DNA of 64,000 bases from Paramacrobiotus metropolitanus (taxonomy: Eukaryota > Tardigrada > Eutardigrada > Parachela > Macrobiotidae): positions 248,001-312,000 of the forward strand of contig NW_026570251.1 of assembly GCF_019649055.1 (NCBI RefSeq), in the 5' to 3' direction. Below are positions 1 through 64,000 of the stretch, piece by piece. A program made the translations under genes and the position numbers. Below the pieces are notes generated by a model. It was not told the origin of the DNA. It saw only the letters and a program-made list of their open reading frames with translations, and did not search any database. Within the stretch, counting starts at the first letter, position 1; the number at the start of each line of letters is the position of its first letter.

Positions 1-477
1 AATGCATGACAGCATGTATAGAAGCATGTAACACAGTTTTTGAGATACCTACAATAACATAACAAGTGATAATAAAACCAACAGGCTCAATCAGGCTGTC
101 TGCTGTCTCGCTGATTCCATTTGCCGATTAACCAAAAACAGACAAATTATATCTTATTTGCAGCAAGCGCAAGAGGAATGGAAACGAGAGGCTAAACATT
201 AGCGAAAAACTGAGGCTACAAACGGAATATTAAGAATCCGTATTTCAGTTCACAGAAGATAAAACGAGCGATACGTACGTCAAAGATGTGCTTTCAACGC
301 CTCGAGCTTGCATTCTGATCCCACTAGCACATTCTGTCTTTAACACGGGGGTTCGTGTTTGTGCTCGTATGATCATGCTTTATAGCTCCATAAGTTAATT
401 GTACATCTGAATTCTGAAATGAGTAAGCATGTGCTTGTATAACAACGAATACGACGACGACGACTATGTGCAAGGAA
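1..477. other. Left-edge sequence without a recognised gene
   Basis: I see no convincing coding exon, RNA gene or repeat here. The short open frames lack family features. The stretch lies just upstream of a decayed family A first exon and may hold its former promoter and 5' flank. Confidence 0.4.
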
Positions 478-1148
478 TACAGTGAATGTGGATGGGATTT
501 TGCGACACGGCGAGGATATTGACCTGATCGGTGTCCAGAACAAACGATGCCACCGGCTCACAACATCTGATCGTAGATTTCGGATGTCCTGCACGGCGGG
601 CGGTGCTGGGCAGCTACGAAAAAGCTTTTGACTGCTCATGTCGGAACATTGTACGAGACAACTGCTTAAAGCAAGCATGCCTTTAACCAATGGGCCAACA
701 AATCCCACAAATCCCTCCGTGGGTGCGGATAATCCCGACGTGGAGGCATTGCTCCGTGATCATCGAAATTCTTCTTGGAAATGGCATCCAGCGAAGGCGA
801 TCACGTTCCATTCGAATGACATACGTAATTAATCTCGCTTTGTTGGATGTGACGGTACCGAACCGTGTCATATTCGCGAACTATTGCCCGCAGACCAGTT
901 GCGGTTACCACTGTCGGACAAAGAACGCCGGCGTAGATAAGTTCAGCCAGGGAATTTTGTTAAGCGGTCGCCCATTTACCCTGATGGGTTTTGGACTTCC
1001 TTAAAGCCAGTAGTGACAGCACGATAGCGCCTGGAAATACAACAGCAGACTTGTATAGGCACCGCGCATATTACTTCTGTCGATAGCGAGACAGTGGATT
1101 TTATCTCCTGGAGAAGCGAAACACCGGTGGAGGAGGAGGTACCGTTAG
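478..1148 (+). pseudogene. Family A exon 1 relic (Tudor-like N-terminal module)
   Basis: Scattered pieces in all three frames match the first exon of the intact family A gene at 23496. They occur in order: a VDGILRHG-like start of the first Tudor-like repeat, VEALLRDHRNSSWKWHPAKA from the second, a LPADQLRLPLSDKERR-like segment, and DGFWTSLKP followed by an SVDSETVDF-like tail that ends in the acidic EE run seen before the exon 1 donor. The reading frame is broken many times and no F-box exon follows within 1.5 kb. This is a clearly dead, old copy. Its order and spacing agree with the intact gene, so homology is secure even though no single frame is long. Confidence 0.75.
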
Positions 1149-2607
1149 TTAAAGTACTGTTTAATGATCTTTGGTTCTCCTAATTTCGTTTAAACACATG
1201 TATAGCAATGGTTTGAAATAAATAAAAAAAAAGAGTACTGTATCCTAACCCTGAACTTGACGGAAATTTGTACAGTTCAGCCACGCGCACTTGTACGAGC
1301 TTATTCACCATTCACATACGCGGCTTGCAGCTAGTGCATGTCAGAACACGAATCGGCTGAACATTAAATCCGGCTATACAGCACAGTGTCTCTCATAGCG
1401 CACAAATTTTCGTCAAGTGCCAGGTTAGGGTGCAATATTCTACTTTTGCTGCATGTTGGCCTGCAGCATTCGGTACAACGCTTTCCTTCAGCAGAAAGTA
1501 AAACGTCGGTTAGTGTATGTCAAAAATTAATGGTTCATGATGATGCTGTTTTTTCCTGCCTAGGGGAGCCGAATTGCATATTACCGCCTTTTGGCAATCA
1601 ACGATTTTAAAAAAGAGAAGTTTCCCGAATGACCAGAGAATTTGACAGTGCCCACAGAAAGTAGTGAATGTACTGTCCTTTGGCACTGGCGTTGGCCGGC
1701 GACATAGTCACCCCCACTGACCTATGGTCAGCACAAGCTCACAAAAATCCTCTTTCTTAATTGAATGTTTTCATTGGGAAATCCCGATTTTTAGGAGGAA
1801 ACTCGCACTCCTTCGGGTACCGCCCACTGGAGGGTTAAACAAAAACATATTGGGTTACCTACGCTTTCGAGTGCTAAATAAGCATTGGCGCCGCGAAGCC
1901 GCTAAAAATTCCGTTTAGGATTAAGTTGGCAAACCAGTGCCGGTAAACATTGTAGAAAGTTTAGCCAAGTGCACAAAACAAACTTCGAGGCATGGATTTT
2001 ATGGATCACATCATTCATAGAAATTGATTGCATTGTTTGTTCATTGACGAAAACTGCTGTGATAGTTAACGACCGCATTTACAGATTTCAGTAAATCACT
2101 GTAAAGGTGTTTGCTAGTGTCATATGTGTAGTTGGATGGCCGCAAGATGTAATTACAAGTTCATATTAATCCGCATCGGCAATCCGCTAATCATCTCACT
2201 TAACTGGCGAAAGAAACGAAAACAAATATCAGATATCAGCCTGCAATTGCACCGATTACGGATTCATCGGAAAGCGTTTATCGTCCGTCCGGATGATTTG
2301 CCAGCAGGCGCCCGTTCATACAAGCCGAATACGATAGGAAAAAGGCCAACATCAGCTAGATCCATGGCATATCTATCCCGGAGTTAAACGAAATTTGAGG
2401 CAGATTGAATGGTAACGCGGAAATGCCTGCAGAAAGCATTCAGCTTCCGCTTTCCATGGCGCAGAGGTGTAAAACGCCCTATTGAATATAGCACCTGGGT
2501 GGGTGGGCGATGAATGTCTTTGTTGCGTTGCTGGCACTCCAGCCGCAGCAAAAATTATGCAATCTCTGTAAGATCAGATTTTATGTCTTTGTTGCGTCTG
2601 CGTTAAA
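1149..2607. other. Non-coding stretch upstream of the cyclase exon
   Basis: No exon is supported. The phrase tgtctttgttgcgt occurs twice, near 2515 and 2584. Around 2180-2400 there are short matches (atcatctcactt, gatccatggcatat) to the cyclase exon that begins at 2608, so part of this stretch could be a decayed duplicate of that exon. The matches are too short to annotate. Confidence 0.35.
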
Positions 2608-2979
2608 ATGAGCATCTCGCTAGCCGTATTGAATTCCACTGCTGTGTGCAGTAGGGTTGACCTGGAAATCATCTCACTGGCAATTCTGTATCCGGTCATG
2701 CTGGGATCCATGGCATATGTGGGACCGGCGTATCGCCTGGCACTGGACAACATTCGGCAGAGATATCCCCGTTTAAACGTTACGCATACGATAATTTCCG
2801 ATAAGAAGTACGCAGACTGCAATTCCTTCACTGCCGATTCTGTTTTCCTTACCGCGAAGCATCTCTACACTATGGGGGCGCTAACTCATAGCCAAGACGA
2901 TGCGAAATGCTCTGCCAGTGTGATGCTTTTCAGCGGTGAGAGACATCTTCAAGAAAATCTTGTATTCGGATGCCCATAA
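2608..2979 (+). CDS. Receptor guanylyl cyclase, N-terminal ligand-binding exon
   Basis: The frame encodes the start of an ANF-receptor (periplasmic-binding-like) extracellular domain. GSMAYVGPAYRLALDNIRQR matches the usual first strand-helix unit of natriuretic-peptide-type receptors. A Cys then follows in the ISDKKYADC-like context, and CSASV precedes the next helix. It lies upstream of, and on the same strand as, the exons at 8785-13142, which continue the same domain (SVGTNPSLR, then PTWIGT). The splice junction is unresolved. The strongest donor in range, GGTGAG near 2935, is phase 1, while the acceptor before 8785 needs phase 2. A small exon may be missing, or this end may be eroded. The start ATG at 2608 is the first in frame, but it is not followed by a clear signal peptide. 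Confidence 0.6.
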   Translation: MSISLAVLNSTAVCSRVDLEIISLAILYPVMLGSMAYVGPAYRLALDNIRQRYPRLNVTHTIISDKKYADCNSFTADSVFLTAKHLYTMGALTHSQDDAKCSASVMLFSGERHLQENLVFGCP

Positions 2980-3338
2980 TTTTTTACGCACTTTCTACTT
3001 TTTATTATTGCTGTGTTTATAATATGTATGATTTCGTATTTCATACTTAGTATGATTTAATATTATGTATAATTTAATATTAAGTATCTGTTATTTTCAG
3101 ATTATTTAATTCCGCATCAGCTTTATTATTATAATATTTTATCTCTCAGTTTTATTCGGCACCTAGGTATACATTAGGCTCGTTGACTCTAACTTGCTTG
3201 TATAACTTTTCTGCAAACTACAGATTTAATGCATTTAAATCAAAGTTCAGTTTGTTATTGCTGATTTCTCTTAGTATGCTCTGAAATTGATGTAATTGTG
3301 CCCTTCGTGACGCAACTAGACAAGCTGATAATAACAAC
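2980..3338. other. AT-rich intronic stretch
   Basis: This is strongly AT-rich sequence with repeated tttaatatta-like words (about 3000-3130). It lies between the cyclase exon and the DIRS-order element. No gene is seen, and it is probably intron. Confidence 0.5.
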
Positions 3339-3501
3339 TTAAATTCTTGTGGAAATTCTATCGGAGTGCGCGACGAAGGTAGATTGGGCGTTTGCGGGTA
3401 GAGCAGGTCGACGGAGCGGCGGCATACACGAAATCGAAGGTGCAGGTGATGACCTCACCGGTTCGAGTTTCCGGTATCCCCACATCCGCCCGACTGCCCC
3501 C
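3339..3501 (-). repeat. Split direct repeat A, outer copy
   Basis: This copy is identical over 163 bp to 3799-3961. It forms one end of the DIRS-order element. Confidence 0.9.
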
Positions 3502-3580
3502 GTTTAATACGTATTGAACAACAGAGCAGTTGCGAAACAATAAACACCATTATGTGCCGCCATGCAGGGTGGGCGGGTGG

Positions 3581-3798
3581 TAAAGAAAACAGCACAGAAA
3601 TGAGCGCTCTTTTAGAAAACTAACAAGTCAGCACGACTGCTCGGGACAAAATGTAAAACTGGAGCAGGCCGTCTGCAAAGTCGGCGGCAACTGGAACACA
3701 TTTCCGGCGCCGACAAAGAAAGTGGGCTGGGCCCCACGTAACAAAGCATACAGGGAATTTGCCACAAATTTAACTACACTTAGCTCGCTAACTGTTCT
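3581..3798 (-). repeat. Split direct repeat B, inner copy
   Basis: This copy is identical over 218 bp to 7850-8067 and abuts the inner copy of repeat A. This juxtaposition is thought to let a circular intermediate rebuild a complete end. Confidence 0.9.
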
Positions 3799-3961
3799 TT
3801 AAATTCTTGTGGAAATTCTATCGGAGTGCGCGACGAAGGTAGATTGGGCGTTTGCGGGTAGAGCAGGTCGACGGAGCGGCGGCATACACGAAATCGAAGG
3901 TGCAGGTGATGACCTCACCGGTTCGAGTTTCCGGTATCCCCACATCCGCCCGACTGCCCCC
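3799..3961 (-). repeat. Split direct repeat A, inner copy
   Basis: This copy is identical to 3339-3501. It lies immediately downstream of the recombinase frame. Confidence 0.9.
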
Positions 3962-3968
3962 AAACAAT

Positions 3969-4907
3969 CTATCCGGTCTGGTAGGGATTTACCGCGACGG
4001 GTGGTCCGGAGCGGCGAATGTATCGGGCGAAACAGTTACTGCGCCAGCGTCCGGCCTCTTGAATCGTGCGATCCGGAACATTGTTGGCTGCAGCCGTGGT
4101 TGCCGCACCAATTCTGAAGCTGTGCGTGGTGATCCGCTCTCTGTCCGGGTGGCCTTTGAGAAGACGGCGGAGACATCTCTCGACACTGGCTCTCGTGACG
4201 AACTTCCCATCCTCGCGCTGCAACAGCGGCAGCTCGTTCGCAGGTTCGGATACCCGAGCACGGTAGTTACGGTATGCCTGCACGGGACAGACCGAGCGTC
4301 CGGTCGCCGCCAGCGCTACGCTACTACCACGACCAGTCTGGTCCGTTTTCGTTAACTTGAGTTGGACGGTGAGGTGGTGACCGCCGTCCACTATGTCGCT
4401 CCATGTCAACGTTCGACGAACATCGAAGCGGCGCGTGCCTGGGGCTGTTACTTCGCTGATGCGGAAGAAGCCAAAGAATAAAAACGTAAATGTCATCCAG
4501 TATAGGGATTGTTCGTAGTCTGACATTCCGATTGTCCGCAGAGCGTCCTTTAAATATCGCATGTGGTTCAGCGTCACGGGGAGACGTCGGTCTTTCTGCG
4601 GAGCCGCTAAGCGGCGATATCCTTCCAGTGCTCTTTGCACCGTGTCATTGTCCGTGTGGCACGCTACGTCGGCTTCTCGATGACGATTTTTGATGCCAGC
4701 TAGGTACACGGCAGCGGTGCGGAAGCATTTACCGTCGGCGTATAGCTTGGCGACAAATTCAGCAACAGTGGTCGGTGTCGCAGGCAGGCTGGCCAGCGCT
4801 CTCTCTTCACAAAACTGCTTAAATTGGCAGAATGCTGCGTTATAGGTCGATCTGGTGGTGTCCGCAATGTGAGCTTGCAGCAGCTCATTCAGTTTTGAGG
4901 ATCGCAA
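3969..4907 (-). CDS. DIRS-element tyrosine recombinase
   Basis: The 312-aa frame has the phage-integrase-like layout. An N-terminal SAM-like DNA-binding part (TTRSTYNAAFCQFKQFCEER) is followed by a catalytic part with an Arg in FFRISEV, the HxxR motif in TTHSFRIGAA and a C-terminal Tyr in ARYIR. In DIRS elements this enzyme replaces the DDE integrase and integrates a circular DNA copy. The frame slightly overlaps the end of the reverse transcriptase frame. It belongs to the mobile element, not the host. Confidence 0.9.
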   Translation of the reverse strand: MRSSKLNELLQAHIADTTRSTYNAAFCQFKQFCEERALASLPATPTTVAEFVAKLYADGKCFRTAAVYLAGIKNRHREADVACHTDNDTVQRALEGYRRLAAPQKDRRLPVTLNHMRYLKDALRTIGMSDYEQSLYWMTFTFLFFGFFRISEVTAPGTRRFDVRRTLTWSDIVDGGHHLTVQLKLTKTDQTGRGSSVALAATGRSVCPVQAYRNYRARVSEPANELPLLQREDGKFVTRASVERCLRRLLKGHPDRERITTHSFRIGAATTAAANNVPDRTIQEAGRWRSNCFARYIRRSGPPVAVNPYQTG

Positions 4908-6730
4908 TACGCCGCCTCGAGATCCGGAAATAAGTCGGGGCAGTCCACCGGGAGCAGCTCCGCTTGTGGTGCCAGTCGTCGAAAACGGCTTTGCTGGAAA
5001 CGAGACAACGCATCAGCTAGTTCGTTGTTAACACCAGCTATGTGTTTAAGAGTCAGCGTCATGCCGGCGGTTGCTGCTGCTTTAACTAGACGCCGCATAA
5101 TGTCCAGCACACCGCGGTTTGTGGATCTCAGGTTCGCCCATGCATGTGTTGCGCCTTCGTTGTCGCAGTGAAAGACAACTTTCCTGCCCGTCAGCTTCTC
5201 CCCCCAAACAATAACAGAAAGCAGTATCGGCACCATTTCCAAATATTCAATGCACGGTTTTAGTTTAACCACCCACGGCGGCCAGCGCTTCTGAAACCAT
5301 GCACCTTGGAAAAATGCACCGAGACCATGAGTTGCGGAGGCGTCCGTATAAAGGTGGAGCACGTCCGACCGCGTCCAGTCTGGCTGTAAAAACGGAGCAG
5401 TGCCGTTCCAAGCTGGCAAAAATTCCCTCCACCAGTCCAGATCTTTATGAAAATCAACGTTCAAGGGAATTAGCTTGTCTTTTCGGTGCTCGGATAACAA
5501 CGAAATCATCCGACGCGTGAAAAGACGACTAGCAGGCACGCATTTGGATGCGAACTGCAAGACTCCCAGTAGGCTTTGGAGCTGTGTTCGTGAGGAGAAA
5601 CGTTGCACCCTCCACTCGTCAAGAACAGCTTGTATTTCTGCTTGCTTACCGGCTGGGAGGCTAAGAGTTTGTTTCACGCTGTCAACAAGAATGCCCAAGA
5701 ATACCAGCTGAGTCGCGGGTCCTTCGGTTTTGTCTTCCGCCAATGGGACCCCGAGCTCACTGCATATTTCGGACATGGTGCGCATGAAATCACTGCACTG
5801 TGTACTGCCAGGTTTTCCCACAAAGAAATAATCGTCTACATAGTGAAGCATTGACGTCAGTCCACTTCGGGTTCGCACCGCCCAGTCAACTGCCTTTGCG
5901 AATTGCTCGAACACATATGGCGATGACCGCAAGCCAAACGGGAGTACTACGTCAAAATAGTACTTACCATCCCAACTGTATCCGAGCAGATTCCAAAAGT
6001 CGCGATGCACCGGGATCAGACGAAAGGCAGACTTTATATCCATTTTTGCCATGAGAGCACCCCGGCCTAGACTCGTCAGGATTGCAACTGCATCGTCAAT
6101 GGAGCAGTACTCCAGTGGTAGCCGGTCACCGTCAATGGCATCATTTACACTGTCACCAATCGGTTGGGATAGGTCCATAATTACTCGGATTGTACCATCT
6201 TTTTTCAGCCGAGCGCCGAGCGAGTTAACAACGAAATCTGCTAACGGTGGTGATCCGAACGGCCCGATGCTGTGACCTTTCGCTACTTCCTTTTCGATGT
6301 ACTCTGTTACGGCTTTGTGGTGATTTTTTGCTGTTGTTGCATTCGGCGTATATCGGCATTTTTGAGGCCCGTTATGGAATATTTGCGCGCCGTGCGCCAG
6401 AGCATCCGTTATGAACGACACAACCGACGCATCAGGGTATGTCGCAAGCAGTCCGGCAAAAGCGGTGGCGCGCAGTGGAGTAGTCGCTTTTGCCGGCACT
6501 GTCGCTTCAGGCTTCAGCTTTTGTGCAGTTGATGGCGCGATGGTTTTGCTCACCGCACTTTGAGCAGGAGTGTATCCGTCGTGCTTTACATGGCGTGGTG
6601 CATCCCCCAAAGTTAAAGTTCCGACAGATTTCCCCGTCTGTGGCGGGTGCGGTCCGAAAGGGCTGCCCGTGACCCGGCTGTCCCTTTCGCGGCAGCGGGC
6701 AGCTGCTGATGAAATGTCCTGCCACGCCAC
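4889..6730 (-). CDS. DIRS-element reverse transcriptase/RNase H
   Basis: The 613-aa frame carries RT blocks in order: DGTIRVIMDLSQP, MAKMDIKSAFRLIPV, VLPFGLRSSPYVFEQ, the catalytic YVDDYFFVG, and LVFLGILVDS. These are followed by an RNase H-like region with LYTDASATHGLG, VVFHCDNEGA and NNELADALSRF. The sequence style (DLSQP, the YVDD box, IAGVNNELADALSR) is that of DIRS elements rather than LTR elements. The start overlaps the gag-like frame, which implies the frame-change or reinitiation typical of such elements. Confidence 0.9.
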   Translation of the reverse strand: MAWQDISSAAARCRERDSRVTGSPFGPHPPQTGKSVGTLTLGDAPRHVKHDGYTPAQSAVSKTIAPSTAQKLKPEATVPAKATTPLRATAFAGLLATYPDASVVSFITDALAHGAQIFHNGPQKCRYTPNATTAKNHHKAVTEYIEKEVAKGHSIGPFGSPPLADFVVNSLGARLKKDGTIRVIMDLSQPIGDSVNDAIDGDRLPLEYCSIDDAVAILTSLGRGALMAKMDIKSAFRLIPVHRDFWNLLGYSWDGKYYFDVVLPFGLRSSPYVFEQFAKAVDWAVRTRSGLTSMLHYVDDYFFVGKPGSTQCSDFMRTMSEICSELGVPLAEDKTEGPATQLVFLGILVDSVKQTLSLPAGKQAEIQAVLDEWRVQRFSSRTQLQSLLGVLQFASKCVPASRLFTRRMISLLSEHRKDKLIPLNVDFHKDLDWWREFLPAWNGTAPFLQPDWTRSDVLHLYTDASATHGLGAFFQGAWFQKRWPPWVVKLKPCIEYLEMVPILLSVIVWGEKLTGRKVVFHCDNEGATHAWANLRSTNRGVLDIMRRLVKAAATAGMTLTLKHIAGVNNELADALSRFQQSRFRRLAPQAELLPVDCPDLFPDLEAAYCDPQN

Positions 6731-7781
6731 AATTCCGGCACTTATCGTCCCTTTTCCGCTCGCTATTACGGCGGCTGACTGCGTCTTCCGTCACATTCCT
6801 CAGCGGATTCTGTATACAGTCAATATATGTGTCCTCATGCTGGTGTGCCCACAAATCGTACTCCCGCGGATGGCTGGTCATAAAAGCACGAAACTGCCGG
6901 TCATACTCCAGCCAGTTAGAGATAGGCACTTCACGCTCAGCATATGATGCAATAATGTCCAGATATTTGAACAACTTTGCACTTAGCAGCGGTGCGACAC
7001 TGATACGGTATGTCGCGAAGACGGAGAAAGCACTTGCCCACGAGGAAAATGAGTCGATCTTGACTTTCCCGTCTTCCGGCTTAATAGTCACTTTCCCGTC
7101 GACGAATACCATCTTGGACTCCAGCTTCTTCGGCTTTTCCACTCTGTTGCGGCGCAGCAACATATCGAAATCCACATATTCCGTAAGATCAAGCAATTTT
7201 TTACGAAGTTTCTTGTCAGGAATAGATGGGAGCTGGGGAGATGGAAACTCAGTGTCTGACAGTCGTGGTGCCGGCGGTCCCAGACGGGAAAACACATCAG
7301 GGCGGTCGCCAGTGTGCTGGGGTGCTGAGCTGCGCGCTGGTGAGTTATCGCTATCGCTTTCTTCTTCAGAGGAAGAAGAGTCGCTTCTCTTACCTCGTTT
7401 GCGATGTCTTTTCCGCTTTCCCTCGTTTGACTTGCCTGCAGAGTCCACCTGGTGCACGATTCTACCGAAGTCGTCACCAAGCTGGATCTGCAAGTTGGAA
7501 GAAGGCGATAGCGGCCGCGCGGCCTGCTGCGGCTGGGTTTTCATAATCGAAATTAGCGAGTCTATCTGCTGCTGTTGTCTTTGCTGTCCCTGCATAATGG
7601 ACTGTAGAGTCGGCTCCAACAGCTGTACTTCGCTGGAGGTCTCATGAGCGGTAGCTGTGAGCGGCGTGGGACAAACGACTACGCTTTTCAAGCGGTTTTT
7701 CGGTGGCGCTTTCCCGGGAGGTCTTCCGACAGCTCGCCGTGATTTCCTGGCGGTTTTTCCACTTCTCGTGGCTGGAGGCAT
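6507..7781 (-). CDS. DIRS-element gag-like protein
   Basis: The 424-aa frame has a basic N-terminus (SGKTARKSRRAVGRP), a Ser/Asp-rich linker and a central domain around FSSWASAFSVFATYRISVAP. It ends with Cys-rich knuckles CRNCGVAGHFISSC and CSKCGEQNHRAINC, separated by a CCCH-like segment. This matches the nucleic-acid-binding, structural ORF1 of DIRS elements. It begins just inside repeat B. Confidence 0.85.
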   Translation of the reverse strand: MPPATRSGKTARKSRRAVGRPPGKAPPKNRLKSVVVCPTPLTATAHETSSEVQLLEPTLQSIMQGQQRQQQQIDSLISIMKTQPQQAARPLSPSSNLQIQLGDDFGRIVHQVDSAGKSNEGKRKRHRKRGKRSDSSSSEEESDSDNSPARSSAPQHTGDRPDVFSRLGPPAPRLSDTEFPSPQLPSIPDKKLRKKLLDLTEYVDFDMLLRRNRVEKPKKLESKMVFVDGKVTIKPEDGKVKIDSFSSWASAFSVFATYRISVAPLLSAKLFKYLDIIASYAEREVPISNWLEYDRQFRAFMTSHPREYDLWAHQHEDTYIDCIQNPLRNVTEDAVSRRNSERKRDDKCRNCGVAGHFISSCPLPRKGQPGHGQPFRTAPATDGEICRNFNFGGCTTPCKARRIHSCSKCGEQNHRAINCTKAEA

Positions 7782-7849
7782 GGTTCACAGATTCCGTAAG
7801 AAAATTGTTATCAGAAAAAGATTTTTAGTTCGAATCACGGTACAAGATT

Positions 7850-8067
7850 TAAAGAAAACAGCACAGAAATGAGCGCTCTTTTAGAAAACTAACAAGTCAG
7901 CACGACTGCTCGGGACAAAATGTAAAACTGGAGCAGGCCGTCTGCAAAGTCGGCGGCAACTGGAACACATTTCCGGCGCCGACAAAGAAAGTGGGCTGGG
8001 CCCCACGTAACAAAGCATACAGGGAATTTGCCACAAATTTAACTACACTTAGCTCGCTAACTGTTCT
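7850..8067 (-). repeat. Split direct repeat B, outer copy
   Basis: This copy is identical to 3581-3798. It marks the 5' end of the element on the minus strand. Confidence 0.9.
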
Positions 8068-8784
8068 GTAAGTACATTAAAAATATGGATGGTCGCTGTC
8101 AGTCTGGATGAAATTGCGGCCTGTCACTGGCTGTCAGGTACCGTATTACCAAGTTTACTACACGCAGAGTGACCCAATATTGAATATTTCGTCCGATCGA
8201 GACTGCAGCTCCTACGTCTTGCAAATAATCCAAAACGTGCAAAGTAATTAACCCATGTAGTGTTTCAAGCTGCTGTATGTACATAATGATCTCGAACAGC
8301 ATTTCTCTGATTGTTATCAGCAACGTATCTGCCCACTCTAGTCCCGTAATTTTATCGTGCTAACACAGGGACAAATGCAGATCCACCGGTCACGCCACAC
8401 TGTTAACGTTCGACACGCATTTGGCATGCTTGACGCATGCTTGGTATAATTTAAACAGTAAACTATCGATATAAATGATAAAATATTAATTTTCCTCATT
8501 TGGAATTGGAATTATTTAAGATCTCGATAGAAATGAGTTCGTCAATGTCGTAGACGTAGTGCATGGGCAATCATTCATAACGCAACTTCGTGATAAAAAT
8601 TATACGATCGATATTTTCGGCCAAGCCTTTACAGTTTGTTATTAGTAGCTGTGCACTAAACATTAGATAGAAGACAACCCTATACATCGTGCACGTTGTC
8701 GAGTTTTAGGCTACCGAGTTGCATGTTACAATAGTTAACAATAATGTTTTCACAACCCTTTATTACTTTCTGTCTATATCGTAG
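8068..8784. other. Intron remainder of the receptor cyclase
   Basis: No coding signal is seen between the mobile element and the next cyclase exon. The acceptor is a pyrimidine-containing stretch ending in cgtag just before 8785. Confidence 0.45.
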
Positions 8785-11700
8785 TGTTGGAACTAACCCA
8801 AGCCTCCGTAAGAAAACAATTACGCCAACGTGGATCGGGACTACGTGCAACTCCTTCCAAATTATTGTAAACATGGTGCTGAGTACAGCGAAAAAGTTCC
8901 GTTGGACGTCCGTGGGTGTCATAGGCGATACCGGTACCAATCGGGGTCATGCGGTCTTTGCCAGAGAATCGGCCCAAAAGTTAATTGCAAATGGCCGTCA
9001 AGCTTACCTGGAATCATATAACTCATCGAATACGACAGATAGCGAGCGGATTGCCGTGCTTCGCCGTCTGAACGTTCGAGCGCGAGGTGAACCGTGCATA
9101 TGTATATATTATTACGTAGTAGTTTTAGAACTTGAAGGGTGGTTGAGTTGTATTTGAGCTTGTTGGTTGCAGTTTATTTTTATTTTGGGGATTTGGGTGA
9201 ATTTCGACGATTGCTTCTGATGGCAGCAAACCTCAACATGACCAGCGGCGAGCACGTAAGAACTTATTAACGTTCAGCATGCACTCGCTATTTTCTTAAC
9301 ATTTCAACACCCTGTCAGTGTACCTTGTTAGGTGTACATACCTTTCGCGGCATTCCGGAGGAGCTCGGAACCCGGTTTCTATTCATGGGATAAGGGCGAT
9401 AGTGACGACGAGGTGAAGTATGCTGCATTTCTCACAGGATTATTAAACAAAATGCTACTTACTAAATATCTGCTATTTTTTGGTGCGTTTCTAAGCGATG
9501 CCGCGATATTACTATATCGTCATATGCGCAAGTAATTTTAAATGAAAACTAATAATAAACTGCGTATCAACTTGCCTGTGCCGAATAAAACAATAAAATA
9601 AGTGATATTAGAATATAAAAAAATGGCAGAGCTAAGGTTCTGTACAGCATAAGCCACACGGGCTCCTGGCAGATCACTGAATTAACGTACTTCTAGATAA
9701 ATGCAGTACGTTACTTCGGGAAAATTCAGGTTTGGTATTGCAGATTGTTAGGCAAGCCTATCGTTCCGTTCTGTTGATGGAATTTAACGAAGCAATTTAT
9801 GGGAAAACCAATGGTTCAGAAAATTTCACCCAACAAATGATTCAAGGATCCAAGGAATGGTACAATTACACATATCAACCTTTTGAATTGGTGAGGAAGA
9901 CAGAAAATGATTGCAATTATCAGCTTACGTTACCGCTTAATTAGCATGATGGTGTGTTCCCCTTCAGGTGACGCCACATCCGGCAGCCACATATTCGACG
10001 ATGATGATCCTGGCACAGGTAGAGCGACATGTGAAGAAAGAATTTTGTAAACAACTAAAGTTTTTACCATGCTACTGAAACCTACTTACGTCACTTTCAG
10101 CCATTGGTATTTTCACTTGATTAGCAACATAAGAAAGTGGACGAAATTAACATAGGTAATTGAATAATTACGTACGACCGGGAATCAAGAGGTGTGGTCG
10201 TCTGGGAGAAAATTAGCCAAGCTGTTCATGAATCGCACATTCACAACCGACCTAGGAGATGTTTGTATCGATGAGGTTGGGGAGCGTTTGCCGATTCTCA
10301 ATCTGAACCAGTTGGATTGGAATACATCGCGTGTGCGGGTAAGTAAGGAGTTTTTGTTTCAATATGTGGATACGAGTAGGTGACCAGTAAATAAAAAAAC
10401 AAATGCATCATACGCAGATGCTCTGTATCTTGAAAGTTCCCGAGCTTACCTTGATGGAAACCACCGAGAAACCGCAGTGGTTAATTCCGTGGCCGCCACC
10501 CAATGAACCTCGCTGTGGATTCCGCGGAGACGTTCCGATTTGTCATTCAAAAAGTGCTTAAATTACCTATAGACCTTTGCTGCAAAAAAATACGTTCAAA
10601 TTAATGGTGTAAATAATGCTGCTAGGTGCGCTGGAAGCCACAATTGGCGCTAGCGTCGGCGCCAGCATCGCCACGTTCTTACTCATATTGATTACCGCAA
10701 TTTTTGTGAGGTACAGAGTATATATGTAAAACTGCATGTCTGTACTACTGTAAACAGTGATTTTATATACAGAGCCGGGCTTCCTGATTAAAACCAATAT
10801 CAAGCTACTCTAAAAATAAACTTGGTTAATAATTGCAGACGTGCCACGCAGAACGCCTTCACTTCCGAGGCGTGGCGTATCTCAGCCGAGCAACTGCTAC
10901 CGGTACGGCACAGTACCGTTTCGACGAAATATTCCGTCAAAATACTTGTAAATCGTAGAAGATCACGATTGATCGTTGCTGAATTTAGGTGGAGGATAAG
11001 AGCGATCGCGTGAAGATGTACCTTACACGCAATCAAATGGTGTGGATCAAGCCGACGCATGTCGCCACCGAACCTGCTGCCGTGATTTCATTCCCACATC
11101 TGAATAGTCATCTGATGTCATTGGTTAAAACGGTAGATTCCGATAGCAAAGTTTCTGTTTCATAGCTCGTTCAGTGAATTTTTCTTATCTGTAATAGGTG
11201 CTTGACCTTGACCATTCTAATGTCTGTCGCTTCGCTGGTTTATGTTTTCTTGACAAATCAGTGCTTCTGGTTTCGGAGTATTGTCCGCGTGGCTCCGTTT
11301 ACGAACTTCTAGCCAGAACCCATTTGGAGTTTGATTTGCAGGCTTCATTCTTGTTTGACTTACTCAAGGTAAGGTTACACTGATCAGTCACGAGGTTACT
11401 GGTTTTGCTGGATCAGACTGCCTTATCAATTACATAGGACCGTATTGCATGCAACTACATACGGTATACCTATAGCAGTTCACGATTTTGTTATATGTAC
11501 TGTTGTTGCTGATCTTACCAGAGGTCTACAAGCAATACACCAATCTACAGTGAAGTTTCATGGATTCCTGAGCATTCACTGCTGTTTACTTGATAACCAT
11601 TTTAGCCTAAAAATTGGGAAAACAGGTCATATGCAAATCGAGGCCCTATTAACACCAAACAGTGCAGTCCTCGAGCTTGCTAACCAACCCTTTACGAACA

Positions 11701-13142
11701 AAAATGCAGCCTACGAAGAAGGGCAAAAAAACGACATGTACGCAACGGGGCATATTTTGTACCACATCATTATCCAAGAGGAACCATTAGAATCACGAGG
11801 TCAGTGTAAAAACCTCATTTGCCAACAAGTTCAGATCTAATTCGATCGTTTATGTGACTTAATTTTTTGCGCAGAACTGATGTATAAGCGCATCGTGGAC
11901 CATTCTGACAGTAAATTCAGCAAACTCTTCCCGCCGCTGGTAAAGTGCTTATCAAACAATCCAGAAGATCGACCAAGAGTGGTTCAGCTGCTGAAGCTGT
12001 GCTTTGAGGGCTTAGCCATGAGAAACAATGAGAATCTCGTCGAACGAATCATTCGCCGCTTGGAGAATTACACGGACGAGCTTGATCGACTGGTTGTTCT
12101 GCGCACCATGGCGTTACTTGATGAGCGGAAGAAATGTGATGCCCTATTACGGGAAATGCTGCCCAGGTTTTTATTTACCCGACTTTACTGAACATACAGA
12201 ATTTAATTAAAACATATGCTTATATTTAGCATGGCAATTGAACAACTGCGCAGAGGCACTGTGCCGGAAGCCGAAATGTTCATTTCCTCCACGATAATGT
12301 TCACGTAAGGATCTCTATAAGGACGAATTTGGTTCATACTCTGTATGTGACAACGCTTGCGATATTTTGATAGTGAGATTGGAGGTTTTGCCAACATTGT
12401 GCATGAAACGGATCCGAAAACGGTTATGTTGTTCCTAAATAATGTGAGTGGAAGGTTAACTATGTAAAATAGCTAGAACAGTGTGTATACGATGGGATGT
12501 TTCCTTCATGCTTATGGTCCAGGTGTACACGTCGTTTGATCGCATTGTGGCATCCTATAACGTCTACAAAGTGGAAACAATCAAGGATTCTTATATGGCA
12601 AGCAATATCACAAGACCATCAGATAAAAAAAAACAGCTCACTGACAATGCGAAAACTGGGTCTGCAGGTCGTCAGTGGGATACCCATACGCAATGGCGAT
12701 CTCCACGCGCAGGAAATTTGTGCATCAGCCACCGAGATGTTGAAAGCATACGGGAGTATGGATGCGTTGTTTGACGGGACATCACTGCGTGTCGGCATCC
12801 ATAGCGGCACGTGCGCCGCCGGTGTGGTCGGACAGAAAGTGCCCCGTTATTGTCTGTATGGATCAGCAACACCTTAGCAAGCGTGTGCATTCTGGCACAC
12901 TGTCTGCCAACAGGTTCCATTATGAAATTTTCTTTATTTTTTAAAGATTTGGAGACGCTGTTAACACGGCATCAAGAATTTTGACCAGTGGCGCTGATGG
13001 GAGGATTCATCTCGGCCAGAACACCGCTCGGCTTCTGTCTGCGAATTCGCGATATCGAGTGGAAGAACGTGGATGGATCGAGGTTAAAGGAAAAGGTCAA
13101 CTACAAACGTTCTGGCTGGTTGTTGCTTCCACCTCGGCATAG
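8785..13142 (+). CDS. Receptor (membrane) guanylyl cyclase, main exon cluster
   Basis: Supported exons are about 8785-9086, 9173-9255, 9332-9450, 9744-9890, 9968-10018, 10192-10338, 10417-10553, 10626-10710, 10839-10947, 10989-11123, 11198-11368, 11438-11463, 11522-11799, 11875-12166, 12230-12305, 12374-12443, 12523-12597, 12668-12855 and 12947-13142. They encode, in order, the rest of the ANF-receptor domain (LRKK, RWTSVGVIGDTGTN, LMAANLNMTSGEH, YRSVLL), a Cys-containing juxtamembrane segment (EPRCGFRG), one transmembrane helix (SIATFLLILITAIFV), a kinase-homology domain (DLDHSNVCRFAG, FLSIHCCLLDN, NNPEDRPRV), a signalling-helix coiled coil (ERIIRRLENYTDELD) and the cyclase domain (VETIKDSYM, GIHSGTCAAGVVG, RYCLFGDAVNTASR). 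The stop is TAG at 13140-13142. Nearly all junctions keep phase; the exon 9332 donor is unclear. The intron at 12598-12667 uses GC-AG. The first metal site reads TEIGGF instead of the usual SDIVGF. Confidence 0.85.
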
Positions 13143-14069
13143 TTGTCTAGACAAATATATTTAATCAGCAAACGTTGCTGCGATTTTGTCATTAGCATAT
13201 TATTAGGTGCATTTGTTTTTATTCGTGCGCTGTTTTACTAATTTACATGCATAAAGCAAACCAGCAAGACCGAGCTGTACGAGTAGCCAGTGCTGGCCAG
13301 ATCTGTCGCTGTTGGAAATGTCAGTAATTTCAATATTTGTATGTAGAAGATATGTATCATATATTTATCTAATTTTTATTTTATATGATAAAATAAACTG
13401 ATGGCAGATATATTACGGTATCTAGATGTTATAACATGAAATCTTCATAAGAAATCAAAATATTAGAACGCAGGTATATATATATTCGTTTCGCTCAAGA
13501 TTAAAATTCAGTTATTGTGCTTGAAATACAGCAATGGCAAGCAAATTCAACAAAAATGCGTAGTGTGTTACAAATTTCGTTCTATGTATCTGCTGATCGC
13601 GAGATTACAAAGGTACTGCAGGTGGTTTATTCGTGGGAGTTCTAAAACCACTTAAAGATTTCAACCCGGACTAAAACCGTAGTAATCTTTCGTTGACCAT
13701 CTCATTTTTTGAGAACATAATACTGTAATATTCGATTTTGCTTTCGTAGAGACACTGAACCTTTGTAATTACTTGTAGAGCAGATCATACGGCGTGGATA
13801 ATAACCTGTGTAAAACGAAATTGCATGCAGACGAGTTCACACTTTTAAGTAAATTACATCACGAATCACACAAGTAACAATACGTAACAAAAATCCACGA
13901 CATCCAGACGATTTTGTATTGTACATTGCCGCATCTGATCTACTGAAACTCGAGCGACACAAAAGTGGCGGGGGAGCCCTGATACGTCACAAGTCGCGTA
14001 CGTGAGGGTACTTCACATTTTTCCACAAAAAAGAAAATTAAGAAGAGCCGATGGCCGCCACCGGAAATT
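13143..14069. other. Intergenic, cyclase 3' flank
   Basis: An AATAAA signal near 13393 could serve the cyclase transcript. The rest is AT-rich and shows no gene. The interval separates two genes with converging 3' ends. Confidence 0.5.
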
Positions 14070-15352
14070 TTAACTCGGATCCGTGATGCGACCAATAAAA
14101 ACTGGAACATTTGCTACCTCATTCCAGATGATTACCAAAAACGGGCGATTTGCGACAAAGTCTGGTGATGAACGACTGCAGTCACAGCAGTAATCTCCGA
14201 TACAACAACCCGTTGCAGCAGCTGCTTTTACGCCGTATTCGTCCACTTCTGAAAACGATACACTGCCATTAAACTTTACAGTCAAAATAAACCAATTATC
14301 TCACCTAAAACCACTTCCTGCCGGAACACATCGACCTGCTTCGGCCAATGAGTATCTTCAAACATGCCACTAAAGTTAGTCACCGACGGTTCAAACATTT
14401 CTTGAAGACCCATGGCTTTCGCGCCCGGTATCAAATCAACCCCGCAGCTGATGCGGAACTTCGGCATGACAACATAGTGAATTCCATCCGAGCTTCTTTC
14501 TCGCAAAGCCAGTAGTTTCTCAATGGTTAGCTCCTTCTCTAAATCGCTGATGCCTCCGGTATTCTCAGCTGGCAGTATCAGCATAACACTGAACTTCCTA
14601 TTCGCGACGTTAAGGATGACCATCTTGGGCTCTCCAGATGCATCCATGTTCGAAGCCCTGACCCAGGTCTCATTGTTCTTCATGAATTCCACTGTCTTCT
14701 CAACGCCCTTTGGACAGTAGAAAATGTCGAGTTCGGTGTCCTTTTTGTCGAAGGGAATTTCCCATTGACCGGAGAAATCAATGATATTCACCAGAATTAA
14801 CAGCGTCGTCGGCTTGACTTCGCTCAACAAGCTGATTATCTTTCCCTCGGTCTTTTCCGCTACAAAATTATTTACTATCGTTAACGCTTCGCCGGGAGAT
14901 TTTTCGAACGGCGTTTTAGAAAACCCGAATTGCATTGCGCTTTGAATTGTTTCCTGATACTGGGGAGCCAAACAGCATCTATCATCGTAAAACGCTGCGT
15001 TCACTGATTTCAGCGCACCGTCCGTATTGACAGCTTCAAGATTTCGGATTATTTCCGAAAAATCTCTTCCGGCTTGACACAATAATTCCGTTAGAGCGGA
15101 TTTCAGTTCGCCACCGGCTCCGGGAAGAATGGCAGCCAGGATTACTTCCGCTGAGTATGGACTGACGACGATATTCGCGTCAGGAGTATTTGCTGTCTGA
15201 ATCACAGCCTGGAACATTTTTACCGCAAAACTGCTCTCCGGGTTGATGCTGAAATCCTTTGTAAATGGTGGGTATTCTCTCTGCACCCGTTTCGGGGCTT
15301 CCCGTGGCCGGCGTCCCAAAAAGCTCTTGAAAATATCAAGAAATTTCCCCAT
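14070..15352 (-). CDS. Serpin 1 (intracellular type), two exons
   Basis: The CDS is complement(14070..14248, 14305..15352), 408 aa. Serpin landmarks are NIVVSPYSAEVILA (helix B), VNTDGALKSVNAAFYDD, LVNIIDFSGQWEIPFD (strand 3A) and PKFRISCGVDLIPGAKAMGL. The 56-bp intron falls just before the reactive-loop hinge. Exon 2 begins EVDEYGVKAAAATG, which fits an inhibitory hinge (small residues at P15-P9), and ends FLVIIWNEVANVPVFIGRI (strands 4B and 5B). The loop is Cys-rich (GCCIGDYCCDC), so the P1 residue cannot be assigned by eye. There is no signal peptide. The start MGKFLDIFKSF aligns with that of serpin 2. It is probably an inhibitor of a cysteine- or serine-type protease; the target is unknown. 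Confidence 0.92.
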
Positions 15353-17442
15353 GGCTGTTGCAGATTTTCCCCTTTATTCACGAGCAGTAAGCTTCTGTTG
15401 AAATAAACATGCGCAGGACAGCAAAATACTGTAAAAGGATTCAAATTCTTAAATGTTGAAAGATCCAGCACAATCGTTACTGATATACGTGATGCATTAT
15501 AACTGTGCGAGCAGTGCTTCCAGAAAAGGCATTTGTAAACACATACAGCGGCATTATCACGGCTGATACGGCAACAAGCATGGTCTGCAAAGGCTGCATT
15601 TCAGGCAAACTGCGTAGGCTCAGGCTGATGTACTCGTACTGTAACTTGTTACATTATTTTTACAAGGCGCATACCGCATGACATACCAATAATACTACAC
15701 AGAAGTTGCGCGAGCCGTTGCCGATACAAAGCGACGTGACCGTGTGTGAACATCGGTCGATCGATATTTTTTGCTTGTGGCGGTAATCAACCACTTTATG
15801 CTCTGCACTGAGTGCACTCGGCATCTGGCAATGCGCATGTATGTACAGACTGTACTGTATGTATTATTTTACGCTGCCATTTTTACCACCACTGCGGGAT
15901 ACTGCGCCGTAGCGCCGGTTTAAACATGGCTGTTCACTGCGCTACCGCACGGTGGATTAGCCATGCTAGACGTTTGCGATTGGCAAGACACAAAGTTGTG
16001 AGAGGCAAAAATGGCGCTCGTAAACTGAAAATTCCGATGCAGGACCACCGAGAAGCACATTTAGCGCTGCGCGGTGTAGTGGCAGATGCTGCTTCGTTAC
16101 GCTATACCAAGAAACGCGCCTTAGTTCGTTACGCTACCACGATGGGTGTAGTCACGGACCAATAGTAATGTTAAGGATCGAGTTAACTTAAACGCCATTC
16201 CCGAGTTACAACGCTACTAAATTATGCTCGAAAATATTGTGAGATGCAGCCTGTCAAACTGCTATGTATACTGCAATACATTAAAGGTCACTCTCCAAAG
16301 CTCTAAAAAGTATCCTTTTTATTTATTTTATAATATTATATTATAGGACATTTTGTTGTTTGTTGCTGTATATTTTATGTTGTTAGGAAACAGTTCCATC
16401 AATTTCCATCAATTTTCTGTTCACAAAAACATTGATTATTGTGGATTTTAGCTGCTGACATCCTTGAAAATTCATAGAAAACAAGCAAAACATCAGGTAT
16501 CGTAGTTCATTATGAATCCGCACAATTTAAATGAAGGTACACTGTACGTATATAACATTACCGAATAACAAAAAAGGCGGAGCAAATGAAGTTAGCGTTT
16601 ACACTGGTGCCGATGTGGTAAAAAAAGATCGGCTGGATTTTGGTAACAATTTGAATGTCACCAGAATTGGACCGAACTGATGGTTTTACCACCAATAAAT
16701 TTTATTGGTGAATTGCCGAGAAAAATATGGAACAGTTCTTTGGAATTTGAAGTGGAGCACGCGCGTTCGGATAAAGATAGATGTCTTCGTCTTCCGTGTC
16801 TTCCGAACGCTTTATCCGCGTCGGCGGAGGAATTTTACCAGCTCCACCAAAACCAATTCGACAGCACTGAATCCATTCGATATGCCACTGTAAAGGTCAA
16901 AATTTATTACGGTTTGAATTGACTTTCTTAAACCTCTAAAACGCTAATTTAGAATCGCTTCAGGCACAATATATTTGCACATATTAGCCTTGAAGAATGC
17001 CATTTGCTGTAATAATATTATGTCTTCTAAATTACTTAATGCATGTTATCAACTTATTGAGTTGCATTAATGCACGTGCATTCCTCAAGTCACGACTGTT
17101 AGAAAGGTCAAACGCACCTCGCCATAGATTGGGTTGATCTTTTTCGATATGCCCGTCATGACATAGCCGCCGGCACAATAAACAATGACATGTTGCAAAG
17201 AATCCTAAAAAGCGTACATTTGTACCGCGAAATAAAGGTCACAGGCCAGCGTGTGCGGTAAGCGTGTGCTCAGCAGACTTACATAGTATTCCCAGTACTG
17301 GTCATGCGTTGGCATGCTATAAATAAGCACATTTTATTGTTCATTAGATGCATATAAGCATATACGTAAGCATTTTATGAGTATAAACGATTATATATAG
17401 AAATATATGCCATAGATCCATGTACTGATATATTGGCTACCA
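15353..17442. other. Intergenic stretch, no supported gene
   Basis: A 117-codon frame at 15812-16165 (+) encodes a basic peptide (RRLRLARHKVV) that resembles no family I know. An 80-codon frame at 16680-16922 is likewise unrecognised. Both are more likely chance or relic frames. Sequence around 16690-16710 contains a short AT-rich inverted repeat (ccaataaattttattgg). Confidence 0.4.
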
Positions 17443-17868
17443 CCCATTTCGCCAACGGGACATTTCGCCAACCGGACATTTCGCCAACCAGACAGCAGCA
17501 ATTCGAATTGAAATTATTACACGGCAGCTCGAATCCAAATTATCACTAACTGTTCGAAAAATTTAAAATGGAGGAAATGAAAACCTATGAACAGAACCTA
17601 AGAAAACTGATAAAATTTTAGCATATCTACAGATAAGAAAATCAAAAAACCTAAGAAAAGTTAAGAAACCTAAGAAAACCTAAGAAACCTAAGAAAACCT
17701 ATGAAACCTTAAGAGGACTAAGAAAAGTAGAAAAATCTAACAAACTTTATGAGGACTAATGGTAAGAAAAGTTGAAAAATCTAAGAAACCTAAGAAAACC
17801 AAAGAAAGTAAGAAAACCTACGGTTGTCGAAATGTCCCGTTGGCGAAATGTCCGGTTGGCGAAATGGG
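17443..17868. mobile_element. Fold-back/MITE-like element with repeated 16-bp end units
   Basis: The left end reads CCCATTTCGCCAAC, then GGGACATTTCGCCAAC, then CGGACATTTCGCCAAC. The right end is the inverted complement of the same units, with the order of the GGGA and CGGA units swapped. The 426-bp body has no coding capacity and holds an A-rich run of imperfect aagaaacct repeats. Related words flank it on both sides (gatatattggctac and gatatattgatctac), either a long imperfect target repeat or chance. It is a non-autonomous DNA element of unknown superfamily. Confidence 0.75.
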
Positions 17869-20800
17869 ATGATACCGATATATTGATCTACGTCCTTATT
17901 TTTTGGAAATTATGTCCTACTTCTCTGTTATACTGGTGGCAGCTGCGGCATTCACTAACCTACGTCCCTCTGTGATACTGGTGGTAATTTGGAAACTCAC
18001 TAATCCATGTTCATCTGTGCCAGCTTTAAATACGTCAAAATAATTAGATACCCAGATAGCTAAAAGGTCACAAAATAGATTAAAAAGACAGGAAAGTATT
18101 GAAGAAATAGTTATATTTTTTTAAAATTTTTTATCATGCATCCTGAGCCGTACGCTGTATCGTTTAAATTCATTTTAAATTTTTTGTATGTTTTTATGGC
18201 TGGTTCAGCTGCTTTTTAAACATTTTGCATTTGAATTATATTTTAAAATCTGTTTTGTTCCTGTAACTACCGACTGTATATTTAATTTCTGTAATCTCTT
18301 TCGTATTATTCCTTACCTCAAAAACAAGTACTCGCGCGCTAGCTCGGCCGATACTTGTTCTTTAATAGTGCTACGGGTTTTGGCTTTTGCCGAAAGACAA
18401 CAAGTGTTACAAGTGGCTTTTGTCGAAAGCCAACCGTGACAAGTTCTACATTTGATCATATTTGTTGAACGAAGCTCGTCTTGTACATATTAAGAAATAA
18501 AATATATTCTAAAAAGTATTACCTCAAGATGTTGATCAATAAAATTATTATGTTGTAAATTTGTAACGTACTAGTAGCAGCTGGTGTAATCAATATAATA
18601 TTCCGGGGGCGCTCTACAACATTTATACGGCTGACTTTTGTCCAAACCTATTCGGGACACCAAAAACTGCGATTCATCGTCCCAGAGTCCTGCAAAAGTA
18701 AAGGCTAGCATCATATTCATCAACAATAACCGACTGGGTTTAGACTTTAGACCATGTTTCTTGCCTGTAATAAATGAATTCGCAGTGAGTTGAATTTGAT
18801 GGGGATTGAAGCAAAAAAATTGCGACGTGTAATTTCTGGGGAAGCATCTGCATATAAAGAATCAGGTTTATGCTACGTGAATAAACATTAATCCTGCTTT
18901 CTTACATGGGATAATAAGGATACATCCCGTTTGCGGGCTGTTTGTGCGGAAACAAAAATTTGCACCAAACAGCTTCCAGTTTCTGTAGGCAAGTACGGTC
19001 AGAAGTATGAGAAGCGCGAGCGTTCAGTTCAGTAAATAATAAATATGCACTAAGTACTGATAAATTTTGGAATTAATAGAGAACTCATACCTGGAAATCG
19101 TTGACCATATCCCTGAAAAGCGGAAAACTCCTAGTTTTCGACATTATTAGCAAGAAGCAAAATCATGTGAATTACGGCGGAGAGTTTGGTAAGTTGGGAC
19201 ACTGCTTAACAGGTGACTTAACTCAACAGTATTAAATGCAAGAGCGAAACCTTGGATGTTATAGAAACGAGAGAAACACATGATACACATGAAACCCATG
19301 AAACACATGAAATACACAAAACCGAAATATTATACGATGAGTACATGAAACATGAAACAGAAACCTAATAAAATACCTAGCAAGAAAAGAAACCTGAAAC
19401 AATGAAACACTAAAGCATTAAAACGTTAAACAAACAAAGGATACATGAAACACGAAACATGAAACGCGAAGTATAAAAACCCAAGAAACCTTAAGTTAAA
19501 AACTAAGAAACTAAACAAGAAAAGGAACACGACACACTGAATCATAATGCTCGAAGCGAACAAACGAGCCATGAAACATGAAACGTTTTAAGTTTTATTG
19601 TTTACCGAGTATTACTTCATGTCTCTTTTGTTTCATTTTCTAGTGTTAACTGATTCATGGGTACCATTGTTAAAGGTTTCCTCTTTCGTGTTTCAAGCTT
19701 CGCAGATCATGGTATTAAACCGGTTGTTTCTAGGGCTCGTAAAACCCGCTTAGCTGTCCAACTCGCTTTTTGCGGTTTTAAAAACGCGTTGGCCCAACTC
19801 GCATATTCTATTTATTACGACTGAAAAATCTTAAAATATAATGTCGTTCAAATAATGCCGCACAGGGTTCTAAAAAGGCATAGTTGCTTAAACTGCCAAT
19901 TAAAACAACTTTTCGGTTAATGGTTGAACGGTTGAACCTACTGTATTCCGACAAGAGCTTCTCCATCAAGACATTCCACATGCCACTTTCGCTCTATCAA
20001 AGAGTTTTTCGTTAAAGGAGCCGCAAGTTTAAACTTAGCTTTAAATCCGTACAACTACTTTCTGACTCCGTGATTAGTTATTCCCACCTATATCGTCGTT
20101 TCCCGAATGTGCGTGGAGAGTTTGTATTATCGTGTCCCCCTAGAAAAATGGCGCTCCATATAGGTACCATGCCGTATGCAACAGTGGGAATGTTACATAC
20201 TATAGAGCAATAGGTTTTTGCGTTTTTGCGTTACTTAGACATCATATTCAATTTTTGCAAAACTGATGCACAGTCGCGAATCAGGTGTTCGAAAAGCTGT
20301 CCGAACACGCAATCTACTCGTATCACGGTTACAAGAACGTGTTTTACAGTTACAATTTTATCAAGAAGCCATACGAAAGATCATGCTTCAAATCCTAAAT
20401 TCAAAGATGTTTTGTACGCCAGAGTAATCGTCCATGAAAGAAAGCTCCTTGCGCACTGGAGAACTGATCAAACAACGAGTGAATGCCAAAAACTTACAGA
20501 TCCGTATGAAAGGTATGATCCATAATACCGAGTGGTACAAAAAACGGGAGAACCAATCAAGCTAATCCATAGAAATAATATCGACCGAAAGAAATATGTA
20601 TTCAAAAGGCGGTGTTTTATCATTTTTTAGTAACAGAAGGAGGAAAATGGGAAAAAGCTGCTCCTTTTTGGATAAATCGTCGTAAACTCTGTAAATTGTA
20701 AGAGGTTTTTTGTCGCTCGGCTACAATGACAATCATTTGGACAGTGGTACAACGTCGCATCTGATGAGCATGACCTGACAGCAACCGCTAACAATGACCT

Positions 20801-22187
20801 GGTTGCCGACATCGGTTATGATGATTAAGGATTCTTAACCGTTGTTTTTTCTAACAGTTAATTTCCAGTGCGGGAAATTGTGCCCGTTCTCACGCTGTTA
20901 CAACAAACGCAGAATTTCAAGCAACGCTGGAGATCAATAGCATAAAATATGCACCAGTGTCAAGCGAAGTGAACTACAACAAACACGATCGCTATCAACT
21001 TCAGTATACGGCGCAATCAACGAGTAGGCATGTGGTACGAGTTACGACTACTCTAGGTTTCTTGAACACAACATAATACCTGCCTTCTGGGTAGATGAAT
21101 AGATATGCCGCAGTTTTCTTTAGGAAGTTCTGTCTGGTTATGATTTACCCTCAAGCACTGGCTGTCAAATAAAGTTAAAGTTTACCGATTGATTGCTTGG
21201 ACAGATTAAAGACACTTTGCGTTTGGTATTAGCAATAAAAAGCGCCAAGTCATATTGTACGGTACAGATACTGCCAAGTCAGCAGACGCACTACCATGCT
21301 GATCGCTATACACTGTGCACTGATCGTTATGCAATGTGGCTCCATATCTTGCTTGTATGCAGTTTCCGGCTGTTGCTGACTTTCGATTTCCACCGATCGG
21401 AAACCGGTTGTCTACTGTTGCTACTTTGTAACTTTAAGTACTAACATACTATCTGGAATTTACAATCGCTATGGTATTGGTTAATAACCTGTGTAAGACA
21501 CCTTTCATTTATAACTGGAACGCATTTTTTTATCACGGTGGAAACCTACAGAGACACGGTAGTCACAACCGTGAAACCTTGTATACACTTGCCGGCACAT
21601 GGTTTCGACCATGAAAACGTAGCGTTACTCTGGTGTCTACGATCCGTCAACAGATGACTACCGATGCATTAGGGAAAGCTGCCTGTGTGTAAGGGTAAAC
21701 TAATGTACCTGCACACCTCTGCAGAGCCTGTACTAGTATATATTCTAAAAGAATAAGAAACTACACTGAGTACAGTCTATAGGTGCGACACTTGATGTCT
21801 GTAAATTTCTAAATGATGTCTGCTAAAATGATATCATGACTACATGATGTCTGCTAAAATTTTAAGTACTCTAAGAAGAACAAACTTTCCTGAATCCGCC
21901 AAAACAAAAAGCCTAAAAAAAACGAATCAGAAGAGAAATAACAGAAAGCGGCCCACTTAAGTGTCTGTCGCCCATTCACTTATCATAGTGGCCCTCTTAA
22001 CTGTCTTTTCGAGTAGAATTCAGCCTTTCACCCGCTTACAACCGCTTGTTGTCCTTGCCTAATTTCTCACACCCAACAAAACTCTGACTGCGTCTTCGGG
22101 TTGCCTACAAATGACTACTGTGACTACACAAAGAAAAGGCACGTTCCAGGTTTTTCTTTGGTACAACACGTCCCAAATAATTACACC
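17869..22187. other. Long gene-poor stretch
   Basis: No recognised gene. From 19260 to 19600 the sequence is an imperfect simple repeat of atgaaaca-like words, similar in texture to the core of the fold-back element upstream. An open stretch around 20226-20640 encodes mixed-frame peptides without family features. Around 21830-21870 the phrase atgatgtctgctaaaat occurs twice. Confidence 0.5.
19258..19600. repeat. Imperfect ATGAAACA-type simple repeat
   Basis: This is a run of degenerate atgaaacac, atgaaacc and tgaaacat words, A-rich on the plus strand, with no coding value. It is probably replication-slippage sequence or the core of a decayed fold-back element. Confidence 0.6.
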
Positions 22188-22290
22188 CAGAGCTTAGCCT
22201 ATGCCGCGATGTCCATGTGCGCTTAAGTTGCACATTATAGCAGTTCAGGAAAGTATTTTCGTGCGGGATGCCTTCACTTACTACGAACAA
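22188..22290 (+). pseudogene. Family A F-box exon fragment
   Basis: The words cagagctt, tgccgcgatgtccatgtgc and ttttcgtgcgggatgcc lie in the same order as in exon 2 of the intact gene (24520-24660) and of the copy at 33290-33430. They encode the ELCRDVHV and FVRDA parts just after the F-box. Sequence between them has been deleted and the frame is not kept. It is a small isolated relic about 1.3 kb upstream of the intact gene. Confidence 0.55.
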
Positions 22291-23495
22291 GGGGCGCGAT
22301 CCGCTACATCGAGAACGTAGAAGATGATAGAAAACACCGGCACCCAGTTTTTTCGTTTGGTATTATGCCATAGTAACATCTTGGCTTCACTGGCTTTTGA
22401 GTAATTATTGCGGTGCTTAGATGAACCACAAACGGTACCGCAAGATGAACGTGCACTACTGCCACATCCAGCCGCGGCCTTTCCCTCCCATGCATCGCCC
22501 ACGTTACATAGACACGCGAGCAGAGTGTGTCTTTTCCGCACATTAAAGTGTGTGGTGCAAGTTCGTTTAGCGAATACAGTACTTGCTACTGCCATATCTG
22601 CCAGAAACTGTGGTAGAATCTTTAGTCTTACGTGCAGAACTTTCTTTACTTGACTCTTGTGCAAATCACTTCAATCAGAAGTGGACGTAAGACTGTTCCT
22701 GCCAAGAATGTATTGCTGCAAAAAAATCAGTGCGTTGAAGGCTTTACCCAGATTTTCCTAACTATATGCATTTTTTAACTTTCCTGCCCCCGTGCTATTT
22801 AGAAACACCCCATGTTTTTTCGTGATTTAGTACTGTGAAGTGTAAGGTCGTTCGCAAATTATTCAATCAGTTAGACACGACGAACATGTATTTACAATTA
22901 TGTACATATCAGGCAGATGCACCTCCGTCAAAAGTAATATCTGTACTTGGTTTAAGATTTTAAAGCGGAGTATTTGCTTTTTGATTGCACACTTTTATTG
23001 GCCTAGTTGTTTGGTTAGTATGCATATTTTATCTGGATTGGTGTTCTTATCGCCAGGCTGATAGCACGTACTGTACATACCGATTTATTAGCGGCGATTA
23101 CATATATGAGCACACAGCAGCAGCGCACGGTAAGCATCACCGCAGATTGCTGGTATGCTTGTTGCAGTCGATTCTATTCCTATTCCGGCACTAAAGACTG
23201 GTAGTTTGCTGTTTGCATTGCGTAAATTCCTGACAACACAACTATTATCTGTACAAAAGTGATCTTCGTGTGCTCTGGTTGCTCTGCTGTGCCTGCACAT
23301 TGCATCAGTGCCAGCTGCCAAATCATTGGGCATCACAAGTATTGCACTGACCGAATAAGCAGGCATCGATAGAGCAAGTTGCGATCTGAAGTTGGTTACG
23401 TATCGTGACGTGTAAAGAAATTTCATCTTTAACTTGTGACAGAAAAAAGCAGTAGTTGCATTTTAAATATTTATGGGCTGTTGTGCCAGCGCGAC
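22291..23495. other. Intergenic, upstream of the intact family A gene
   Basis: A 127-codon minus frame (22281-22664) has no family features and probably is not a gene. No promoter motif can be assigned with confidence. Confidence 0.4.
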
Positions 23496-25366
23496 ATGCA
23501 TTTGTACGAAAACGGCAATCGATCAGCAATCTACAGATGGAACAGCGTGTACGTGGAATTAGATGGGATGCTGCAGCACGGCAATGTTATCGGCCTAGAA
23601 GAAGTCGCCGGCGGCTCAAAGCGCTTGATCGTGGATTTCGGATATCCGGACCAACGATCAGTGTCCATTGAATACGGGAAGATTCTTGATTGTTCCGATA
23701 AAATGAAGGCTGATGCAACGTGGACGTCTTCAAGCAACCAGCTGTCCGGTTTGCTGACCGGTGCGGATGATAGCGCCAGCGTGGAGGTACTGATCCGCGA
23801 TCGCCCCAGTCATCCATGGAAAAGGTATCCCTCCAAACTGCTTTTGCACCAGCACTGCATGGAAGATTTAACAAATGATGCTGTCGTGGAGGTGAGACTG
23901 GCCAACCACATCATTCACGAACTGCTTCCACGGAAACAAATGCGGTTGCCGCTGTCAAAAGAGGCCCGCCGGCTCAGAGTACTTCAACCTGGTCATTTTG
24001 TATTGCGCTCGTGCCAGTTCGGAGAAGGATTTTGGACTACGCTAGAACCCGAGATTGCAGCTCGTGTTCACCGCGAAATTGATGACACTCGCATCGTTTC
24101 TGTCGTGGGCGAGACGATGGTCTATCTCCAGCGGCACGCTGACAAACCACTGGAGGAGGAGAATTTAGTAAGTTGAAATTATGCTGCGTACAATTTCTTA
24201 AACCTAATTGTACAATACATTTGATTCTCAGCTAAAAATAAGAAGCCACAAAATTAAAGGCCGTTGCAGACAAGTTAATTTTCTTTTCTCGTGTAGAGCA
24301 AGATGTTTACATTGTTACTCGACAACATTCGCAACAGTATTAAAAGAGAAACCCGCTACAAGTCACCTATTGTGATGAAACAAGCGGAGACCGCGAGCAA
24401 CGACGAACTCTCTTTGAACCTGCCAGTGGAGTTACTGAAGGAAGTCTTTCTGATTCTGGATACCATCGAGCGGCAGCGTTGCCGGCGCATTTGTCCGCTG
24501 TGGAACGAAGTTATAACTTCTCCAGAGCTGTGCCGCGATGTCCATGTGCACCTTTATCCAAAGCAGACTAATATTTTTCCGAATTCCCATTACGGCGCTT
24601 TTGCAAGCATTTTCAAGCACTTTACATCGATGACGCGGACGGTTTTCGTAAGAGACGCCGTTATTTTTGGCATAGACAGTAAAGGACGGGAGATCCAAAG
24701 CAGCGCCGGTGCGGCGATCACCTGCATCCGGCACTTGCTGGAAACCACCGGTACTCGCCTGGATCTGGTGGTGCTCATCGACAGCAATACGTCGGTCTTC
24801 GGCCGTCACTGGAATTTGGGAGATTACTTTAACAACCTGGCGCAGGCATACACCGGAATGGCAGTGCGAGGCGCTCGCATAATTTGGAGGAATTGTTCAC
24901 TTTCCTACTGTGAAGAAAGGTACTCCATCGTGTTCCGCATTCCCCATGCAGGTTTCTGTCTGCGTACCATTAATGCGACGCATATTTGGAACTTGTTTGA
25001 GGAACACTTAGATTATGGAAAGCCACTAGAAGCGGATCTCACTGCGCAGTGGATAGAAGAACAGATCACGACAAATTCCACTAGAAACTGTGTTTCAGTT
25101 ATCCAGGTGATGTGCAGATCTTTAAGTAAAGCACAACTTCGTAAAAATATGTACATCAAGTGGCAATGACAATTCCTTTGCAGATACTGGACGCCTGTCA
25201 AAGCTGCGATCCGCGTCCACCTGCGTATTTGTTCAACCGGAAGTGGACGCTTGACAATCTGGGAAGCTTACAAATTGGAGGATTAAATCGGCTCTGTTTG
25301 TATGGACTGTCTAACTACATTTTAAAGTGGAGCGGAACATATTCAGCAAACGACCGCAAGCTGTGA
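23496..25366 (+). CDS. Intact Tudor-like/F-box fusion protein (family A)
   Basis: The CDS is join(23496..24167, 24297..25106, 25184..25366), 554 aa, with every junction in phase 0 and GT-AG introns of 129 and 77 bp. The start MHLYENG is conserved in three other copies. Residues 15-67 (VELDGMLQHGNVIGLEEV) and 93-153 (SVEVLIRDRPSHPWKRYPSK, then KQMRLPLS) look like paired Agenet/Tudor repeats. Residues 165-213 (ending RIVSVVGETMVYLQR) resemble the KH0 segment of FMRP. An F-box follows at about 263-303 (LPVELLKEVFLILDTIERQR, then CPLWNEV), then a 180-aa domain with a conserved FVRDA and a HIWNLFEEHLDY motif. Exon 3 encodes QSCDPRP and the LNRLCLYGL tail. An AATAAA lies at about 25384. F-boxes usually bind SKP1, so a role as SCF adaptor is inferred, with the Tudor-like part as candidate reader. 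It is the only undamaged copy in the window. Confidence 0.85.
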
Positions 25367-25859
25367 CAAGGAAAACCCAACCAATAAACTGCAGCGTTCT
25401 ATCGCCAAATTAGGATGTTTTGGTTTCACCTTTTGAACACAAAGAGCTTAGAAGTGCTCTAAAAACCGATACAGTCTTAAAAACGAAAATATAGCACATG
25501 TGTACTTAAAAGCGAGATTAGATTCCCGTAATCAGTATGACTTTTCCCGGTAATTCGCACCTGAACGGTTTAGCCAAAATCGATGTTGTGTTATGTCGCA
25601 GTGACAGTACCTCTGTAAAGTAAGCAAAAGTGTTAAGTGGATCTTACCACAATCTTGAACAATATTGAACCGTGCGTGGAGACTACGGATATTACCAATA
25701 CTCGTAGCCATCCAAAATATGATTAGTTTGCAAGGCTGATCAGATCGCCCTGCAAACTCATGCAACACGGAAATTATGCCCAGATGACCCGCTGAACTCA
25801 AACCTATACTCCTAGCGATGAACTCCCTCACTACGAGCGAAATCATCAGAACGCTTGTC

Positions 25860-26285
25860 CACGAACACTGAAAGGGTATCTGTTCCGCTTTCCGAACGCC
25901 GTTTTGGACTGCAGGATATTATTGCGACACGGATTTGGGATTTGTTTGATGAGCACCTGGACTATGAAGAACCGCTTGATGTGAAAGTTATTACACACTG
26001 TATAAATATGTGCTAGGTGAGGGCGAAATCCGTAAACAGCGCTCCAAAAAAAGGAATACGTACGAATCTTTGTTTGAATTAGATACATTATCCCTGGAAC
26101 GGCGGTAATTTGCAGATTCTGTGGGTCATTCAAAACTGCAATTCGCGCCCTCTACAAATTATTTCAAAGAATCGCTGACTTTAAGTAATATGGGTGGTTT
26201 CGGAACACAAAAGTTAAATCGACTGTGTGTGGATGCTCTGTCTCACATTACTAAAGTGGAGCAAAAGTATTCAAACACCGCTTAA
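25860..26285 (+). pseudogene. Family A relic (end of exon 2 and exon 3)
   Basis: The segment near 25925-25990 encodes ATRIWDLFDEHLDYEEPLDV, matching the HIWNLFEEHLDYGKPLEA region of the intact gene just upstream. Around 26120-26270 the third exon can be traced through the tgcaattcgcgccctctacaa and aagttaaatcgactgtgtgtgg words. Both are broken by frame changes. It is a tandem partial duplicate lying directly behind the intact gene. Confidence 0.65.
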
Positions 26286-26726
26286 TTATCATTTATCCAT
26301 AATTATTCAGACTCCGGTACGTAATTATCGACACGCGACTGTAAAACCACGCCGGCAAGCTCATGTAATAACAAGATTTCGCTTAAAAAGTCAAAAGTTT
26401 CCTACATTGAGCAGTTATACAAGATATACTGCATTGTCCATCGCCAGAACACTTATGTAAATGCTGTAATCTTTCAGTTCTATCGAGCTTCTGCTTGCCG
26501 CAGAAACAGTCCTGTGAATTGTAAAGTAAAAAAGGATTGTACAACTTCTTACGCATGCACAGTCAGTAAAGTCGTTCTCAACATCCGTATGAATAGCAAA
26601 CCAAAGAAGCGCCACCTACGTCCAGGACCTGACAACAAACATCGAATGTCATACTCCGTTGTTCCACGAATTTTTTACACGGATGGTCTAGTCTTTATAG
26701 TACACATCCAACGCAGCGAAGGTTAA

Positions 26727-29008
26727 CTAGTTCAGTGCTGACACATCCAGTTGCTGCAGGTCGACTTGATCCCAACGCTGTGGACCGCTGTCGAGAAGAA
26801 CGCTGTTAAATCTAACTCAACAGAAAACTTGAATTACTGTAGAATGGAGCCAGTGAAAACTAAGCCACACTGCGTAATTGCGTAAAGAGCCTACTCACAT
26901 TTGGAAAAATATGCGAATCCCGGTCCACTGCTCGGGATAGGCCAGCGTCTGCACCCATCCCATATGCGCCTCCGGGACCTTCTCCAACACCCGTTGCGTA
27001 ACGGCCGGGCAACTGTCGTTGGCCGCGGCTATAAAGCGTTGGCAATTCACAGTGGCGGCCTCCGTGTAGCGGAAGCGCACAATCGGAATAACTACATCCA
27101 AACGCCTTTCATCTGCCACCCGCAGGAATCCAGTTTCGCCTTCCGGCCAAGCCATTCCGGCAATGTGGAAAGACCCTTTCAATTGAAACTGGTCGCCGGT
27201 TCCATCGCAGACCGTAAAGTTGTCGAGAACGAACGTCTCACAGATGTCCATCGAGTACGATAGCCTACTGCATTCCGTCTGCCCGCTCCGCTCATCTACT
27301 CCTGGACACACGGCTCATCTACTCCTGGACACACGAACGAACCCCACTTCTCGGAAGTATTCTTGACGACGAGGAGCGGCAGGCGAACACCTTTGCCCTT
27401 CAGAATACGGTAAACTGCCAACATGTTCGACGTAAAGCCATTTTCGTTTTTGTTCAACTTTCTCTCATCAGGTGCTCTTTCGTCCACCAACGCAACAACA
27501 CGAGTTTTGGCGGTAATGGCTTGTTCCAGTATCGCTTTGAGCTTGTAACTCACAACCGCATTCAGAGAAGAATGAATCCAGCCATGCCAGTCTTCCTTGG
27601 GGAGCAGAGAAGGGATGCTAAAGATTATGTGGCGGTGCCGGGTGTGGTCGCCCGAAATCTGTCTCCACAACGCACACACCCTGCAAGCACAGATTATCAT
27701 AGAAAACAGAAGCCATGTAGTAATTTCAACACACGCGCCAATACCCTAGGGCAAAGCATGAGAGTCGTTGCAATCCTTACAGCAAAATATTAAAAAACGA
27801 AAAAGGAAGTGCAGAAACGTACGACTCCCGGAGCAATTACTAACTCGATATAATTAAAACTTGTCAGTATCAGCCAAATAACTGCAGCTTACGTACTGGC
27901 TCATTCGTATCTGAGAAAGGACATCCACGCTGAGAAAAATATTGGCAAGGATGGCAGTCGGTAGGCCAAAGATCACCAGATCTTCCGTTTCTGCAAAATA
28001 TAAAATCCAGTTCTCAGTAATTCTATCGCTGAAATAGTAGCACACAGAGCGCGCAGATCGTAGTTCGGAGAGTCCCCGCTTAAAAATAATTTTTGTATTT
28101 TTTTTGTAAAACTAGAAAAATCTGTCGGTACGCCAGCTACACTTACCGTACTGAGAAGGAGCCGTTGTCAAAGTCAGGGCCACAGTCCTACCGACTTGTG
28201 CAGATTCCCCTGAAAACTGCTCGGTGAGGTAACTTTCGCACACTTCCCATAAAGAATCTTCGTTCCAGAACATGCTGCGTCCCGGGGCGTCACCGTGCAC
28301 TTCGGAGCAAATGAATGTGACGGTGTCGATTCCAACACGCACAAACACCCGACAACCACCACAGGAAGCTTCGGCCCAATGACTGAAAGTTATTATGCAC
28401 GTTACATACAAATTATCCGCTCCCTCCGACCTTTTTAGCCGACAGCTGCTAATGCAAAGGTCATCCGGACCCAGAACAACAAGACAAGCGCCAACTAAAA
28501 ACTCGGCCATAAAATTCACATTACGCAACAGATGCGCCTGGTCGAAAGGCACGACATCCTTACGGTACATCAGCCCGCTGGGTTTATCCAAACACCTTCC
28601 TTCAACAGTCGATGCCGGCAGCTGGGTGGTTAACTGGCGCTGATGCACGATGCGGCGTTCCGGTGAGTATGTTTGGCTTAATTGATCCAGGCTGACAGCG
28701 GCTTCTCAACCATAGTAGCCGGTCGCAAAACATACGGTCCGCCGACTTCGTCTTGCAGCGCCACATGCACAGAACAACCAGGAAGGGATAACTGACGATT
28801 GAGATAAATCCAAAGATGCGGCCACAGATGTTTCGAATGAATCCATTCTGCTTTGATTGTGCTGGCACTTTGATAGTACTCGCCGTTAATATCCTGAAAG
28901 TATCAGCCACCAATGGCCGCTGTCGCGATGCACCAGCACCGTGTTGCCGTAGTTCATTTGGCACGCACCGGAGCGCAGCTCCCTGTAATAGCGGAATGTG
29001 GCGGGCAT
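26727..29008 (-). pseudogene. Family B Tudor-like/F-box gene, damaged
   Basis: Exons on the minus strand: 29008 down to about 28115 (start MPATFRYYRELRSGAC); about 27989-27898 with most of the F-box (LVIFGLPTAILANIFLSVDV); about 27682-26899, completing it with RVCALWRQI; and about 26808-26727 (RWDQVDLQQLDVSALN, stop TAG). The first exon has GNTVLVHRDSGHWWLI and a second repeat (VHVALQDEVGGPYV) that look Tudor-like. It then runs into a Cys-rich domain of unknown type (ASCGGCRVFVRVGIDTVTFI). Breaks: two frame changes in the first exon (near 28885 and 28705) and a perfect 23-bp tandem duplication at 27291-27336 that shifts the frame in the fourth coding block. The architecture parallels family A but the sequence is very different. 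Confidence 0.7.
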
Positions 29009-29526
29009 ATCGCTGGCGCGGACTGGATATTATGGTAATGTCGCTGAAGATTTGGGTATCTGGGTATCTTAGGGATTCACCCATCGAAATGGTACTTGTG
29101 TCATACGGAACGAGTTTAGTGGCTAATCGTATACTTAGGAGTTAGGACCGATAGTGAACTTCTATTCTTCGCGAAGTAAAGAATATTTCTGCCGTTGCAC
29201 CCAAAGTAACAAATCCCAGGCAACAGTGCACGCTGCCGTGTATTATGCCGGGATCCGGTTTGGCTCATAGTTACATGCACTGACACGGATAAGGCTGTAA
29301 CAAGTTTTCAGATCTAAGTAGATAGGCACTAACCTTTGGCACATTTGGTTAGGATTTTATGGAGCTCATTCGTTTCGCTGGCAAAAAGATTCGCGACGTG
29401 ACAGGGGAACCTCGTTCTACTGCATTTTTGAAGCAGAGATTTAGTCTGGCTGTAGTGAAAGAAAATGCTGACTGCTGCTTTGGGCATCTAGCAGGGCGCA
29501 ATCCGAGGGAAACCGAGAAACGGCTG
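29009..29526. other. Upstream flank of the family B gene
   Basis: No gene is recognised. A short tandem repeat, gggtatct, occurs twice at about 29053-29068. A 73-codon plus frame (29359-29580) runs into the tRNA-like sequence and is not credible. Confidence 0.4.
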
Positions 29527-29531
29527 AAAAA

Positions 29532-29602
29532 GTCGCCGATGGGGGAATCGAACCCCGGCTACGTCGTTAGATCCGCGTAGGCAGTACCACTGCACCACGG
29601 CG
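29532..29602 (-). tRNA. tRNA-like sequence, possibly a pseudo-tRNA
   Basis: Read on the minus strand, it has a plausible A box (TGGTGCAGTGG), a perfect B box (GGTTCGATTCC) with a GGGG/CCCC T-stem, a GCAG/CTGC D-stem, and near-complementary ends (GCCG with CGGC). A TTTTT terminator follows directly (29527-29531). The acceptor and anticodon stems each need one bulged base, and the loop (GATCTAA) lacks the usual U before the anticodon, so I do not assign an amino acid. It could equally be the head of a SINE or a decayed tRNA gene. Confidence 0.5.
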
Positions 29603-29748
29603 CAATACGTTGAAATCATTTGAAAGACTTTATCGCTTTACGTGAGCCGCTTCTCTGCTCACAGGCACTTTGAACATGCGTCCTAGGAGTTTTGACGGCG
29701 ATAACGATTTCGGCTGTTTTTTTAACGTTTAAATTTCTATCATTTCAA

Positions 29749-30310
29749 ATAGTATTACGCGAATGCACTTCTTGTTACGTTGATGGCCTTTGCCCAATAA
29801 AAGATAGTAGATAAGTGTTAAGGGAAGTGGTCCGGTGACTCCGGTATATGGTGCCAAATTCTTGCACATGCACGATATCTTTTACGTTCGCGCACTCCCG
29901 AACCCGTTTTTCTTTTGTTTTCTTACATTCTGTAGCCAGATGATTTGTATGCACGGGCGTGAAACCCGTTTGTGCGCGCAACATCCGGTTCGGGATTTAT
30001 AGGCTAGAAAAATTCCAAGAGTTTAAATGCATTCAGGTGTACCAAAAGTCTCATTATGGACTGATCTTTCTCAAATTTTGAACGTAAATGCACATAAACG
30101 CGATTCACGAATAACGTTTTTACAGCGATCCACTGTTCTGGCATGTTTTCTTAAATTTTAAAATCGATTTCAAAAATTTTAAAACTCAATTTTAAATTTG
30201 AAAAAAATCATGAAAGTCTGGATCGGTGTAAAAACGATCTTCATGGCCATGTGAATTTACATGCAACTCCCGAACCGGAAGTTGTGCGCACAAAAGGTGT
30301 ATGCAGATCA
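29749..30310. repeat. Dispersed repeat, copy 1, with internal inverted arms
   Basis: It shares long near-identical words with 43716-44670, including gatggcctttgcccaataa and cgtttgtgcg-caacatccggttcgg. Within this copy, tttgtgcgcgcaacatccgg (about 29969) recurs inverted at about 30265-30293. The copies carry the same modules in different orientations, as expected of fold-back or MITE-like repeats. It has no coding content. Confidence 0.6.
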
Positions 30311-32154
30311 TCGTCTGCCTGCAGAAAGTCCTAGACTGAAAAAATCTACTGTACCGGTAGGAAGTCACTACGTACCCGAGTTGTGAATTCCTACCGGGCC
30401 GAACCTCCTTCCCACTCACGGAAAGCGAGCTAGGGTTTTAAATTCCCATCCGGTCACAATGACCTAACTGTCAAATTCCTACCGGACACAATCACTTGAA
30501 TGGAAAATCTCTCTAGAATGACGCAAGGGGTCACCACCCATCTGGACAAATGACCAAGGTCAAGGTGGTGAATCCCAACCGATGCAGTCACCTTGTCTAC
30601 GATTCTCTTCTCGATAACAGTCGCCCTTGATGTAATTCATCAGAAATACCCCTCTTTCCCTTTTTTTTGGTTTTGCTTTGCCCTCTCTTTCTTGTCATTA
30701 CAGTATTTTGACAAACCATCGAATTTTCGGCTCGCTATAGTCACGTAACACGCCACCTTAGTGGTTGTCCGCTGCCACAACAGTGGGCAGGAGCTTTAGT
30801 TGCTACCTGTCGTTACCGTGGGTGGTGGACTGCTGCGGTTGCACCGGGCGGTGCCATCTGGTCGCAGCAATCTGATGTGAACTGGCATCTCTTTTGCTAC
30901 CAGCTGGAAGGATTAAGGATAACAAGCAGGCAACCAGTTAATGCGAACAGGCTAGCACTTGTGCATCAGGAGTGGGAGAAGCCCCTAACCACATAGTTGT
31001 AGCAAGCGCGATAAACTCTCTTGTAGTTCGACAACAACAATCAATGGAACACGGGCTTCCAGTGCAGCCGGCCCCGCCGTTGTGACTAGCCGCTGTCTTT
31101 AACAAAATGCGTTGAAATGGCCTGTAACGGCTGTTTTGTCGCACTATCGCATGGGCGCGCTTACTACCGCTATGGTTACAGCGAACTGAAAGAGGGCAAA
31201 GAGAATACCGCATCCCCATTATTCTCAGTTAATTATTGTGTCTAGCTACAGCTCAAGATGCAAAGTGAACGTTAATACTGGGTTTTACCAGCTCATTTAA
31301 AGCTCATTTAAAGACTTTGGTTTTACTATTAGGCTAAACGACACCAGCCTGCCCATCCGCAAATCTCAATCACACGTCGAGAAAACGTACCGGCACGAAG
31401 CAAAAACAGAAAACAGACAGACAGACAGACATACAGACAGAGAGGAGCATGCTGTCAGGAGGCAGCAGGGCACTGCACAAGAATAACATAATACAGTTGA
31501 GGGAGAGCACTCAAAGCACAGACGGCAGAAAGGCGAACAGCTGAGCTGGATTAACAATTGTAAGCCCGGTCTTACATTTTCGCGGTGCCTAATAATATTA
31601 ATTTTGCGAAACTTCCAGTCTGGGCCTGCAGTTGCAGTTAGTTTGGTTCGGTAAGAGCGCAAAATTGTAATGAATTTTTACTGGCCCGTCTTCGGGATAT
31701 TGCTTAGCGTGCTATCTACTGTAGATTCTAGATGGGTGGTTTATCGCAGATTTGATTGTAACCACGATAATATATTGCAGCTACCTATTGAGTCACCCGA
31801 GTACATATATAATGTGTGCTTGACTGCTTGTGCAATCTGCTGCTGTTGATGGCTTCCTGTGTTTGGCTATATCGAAGACTGAAATTTGGTTTTTCGACGC
31901 ATTCGCTCGTAAACTGTAAACGAACAAGCTTTTAAGTTTAGTATTAACGCAGTCATGAGTGTGATGGTTGCTGCGCGCGTTTCCTGGACCCCAGTTCCGA
32001 TTGGGAGTCATTTTTTTAGAAATTAAACTGCCTGACAGAGGACGCAGCTGTTGGTTGCGAACAGAAGTGTGCATTATCCAAGTGGTTGACATTTTGTTGA
32101 GTACCTTCCAGTTAAGTGAAGTTTTACTCTGTACTAAACTTGTACCTGCACAGA
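30311..32154. other. Intergenic stretch with degenerate local repeats
   Basis: Around 30385-30590 the phrase aattcctaccgg or a close variant recurs several times at irregular spacing. A (acag)n microsatellite lies at about 31408-31441. I see no gene. The minus frame at 31366-31662 reads through the microsatellite and is not credible. Confidence 0.5.
31408..31441. repeat. (ACAG)n microsatellite
   Basis: This is a tetranucleotide run, acagacagacagacagac, followed by one interrupted unit (atacagacag). Confidence 0.8.
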
Positions 32155-34152
32155 ATGCACTTATACGACAACGGAATACGATCATTGTACACATGGAACA
32201 GTGTGGACGTGGAACTGGATGGAATGCTGCAGCACGGCTATGTCATCGGCCTGGAAGATGTCAACGGCGTCTCGCCCCGCATGATTGTGGATTTTGAATG
32301 TCCCACACACCGGTCGGTACCCGTTGAATACGGGAAAGTCCTCGACTGCTCCAATAAGCTGAAGGTGGATGAAATGTGGATGCGGTGCAGCGACGCAAGC
32401 GACATAGAAGTATTAATGCGCGATCAGCCGAATCGTCCGTGGAAATGGTATCCCGGGAAAGTGCTCATACCCAGCTTCGATGGCCTGCCTAATTACGCTC
32501 TGGTGGAGGTACTGCTGACCAACTACAAAATCCGCGAACTCCTCCCCCATAGACAAATGCGGCTGCCGCTGTCGGGAGGAGCACGGCAACTCCGAGTGCT
32601 TCAAACCGACCATTATGTGGTGCTCTCCAGTGTGTTCCCGAAAGGATGTTGGAACAAGCTGGAGCCAACCATGGCACTGCAAGTTCGCCGTGAAATTCAG
32701 CGCATTTACTGGCTGCACATTGTGTCTGTATCTGGCGAAACGTTGACCTATCTCCAGGGGCGCTTCGAAAAATCGCCTCCGGAAGAGGATATGGTGAGAT
32801 AAAATGTTTTATTGCTTCCTATGGTGCAGCCGTGTGCGATTTATGATTTTTTAATCGCCGCATTTACTATGATTATTAGAAACTCCAGTTAGTATTTAGT
32901 AGGCAACTAAATGGGCATTGCAATTTCTTTGCTAAAAGAGGTTGAAAATGATGGTTTATGGCTTGCATATCCTATTTCTTACAGGGTAACAAGATTGAAC
33001 CACGAATTTAACCTCCCATCCACTTATATCCTATGAAACTGTCCATCTTTTTCTTCGGGTAGGTGAAGACGTTCGCAAGCTGTTGCGATCGCGTACGGAA
33101 GGATAGTGAAGGAAAAGTGGATGCTGGCAAACAGGACAACGACGCCAAGCGAAGAAAGACAGTAAACCACGACGCATACATTTGGGCGCTGCCACCGGAG
33201 CTTCTAAGGGAGATCTTCCACTCAATGGACACCATCGACCGGCTGCGCTGCCAACGCACCTGTCATCTGTGAGCAGAAATTCTCACCTCCCCCGAACTGT
33301 TCCGCGACGTCCACGTACATATGCGGGCAAAACAAGCGGATATTTTTCCGAATCCAAGTTACGGCGCTTACGTCTGCATCTTCAAATACATCACACCGAT
33401 GACGCGAACCGTTTTCGTGCGGGATGTCGAAACTTTCGATGTTGACAGTAAAGCCGGTGTAGCGATCAACTGTATTCAACAGGCGCTGGAAAACAGCGGT
33501 ACTTGTCCTATTCGATTAGTCTTGTTCGACAGCAACATGTCCATCGGGCGTTACTGGACTTTGGGGCGTTCCTTGGACAGTCTGCTGCAGGCTTATTCCA
33601 GGATAGCACCATGCTGCACTTGTATAATCTGGAGACATTGTGCTATTTCGTACTGCCAAGAAAACTGCAGCATTCTGCTCCGCATTGCAAATGCCCGTTT
33701 TAATCTGTGTACCATTAGCGCCACACAGATTTGGGACGTACTGGAAAATCATCTCGACTATAGCGAGCTTCTGGATGTGGAGCTGATTTCCCAGTGGATT
33801 GCAGACCAACTGATGGCAAAGTCCGCAAACCGTTGCGCTGACGTCATGCAGGTAAAGCTTCGATTTTGTATTTACTTTAGTAAAGTCATTAGCGTACACC
33901 AAGAACATCAGCGTTGCAATGAGCGGCGAACTTTTTTTGCAGATTTTGATGGCATTTCAGAGCTGCGATCCGCGTCCCTCCGCAAACTACTTTAACAAGA
34001 CGTGGACGATAGACAACCTGGACAGTTTGAACATCGGAAAATTAAATCGACTTTGTCTGTATACTCTATATTGCTACATGCAAAAGTGGAGCGTAAAAAC
34101 CAGTGTAAGCTGTAACCATGGATCCGGGAAGAAGAAACTCAAGGAACTATGA
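32155..34152 (+). pseudogene. Family A copy with a single in-frame stop in the F-box
   Basis: Exons are 32155..32793, 33063..33851 and 33943..34152, with all junctions in phase 0. This gives the same three-exon layout as the intact gene and a 545-codon frame. Exon 1 keeps both Tudor-like repeats (VELDGMLQHGYVIGLEDV; IEVLMRDQPNRPWKWYPGKV) and the KH0-like end (LHIVSVSGETLTYLQ). Exon 2 has the F-box LPPELLREIFHSMDTIDRLR. Exon 3 keeps QSCDPRPS and LNRLCLYTL. The only break is a TGA at 33270-33272, where the intact gene has Trp (PLWNEV; here HL-stop-AE). It is therefore a very recent pseudogene, a null allele, a sequencing error or a readthrough case. Confidence 0.8.
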
Positions 34153-34489
34153 CAAATTGCAAAGTGCCACCAACAGCACCAGAATGCGCCCTACTTTTAT
34201 GCTTAGTACAGGGAAAGAGGATACGGTTATAGCTATACAGCGGTTGTGTACAGCGGTTGTGGTTTTCCTTTTACAGTTCGTAAATGAGTGTAATGAATAC
34301 TGAAAAATAAACTGCTGGAAAGTCGACGTCACAGCAGTGAAAGGCAGTGATAATACCATATGTAGATAAACTGAACTCTGCAACTACAGTATGCGTTGAT
34401 GGGCGATTACTAATTTCATATTGTATTATTCCAGTGAACAAAATATTCCTTCCGTCAAGTAGTCTTCTGCTTCACCAAGAGCTTTCGCC

Positions 34490-36822
34490 TTTCTACTGTG
34501 GATTTTCACCAGACGAGCATTCGCTTGTTGCTGCTGGCGTAATTTTCGACGCCACACCGCCCACGAAGTACGCCAGAGAACAAAAAGACAGATGCGATTT
34601 AACTTCCAAACGTCCAGATTGCTCAGATCCTTTGTCGTCCAGCTTCAGTTCGAATAGTGCGCATAGGGACGCGGAGCGCGGGTCTGATACTCCTTCAGAA
34701 TCTGTAAACCAGCACCGCTGTAACATTACTCCACAGAAAATTTCAAGCAAAATTTTCTATCATACCTTGTAACCTTGATAACTCCGTCGCAGTGTGCTGG
34801 AGACTGGCCCCCAACCTGATCCGTGATCCACTGACCAATATGCTTTACCACATCCTCCGGATTCCACTGCCATTGTTGCACATAGACAAGATGCTGTTCC
34901 AACACGTTCCAAATCGTTGCGACATCGATGCTGTGGAGATTGAACGCCGCATGTGGAATGTGAAAAGGGATTCTGTATTTATCTGTACGGTAGGTCAGAG
35001 ACCAGTTGACCAAGGTGATGTGATGACACCACGACGTCATCTGGCTGTACATTTGCGTCAAGTGGTCAACATATGCCCGCAACGTCTATTTTGGTCCATA
35101 GACGCTAACCAGGCAGCGAGATACCACCAAGCGATCAATTTGACTGCTACTGCTTGCCACCACCTGTTGGATGTAATCGATGGTGTTCTCAACGTCTGTC
35201 CGACTGTCCGTTTTATTGACGATGTCATGAACCGCCGGATCACGGTCAAGACCGGCATCGTGTATGCAGATCAGGCGCGTATCCGGTGTAATATGCTTGA
35301 AGATGCATGCGTAGGCGCCGCAATGGTAGCTGCGAAGAACGTCGGGATGCTCATGATAATGCTGCACGTGAAGACCGCGGATCAGCGGCGGCGTGGTCAG
35401 AAGTTCTTCCCACAGTTGAGAGGCGCGTCGGCATCGCAGCCGGTCAATAGTGTCCAGACACTGGAAGATCTCAGTCAAAATTTCCAATGGTAGTGCTCAA
35501 ATTCGTTCGCCGCTGTTCACCGTCTCCTCCCACTTTGTATGTGTTGGGGGTCTTTCCAGGACCTGGTTTGCTGCTGAATCCGCAATAACGCGATATCGGT
35601 AGTATGCGAAAGGCCTCCGCTAAACAAAAAAATGACATTAGCTTAAACGTTATAAAACTTTTGTTTTTGCTGCAGTTTGACAAAGATAAAATAACGATAT
35701 TATATATCTGCAATCATATAATAGGCCTGCGGATATGAATATGACTATTACGGTATTCCCAATACATACTCTAGTGCTGTACTGCCATTTGAAATAACGT
35801 TTGCCACGGCCACTCTCTCAACCGACGAAAATATTTTTTTAGGTATACCCACGGGTCTTTTTTGAAAAAACGAAATTTTTGGTAGACGGGAGCCAGTGAT
35901 ATGGCCCTGGATATATGCCAGTATTTAGAATTATTATGTGCACAAGTATTTTATGAAGAATATTTCATGTACATTTTCTCTTCCGGGTACAAATATATAA
36001 AATCATTCTGATATTATATTATGTGCATATACAGTATTACCGCGAAACATGTGTGGGAGTGCGCAAACGTTAATTCCCTGGGTATACACCAGCCTCGGGC
36101 CATGTGCCGGGTCGCTTCCTTTGACTTACTTTTCGGTTATTCCACAACCGCATTTTGCAGCGTCGCTCTAAATAGGTCATCGAGTCGCCAACAATCGATA
36201 CAATGTGTATGTAACGGTTGGACTGTATTTCACGCCGCAACCGAATCGCCACTGCTGCCTCCAGTGTGATCCAAAATCCTGGGAAGCTATACGACCGCAG
36301 CTTATAATCTTTCGGCTTGATTATTCTGCGCTCGCGTTCCTCGTCCGATAGCGGTAACCGCATCTGCTGTTGGGTGAGAAGTTCGCGCATAGTGCGGGTG
36401 TTTACAGTCACATCTACCAAAGCCTGATTCGACGGATACTCGAAGCGTTAAAGTAGCGCTTTGGCGGGATACCATTTCCATGGATGACTGGGCTGGCCAC
36501 GGAGCAACACTTCCACGCTAGGACAATCGCCGTCCTCTGGCATCCGCGATAACGTGTTCGTCCGGCCGTAGTACTCATTGCTCAACCATCTGGGTCCTGT
36601 ATTTGCTGGAACAGTCGAGCACCTTTCCGTAGTCAACCGGCACCGACCGTAGTCCTGTGCACCCAAAATCCGCGATCAGACGCTGCGAGCCGCCTTCCAC
36701 TGTTTCTAGCCCAATAACATGCCCGTACTGCAGCATTCCATTTATTTCTACATCCACTGCATTCCATTCGTAAGCTCATTCCATTCGTAAGCTTGGCGGT
36801 GTGCGTACTCGTACAAATGCAT
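34490..36822 (-). pseudogene. Family A copy, minus strand, several lesions
   Basis: Exon 1 is about 36822-36130 (MHLYEYAHRQAYEWN; VEINGMLQYGHVIGLETV; VEVLLRGQPSHPWKWYPAKA; IHIVSIVGDSMTYLERR). Exon 2 is about 35622-34770 (LPLEILTEIFQCLDTIDRLR). Exon 3 starts at 34701. Lesions seen: a 17-bp tandem duplication at 36761-36794 that shifts the frame; a further frame change between the two Tudor-like repeats; a TAA near 36450; a TGA at the conserved Trp just before the F-box (I-stop-ALPLE); a TAG at 35086-35088 where relatives have Trp; and a TGA in exon 3. It faces the copy at 32155 tail to tail, only about 340 bp apart. Confidence 0.75.
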
Positions 36823-37980
36823 TTCGCCTCTCCAGCAAGAGTTTTTTTCTGACAGTTATAACAATAGCAGAACACCCCGAAGATCACAGAACGCGAAAAA
36901 TAGGTACATTACTACTTACATACTAATCAACTTTGTAAAATTAATGGATCAAGCACCTGCCTGTCGCGTAGCGTTTTATTCGAATTCACATGGCATAAGG
37001 TTTTCTTATTTGATGGACTGAAGTTCAAGACATGTTATTTGCGTTCGTTGCTTGCTTTCCCGTAAATTGCGATTGCCGCATTAAGTGTCATTTCTTTATA
37101 CTTGTTCAAAGTCTCCTGTTTAGTGCACATACGTAAGTGGTAGGGTGGTAGCTATCTATGCCTTATTCACTATCCCTTGCTATGCCGGATAGTGAATAAC
37201 TAGGCAGAACAGGAATGTAATGAGGTAATTACTTTTTAGTACGTGCAACGCATAGAGGCAAAGGCAGCGCAGCGCAATTTTTATTCGTTCTAATTTCGTT
37301 TTGCATAGGACGCCGACACCCTATTAGTATTTTCTGAATTTTTAAATCTAGAATTCTTTGAACTTCAATTTTTTTGGTTCTACCAACCAGAAACAAAAAT
37401 TATGCCGTTCAGTACTCAGAAGATAGAGCCGACTTCGCTTCAGCACGCATTGAATCCGCGGATATGATCTGCCAACTGATAACCATGCGATGCAGCATAT
37501 CCGCGATCCGAATTAAAGAAGATCCGTATCTCAGGTGCGCGAAGGGCGGCATCTTTGATGTGCGCGCGTAGACGTCATCGAACGTTCTCCCATACTTACT
37601 TTAGATGATAATTACACAAAAACAGTAAATAAAAAATTTAATAAAATACTGCACATTGTATTCTACTAGGTGCTGTAAGTCTCGTATTTTGGTGAATATG
37701 CGCTGATTTCAACTTTAATGGTAAGTGTCAAAAGTGGTACGAGGTGCAAAGGGTGATAAAAGTGGTATGCAGAGCCAAATTCTCTTAAATTTATTGCTAG
37801 CCTTTTCACTGCAGAATACCACATAAGTTGTAACAATGCATAAACGCGTTCTGAAATCGTGAAAGCGATTGCTACCATACATGTACAAAAATCCGGAGCT
37901 ATTGCGGGAGTGCCGGCATACTTTATTTAATCAATCTGCTATTCTAAGGGAAAGCGATTGAAATGGAACTGAGCAAGAGG
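36823..37980. other. Intergenic between family A copies
   Basis: No exon is recognised. The sequence around 37160-37200 has a small inverted pair, tagtgaata and tattcacta. It may have held the first exon of the following copy, but nothing traceable remains. Confidence 0.4.
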
Positions 37981-37984
37981 AAGC

Positions 37985-38990
37985 AGGAAACACCTGCGTA
38001 TCAGTTTGGACGCTGCCACTGGAACTTCTGAAAGAGATCTTTCTGTCACTGGACAACGTAGACCGGCTGCGCTGCCGACTTAACTGTGGGAGCAAATTCT
38101 CAACTCCCCAGAACTCTGCCGCGATGTCCACGTGCAGCTGCGGCCGACGCAATCCGATGCTTTTCTATATTCTGACCACTGTGCTTTTGCGTGCATCTTT
38201 AAGCTTGTCACTCCAATCACGCGAGCAATTTATATCCGGGATGCCATTTCGTACGCTTTGACCGGAAAAATACAGTTGCGCACGGGTAACGGCCATATTG
38301 CCCGTCACGCGGTCCGCTACATTCAGAAGGTGCTGGAAAGCACCGGCATCCATGTTAATCGTTTGACCCTATGCGACAGCAGGATCACTCGTCCTAAGCG
38401 AACTTTGGGGATTCAATTCGAGGATCGGGTGCCGGCATACTCCGCACTGGCATCGTGGTGCCCTCGCATAATGTGGAGGAATTGTTTATTGGTTGCGGTC
38501 CGAACACCATTCTGTTCCGCATTCCGATTTTTGTCTCAATATAATTAATACAGAACATATTTGGGATTTTTGTGACAAGCATCTCGTTTGTGAGAGCGGT
38601 TGGAAGTGCAACGTATCGCACAGTTGATTGCAGGCCACCAGAAGCAACCAGAAGCTGCACTAAAATTATTCAGGTGGCGTACAGATCCTTTTCCTGCAGA
38701 GTACAGTAGAGTATACTACCGTTAAAAGACGACAGTTTTGCAGGTTTTTAAGTTTTTCCAAAGCTGCGACCCGTGTCCTTCGGCTAACTGCTATACATAA
38801 TCCATATAATGCTAAAATTGCTACACCAATGCTATAATTGCCATACCTTCTGTAATCAACAATGGACACCAGAGAATATGCGCAGTTTGAAAGTTTTGAT
38901 AATAAATCGACTCTGTTTTTGTGCACTGCCTTACTACATGTTAAAGTGGGGAGGTAGAAAATGCTTTATTAGAAAGGATCGAAGAAGGAA
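37985..38990 (+). pseudogene. Family A copy lacking exon 1, frameshifted
   Basis: The F-box part reads LPLELLKEIFLSLDNVDRLR and then changes frame within the conserved RxxLW segment, continuing as LWEQILNSPELCRDVHVQLR, then TRAIYIRDA. A second loss of frame follows about 38500. Exon 3, after a tttgcag acceptor near 38743, carries FFQSCDPCPSAN, an inserted stretch with several stops, and then QQWTPENMRSLKVLIINRLC. No first exon is found upstream. Confidence 0.7.
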
Positions 38991-39060
38991 CTGATAAAAC
39001 GTAGACATTAGTACAGCTGCGAATATAATTGTAAGTACATGGTACCACTGATTTGCAATT

Positions 39061-39101
39061 GCAGTTGCGAAAAATGTCTATTAGACATTTTTCGCAACTG
39101 C
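39061..39101. repeat. Perfect 41-bp palindrome
   Basis: The arms gcagttgcgaaaaatgtcta (39061-39080) and tagacatttttcgcaactgc (39082-39101) are exact reverse complements around a single T. Such a sequence could extrude as a cruciform or fold as a hairpin. It lies 30-40 bp from the LINE target site. Confidence 0.85.
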
Positions 39102-39130
39102 TCCACTTAACCATAGCACTACACTTAACC

Positions 39131-39143
39131 ATACGCTATGGTT
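39131..39143. repeat. LINE target-site duplication, 3'-end side
   Basis: The 13-bp sequence atacgctatggtt is repeated exactly at 42457-42469, bracketing the LINE. Confidence 0.8.
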
Positions 39144-39218
39144 TGCAACTAGCCACAATTTACAATTACAAATTACAACACGAGCACTTTTAACAAGAGC
39201 TTCGGAAACTATCACTCA

Positions 39219-40991
39219 TTAAGCATCAATCGACGGCGGCGGCCTAATCACAGAGAAAATTTGGTCTAAATTCGCTCCCATCGGCGCCGTCCCCATGATC
39301 GATGCAGCATTTTCTCGCTGTATTTCGATACTGATCCGTTGGCGAAGATATTCCGTGGCTCGTTTTTCGCCGGTTTCTTGACGTATTTTCTGTCCGAATT
39401 CCGTTATTGTTCGGACAGCTTCCGGTCCGGGTGGTCCGAGCGTCTCAAAGCCCAGAGCACGGAATAGGTAGTCCTGGCCGATATCGCGATATTTCTCGAT
39501 CTTGCCCTGCTCGGCCTGTGCTGCTGCTGCTCCCGCTCGTGCGGATGTCGCGACGATGTGCGATATGGCCACTGTATTGACGCACGTTGCGTCCCATGGC
39601 AACATCCGTCCTCTCTCCCATGGTGTCAAGGTAACGCCGTCTGGGCGCTTGCTGTCTGTAGGGAAGATACCTTGTGGCTCTAATTCGCTTTCAAAGCCGG
39701 CCGATGCGAGGCTGCGCTTCACATTGGCGTTCAGGCATTTATGCGTAGGGATTCGTCCGCGGCTTTTCTTGCAGCTTAAGCCGTGGTAACCGCGGGCATC
39801 CGCCCACTCACCGCATACACAGCGGTGTGGGGTGATGATCGGTGCTCCAAGCCGTAAACCAACGGCGATTCGTACTGCTGAGTCTGTAAGAAGGTTGCCA
39901 AGGGAGGCAGCCGGAAGCGCACCCAACCATGCGCCGTTTTCTTTCGTGCTAACACCGTTCAATCTTGCCTGTTCGGAGATGTCGTTCCCAGCTGCCGTTC
40001 GTAATTGTTCAACGGTGTTTTGGACAATAGGATTGTCCCATACCTTCTGGACCGGTCGCGCGTCATGGTGTGGGAGGTCTTGTTGGGTTACTTCTTGCCG
40101 TTCTGCAGCAGCATCACGACAGTAGATCTGTGGTTGGAACTCGATAATTTCCGATGCTAATGGAGCCACCGAATAAGCAGAGGCCAGAAAGGCCGGAAGG
40201 GCAAGCTTTTCGACGCTTCGAATTCCGAGACCGCCTTCTATTATCGGGAGAGATGCCTGCATCCATATGTCTTCAGTAATGTTGACATGGGTAATGCTAG
40301 TTAAGCTTTGGCGAATGATATCGTCAAATGCTTTTAACAGGGCTTTCTGCTGGTAGCATCGGCTGGCGCGCAGTTTATAGATCAGCTTTACTGTGCCCAT
40401 GCTGCATCTTAACAAGTACAGAGCCTGATGGGCCGGTATTAGATTTAGCCGCTCCGTCATTCGGGCGATTACCTCCGTAGCACTGACGAGTGCGCCTGCA
40501 ACCGCATCATCGTGGATTTGCGCACCGAGGTAATGCAGATCCTTCAGCTGGGGACAAACCAGGTCTGGGTACGCATGAAGAAACGCATCGTACACAGTTT
40601 GGCGTTCTTCCTCGGAGCCTCTGATAACCATCAGCTCGCATTTTGCTATATTAAGCGTTAGCTCGCGCACTCGTAGCGCCTCCTGCAGTGAGCAGAGATC
40701 GTCAAAGACATCTTCAGGGCCTCCGCCGAGCGCATCATCGTCAAGAAAACACTCTTTCAGCTTCGACTTCAGGCGTTTGTGGGGTCCAGTAGTTGTAAGG
40801 CAGTACAGTAGCGGGCCTAAAGGGTCTCCTTGCTGGATGCCCGCCTGTGAAGATGCACTGTACATGCCGTGCAACAGTACTGATGTTTTCACCGTAGCAC
40901 TGCCACACAAACTTGTAGTACTCCGGCATGAACTCTTCGGCAGATTTAGGTATGTAGTTTCGGTCAAGGGAATTGAAGGCATCCTTGACAT
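39219..40991 (-). CDS. LINE protein, C-terminal part (RT end, thumb, endonuclease)
   Basis: The frame contains RT block 4 (SSQAGIQQGDPLGPLLYCL), the catalytic FLDDDALGG, and a thumb region with LHYLGAQI. It then has a Cys-His segment (CVCGEWADARGYHGLSC), followed by PD-(D/E)xK-like residues in KRPDGVTL and LPWDATCV, which is the arrangement of R2-like endonucleases. It overlaps the upstream RT frame in another phase. The switch falls roughly between the FVWQCYG-like and SVLLHGMYS segments, near 40.89 kb. Confidence 0.8.
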   Translation of the reverse strand: MSRMPSIPLTETTYLNLPKSSCRSTTSLCGSATVKTSVLLHGMYSASSQAGIQQGDPLGPLLYCLTTTGPHKRLKSKLKECFLDDDALGGGPEDVFDDLCSLQEALRVRELTLNIAKCELMVIRGSEEERQTVYDAFLHAYPDLVCPQLKDLHYLGAQIHDDAVAGALVSATEVIARMTERLNLIPAHQALYLLRCSMGTVKLIYKLRASRCYQQKALLKAFDDIIRQSLTSITHVNITEDIWMQASLPIIEGGLGIRSVEKLALPAFLASAYSVAPLASEIIEFQPQIYCRDAAAERQEVTQQDLPHHDARPVQKVWDNPIVQNTVEQLRTAAGNDISEQARLNGVSTKENGAWLGALPAASLGNLLTDSAVRIAVGLRLGAPIITPHRCVCGEWADARGYHGLSCKKSRGRIPTHKCLNANVKRSLASAGFESELEPQGIFPTDSKRPDGVTLTPWERGRMLPWDATCVNTVAISHIVATSARAGAAAAQAEQGKIEKYRDIGQDYLFRALGFETLGPPGPEAVRTITEFGQKIRQETGEKRATEYLRQRISIEIQRENAASIMGTAPMGANLDQIFSVIRPPPSIDA

Positions 40992-42132
40992 CTAGTTTAA
41001 GGAAAACCTGTGGCTTGTCCAGAATTGCAGCATCTTCGATAAAACTGCGTGCGGCATGGACAGCAGCCTCCACGCCCCCTTTCGTTGCGAAACCCAGCTG
41101 AATTGGCTGCAACTCTTTATTCAAGTGTCGTAACCTGAAAGTCACAATGCGGCAAAACACACGCCTCAGGCTTGTTCCCACTGCAATGGGACGAATCCCA
41201 TTATCTTTCTTCTTGAATGCAAACAAGTTTGCACCATACAGCATCGGGGTAATGTCCTGGGATACCGCCCCCTTCAACATTATGTTCGCAACGGCAGCCA
41301 GTGATTCACATAACTTTTTACCCAGTTCATGGTGTTTCAGACTGATCAGCTCCTTCAGATATTGCGGTCGTAATCCATCAGGGCCTGCTGCCGATCCATT
41401 TGGGAAGGCACGAACTGCTTCTGCAATTTCTGCAACAGTAATATCAAGGGCTATCGGGGTTGCGGGTCCCGGAGGCGGGTGACGTATCGGAGGGTTTGAA
41501 GGGTGCTTCTCCTTCAACGCAATGAAGGTCTCTGGCGTCGCGGGCAGAACCGTTTCTTCGGTGGTTAGCTGCCGTACAGCACCGCTGACATTGCCGTCCT
41601 GAAGCTTGCGGCTGACTCGCTTGCGGAGCTGCACAGGAGCGTCTGGTTCAGCTGCACGAGGAGCGCGGTCCGTCGAAGGACCCTGTATTGATTCGGGAGG
41701 ACCATGGTTTTGGATGTTTTGACGGATGATATTGGGGTATGACAGGCGTGGTCTTTGGCTTGGCGCTGCTTTCGGTTGCCCAAGGGTTGCGTAACTGAAG
41801 ACGAGGAGATCAGTCCAAGCTTCAGTGGAGTTATTGTCCGTAACTTTCTCCAGCGTCTGCAGTAACGCTTCGGCCACTATAATGCGGGTGCTCTTCGGGA
41901 TGTGATCGGGAAGATGGACTGTTTCGCGTAATCCCGCCAGGCGGGATGGGAGATCAGTTGGTACGGTGCGCTGCTGATTATTAGTCGAGACGCTTGGTGG
42001 GGGCGGTTGAGAACGCAGCTGACGTTGTTCTGCTTTGGCGCATTCTTTCGGTTGGGTCTCAAGGTGTTTCGACAGATACAGTGCACTGGAAAGGACTTTC
42101 AGGCACTTTGGGCATTGAAGAGGGTTCGTCAT
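40741..42132 (-). CDS. LINE protein, N-terminal part (zinc finger, RT start)
   Basis: The frame starts MTNPLQCPKCLKVLSSALYL, with a CPKC...H...C finger like those at the N-terminus of RLE-type LINE proteins. A proline-rich linker follows, then RT blocks FPNGSAAGPDGLRPQYLKEL, RPIAVGTSLRRVFCRI and KLDVKDAFNSLDRNYIP. The open frame then runs on in a non-homologous phase for about 150 nt past the break. Confidence 0.8.
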   Translation of the reverse strand: MTNPLQCPKCLKVLSSALYLSKHLETQPKECAKAEQRQLRSQPPPPSVSTNNQQRTVPTDLPSRLAGLRETVHLPDHIPKSTRIIVAEALLQTLEKVTDNNSTEAWTDLLVFSYATLGQPKAAPSQRPRLSYPNIIRQNIQNHGPPESIQGPSTDRAPRAAEPDAPVQLRKRVSRKLQDGNVSGAVRQLTTEETVLPATPETFIALKEKHPSNPPIRHPPPGPATPIALDITVAEIAEAVRAFPNGSAAGPDGLRPQYLKELISLKHHELGKKLCESLAAVANIMLKGAVSQDITPMLYGANLFAFKKKDNGIRPIAVGTSLRRVFCRIVTFRLRHLNKELQPIQLGFATKGGVEAAVHAARSFIEDAAILDKPQVFLKLDVKDAFNSLDRNYIPKSAEEFMPEYYKFVWQCYGENISTVARHVQCIFTGGHPARRPFRPATVLPYNYWTPQTPEVEAERVFS

Positions 42133-42456
42133 TGTCGTCCCTTTAATAAAGCGTTCGGTGGAGAAAGAGATCTGAATTCAGGAGATCAGAAAAGAGTACT
42201 TACACGGTGTGGAACTGTGGCGGCTCGATAACTGCGGGACAACTGCCACGACAGTCTCTGGAGAAGATCTCCAGACTAGGTCCCGCAGCCACCCTTTGGT
42301 ACTGGATGAGGGAAATTTTTTATCCAGGGGCAAAAACGAACCCAGTTGGAAACCGACACAAAATCATGATCAAAAAGCCATTGTTTACAGAAACTTATTT
42401 AGTCTTATTAATTCTTAGTCTTATTCGCTAAAATTAATATAAGTTCGTACAAAGTT

Positions 42457-42469
42457 ATACGCTATGGTT
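42457..42469. repeat. LINE target-site duplication, 5'-end side
   Basis: This is an exact copy of 39131-39143. Joined without the LINE, the site would read as a 27-bp palindrome with 11-bp arms (CACTTAACCAT and ATGGTTAAGTG) around ACGCT. Confidence 0.8.
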
Positions 42470-42924
42470 AAGTGCGAGCGTATGGTAAGTGCGGATACCA
42501 TACAAATTCGTTGTATGGTAGCTGACTTCCAAAGGCTCCTCTTAGTTCCCATACACTTTAACATCGTTAGAGCTAAGCTTTTCTAGCACAGAAAACATCG
42601 GAGAACGTGAATTTTGATGTTCCACAAGGATGCCATACCGTGTAGCATGAGAAAAAAAATAAATACGAAGACTTCTAGAAAACAACTGCGTTGGTTTTAA
42701 GGTATCCTTTACACTGTCACTCCGATGGCGGTGTCTAGCTACACGATAAGGTATGCTTAAGGTATGGTTATGGTGTCTTTTGCGAAAAGCCTCTAATGTT
42801 GGGCATTAAACACACTATGGCAAGCTAAACTCCGCAGAAAGAATATTTGTTGCCTTTATTCCAGTGATGAATTTAAGGGAACGGGTGCAAGCACTTCATC
42901 GAAGTGGAACCACTTCTAAGGTCG
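42470..42924. other. Palindrome-rich flank of the LINE target
   Basis: The first 80 bp contain further words related to the target (gcgtatggtaagtgcgg, ataccatac, gtatggta), suggesting an older hairpin repeat. The remainder shows no gene. Confidence 0.45.
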
Positions 42925-43215
42925 GCTAGGAATATCGATGTTCATTACCTCCACTTCAAATCCAGCCTCTGCGCCTCCGGGCGTACACAGTATAGGCTTT
43001 TCGCTGCCTTTGTAACCCACAAAATTGTAAGAACTTAAGACTGTCTTCATAGGAGCGCTAGTGAACCATCCCGTAATTTATTGGGGCTAACCGTCCTGTC
43101 GTGAATCCGAAATCAACAAGAGACGCTCCATGTTGTATCCACCGTTTTCTAGCCCTGTAACGTAACCATGCAGCAGTATTCCATCCACTTCCACATCCAA
43201 TCCATTCCATTCCTA
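42925..43215 (-). pseudogene. Family A exon 1 fragment plus an unassigned short frame
   Basis: Minus-strand sequence near 43215-43090 encodes LDVEVDGILLHGYVTGLENG, a clear match to the first Tudor-like repeat, and then loses frame. Closer to 42925 another minus frame reads YNFVGYKGSEKPILCTPGG and ends EVEVMNIDIPSRP before a stop. I do not recognise it. It could be the last exon of an unrelated gene or a chance frame. Confidence 0.5.
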
Positions 43216-43715
43216 TTCAGAATATTGCAGATTGTTTTCGTGCAATTACTGAGACATGTCACATATAATCGCGTTTTAAAAAAAACAATTTTTCCTCATA
43301 AATAAAAAGGAAATGTTGGTGGTAATGACGACAATGATTTATACAGTAGGGATGGGGTAGTAACAATCCTTATAACTGCAGGCCGTCGTTCTACACGCAG
43401 ATTTACCGTTCAGGTGTAAACTGGCATGTGATTCCATCAGCCCATCTAATTCTGCAGATATAGCGTTAATGGTTATGCGATTTTATTTCAAACCATCACT
43501 TAAACACGTGTTAGAAACAGTTACAAAACCAACAGCTCGTTAAACATTTCCGCTTTCTCCACCATGCCCAAAACAGAAACCTCGTTACCACGCTGTACCT
43601 CTATAGACAAACGCTGTCAAAGAAATTCGTGCGAGCGGGCTGTTTTCGTGCTAGCGTTAATCGGTCAAGTTTTCTCCTTATGAGCAGCTGATCGTTTCCG
43701 CTCATCTTGTGTGTC
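43216..43715. other. Intergenic
   Basis: No gene or clear repeat is seen. A minus frame at 43601-43888 overlaps the dispersed repeat and is not credible. Confidence 0.4.
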
Positions 43716-44670
43716 GTTTTATAACATTCTATAGCCAGATGAATTGTATATATCGGCGTGAAAACCGTTTGTGCGTGCAACATCCGGTTCGGCAAAGTTA
43801 TGGCAGCCGATTTATACAAACCAACTGACTGCAGGATGGCATGGAACAAAGAAAAAACGAATTTCGGAGTGCGCGAAAGTGAATGCAATCGTCATGTACA
43901 CGAATTTGGTAATATATGCCGGGTCACTACCGTTGAAGCCAACGGTGGAGGTTATGTAGAACGTTTTTTTTAAGGTTAAATGGAACTATAAGGAAATGGC
44001 AGCGGTAAAGGCAGAGGGGAAACTGCAAAAGGCAAACAGGAGACAATAGTACTCTTGCCTGACCCGGTTCTGCTTGTATTTGTTCTCTTCTTTAGGTTTG
44101 GGGACTTACAATCACGGAACCAGTTCTGATATTCCCTGGCATTTAAAAGGTTTCGAAGTCCATTTTAAAATTTGAAAAACATTATGGCTATGTGATTCCG
44201 CGGCAGAAAAGTTATTATGCTTGTGTGCGTTATCAGTAAGAGCCAAAAAAGACCAGGGAACTTAAATGATGTTTAGTATTTTTGAATAGCATCGTACCAG
44301 TGACTCTCCATTTGGGTGTTGCGCGCACCAACGGTTTTTGCCTACTAGCGATTTGTATGTGAAACGCTACAATTACGTCTGTTGAGACCGAATGCAATAC
44401 CCGAGTCTGGTTTTTCATACTGACATAATTGGTATTATGTTGTACGAGTTACGGTGCGTTGTTCGAGTGTTCCCTGTTGTACTAGCGATGACGTATGATC
44501 CGTGTTCTTATCGCTATCCTCCGATCAGAAGCTGCGCTTCGTCGTCGGCTAGCATTCGGCAGTGTGTGTGTGACTTGTATTGAGTGAACATCAATAAGAT
44601 TAAAGTAGTATTACGCGTTTTAAGTAGTATTACGCGTATGCACTTTTGTTACACTGATGGCCTTTGCCCA
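43716..44670. repeat. Dispersed repeat, copy 2, rearranged
   Basis: Modules shared with 29749-30310: tagccagatgaattgtat, cgtttgtgcgtgcaacatccgg, an inverted module at about 43840-43940 (gaacaaagaaaaaacgaatt and gagtgcgcgaaa), and tgatggcctttgcccaataag at about 44656. The same modules occur here in a different relative orientation. Confidence 0.6.
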
Positions 44671-46394
44671 ATAAGATTAAAGTGAGTAACATCATTGTGG
44701 TCCTGTTGGTGTTAGTGCTGTGAGTGACCTTCGTTTAGGGAAAGCAGTAGTGTGTACCTAGGCGGAAGTTACTGTGTGGTATTCCTGTAGTGTGGTAGTG
44801 AGTGTGGTGAGAGTGTGTTTGTGGCACCTGTTGTCTGCGGAAGTAGGCAACACAACCAACACCAATCTCCGGAGTTCCTTCTCTGCTAGCTGCGGTCAGG
44901 TTAGTAGTAGTACACGCGGTGCGTGTATTATGTCAGATATTTCGGTATTAAGTACCAATACATTATCTCCACTGCTATTACACCGCTCGCATCCATCTTT
45001 AACGCAATCCGATCACATCTATTCTTTAAAGTTCCTGTTATTTAATTTTTAGTTTTTTTTTCCTGTTGATATTACACAATTCGCTGGGATTCCAGAACAA
45101 AGGACATGACCGTTTTTCTCGTGGGGTGCTTCACGTCTCCACTGCACTGCCTCACGTTTGAAGTAGTGGATTTGAAGTAGTGGTTGCAAGCAAAAAGTTG
45201 TAAACATGTTTTTTCACAATCCCAAGTATCACATAAATTTTCAGGCTGGCTTCCTTTTTTGAATGTCTGTTGGAGTTTTTTAAACTAAACATTTATGTGC
45301 AGCTAAGCGTTTGTTAGTTTTCTATTTACACATAGCAGTAACGATCTGATCAGTTGCTATTTCGATAATATAATATTATGTGCTTCTTTGTACAGACTGT
45401 GCAGTGTGCATAACATAATAATTTGTTACAACCTTTGCATCGACGCTAAAGCCTGTGCCGGGTAAACACGGGTATTCCGAGTCATATGCCAGCCGGGAAG
45501 TACGGTATACCAAGCAGATATAGTACAACGTAGATACCTAACGATAAGTAAAATGCTGTTACAATATTAATGCTTCACGTTTATTGGTACTTATTCACGT
45601 TAAATAATGATACAATGCGGCAAGCAAGAGTGCGCGAATGTAAAACTTTTGTGCCTGAACATGAATTTGACCATGTACCGGGTCATTTTGACCATGTACC
45701 AAACATAATAATTATTATGTGCATGTACCGAATCTGTTCACACATGCATGTACACATAGGTACCCATAAACACATGTATGCACACATATGTACTGAATGT
45801 GTGTACATGTACATAACATGAATTTGACCATGTACCGTTGTATAGATTGTATATATAACAGACTGCCGTAAAACACTTTGTATTACATGACAGTATGATG
45901 TATCGACAGTCGCAAAGCCGTCCGCACAGCTGGCTTTGCTTAACCTAACTGTGTTGCTCCTGCCTTTATGCCAGACAAGGAGCGCAATGCTTACTGCCAC
46001 AAGGCAAAAACAGCGATCGATCGGTGTTTAGAAACATCATGCTGCATGTTCTGCACAGCTTCCCTCCTGAATCCTGTTCACTATGCGGCATGCGCCATAT
46101 CACTCGCGGCTACCACGCTTGCGCGCTCTGTATGTCATTGCAACTTGGTCGTTGCCGCAGCTGCGCGTTTCCGTTCCAGTAACACTCAAGTTTAAATTGC
46201 AATCGTAGATGTTCCATACAACAAATCCAAAATCATTTTGCTTGATTTGTTGCCTGGCTAGTCACCCAAGCACTGCTTATATTATCTTCCTTTCGAATAG
46301 TTTAAAACAGACTTAAAATTTTCAGTGATTTAACATAAAAATAAATTGCAAAGAAGCCTTCTTTCATCGCACAGTACAGTTGTGTTTGCAAATC
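44671..46394. other. Intergenic, upstream of serpin 2
   Basis: G/T-rich sequence at about 44690-44830. At 45665-45840 the phrase tgaccatgtacc recurs four times, mixed with acatgtac-type palindromic words. No gene is seen. Confidence 0.45.
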
Positions 46395-47724
46395 ATGGAG
46401 AAATTAAGCAAAGTTTTCAGAAGCTGCGCTGGAAGCCAGCCAGGCAACTCCACGAAGCGGAGGCGAAGGACACCCCGACCCTACACTAAGGATTTTAAAG
46501 TCAACCCCGAGAGCAGTTTTGCTGTGACTATGTTCAAGGCTGTCATTGAGTCGGCGAAGGCTCCGGATGCGAACATCATTATTAGTCCGTATTCAGCGGA
46601 AGTTGTCCTGGCGGCACTCCTTCCCGGGATCAGCGGCGAATTAAAACCAGCTCTGATGGAATTATTGTGCAAAAATAAAAGACAGTTTCCGGAACTGATA
46701 AGAAAGCTTGATGCTGTTAACACAGACGGCGAATTAAATGCAGTGAACGCTGCATTTTATGACGACAATTGTAGCCTGGCTCCGCAATATACAAAGGCAA
46801 TCGACAGCGCAATGAAATTTGGGTTTGTCAAAACACCGTTTGCAAAATCACCTGGCGAAGCTGTGACGATGGTGAACCAATTCGTGGCGGAAAAGACTAA
46901 TGGAAAAATAACCAAGTTGTTGGAAAAAGTCGATCGCCGGACGCTGTTAATTCTAGTGAATGTCATTGATTTCTCAGGCCAGTGGGAATGTCCGTTCGAC
47001 AAGGAAGAAACCAAAAACGGGACATTTTATTGCCCGAACAATTATGAGAAAACGGTAGACTTCATGAAGAACGAAGATGCTACCGTTCGCGCGTACAATA
47101 TTCATGGTTATAAAGCTGCCGAGAAAAACGTCGAAGTTGGCGACCCGCACATGATTATTCTCAACGTGGTCGAGAGAAAATTCAGCGTCATGTTTTTGCT
47201 GCCAGCAAAAGACGCCGGCGGAATCAATAGCCTGGAAAAGGAATTACCTATTGAAAAATTGTTGAAGTTGCGCCAAAAAAGTTCCGAGGAAATGATCTGC
47301 ATTGTCGTGCCGAAATTCCGTATCAGCTGCGGTCTTGACCTAATACCGGGTGCGAAAGCTATGGGTTTGGAGGAGATGTTCGAGCCGTCAGTGACGAATT
47401 TCGAGCAGATGTTCGAGAACGACAGCCGGCCGAAGCGCGTTGACCAGTTCCGACAGGAAGTGGTAATCGGTAAGGTTACCGCACCAACATTTCCGGCAAA
47501 ATTTAATGTACGTTGTGCTTGTAGAGGTGGACGAATACGGTATCAAAGCATCAGCGGCCACGTGCTGTAGTTTGGGATATAACTGCATCAAATACCCGGA
47601 TTTTCAAGTCGATCACCCGTTCTTGGTGATTATCTGGAACGAGATCGCCAATGTCCCAGTTTTTATTGGTCGTATTACGGAGCCAGATGAAACGGCTGAT
47701 TACAATAACGTACCGCTTCAATAA
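46395..47724 (+). CDS. Serpin 2 (intracellular type), two exons
   Basis: The CDS is join(46395..47469, 47525..47724), 424 aa. It aligns with serpin 1 almost throughout: NIIISPYSAEVVLAALLPG, VNTDGELNAVNAAFYDD, LVNVIDFSGQWECPFD and KFRISCGLDLIPGAKAMGLE. The 55-bp intron is at the same place and phase, just before the hinge EVDEYGIKASAATCC. The reactive loop is four residues shorter than in serpin 1 and again Cys-containing (CCSLGYNC). A basic run, STKRRRRTPRP, near the N-terminus could be a nuclear signal. There is no signal peptide. The first ATG is used; its neighbours MEKLSKVFRS align with the serpin 1 start. The pair are opposite-strand paralogues 31 kb apart. Confidence 0.92.
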
Positions 47725-48395
47725 GCCCGGTTTATTCTTATTAGGATAGCACTATCGAATGTCATCAGTTTAACAGTTGGAAAAATGACGCGTTCACGTG
47801 AAATCTTTCCAAACATGTTTCTGCATTCACCTGAAATCGATCGCTGGGCAAAATTTTTCAGAATCCACCTAAGCATTTAAGTAAGCGCAAAACAAACAGC
47901 TTATGACTAGCATAATACTTTGCGGCGTGCGCGCTGAATATGCGGAGATAATATGTATTAGTATGTTCGCTGTACGATCAGGTGTTTGCATGGGTATGCA
48001 AAAGAACCGTTAATTTCCCAATTTCAAAATAAGTTTTGTGAATTTCTAAATAAACTCTAAAACAACATTTCCCAAATACTGTAGTTATCACAATTTTTCA
48101 CGATTTTTGCATGGATTTTATTTGTGCAATAGTTTTCCAGTTTTAATGTAAATCTTGTGAACGGAACGGTCATCTGAAATTATAACACTTTCACTTGGAA
48201 AAGTAGACGAAACGTTGAAGAAGGCATCGCGATTCGCGGTACAACGGTAAGGATGACCTGATCAATCTTGCTCTCGCTGGCATCACTCGCCGCGCTGATC
48301 AGCGGTGTCTTCGCTGTGACTTCACACAGACCGGTGGTCAGGTGCGGAGGTTCGGTCGCGGCAAAGACGTCGCTGCGGTGTGTGTAGAAAACGCC

Positions 48396-48490
48396 TGAAC
48401 CATCGGTGACGAATTTTAACCGGACGCTTATAGAAGATGGTCGGCCAAAGCAGATTAACAAGTTCCGACAGGAAGTGGTCTCTGGTAATC
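48396..48490 (+). pseudogene. Serpin exon 1 fragment
   Basis: It encodes PSVTNFNRTLIEDGRPKQIN and KFRQEVVSG, matching the last part of exon 1 of both serpins up to the splice donor (tctggtaatct). No reactive-loop exon follows. The sequence just upstream is unrelated to serpins, so this is an isolated fragment of a third copy. Confidence 0.7.
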
Positions 48491-51126
48491 TCACTTAAGT
48501 GGATTCTGCCTCTGCATCAACATTTAGTAGGAGACTGCGAAAAATATTATTCATAGACAGGTCAACGACTTTAGAATGCGGAACATCAGAGTAATGACTT
48601 CCAAGCTTTTCTAGTGATAAAATTATATCTTAATCCGTTGTGTTCGCCAAAATATTGCATTTGGCTAATTTGGGTTTGCTATATTGGATGCCTCCACTTT
48701 CACGGAAGGGTTTGTTAGCCAATTTTTTCAACCTAGTTTTGCCCTCGAACAGTAAATTGATCAGGATGCATTTGTTGACCCTATAAAATCTGTTCACGAC
48801 ATTTCAATATCGGCTTTGAATCCTTTTTCACTTCGGACTGATTGCACGTTCTCCAGCAGAGTATCACCAGAACTGTAGTAATAATATCACCGGCTTATTG
48901 TGCCAAGTACTTCTTAATTCGATTTGAAAATCACACAAATGTATATTTTTGGATTTTCCTCAAGAAAACGATCTCAATAAACATTTGTCGAAATCGAAAC
49001 AGAATTTTGGCAGTGCCTGATTAGGGAAACCGGTCGGTAATGGGATAGAGGCTTCTGTATGCTCTACACTATACTTTAAAATATACAACAATATGAATGA
49101 AAAAATATAAAAATATGAAAAAAACGTAAAACAACTGTTACAAAAAGCAGGCAAAAATTATAAAATGTATGAAACAAAAGAGCCCCTTGAATAAGGTTTG
49201 GACGGCTTAAAAGGCAAAAAAAGCTGAAGAAAGGTCGATGACAATAAAACCGAATTCGAACCAAAATCACGTTTATCGTATTACACAAAGAATAATTTCC
49301 AGAATTTAAAAATGCAATCCAGAAACTTTTTGAAAAGGTTATGAACTTGATAATGGATCGGGTTTGACCTCATAACCGCGTGTCTTTGATAGGATAGTTG
49401 CAGAAAAATCGGGTGATAACCACTTGCATTTTTATAGTTAGAATTTTACTGTAAAGCGTATATCAACCTTTTTATCTTAAAGCTGAATAATTTCTTTAAA
49501 TCGAAAGACTTCCCACAGTTTTCTCCAAGGTTCTTAAAAAATTTAAATTTGCACGTTTCAACCGTCAATACTGCACCAAAATACTTCGAATTTCGATAAT
49601 ACACAAACTCTGCATTCTGCAATGCTCCAAGTCCAGAGCATTTTAATTTCTAGAACCGCTACTGCAATCTTTTTTTTCCAGATTTTATGACGGATGCTGG
49701 GAAATGCACCTAGAAACGGCTGATTTAAAGGAAACTTCGGCTTGGTAGTGAACGCTCGGTGACTTCGGTCGTCATGGTACAAAATAGCAAGAGAAACTGA
49801 CGCCCATGTGCTATGCCGTGCTATGTAAATACTTTGGCCGAAACGAGCGCGGCCGAAATGAAAACGGCCGAAGTGATCGGTAGCCTGAAATTCGGCTAAA
49901 ATTCTGGCTGTCCATTACGAGCAACTCAAATAATGTATAGTTAGACCGGTCTGAAAAATTAAAAACTACTTAATAGCATTAGAAATTAAAATACGGTCCG
50001 GTTACTTTGACTGTACCCAAATAGAACCCCCTGACGCGATGCTGAGGGCCGCCGTAGCGTGCGCTGTCGTCCCTATACGCAGTACGATATCAGCCTGGTG
50101 TTTTAGTTCCCATGCAGAACATCAGCTACCACTTACAAAAACCACAAAGATAAACTACTAGTTAAGATGGCCGTTTTTCTAGCAACTTAGTAAGTCTAGT
50201 AATACAGACCGAAACGAAGCCAAAACCTTTTCTACAGGCTACAATGCTGATGCAGCAATTATATTTGAGTATAAGATTAAGGAAATGGCTGTAGGCACCC
50301 CGTTTTACCCGCATTTTCCTTGTCTCTTTAACAGTTACCATTTAAACCCTAATTTTTTAATAACTGAAAGTTCAGCCGTTTCGACAACGAGCGAGAGTAC
50401 AATCACTACGTTGTTTTGCCAATCCATTTACTTTAGCGATAGTAGCTTACCAACGGAAGTGCGATCCGCTCACATTTGATAGGTTAAATTCACGGATCAA
50501 TGAATTTGCGGCAAGCTAGATGGACAATTAATCCAAAAGCAACAGATGCGCTCAGTGGTGATAAATAAATAGGCTTCCGGGTTTGAAAATTCACGATTAC
50601 TTGTACATCGACCGCGGACTGGACTTAGATGGGTCATTGATTCACCGTTCTGAGTACAAGCTGAGAATGCACGGCCGTCTCGCACCAGACTGTTAGCCAC
50701 TGGCAGCGCTGACCGTTTGCAGTAAACCTCTGCATTGCATGTGGTCGTAAACGTTTTAATCGGATGGGTTCAACAATTCTGGATAGTACGCAGCGGTGGA
50801 GGTAGAAGTGGCCCGCTCTGACTCAGCTCTGATACGGATACGATTTAGAGCGATACTGATTTTGCCGATCTGTGGTTTCTGTCTTTTGCATGCTAAGAAA
50901 AATGGCGGAACAACATTATGCTATAACATCAAACTGAATTTCTTGAGGCGAGCTATTTTTTCTGGATCCTTGCACATTGCGGCAATCGCACAGTTAACAG
51001 GATAACGTAAAACCGGATTGTGACAACACCACAGCTGGAGTCAGCATTCGCGTGTCTGACCAACTGACTATAACTATTTTAATGCTGCGTTATTTCAGCA
51101 GGTCAAACATCCGACCAGTCAAATAA
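48491..51126. other. Gene-poor stretch
   Basis: No gene is recognised. AT-rich repeats lie at about 49080-49170. A cluster of ggccgaaa-type units lies at 49830-49880 (listed separately). Small frames at 50285-50479 and 50796-51005 show no family features. Confidence 0.45.
49828..49885. repeat. Cluster of GGCCGAAA-type units, possible transposon end
   Basis: ttggccgaaacgag, cggccgaaatgaaa and cggccgaagtgatc follow one another, resembling the reiterated end units of the fold-back element at 17443. I find no inverted partner in the window, so it may be a solo or truncated end. Confidence 0.45.
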
Positions 51127-51529
51127 TCATCGACTTATTCGTTGCGGGAATTTGCTTTTATCTTCCTGCTCTGTGATTTTGCTAGTCCAGCTTTCGAGTG
51201 TTCCACTTCGAAGTGGTTTTCGATCCCCTAATACGCGCCAGAGAGTATATATGCAAATCCGATTCAACTTCCGAATGGGCAAATTGTCCAAATCCTCCAC
51301 GATCCACAACCGGTTAAAATAATGCGCAGAAGGACGCGGGTCGCAGCTCTGATAAGCATTCAGTATCTGAAAACCAGCAACGATGTAGCGCTAACGCTAA
51401 AACAGAGAACGCTGTTTGCAGTTATACCTTGATGATTTTGTTATACTTTTTTGGAAATTTTGCCCCAGTCTTATTCGCCACCCAGCGTTCAATATTCTCT
51501 ATAGCATATTCCAGATCAAATTCCCACTG

Positions 51530-52157
51530 TGTAACGCCGCGCTTCTCTGTGCACGTGTACTTGTATATATACAGTACATATGTGTCCACATAATACCCGG
51601 AAGTGGATCGATACCGATTACATATGTGCACCGCATCGATTACGTCTTCAAGGGCGCTATCCCGCATATCCGCATGCATATTCCCTTATCTAATTAGGCC
51701 TAAGTGCTGATGTGAGAACTGTGTCATTAACCGTCACTTAGTGTGTATGTTGTATATGTACTCTGTACATGAGTTCCTACCGTCTTAATGGAAACTGGGT
51801 GTGTTTGTGCAAGTGCTGGCATTTTATGACTTTCCATTTTATCCTGTGTGTAGAATCGTGGATTTTCTCTTATAAGTCTAATGCTTTTCTCAGTTGTAAA
51901 GTCAGTAGTGTTTTTCTCAAGTTTTGCTTTGGATGTGAGTTTTGCATAATTCAATCTTTCTTGTTATTTGTTGTGTGAGTAAAGCTACAAAAACACCGTT
52001 GTCGCCGCGCTGTCTTAGTGTACACGGTACACTGAAGATAGGCTAGTTGCACAGAGTAATTATCGATCCATCTTTATTCTCCCATTTCCCTGCGCGGATA
52101 AACGTTATCGCGCAGTCAGCAATCACACACAGCATCCACCACGTGTTAAGACTAACA
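51530..52157 (+). repeat. Left LTR of the gypsy element
   Basis: 628 bp, TGTAAC...ACTAACA, with its near-identical partner at 60587-61211. The 4 bp before it (ACTG) match the 4 bp after the right LTR. Confidence 0.92.
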
Positions 52158-52377
52158 CTGGTGCCGAAAACCTGTCTGCGGAGGCGTAGGAGCATTGTCG
52201 TTTGGAATACGGTCATTAACTCTGCAGTTGGACATTGACCATTATCGATCTGTGGTGGATATTATCATATTCCGAATAATCAGTGGGTGATTATTCGTGT
52301 ATTGCTTTGGGAATTACTTGTGTTAACTACGGCGACTGGATTATTGATTTGTTGGAGTATACACGGTAACTCGCAAC

Positions 52378-54174
52378 ATGTCTAATCCTGGAGATGACCC
52401 TAATAAATCGACCGGCAGCCAAGTGCAGCCGCACTCCAACACCGCTATTCCAACCAAGGCGGGTGCAACCGGGAAATCCATCGTGTTGGATTCACGCGCC
52501 CTGGCTGAGGAATTCACCTCCATTCAAGCAACCGGTGACACCAAGCCACCCCTGTTCCGTGGACGCGCGGGAGAGGATGTGGAAGGCTGGGTGCGGCGCT
52601 TCCGCACCGTGGTTACCGCGTTAGAGTGGAAGGAGAGTAAGGTGTTACGCCAAATTCCGGTCTACTTAGACGGATTTGCTGCCACTTGGTATAACAAGGT
52701 CAGTGACGGTGGTAAAAAGTTACCTTACGCAACTTCCGAGGAGTTATTGAAGGCTATCATCGGTCGCTTTCAAACTGAAGACTACCGTAATCAGCTTAAG
52801 GTCAAGCTGCGTTTACGTAAGATGAAGCGCGACGAGGCATTGGAAGATTATTTTAATGATGTCATGACCTTGTGTGACAAGATTAATGCCGATATGGATG
52901 ATGACGACGTCATTGAGAAGCTGAAAGCCGGGTTACTGCCGAAGTATCTTAGCAGACTGGCAATGACGCAAGCAGACACGCCTATGGAGTTCCTCTCGGA
53001 CATGCAGAAGGTGTCGGATTCCCTGCGCTTGGAGTCGAAGAATCGAGCGACGGAGTGGACGACGGTGGAGAGGAAGAGCGGTAACCGGCCGTGGAACAAT
53101 AATTATGGGAAAGGTCAGTATGGCGGCAATAGCGGCAATGGGAAGCCGTTTATGCGAAAGGTCACCAATGCCGGTACAGCGGCCGGTAATGGGGGACCTA
53201 AGCCCACTGACAGGCCGGTTAAGCGCTGCTACAACTGCAACGGAACGGATCACATTCAACGGTATTGCCCGAAGAATAAGGTCACACAGCAGCCGCGGAA
53301 TACGACCGGAGCAGGTGCGCAGCAGGCGCGCAGTCTGTTGACCTTGGACGATGGAGGCCATGCACCGGCCGCTCCCAGTCTGCAGCTGGGAATGGCATTG
53401 GATGTGGGTGCAACAGGGAGTGGAGGAGAACCAACCCTGGAGGGTGGCGTCGTTGGAGGGACGGCCACTGGTGCCGGTGGGGAGGCCGGTTTAACTTGGT
53501 ATACTTTTGGCCTTGGATCATCGTCGGATACCGACCAGTCATGGAAGATGATGCGGTGGCCTGGAACACGCTCTAGCGGCAGAGAGCGAGTAGTGCGCCA
53601 CAGCCGGGATGCAGCTGTGGATGGATACCGTGGTGATGCGGCATACACCCGGTACCTTTTGGAATCACAACGGAAGTACCGATTAAGCTGCGTTGCAGCT
53701 ATTCGCCCAGCCAACCGGGCTGGCGTTATGGCATATGCTGTTGAGCATGACGGCGCAATTGAAGTGCGCACACGGATGTCTCCGAGGGAGTTCCGAAGCA
53801 TGTGCAGACGAGGGCTCCTGGGCTTCGATGCCCACACCTCCCAAGAAGCTACGCGCCTGGAGGAGGCGCAGCAGCAGCGCTGGGCGCGGGAGCGCCGCAG
53901 CCGGAACCAGTCTACTGAGGAGAGATGGGAACGGAGCCCATCTCGTGATCGGAGGGAGCGACGTTCGGCAAGCATGGCCAGCTTGCGCACGGAACGCGCC
54001 CGGTCACACTCGACGGTACGAATTGAGACACCATGGGAAGCGGTTCGTCGGATGCAGCAGGAGTGCGCAGCGCGAGCGGAGCCGGCATGCCATGGAGGTT
54101 ACCGGCCAGAGCCGCAGCCGGAGGAAGAGTACTGTGGTATATTTGCATATCACGAGATTATTGGCATATCGTGA
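52378..54174 (+). CDS. gag-like part of the gypsy element
   Basis: It has a retrotransposon gag domain (RGRAGEDVEGWVRRFRTVV; ATWYNKV; RKMKRDEALEDYFNDVMTLC) at about residues 55-220. A CCHC knuckle follows (CYNCNGTDHIQRYC). The basic, Arg- and Ser-rich tail is longer than in many Ty3/gypsy gags. It is a capsid/nucleocapsid precursor of the element. Confidence 0.88.
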   Translation: MSNPGDDPNKSTGSQVQPHSNTAIPTKAGATGKSIVLDSRALAEEFTSIQATGDTKPPLFRGRAGEDVEGWVRRFRTVVTALEWKESKVLRQIPVYLDGFAATWYNKVSDGGKKLPYATSEELLKAIIGRFQTEDYRNQLKVKLRLRKMKRDEALEDYFNDVMTLCDKINADMDDDDVIEKLKAGLLPKYLSRLAMTQADTPMEFLSDMQKVSDSLRLESKNRATEWTTVERKSGNRPWNNNYGKGQYGGNSGNGKPFMRKVTNAGTAAGNGGPKPTDRPVKRCYNCNGTDHIQRYCPKNKVTQQPRNTTGAGAQQARSLLTLDDGGHAPAAPSLQLGMALDVGATGSGGEPTLEGGVVGGTATGAGGEAGLTWYTFGLGSSSDTDQSWKMMRWPGTRSSGRERVVRHSRDAAVDGYRGDAAYTRYLLESQRKYRLSCVAAIRPANRAGVMAYAVEHDGAIEVRTRMSPREFRSMCRRGLLGFDAHTSQEATRLEEAQQQRWARERRSRNQSTEERWERSPSRDRRERRSASMASLRTERARSHSTVRIETPWEAVRRMQQECAARAEPACHGGYRPEPQPEEEYCGIFAYHEIIGIS

Positions 54175-54255
54175 AAGTCGCGATACAAACGATGACTTAG
54201 CAACTGTGCGTTATTTCCTGTTGCTGTGTCTTTAGATGTTGTACTTCTCATTTAG

Positions 54256-55035
54256 TTGTTATCTTGTACTAGTCGTAAAACGGTAATACTTATTAAAGTT
54301 TTAGCCCGTACTTGGAGACATCACAAGTACGCACGATGCGGAAAGGAAGGATGCATCGAGCATCATGGAGGAGACCATCGGACGCAGGCACTGCGGCGCG
54401 CGATGGCATCAATGGAGACTCAACACCCTGAGTCACCGCCTCCTTACTACACACCTAACTACAGTCCGCAGAGTCCAGACGCTGACCCATTGGATGGAGG
54501 ATCGGTCGGCACGACTGGAGAGGTGACGTACCCGTTGTTTGATGAAGAGACGTCTGGATGGCGCGAGCCGGTGTCCACGTCTGGACGGATGGAGCGAAGC
54601 GAGGTTCACATACCGGTACACCAGTACCGCGTCATGCGGGCGGTGCCGCCACCGCTCATGAAGTTGCCCGCCATGGTGAAGGATTTGCCTAAGGCATACC
54701 TCTCACCACTGGATATCGGAGGGACGGTTCCCCTCATGGATATTCGGATTTGTGGCCGTCTTGCCACCGCGTTGATAGACTGTGGAGCGAGCCTATCAAT
54801 CGTGAACCAGAGCTTCATACGTGGATTAGGAATGGTAATGAAGCCATTCGTTACCGATGTGGTTGTCGCTGACAACCGGACGGTCCGGACGTCAGGACAG
54901 ATCACCCTGAACGTGGATATGGAAGGAATCCATGGAGACATCACGTTCGTTGTTTCGACAATTTTGGGGCGGGGAAATATGACTGTGTCATTGGCTGCAA
55001 CGTACTTCAACAGCCCGGCATCCTGGTGGACGTAG
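54256..55035 (+). CDS. Aspartic protease part of the gypsy element
   Basis: The retropepsin-like active-site motif ALIDCGASLSIV and a downstream hydrophobic ILGRGNM segment lie between the gag and polymerase parts. It is the usual maturation protease position in Ty3/gypsy elements. Confidence 0.8.
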   Translation: MLSCTSRKTVILIKVLARTWRHHKYARCGKEGCIEHHGGDHRTQALRRAMASMETQHPESPPPYYTPNYSPQSPDADPLDGGSVGTTGEVTYPLFDEETSGWREPVSTSGRMERSEVHIPVHQYRVMRAVPPPLMKLPAMVKDLPKAYLSPLDIGGTVPLMDIRICGRLATALIDCGASLSIVNQSFIRGLGMVMKPFVTDVVVADNRTVRTSGQITLNVDMEGIHGDITFVVSTILGRGNMTVSLAATYFNSPASWWT

Positions 55036-58000
55036 GCAACCGGCGCCTGTTGTCAGCGGCCGACTACCTGCTGCTGTCGGATGCCACAGGTAAGCCTCTA
55101 TGTGAGAGTAATAGAGCTGCCCCCGTTGAGCCCCGGGCTTCACAGCCCATGGTAAGTAACCTTATGATTACACTGATCGGTCAGTCGACGAGTGCCGGCG
55201 TAGTCCAGCACCACAGGTTACTGTCTTTGCATCATGAGGACGGTTCCGAGATGGATCTAACCGGTTGGGACTTTGAGTGGCCTCGGATTCCCGTCGATGA
55301 ATTCGATATTGGCGATGCCAATACACAGGACGGTGTGCCGCAGATGCGGGCACTCCTCGAGGAGTTCTCGGACCTATTCCATACAGAAGGACGTCCACTC
55401 GGACAGGCCCGAGTTACCCCATTCAAGATAGAGTTGCTCCCGAATACCAAGCCAATATTCCGGAACCAATACCGGCGCGCCCCGCGTGAAGTGGCGGAAG
55501 TGGAGCGGCAGGTTCAGGAGATGTTGGAGAAAGGCGTCATTCGGCGGAGTCGGAGCCCATGGAGCTCCCCGGTTATACTTGCATCGAAGGAAGGTGGCAA
55601 GTCATGGCGTCTCTGCGCAGACGTGAGAGCAGTAAACAACGTCACCGTTGCGGACCGGTATCCTCTCCCACGCGTGGACGACTGCTTACAAGTTTTGGCA
55701 GGTGCTAGGTATATGACCACGATAGACCTGCAGAGTGGCTTTTGGCAGGTCCCGTTGGACGAGGCCAGTAAGCCTATCACCGCTTTCCAAGCCGGACAGG
55801 GCTTTTACGAGTATGAAGTGATGTGTTTCGGTCTAAGAAACGCTCCAAGCCATTTCCCGCGAATGATGACGGAGGTTCTGGCTGGATTAATTTGGTCGGA
55901 TGTCTTCATGTATCTCGACGATGTGGTTTGCGGAACCTCTACATTGGACGAACACCTCCACCGTCTGCGCCAGTTATTCGAACGGTTCAGAGAATACGGC
56001 CTTCTGCTGAAGCCTTCGAAGTGTCACTTCATGAAGTCGGAAGTGAGAGTGCTGGGATTTACCGCCACGAACGAAGGGATACGTCCAAACCTTGACAAAG
56101 TGGAAGCAGTGATGAAGTTTCCTACACCTACAAACCTCAAAGCGACACGGTCGTTCCTTGGGTTGTGTAGTTATTATAGGCGCTTTATAAAAGATTTCTC
56201 CAAGTTGGCTGGACCGTTGACCCAACTGACGAAGAAGGACACACCATTCACTTGGGGAGCGGCGCAGGAGGATACCTTCCAGCAGCTGAAGAAAGCGCTT
56301 ACGAGTGCTCCGGTACTGGTGCACTTCAGCGCGGACGCTCCGGTGGAGATACACCCGGATGCTAGCGGATACGCAATCGGCGTAGTGGTCATTCAGATTG
56401 ACAGTAAAGGTCATGAGCGAGTTGTCGCTTATGGCAGCCGTCGCCTAATCCCGGCAGAAGTTAACTATACTACCACAGAGAGAGAGCTACTAGCGATAGT
56501 GTGGTGCTGCGAAAAGTATAGGTATTACTTGTTGGGTCGCCCGGTGACCGTCTGGTCTGATCACCACAGCCTGTGCTGGCTGTTTAATATACAATCGCCC
56601 AACAGCCGGTTGGTGCGATGGGCGTTGCGCCTGCAGGAATATACTTTGGTGATTGTCCACAAGTCGGGTAAGTCCCATGCGGATGGTGACTGCCTTTCCC
56701 GATACCCGCCTGCGCTGGATGGACCAGTGGAACACCAAGCCTTCTCGATGCTGCTCAGCGAGGACAACCTGGACGACATTGCGGGACAAGTGGATGTCAA
56801 GAGCGAGCAAGCTACGGATGCGTTCTGTCAGGATGTCCTACGGAAACTGCCTGAGGATCGAGTGACAAAGAAGACATTTACAGTCAAGAATGGACTCCTC
56901 TACAGAATTTGGAAGTCTCATGGAGAGCTCCTGGAACTGTTGGTAATTCCAAAGAGTCTCCGTTTTGAAGTGTTACGGTTTGCGCATGATGACCCAATGG
57001 GAGGACATTTGGGTGTGGACCGGACATTGGAAAAGATTCGCAAGCGAGTATTTTTTCCGGATTTAGTTGGATTTGTACGCAAGTATGTGGAGTCGTGTGC
57101 TGCGTGCCAGGCGAGAAATCGGATGACCCAGCGGACGCCGGGGTCAGTCCAGAGTTTCTGCCCTGATAGACCGTTCGACATTGTAGCGGCCGACGTGTTA
57201 GGTCCGCTCCCACGGTCTAAGAATGGGAATAAGTATATCATTGTGGCTACAGATTTGTTCACGAAGTGGGTGGTGGCTAAGGCCATACCTGAACAGACAG
57301 CTACTGTTGTTGCAAAGTTTCTTTTGCACGATATCTTTTTGAAGTACTCTATGCCATATCAGTTACTAACTGATCAGGGTAAGCCATTCGTCAACCAGCT
57401 CGTCGGTGAGTTGCATCGTTTGTTGGACATTGGACGTCTAACGACCAGTGGATTCCATCCCCAGTGCAACGGACAAGTGGAGAGATATAACCAAACACTT
57501 GCCCATATGCTTTCGAAGTACGTGGATAAAGATCAGAAGACTTGGGACACTATCCTGCCATACGTCGTTTTTGCTTCCAATACATCAAAGCATGATGTTA
57601 CCAGATTCTCACCATTTGAAATGTTGTTCGGGCGCAACCCCACCCTGCCGATGGACGTTGGACTGCCGACAGTGCGAGAACCATTCAACGTGGACATCAA
57701 GGAGCGCCTGATAGAGATTCATGCTGTCGCTTCCGCTCGGATCGAAGCGCAACATAACTACGTGTATGGTAGAGATGACAAGGTAGATGTCACCTATGGT
57801 GAAGGAGATTCAGTCCTGATTTTCAATCCAAGTGGTAAACGTGGATTGGCTACGAAGTTGTTGTCACGCTGGTACGGCCCGTATCGGGTGGTTAGACAAA
57901 CTTCACCAGTGAATTGCGAAGTGGAGTCACAGGGAAAGCGACGCCGCATGAAGCTCGTAGTCCATGTGTCACGAATGAAGGCATATTATGACCGGAACGA

Positions 58001-58500
58001 ACTGTACGAAGACAGTTCGGATGACGAAGGGGAAGGATGGATTCCGATAGCACGAAGGAAATCCATATCTGCCAAGACTTCGATGCCGGATGGAGACGTT
58101 AAGGATTGGGCACAGGAATTCGAGGATAACTACCGTGAGTTAGGATGGATGCCGGATGATGATGGTATACTGGTGCGTTCACCAGAGAAGCCAGTCGTTG
58201 CTCATGAGACCACAAAAAGGGATTCAGGGAGCAAGGACACGTTGGATTTGGAGCCACCGAAGTCGGAGGGCTTTGCCTCTAAGGAGAGGGCAAAGTCAAA
58301 GACAGTCGAGCCCGTTTCGGACGGAGAAGTTGTGGAGCAGCGTCGCTCAGGAAGCACGATTAAGGAACCGGATCGTCTGATTAAGTCAGACTGGGCGGAT
58401 CAGAAGACACGGAAACCTAAGGTGGGAGACGCTCCTACTAAGGCGGTTAAGAAGAGTCCGCCCTCCACAAAGATTACGAAGAGCGTAACGGAGAAGGATG
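55026..58500 (+). CDS. pol part: reverse transcriptase, RNase H, integrase
   Basis: RT blocks are present in order (SPWSSPVILASKEGGKSWRL; TTIDLQSGFWQVPLD; FGLRNAPSHFPRMM; FMYLDDVVCG). RNase H follows (EIHPDASGYAIGV; VWSDHHSLCWLF; HADGDCLSRY). The integrase zinc-binding region (HLGVDRTLEKIRKRVFFPDL; CAACQ) leads to a DDE core (DIVAADVLGPLP; TDQGKPF; NGQVERYNQTL). A GPY/F-like module (SRWYGPYRVV) and a charged spacer come next. It then reads on into the env-like part. Confidence 0.92.
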
Positions 58501-58539
58501 TCCCGAAGAAGTCAAAGAATACAGTTAACACCAGCCAGT

Positions 58540-60553
58540 GGACGGCGAGTACTGCGATGTTGCCGGGAAGGTACTTTCATCTTGCCTTGGCAGTGGTCAG
58601 TTTGTGCTACCTCGTGGTGCCAGCGGAGGCGATTACCATGAAGGTCTGCGATTGCACAAGACCACAGTTCATGGGTGTCGTCGACTTCGAGGAACTTTTG
58701 AAGTGTCCTACGATGCCGCAACGAATTTCCGGGATACCTATTCAGTTTGATCTGTACATGGAGCGTGATGCGAGCAAAACATTTAGTGGTTACGTCTGTC
58801 GTACGTGGGAAGAAGTCCTTACCATCGACGAGACAGTAATCTGGACAACGGATACGAAGAGGACAACCCGTCAGCTCATCACCAGTCCACAGGACTGCTG
58901 GATGATGGTGCAGACACGACGTTGTGGAGAAAGTGTTCTGCAGCAACTTGGAAAAGTTTGGATTTATCATACAGAGCCTGTCGGCGCAGGCTCATGGAAT
59001 TCGCAGAAGAATTTTACAACGCGGAACTGCGAACTAGAAGAGGTTACATTAGAACAGTAATGTGACGGATGCCCTGTTATGGCAATAACGGGAGAGATAG
59101 CGAATGGACGAAAAGTTGGATACTCTATTCAAGGAATGCGTACGTATGTCTGGAGCGACCAAGGTGTCGGAACAAAGCCTTGTGACGTTAGCCGTTTTGC
59201 TCGGCGTAACGGGACGCTATTTCAAGATAAGGATAGTATACGTGTTCGCGACAAAGAGCATCAGTTGGATTTTGTCTTGGGCGAACGGGAGACATTGTGT
59301 GACACGGCTTTGCCGGATGTGTATACAGTGATTGGCGAAGCCGGGATGCATATGTGCGTACTGGACAGAGATGGTAAACTTTTCGAGGAACTGTCTACGC
59401 CTGCCCCTACAAAGATATCTCCACGCCGGAAGTCGAAGAAGACTACGAAGTTTCCCACAATTATGGTGAAGAAACGTGGTAAGCCACGTCAGAAGCGAGG
59501 ATTTGGAACTGCATCACCGACTGGACTCTACGACTACAGTAGTCAAGTGCATAATGGACGAAGCCCGCACCGCCAACAATGAGTCTACAGCAGATAATAC
59601 CTGCTCACATGCAGTATTTGTCTAATAACGTCGTGGATCATGAGAATGAGTTAGCGGATGCTGTGAATAATTTGCATTGCCGGTTGAATCGAAACCGCAT
59701 TGTAGATTTATTTACGCTGTCGACAATTTCTGGGATCTTAGCTGCACGAAGCATGGAAATGTTAAACTGTCAGAGTCTACAGGTATTTGGAACAGCTAGC
59801 GTAATTCGTCAGTGCCGCCAGTTGGAGTTGGATTTTTTGGTTGCGAACGATAGTCACTGCGGACCACAGCCGCGCGCCGACGATTGGTCAATATCGCCTG
59901 ATGGATACTTACTAGTTCCATATCAGCCATGCCTCTGGAAGACAAGCATTGTCAACTTTAATGGGATGCCTTTTGAATCTCGTAATGGAGAATGGATTCG
60001 TGTGAAACCGACAAGGAAGTTGGAGCGACACATTTTGGCCCACCATTTTCGACAAAGTGTGGATGTATCTGGAGTACTTCTACAGTCAGCGATGGATAAG
60101 GAACATTCGCTTACGTTTTCGCTTCTCGGACAGTTAGCGGGAACGATTGAACAGCAGGGCATTGGAGATCTTGGAATTTTAGTTGAATCGGCTAGTAAAA
60201 CCGGCCAGATTCCTGACATAATTAATCGTATTGCTTGGCTTAAGAGTTTAGGCGGCAGCATAATCACTGTAGTGATTGTGGTTGTGATTGTGTATGTGTG
60301 CATACAATTTAAGGTACATTTATTGATTTTCGGGTGTTTTCGCCGCATAGGAAATCGCGTGCGACCGCGACCGTCTACTATTGTTACGGCGAGTGAACTA
60401 ACACCACTACGATCTGGAAACACAGGACACGAGGAGTGTGTGAATGGAACAGCTCCCCCGGAAGTGCGCATGGCACTGGACACCGGACGGGTAACTTACA
60501 CACCGCGACCGGATTCTCGGGATGGATTCCGCGTCATTGGGAATACGGATTGA
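58540..60553 (+). CDS. env-like glycoprotein region of the gypsy element
   Basis: It begins with a signal-peptide-like hydrophobic stretch (LALAVVSLCYLVVPAEA), then a Cys-rich ectodomain (MKVCDCTRPQFMGVVDFEEL). A furin-like basic site (KPRQKRGFGT) lies near 59500 and a C-terminal transmembrane helix (IITVVIVVVIVYVCI) near 60260, followed by a short tail. This is the layout of a fusion glycoprotein, as in envelope-bearing errantivirus-like elements. Its viral source family cannot be decided by eye. It is spread over about two to three frames, so it is treated as a fossil. Confidence 0.7.
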
Positions 60554-60586
60554 TGAGCGAGGACGTCATCTTTAAGGAGAGGGCAT

Positions 60587-61211
60587 TGTAACGCCGCGCT
60601 TCTCTGTGCACGTGTACTTGTATATATACAGTACATATGTGTCCACATAATACCCGGAAGTGGATCGATACCGATTACATATGTGCACCGCATCGATTAC
60701 GTCTTCAAGGGCGCTATCCCGCATATCCGCATATCCGCATGCATATTCCCTTATCTAATTAGGCCTAAGTGCTGATGTGAGAACTGTGTCATTAACCGTC
60801 ACTTAGTGTGTATGTTGTATATGTACTCTGTACATGAGTTACTACCGTCTTAATGGAAACTGGGTGTGTTTGTGCAAGTGTTGGCATTTTATGACTTTCC
60901 ATTTTATCCTGTGTGTAGAATCGTGGATTTTCTCTTATAAGTCTAATGCTTTTCTCAGTTGTAAAGTCAGTAGTGTTTTTCTTAAGTTTTGCTTTGGATG
61001 TGAGTTTAGCATAATTCAATCTTTCTTGTTATTTGTTGTGTGAGTAAAGCTACAAAAACACCGTTGTCTTAGTGTACACGGTACACTGAAGATAGGCTAG
61101 TTGCACAGAGTAATTATCGATCCATCTTTATTCTCCCATTTCCCTGCGCGGATAAACGTTATCGCGCAGTCAGCAATCACACACAGTATCCACCACGTGT
61201 TAAGACTAACA
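60587..61211 (+). repeat. Right LTR of the gypsy element
   Basis: 625 bp, near-identical to the left LTR. It is preceded by the purine tract and followed by ACTG. Confidence 0.92.
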
Positions 61212-62252
61212 ACTGCTTTACATCGGCCAAATGCTGTTTCAGCACACCCAAAACTGTTTGCGCATCGATGTCATGGGGATCGAACATCGCACGGGGAATG
61301 CGGAAAGGAAATGCGGTTTGCGGCTAACCGAATGCCGAAAGGATGGCATGTAAAAGACCAGTTGATCCAGGCTATGCGACGGCACCACGACGCCAGATTC
61401 GAACATTCATTCACGAGATGGTCAACGTACCTCCACAACGTCCATTCACGCTCATGAACTTGTATGGGGTAATACGACACCACCAAACGATCGATGTAAA
61501 CTTTGCGAATCTCCAGTATATGGCGAATAAATTTAATAGCATCGCCGACATTTGTGCGACTGCGCAGATAGTAGATGTGCGCAGTGTCCGTGTCCCGTAA
61601 GTAAATTGTGCGCGTAGCCGGTGTAATGCACTTGAAGATGCAAACGAATGCGCCGTAAGTTTCAACTGAATTACTGTCAGGAAAGTATTTATGCGGCAGA
61701 TGTACACGAACATATGGCGAAGCTCCGGCAGGCTAAGAATTTGTTCCCACAATTGGCAGGTCCGCCGGCACCGCTGCCGGTCGATGTTGTCCAATGACTG
61801 GAAAACCTCTGTCACAATTTACGGTGATAGTTGCGACATTTTTTCGCTGTTGTATATTGCTTTTTCTTCCCCGCTAAACGTGATTTCACTTATTCCGAAA
61901 ATGTTTTTTCCTATTAATTCGGCAAGGGTGCAATCGCCGTGGGATGCCAGCACCTTTCCCTGTAACAAAAGAGAGTTCGCCTTGTTTCACCTCTAGGACA
62001 ATTCGTTTAACTGCAACAAAATCTGTCGCAACAAGCATCGCATATTATAAAAAGTGCGAGGTTTTAATCGGTCAAAAGGCACTTGCGGATCATTATGCAC
62101 TAACCGACCCCAAAATGTTAACCCGATGATTTGTAACCGGTAAAACCATCCGGACAGGGAAACCGTCCACCGGACGCTTTTGCATGGAAGCCGGCAAAAC
62201 TGTCCAGCAGACAAAGAAAAAATATTTACACTACACTGATAAACAGAAGAAA

Positions 62253-62398
62253 TACAAGCCCGTCCAACAACTTTTTGACCTCTGTAAGCGGGAATTTAAA
62301 GAAAGTGGGCTTGAGCGCGATTTATGCGCGCGATTTATTGTGCGCGATTTATATGCGCTGCGCTTACAGCGGTCAAAGAGTTGTTGGACGGGCTTGTA
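62253..62398. mobile_element. 146-bp hairpin MITE in a family A intron
   Basis: Outer 38-bp arms tacaagcccgtccaacaact...taagcg and their inverted partner (62361-62398) differ at only two positions. The core contains gcgcgatttat-type repeats. Ends of TA followed by CAAGCCCG would fit a TA target duplication, as used by Tc1/mariner-like elements, but the outer flanks (gaagaa on both sides) leave other readings open. It lies between exons 1 and 2 of the interrupted family A gene. Confidence 0.75.
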
Positions 62399-63280
62399 GA
62401 AGAAGAAATATTTACAAGCCTTCGAAAAAAACCCAACAATGCGAAACCCAAGAAAGCCCATCATGAAATCTGAAAAACATAAGACTGTAAGCCGTACCGG
62501 CAAGGATGTTGTCAGAAAACAAAGCAGGTTCGGAACTGGGAATTAGCTACATATGTGTTGGTCGGGCAGTAAAAGTGAGGCAAGAGAACCTCCGTGCTGA
62601 CACCTTCCTACTGCTTTGTTAGGCGTCACCGGCCAATCACATCGTTGCAGATAGGTCACCGTTTCACCAACGACCGAAACAATATGCATCCAGAAGGTAT
62701 ATTGCATTCTGCGCTGTAGTACAACTGCCAACGCAGGCTCAAACGCGGTCCAAAAACAGTTTTCAGGAAGGTTGCACGACTGCAGTGTAAAATGGCCTGG
62801 CGAAATGACTCTGCGCTGCCGTTGTTCGCCTGTGAGCGGTAGCCGCATTTGCCTCTGGCGAAGCAGCTCGCGGATGTTATAGTTGGGCAACTTAATCTTC
62901 ACCAGAGCGCAGTCAGGCAAATACTTGAAGGAAGGCTCGATGACTTTGGCGAGATACCATTTCCACGGTCGATCAGGATGATCGCGGAACAGCACTTCTA
63001 TTTCGGAATACTTAGCGTACGCAGGCGCACCATTGTCGGATTGGCTCAACCAGTTACATTGGACTTTATGTTTGTAGGAACACTCAAGCACCTTTCCGTA
63101 ATCAAAGGGCACCGATCGCTGTCCCGGACATTCAAAATCTACTAGCAAACGCTGCGGGCTGCCTTCGACATCTTCCAGCCCGACAATACGACCGTGCTGC
63201 AGCATTCCATCAACATCTACGTCCACCGTATTCCATCCGTGTATTCGTAATCGCGGCACATTCTTTTCGTACACATGCAT

Positions 63281-64000
63281 TGTACGATGTATCGACACGA
63301 ATGGAGTTGATTATAAAACGAGAAAAACTATTGCTATCTTCGCCAGCAAAGAAGCACTTGGCCAAACAAAAAAATCTATAAGAAGGTTCTCATATAAAAT
63401 TATAGTATAAAAACGTGGCTTCGCGTGAAAAACGTTAAATTTTCCGCGCTGTTTTTTTTGTTTCTAAACACGTAAACCATACGGTGTTTAAAATACAAAA
63501 TACCCAGGAGTAATGTTGTTAAATAAATTAAAACAGTTCGTTCAAATTACCATCGCTACTCCGCCGTGCAAAGAATTATGAGAGTGACATTGCGTGTTAT
63601 TGCACATTTACTTGAGGGTAGAGTTTCGATTGGCTTGCGAGGCGGTGTTATTTTTAATTACATGTTGAGTTGGATGCATGATGTTCTCGTGATATACACC
63701 TTATCATTTCCACACCGATAGTCTCGTACACAGCACACTGCACTGCACAAAAACGCATTGCTTACTGTTAATGATCAACAGATAACTGACTGATAGAGCG
63801 AACTGATTGTGAAGTAATGTAACGTGTGCAACGATTAACCACATCACCATGCGAGCGCGAGCCCCCGCACCACCGGAAAGCGATTTGTGAAATTGGATAA
63901 GCTAGTTGAAAAGGGTGACCATGTCACACCTGCGCGCTGTAACTCGACAAGTCACTCCGACGGAAGTTTTCCGGAAACGAAGGGGGTCTTAAATCAGTTT
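63281..64000. other. Right-edge flank
   Basis: This is probably the promoter-side flank of the family A gene on the minus strand. No further gene is seen. Confidence 0.4.

What the first reader, a model, noticed from the sequence alone, without database searches (positions are those of the whole stretch)
23496..25366. FMRP-like Tudor/KH0 module fused to an F-box
In the intact gene two repeats (VELDGMLQHGNVIGLEEV...; VEVLIRDRPSHPWKRYPSK...) match the spacing of the paired Agenet/Tudor repeats of FMRP, and the RIVSVVGETMVYLQ end falls where KH0 lies. FMRP itself has no F-box. Coupling this reader-like module to an F-box would make a substrate adaptor that could send methyl-marked or RNA-bound partners to ubiquitination. 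I know of no described family with this architecture.
Basis: partly seen in the sequence, partly recalled or inferred. Interest (0 to 1): 0.8.

Follow-up and report, generated by a model that had tools for sequence, protein, structure and literature searches.

The report
Tardigrade F-box family with FMRP-like module
A gene of the water bear Paramacrobiotus metropolitanus joins what is predicted to be a copy of the front end of the fragile-X protein to an F-box, the part that plugs into a protein-degrading machine, and the same module sits at about 150 places in that animal's genome, most of them next to an F-box exon.

The parts
23496..24167 (+). Exon 1, residues 1-224: FMRP-N-terminal-like module
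   Evidence: phase-0 splice donor within 40 bases of the module end in 17 of 24 copies examined
23538..23693 (+). Tudor-like barrel 1, residues 15-66
   Evidence: strands 17-22, 25-35, 43-50, 53-59, 63-65 in the AlphaFold2 model; mean pairwise identity 0.58, the highest of the seven regions compared
23778..23945 (+). Tudor-like barrel 2, residues 95-150
   Evidence: strands 95-100, 109-117, 128-135, 138-145; profile-profile match to FMRP Tud2 in register
23988..24167 (+). KH0-like unit, residues 165-224 (its last helix 221-244 runs on into exon 2)
   Evidence: E168-174 H185-195 E200-204 E207-213 H221-244, block pLDDT about 62-89; covered by the 4ova/4qvz/4qw2 alignments
24168..24296 (+). Intron 1 (GT..AG)
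   Evidence: splice agrees with the NCBI protein
24297..25106 (+). Exon 2, residues 225-494: linker helix, F-box, most of the C-terminal domain
24414..24536 (+). F-box, residues 264-304
   Evidence: PF00646 E 3.5e-8, 33.5 bits, cut-off 20.5; same place
24537..25106 (+). C-terminal alpha/beta domain, first part (residues 305-494)
   Evidence: block pLDDT 53-86 over 301-360, 77-92 over 361-540; weak Foldseek matches to F-box/LRR ligase chains, aligned range not given
25107..25183 (+). Intron 2 (GT..AG)
25184..25366 (+). Exon 3, residues 495-554 and stop
25855..26273 (+). Fragment of another copy (C-terminal part only)
   Evidence: tblastn E 9.8e-9
32155..34146 (+). Paralogue: module (32155-32853) and F-box/C-terminal exon (33063-34146; one TGA inside its match)
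34540..36822 (-). Paralogue on the minus strand, stops inside both matched exons (likely pseudogene)
37839..38955 (+). F-box/C-terminal part of a further copy (one TAA inside its match)
61180..63283 (-). Paralogue: module (62570-63283) and F-box/C-terminal part (61180-61935)
464..1162 (+). Divergent module copy
   Evidence: tblastn E 7.8e-20, 32% identity

Best explanation
The gene encodes an F-box protein whose N-terminal arm is a diverged copy of the FMRP/FXR N-terminal domain (Tudor 1, Tudor 2, KH0). Shown by sequence: the F-box and the fusion. Shown by prediction: the three-unit fold and its closest match, FMRP. Inferred: the F-box docks on SKP1-CUL1, so the protein is a substrate adaptor of an SCF ubiquitin ligase. 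Inferred, less certain: the conserved Tudor pair grips a partner common to the whole family (a protein or ribonucleoprotein of the kind that FMRP binds), while the fast-diverging C-terminal alpha/beta domain and KH0-like unit give each copy its own target, as in other exploded animal F-box families. The family arose by attaching an FMRP-type N-terminus to an F-box gene and expanding into clustered copies in this tardigrade lineage.
Confidence: 0.7

Rival explanations
1. The N-terminal module is a generic tandem Tudor/Agenet pair of the Royal family (as in UHRF1, SGF29 or plant AGDP), not derived from FMRP, and the likeness to FMRP is convergent.
Against: FMRP chains are clearly ahead in Foldseek (1.1e-7 against 3.1e-3); the third unit is covered by the FMRP rows; two sister exons are caught by the FMRP-specific Pfam model Tudor_FRX1 above its cut-off, and a sister family aligns with both FMRP Tudors.
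Confidence: 0.2
2. It is one of the many fast-expanding animal F-box families; the N-terminal barrels are a structural spacer without a reader function, and target choice lies in the C-terminal domain alone.
For: Very many F-box candidates in the genome, 1080 with 150 scored; C-terminal domain variable (0.31 and 0.40); Tud2 pocket Tyr not kept.
Against: Tud1 is the most conserved region compared, slightly above the F-box (0.58 against 0.56), and in the eight closest pairs dN/dS stays below 1 in every part of the module; the residue paired with the Tud1 pocket aromatic is F or Y in 24 of 24 members of A2.
Confidence: 0.3
3. The two halves are separate genes wrongly joined by gene prediction.
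For: They lie on different exons in this gene.
Against: One frame with module and F-box in P0002/L025, and by eye in L015 and L026; the order is repeated over the genome; phase-0 donor within 40 bases of the module end in 17 of 24 copies.
Confidence: 0.03

Closest known systems
FMRP/FXR N-terminal domain (Tud1-Tud2-KH0; PDB 4qvz, 4qw2, 4ova, 3o8v)
   Same: Order and fold of the three units as predicted; register of Tud2 in the profile alignment, where E97 (E in 19 of 24) and R150 (R in 22 of 24) fall on the counterparts of FXR1 E65 and R112, named in the interdomain lock by PMC2970552 (passages; the numbering step from FMR1 to FXR1 is mine)
   Different: No KH1, KH2 or RGG; Y96 position is Val/Ile in 21 of 24; variable insert between the barrels; identity only 11-20%
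F-box substrate adaptors (FBXL3, SKP2; the nematode F-box expansions)
   Same: F-box with a downstream alpha/beta domain; large clustered families
   Different: FMRP-like module ahead of the F-box; weak Foldseek matches only (4i6j_B E 4.9e-3, 1fs2_A E 2.9e-2; that these chains are FBXL3 and SKP2 is recalled, and which model residues they cover was not shown)
UHRF1
   Same: Tandem Tudor coupled to ubiquitin-ligase function in one protein (named an E3 in PMC2970552, passages)
   Different: UHRF1 is a RING ligase with PHD and SRA domains (recalled); here the link is an F-box, that is a multi-subunit ligase
SCF-Fbxo4 and Fxr1 (PMC5688124; abstract start and passages)
   Same: Links an F-box protein with the fragile-X family
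   Different: There the fragile-X protein is the substrate; here its N-terminal fold is part of the adaptor

Membership tests
F-box proteins | F-box motif over the curated cut-off | tested here: met
   PF00646 33.5 bits against 20.5
F-box proteins | Helical F-box fold | tested here: met
   predicted helices 268-277, 280-289, 291-297, 300-303
F-box proteins | Binds SKP1 and enters an SCF complex | not testable with these tools
   only presence of Skp1 genes shown
FBXL (F-box with leucine-rich repeats) | LRR domain after the F-box | tested here: inconclusive
   no Pfam LRR up to E 10; weak Foldseek matches to F-box/LRR ligase chains
FMRP/FXR N-terminal domain | Two tandem Tudor barrels in FMRP arrangement | tested here: met
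   by prediction
FMRP/FXR N-terminal domain | KH0 unit directly after the barrels | tested here: met
   by prediction: beta-alpha-beta-beta-alpha unit, block pLDDT about 62-89, covered by 4ova_C over model 14-242 at rmsd 7.8
FMRP/FXR N-terminal domain | Detected by Pfam Tudor_FRX1 | tested here: not met
   not listed for any of 24 exon-1 members up to E 10; two of the four sister-gene exons L055-L058 are over the cut-off
FMRP/FXR N-terminal domain | Aromatic methyl-binding pocket of Tud2 (Y96 in FMRP) | tested here: not met
   V133 in this protein; V or I in 21 of 24; the tardigrade FMR1 itself has Ile
FMR1/FXR gene family | KH1, KH2 and RGG region | tested here: not met
   full protein shows only F-box families up to E 10; separate FMR1 ORF in the genome

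The most novel reading that the evidence does not exclude
The N-terminal domain of an FMR1-type gene was copied, cut loose from the RNA-binding KH1/KH2/RGG part, fused to an F-box and amplified to a superfamily of some 150 to 200 or more copies, the largest reuse of the fragile-X N-terminus that I know of. These are SCF adaptors whose shared Tudor pair docks on FMRP-type ribonucleoprotein partners and whose variable C-termini choose what is destroyed there, a clade-specific quality-control or defence system.
Probability: 0.3. Interest if true: 0.8.

Novelty: new variant of a known kind. Interest (0 to 1): 0.62.

Why it matters
The FMRP N-terminal domain is, to my knowledge, treated as private to FMR1/FXR proteins. 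Finding its three-part fold outside them, joined to a ubiquitin-ligase adaptor motif and multiplied in one animal, gives many natural variants in which to ask what the Tudor pair and KH0 recognise. It also suggests a new route by which an exploding F-box family gained a ready-made interaction arm.

Tried and rejected
Sequence-only detection of FMRP in this protein failed: PDB search with exon 1 (nothing up to E 10), PDB profile search (four unrelated sequences, E 0.83 and above), Pfam on 24 members. A single-sequence AlphaFold2 run gave pLDDT 38 and was not used for fold search. Two protein-database searches were limited by their candidate cap and returned 5 and 4 proteins; a region search returned 19 of 109 candidates, all the same species. 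Globally forced hhalign alignments gave no usable residue pairing outside Tud2. Literature: no paper holds tardigrade + F-box + FMR1; tardigrade + F-box gives 9 papers, unrelated by listing; tandem Tudor + F-box protein + SKP1 gives 5, none with this architecture by listing; others (20 of 250 listed; 20 of 39; 12 of 40; 12 of 14; 12 of 80) were seen as listings only. In two P. metropolitanus papers word searches of the main text found no F-box and no Tudor (PMC11191345; PMC8277472). I considered and rejected: two separate genes; a pseudogene (open frame; dN/dS below 1 in relatives). A viral or prokaryotic origin was not searched; nothing pointed there. VIA-align barely tested residues after 163 except through FMRP rows, so no claim is made on the C-terminal fold.

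Dropped rows: of the 30 loci L009-L038, six (L011, L017, L018, L030, L034, L036) were left out of A2 as truncated, interrupted or aligning only in part. In one search the F-box-only list held 61 of 150 rows chosen by me, so only the counts with all 143 listed exon-2 matches are used. Of the 8 regions fetched, L060 and L062 were not analysed.

Full report
What is there. The window is part of a 169.8-Mb eukaryotic assembly, and its gene at 23496-25366 is identical to an uncharacterised protein of the tardigrade Paramacrobiotus metropolitanus, LOC129588775, 554 aa. Three exons with GT..AG introns give one open frame. The published genome of Paramacrobiotus sp. TYO (170 Mb; PMC8277472, passages) fits the size.

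The F-box. Residues 264-304 match Pfam F-box with E 3.5e-8, 33.5 bits against a cut-off of 20.5. Of the 24 rows of alignment A4 (22 proteins and two exon-1 pieces of this window), 22 match F-box at E <= 0.01, some of them below the curated cut-off (P0011 16.7 and P0012 20.2 bits).

Independent sequence evidence. A profile of 24 family members (A2, near-identical set; 24 of 30 fetched loci, six left out) against the tardigrade FMR1 alone gives P 1.2e-5, 81% probability, and against a three-sequence FMRP/FXR1 profile P 6.8e-5, 63%, in register at Tud2. A repeat in the box scored 34.6 (49% probability) where 100 column shuffles reached at most 21.5 and the reversed profile 19.2. The genome has an ordinary FMR1 (open frame of 610 aa in the fetched piece, with KH and RGG sequence by eye; its N-terminal 215 aa match PDB 4qw2 at E 9.3e-37), found by Pfam Tudor_FRX1 at 49.5 bits. 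The same model rings at 26 further places up to E 10, 3 of them over its cut-off. For four of these 26 I fetched longer DNA (L055, L056, L057, L058). Tudor_FRX1 scores are 27.3, 24.1, 30.5 and 16.4 bits against 25.9. Downstream F-box: L055 no match; L056 after splicing 20.4 bits (cut-off 20.5); L057 F-box-like 14.9 bits (cut-off 24.3); L058 after splicing 23.1 bits, over the cut-off, its F-box being split by an intron. So each half is seen over its cut-off in some sister genes, but in none of the four are both. L048/L058 belongs to a further family of 59 matches (140 of 154 candidates scored). Five members of it give a profile that aligns with both FMRP Tudors (score 40.9, 74%, 121 columns) and with the window family (score 34.5, 37%, 106 columns), both without a shuffle control of their own. 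These groups bridge the window gene to FMRP, at moderate strength.

A large family. The module matches 153 places at E <= 1e-3 (150 of 675 candidates scored); 126 of the 150 listed have no stop inside the match. The second exon matches 143 places (142 of 1013 candidates scored), and the F-box model has 1080 candidates of which 150 were scored, all over the cut-off. Of the 150 listed module copies, 93 have a listed second-exon match within 3 kb downstream on the same strand; the controls are 9 upstream and 7 on the opposite strand. In P0002 the module and the F-box lie in one frame without an intron between them (L025; F-box E 1.6e-7); L015 and L026 show the same (F-box there by eye). A phase-0 splice donor lies within 40 bases of the module end in 17 of 24 copies; of the other seven, three are those without intron and four (L012, L021, L032, L038) show none there. 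The window alone holds twelve clusters of family matches. No relative outside this species was returned by the three protein searches, which are limited in reach.

Is it functional? In the eight closest module pairs, made up of seven loci that do not include the window gene, dN/dS is 0.20-0.35; the linker between the barrels is freer (up to 0.91). Mean pairwise identity among the 22 proteins is 0.58 in Tud1, 0.56 in the F-box, 0.46 in Tud2, 0.31 in the KH0-like part, and 0.31 and 0.40 in the two C-terminal parts. So selection keeps the first barrel and the F-box alike and lets the rest change more. Four Skp1 places exist, so the core is present and not expanded with the adaptors. Expression was not tested.

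Mechanism. The F-box predicts docking on SKP1 and an SCF ligase (established for the family; not shown here). The conserved Tudor pair predicts one shared kind of partner. Mutation of FMRP F32 or Y96 weakens binding of RGG proteins such as FUS and LSM14A (PMC5430443, passages), and FXR Tud2 binds trimethyl-lysine (PMC2970552, passages). Here Y96 corresponds to V133 by the alignments, and is V or I in 21 of 24 members; the tardigrade FMR1 has Ile as well. F32 would correspond to F48, F or Y in 24 of 24 (this pairing is mine, by strand order, from no tool alignment). So methyl reading through Tud2 is unlikely, through Tud1 open. W110 of the family is Arg in this very gene (23 of 24 have Trp). 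The variable C-terminal alpha/beta domain, perhaps of the kind seen in F-box/LRR ligases (weak matches), is the better candidate for choosing targets.

Known or new. All parts are known; their union in one family was not found in the papers searched (listings; word searches in two papers). I rate it a new variant of a known kind: an F-box family with a fragile-X-type N-terminal arm.

Noticed in passing
window 464-1162, 25855-26273, 32155-38955, 42907-43245, 51133-51516, 61180-63283: The window is part of a cluster of this family with intact-looking copies, copies with stops and loose fragments on both strands.
   Followed up: partly
window 22190-22222: A short stretch resembles the F-box-end coding sequence of the gene (about 24524-24555) by eye; not found by tblastn at E 1e-4, perhaps a decayed copy or chance.
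   Followed up: no
L049-L054, L058, L059 (contigs C242, C36, C87 of G000): A second family of 59 matches with an FMRP-N-like module and a similar C-terminal region; F-box split by an intron shown in L058 only.
   Followed up: partly
G000 as a whole: F-box sequences are strikingly numerous (1080 first-look candidates, 150 of 150 scored over the cut-off), many on contigs without a listed module.
   Followed up: no
window 26895-28111, minus strand: Several minus-strand open frames that look like exons of another gene downstream of the finding; not identified.
   Followed up: no
L039 (G000:C5:3432312-3435452): The tardigrade FMR1 has Ile where human FMRP has the Tud2 pocket Tyr96.
   Followed up: partly
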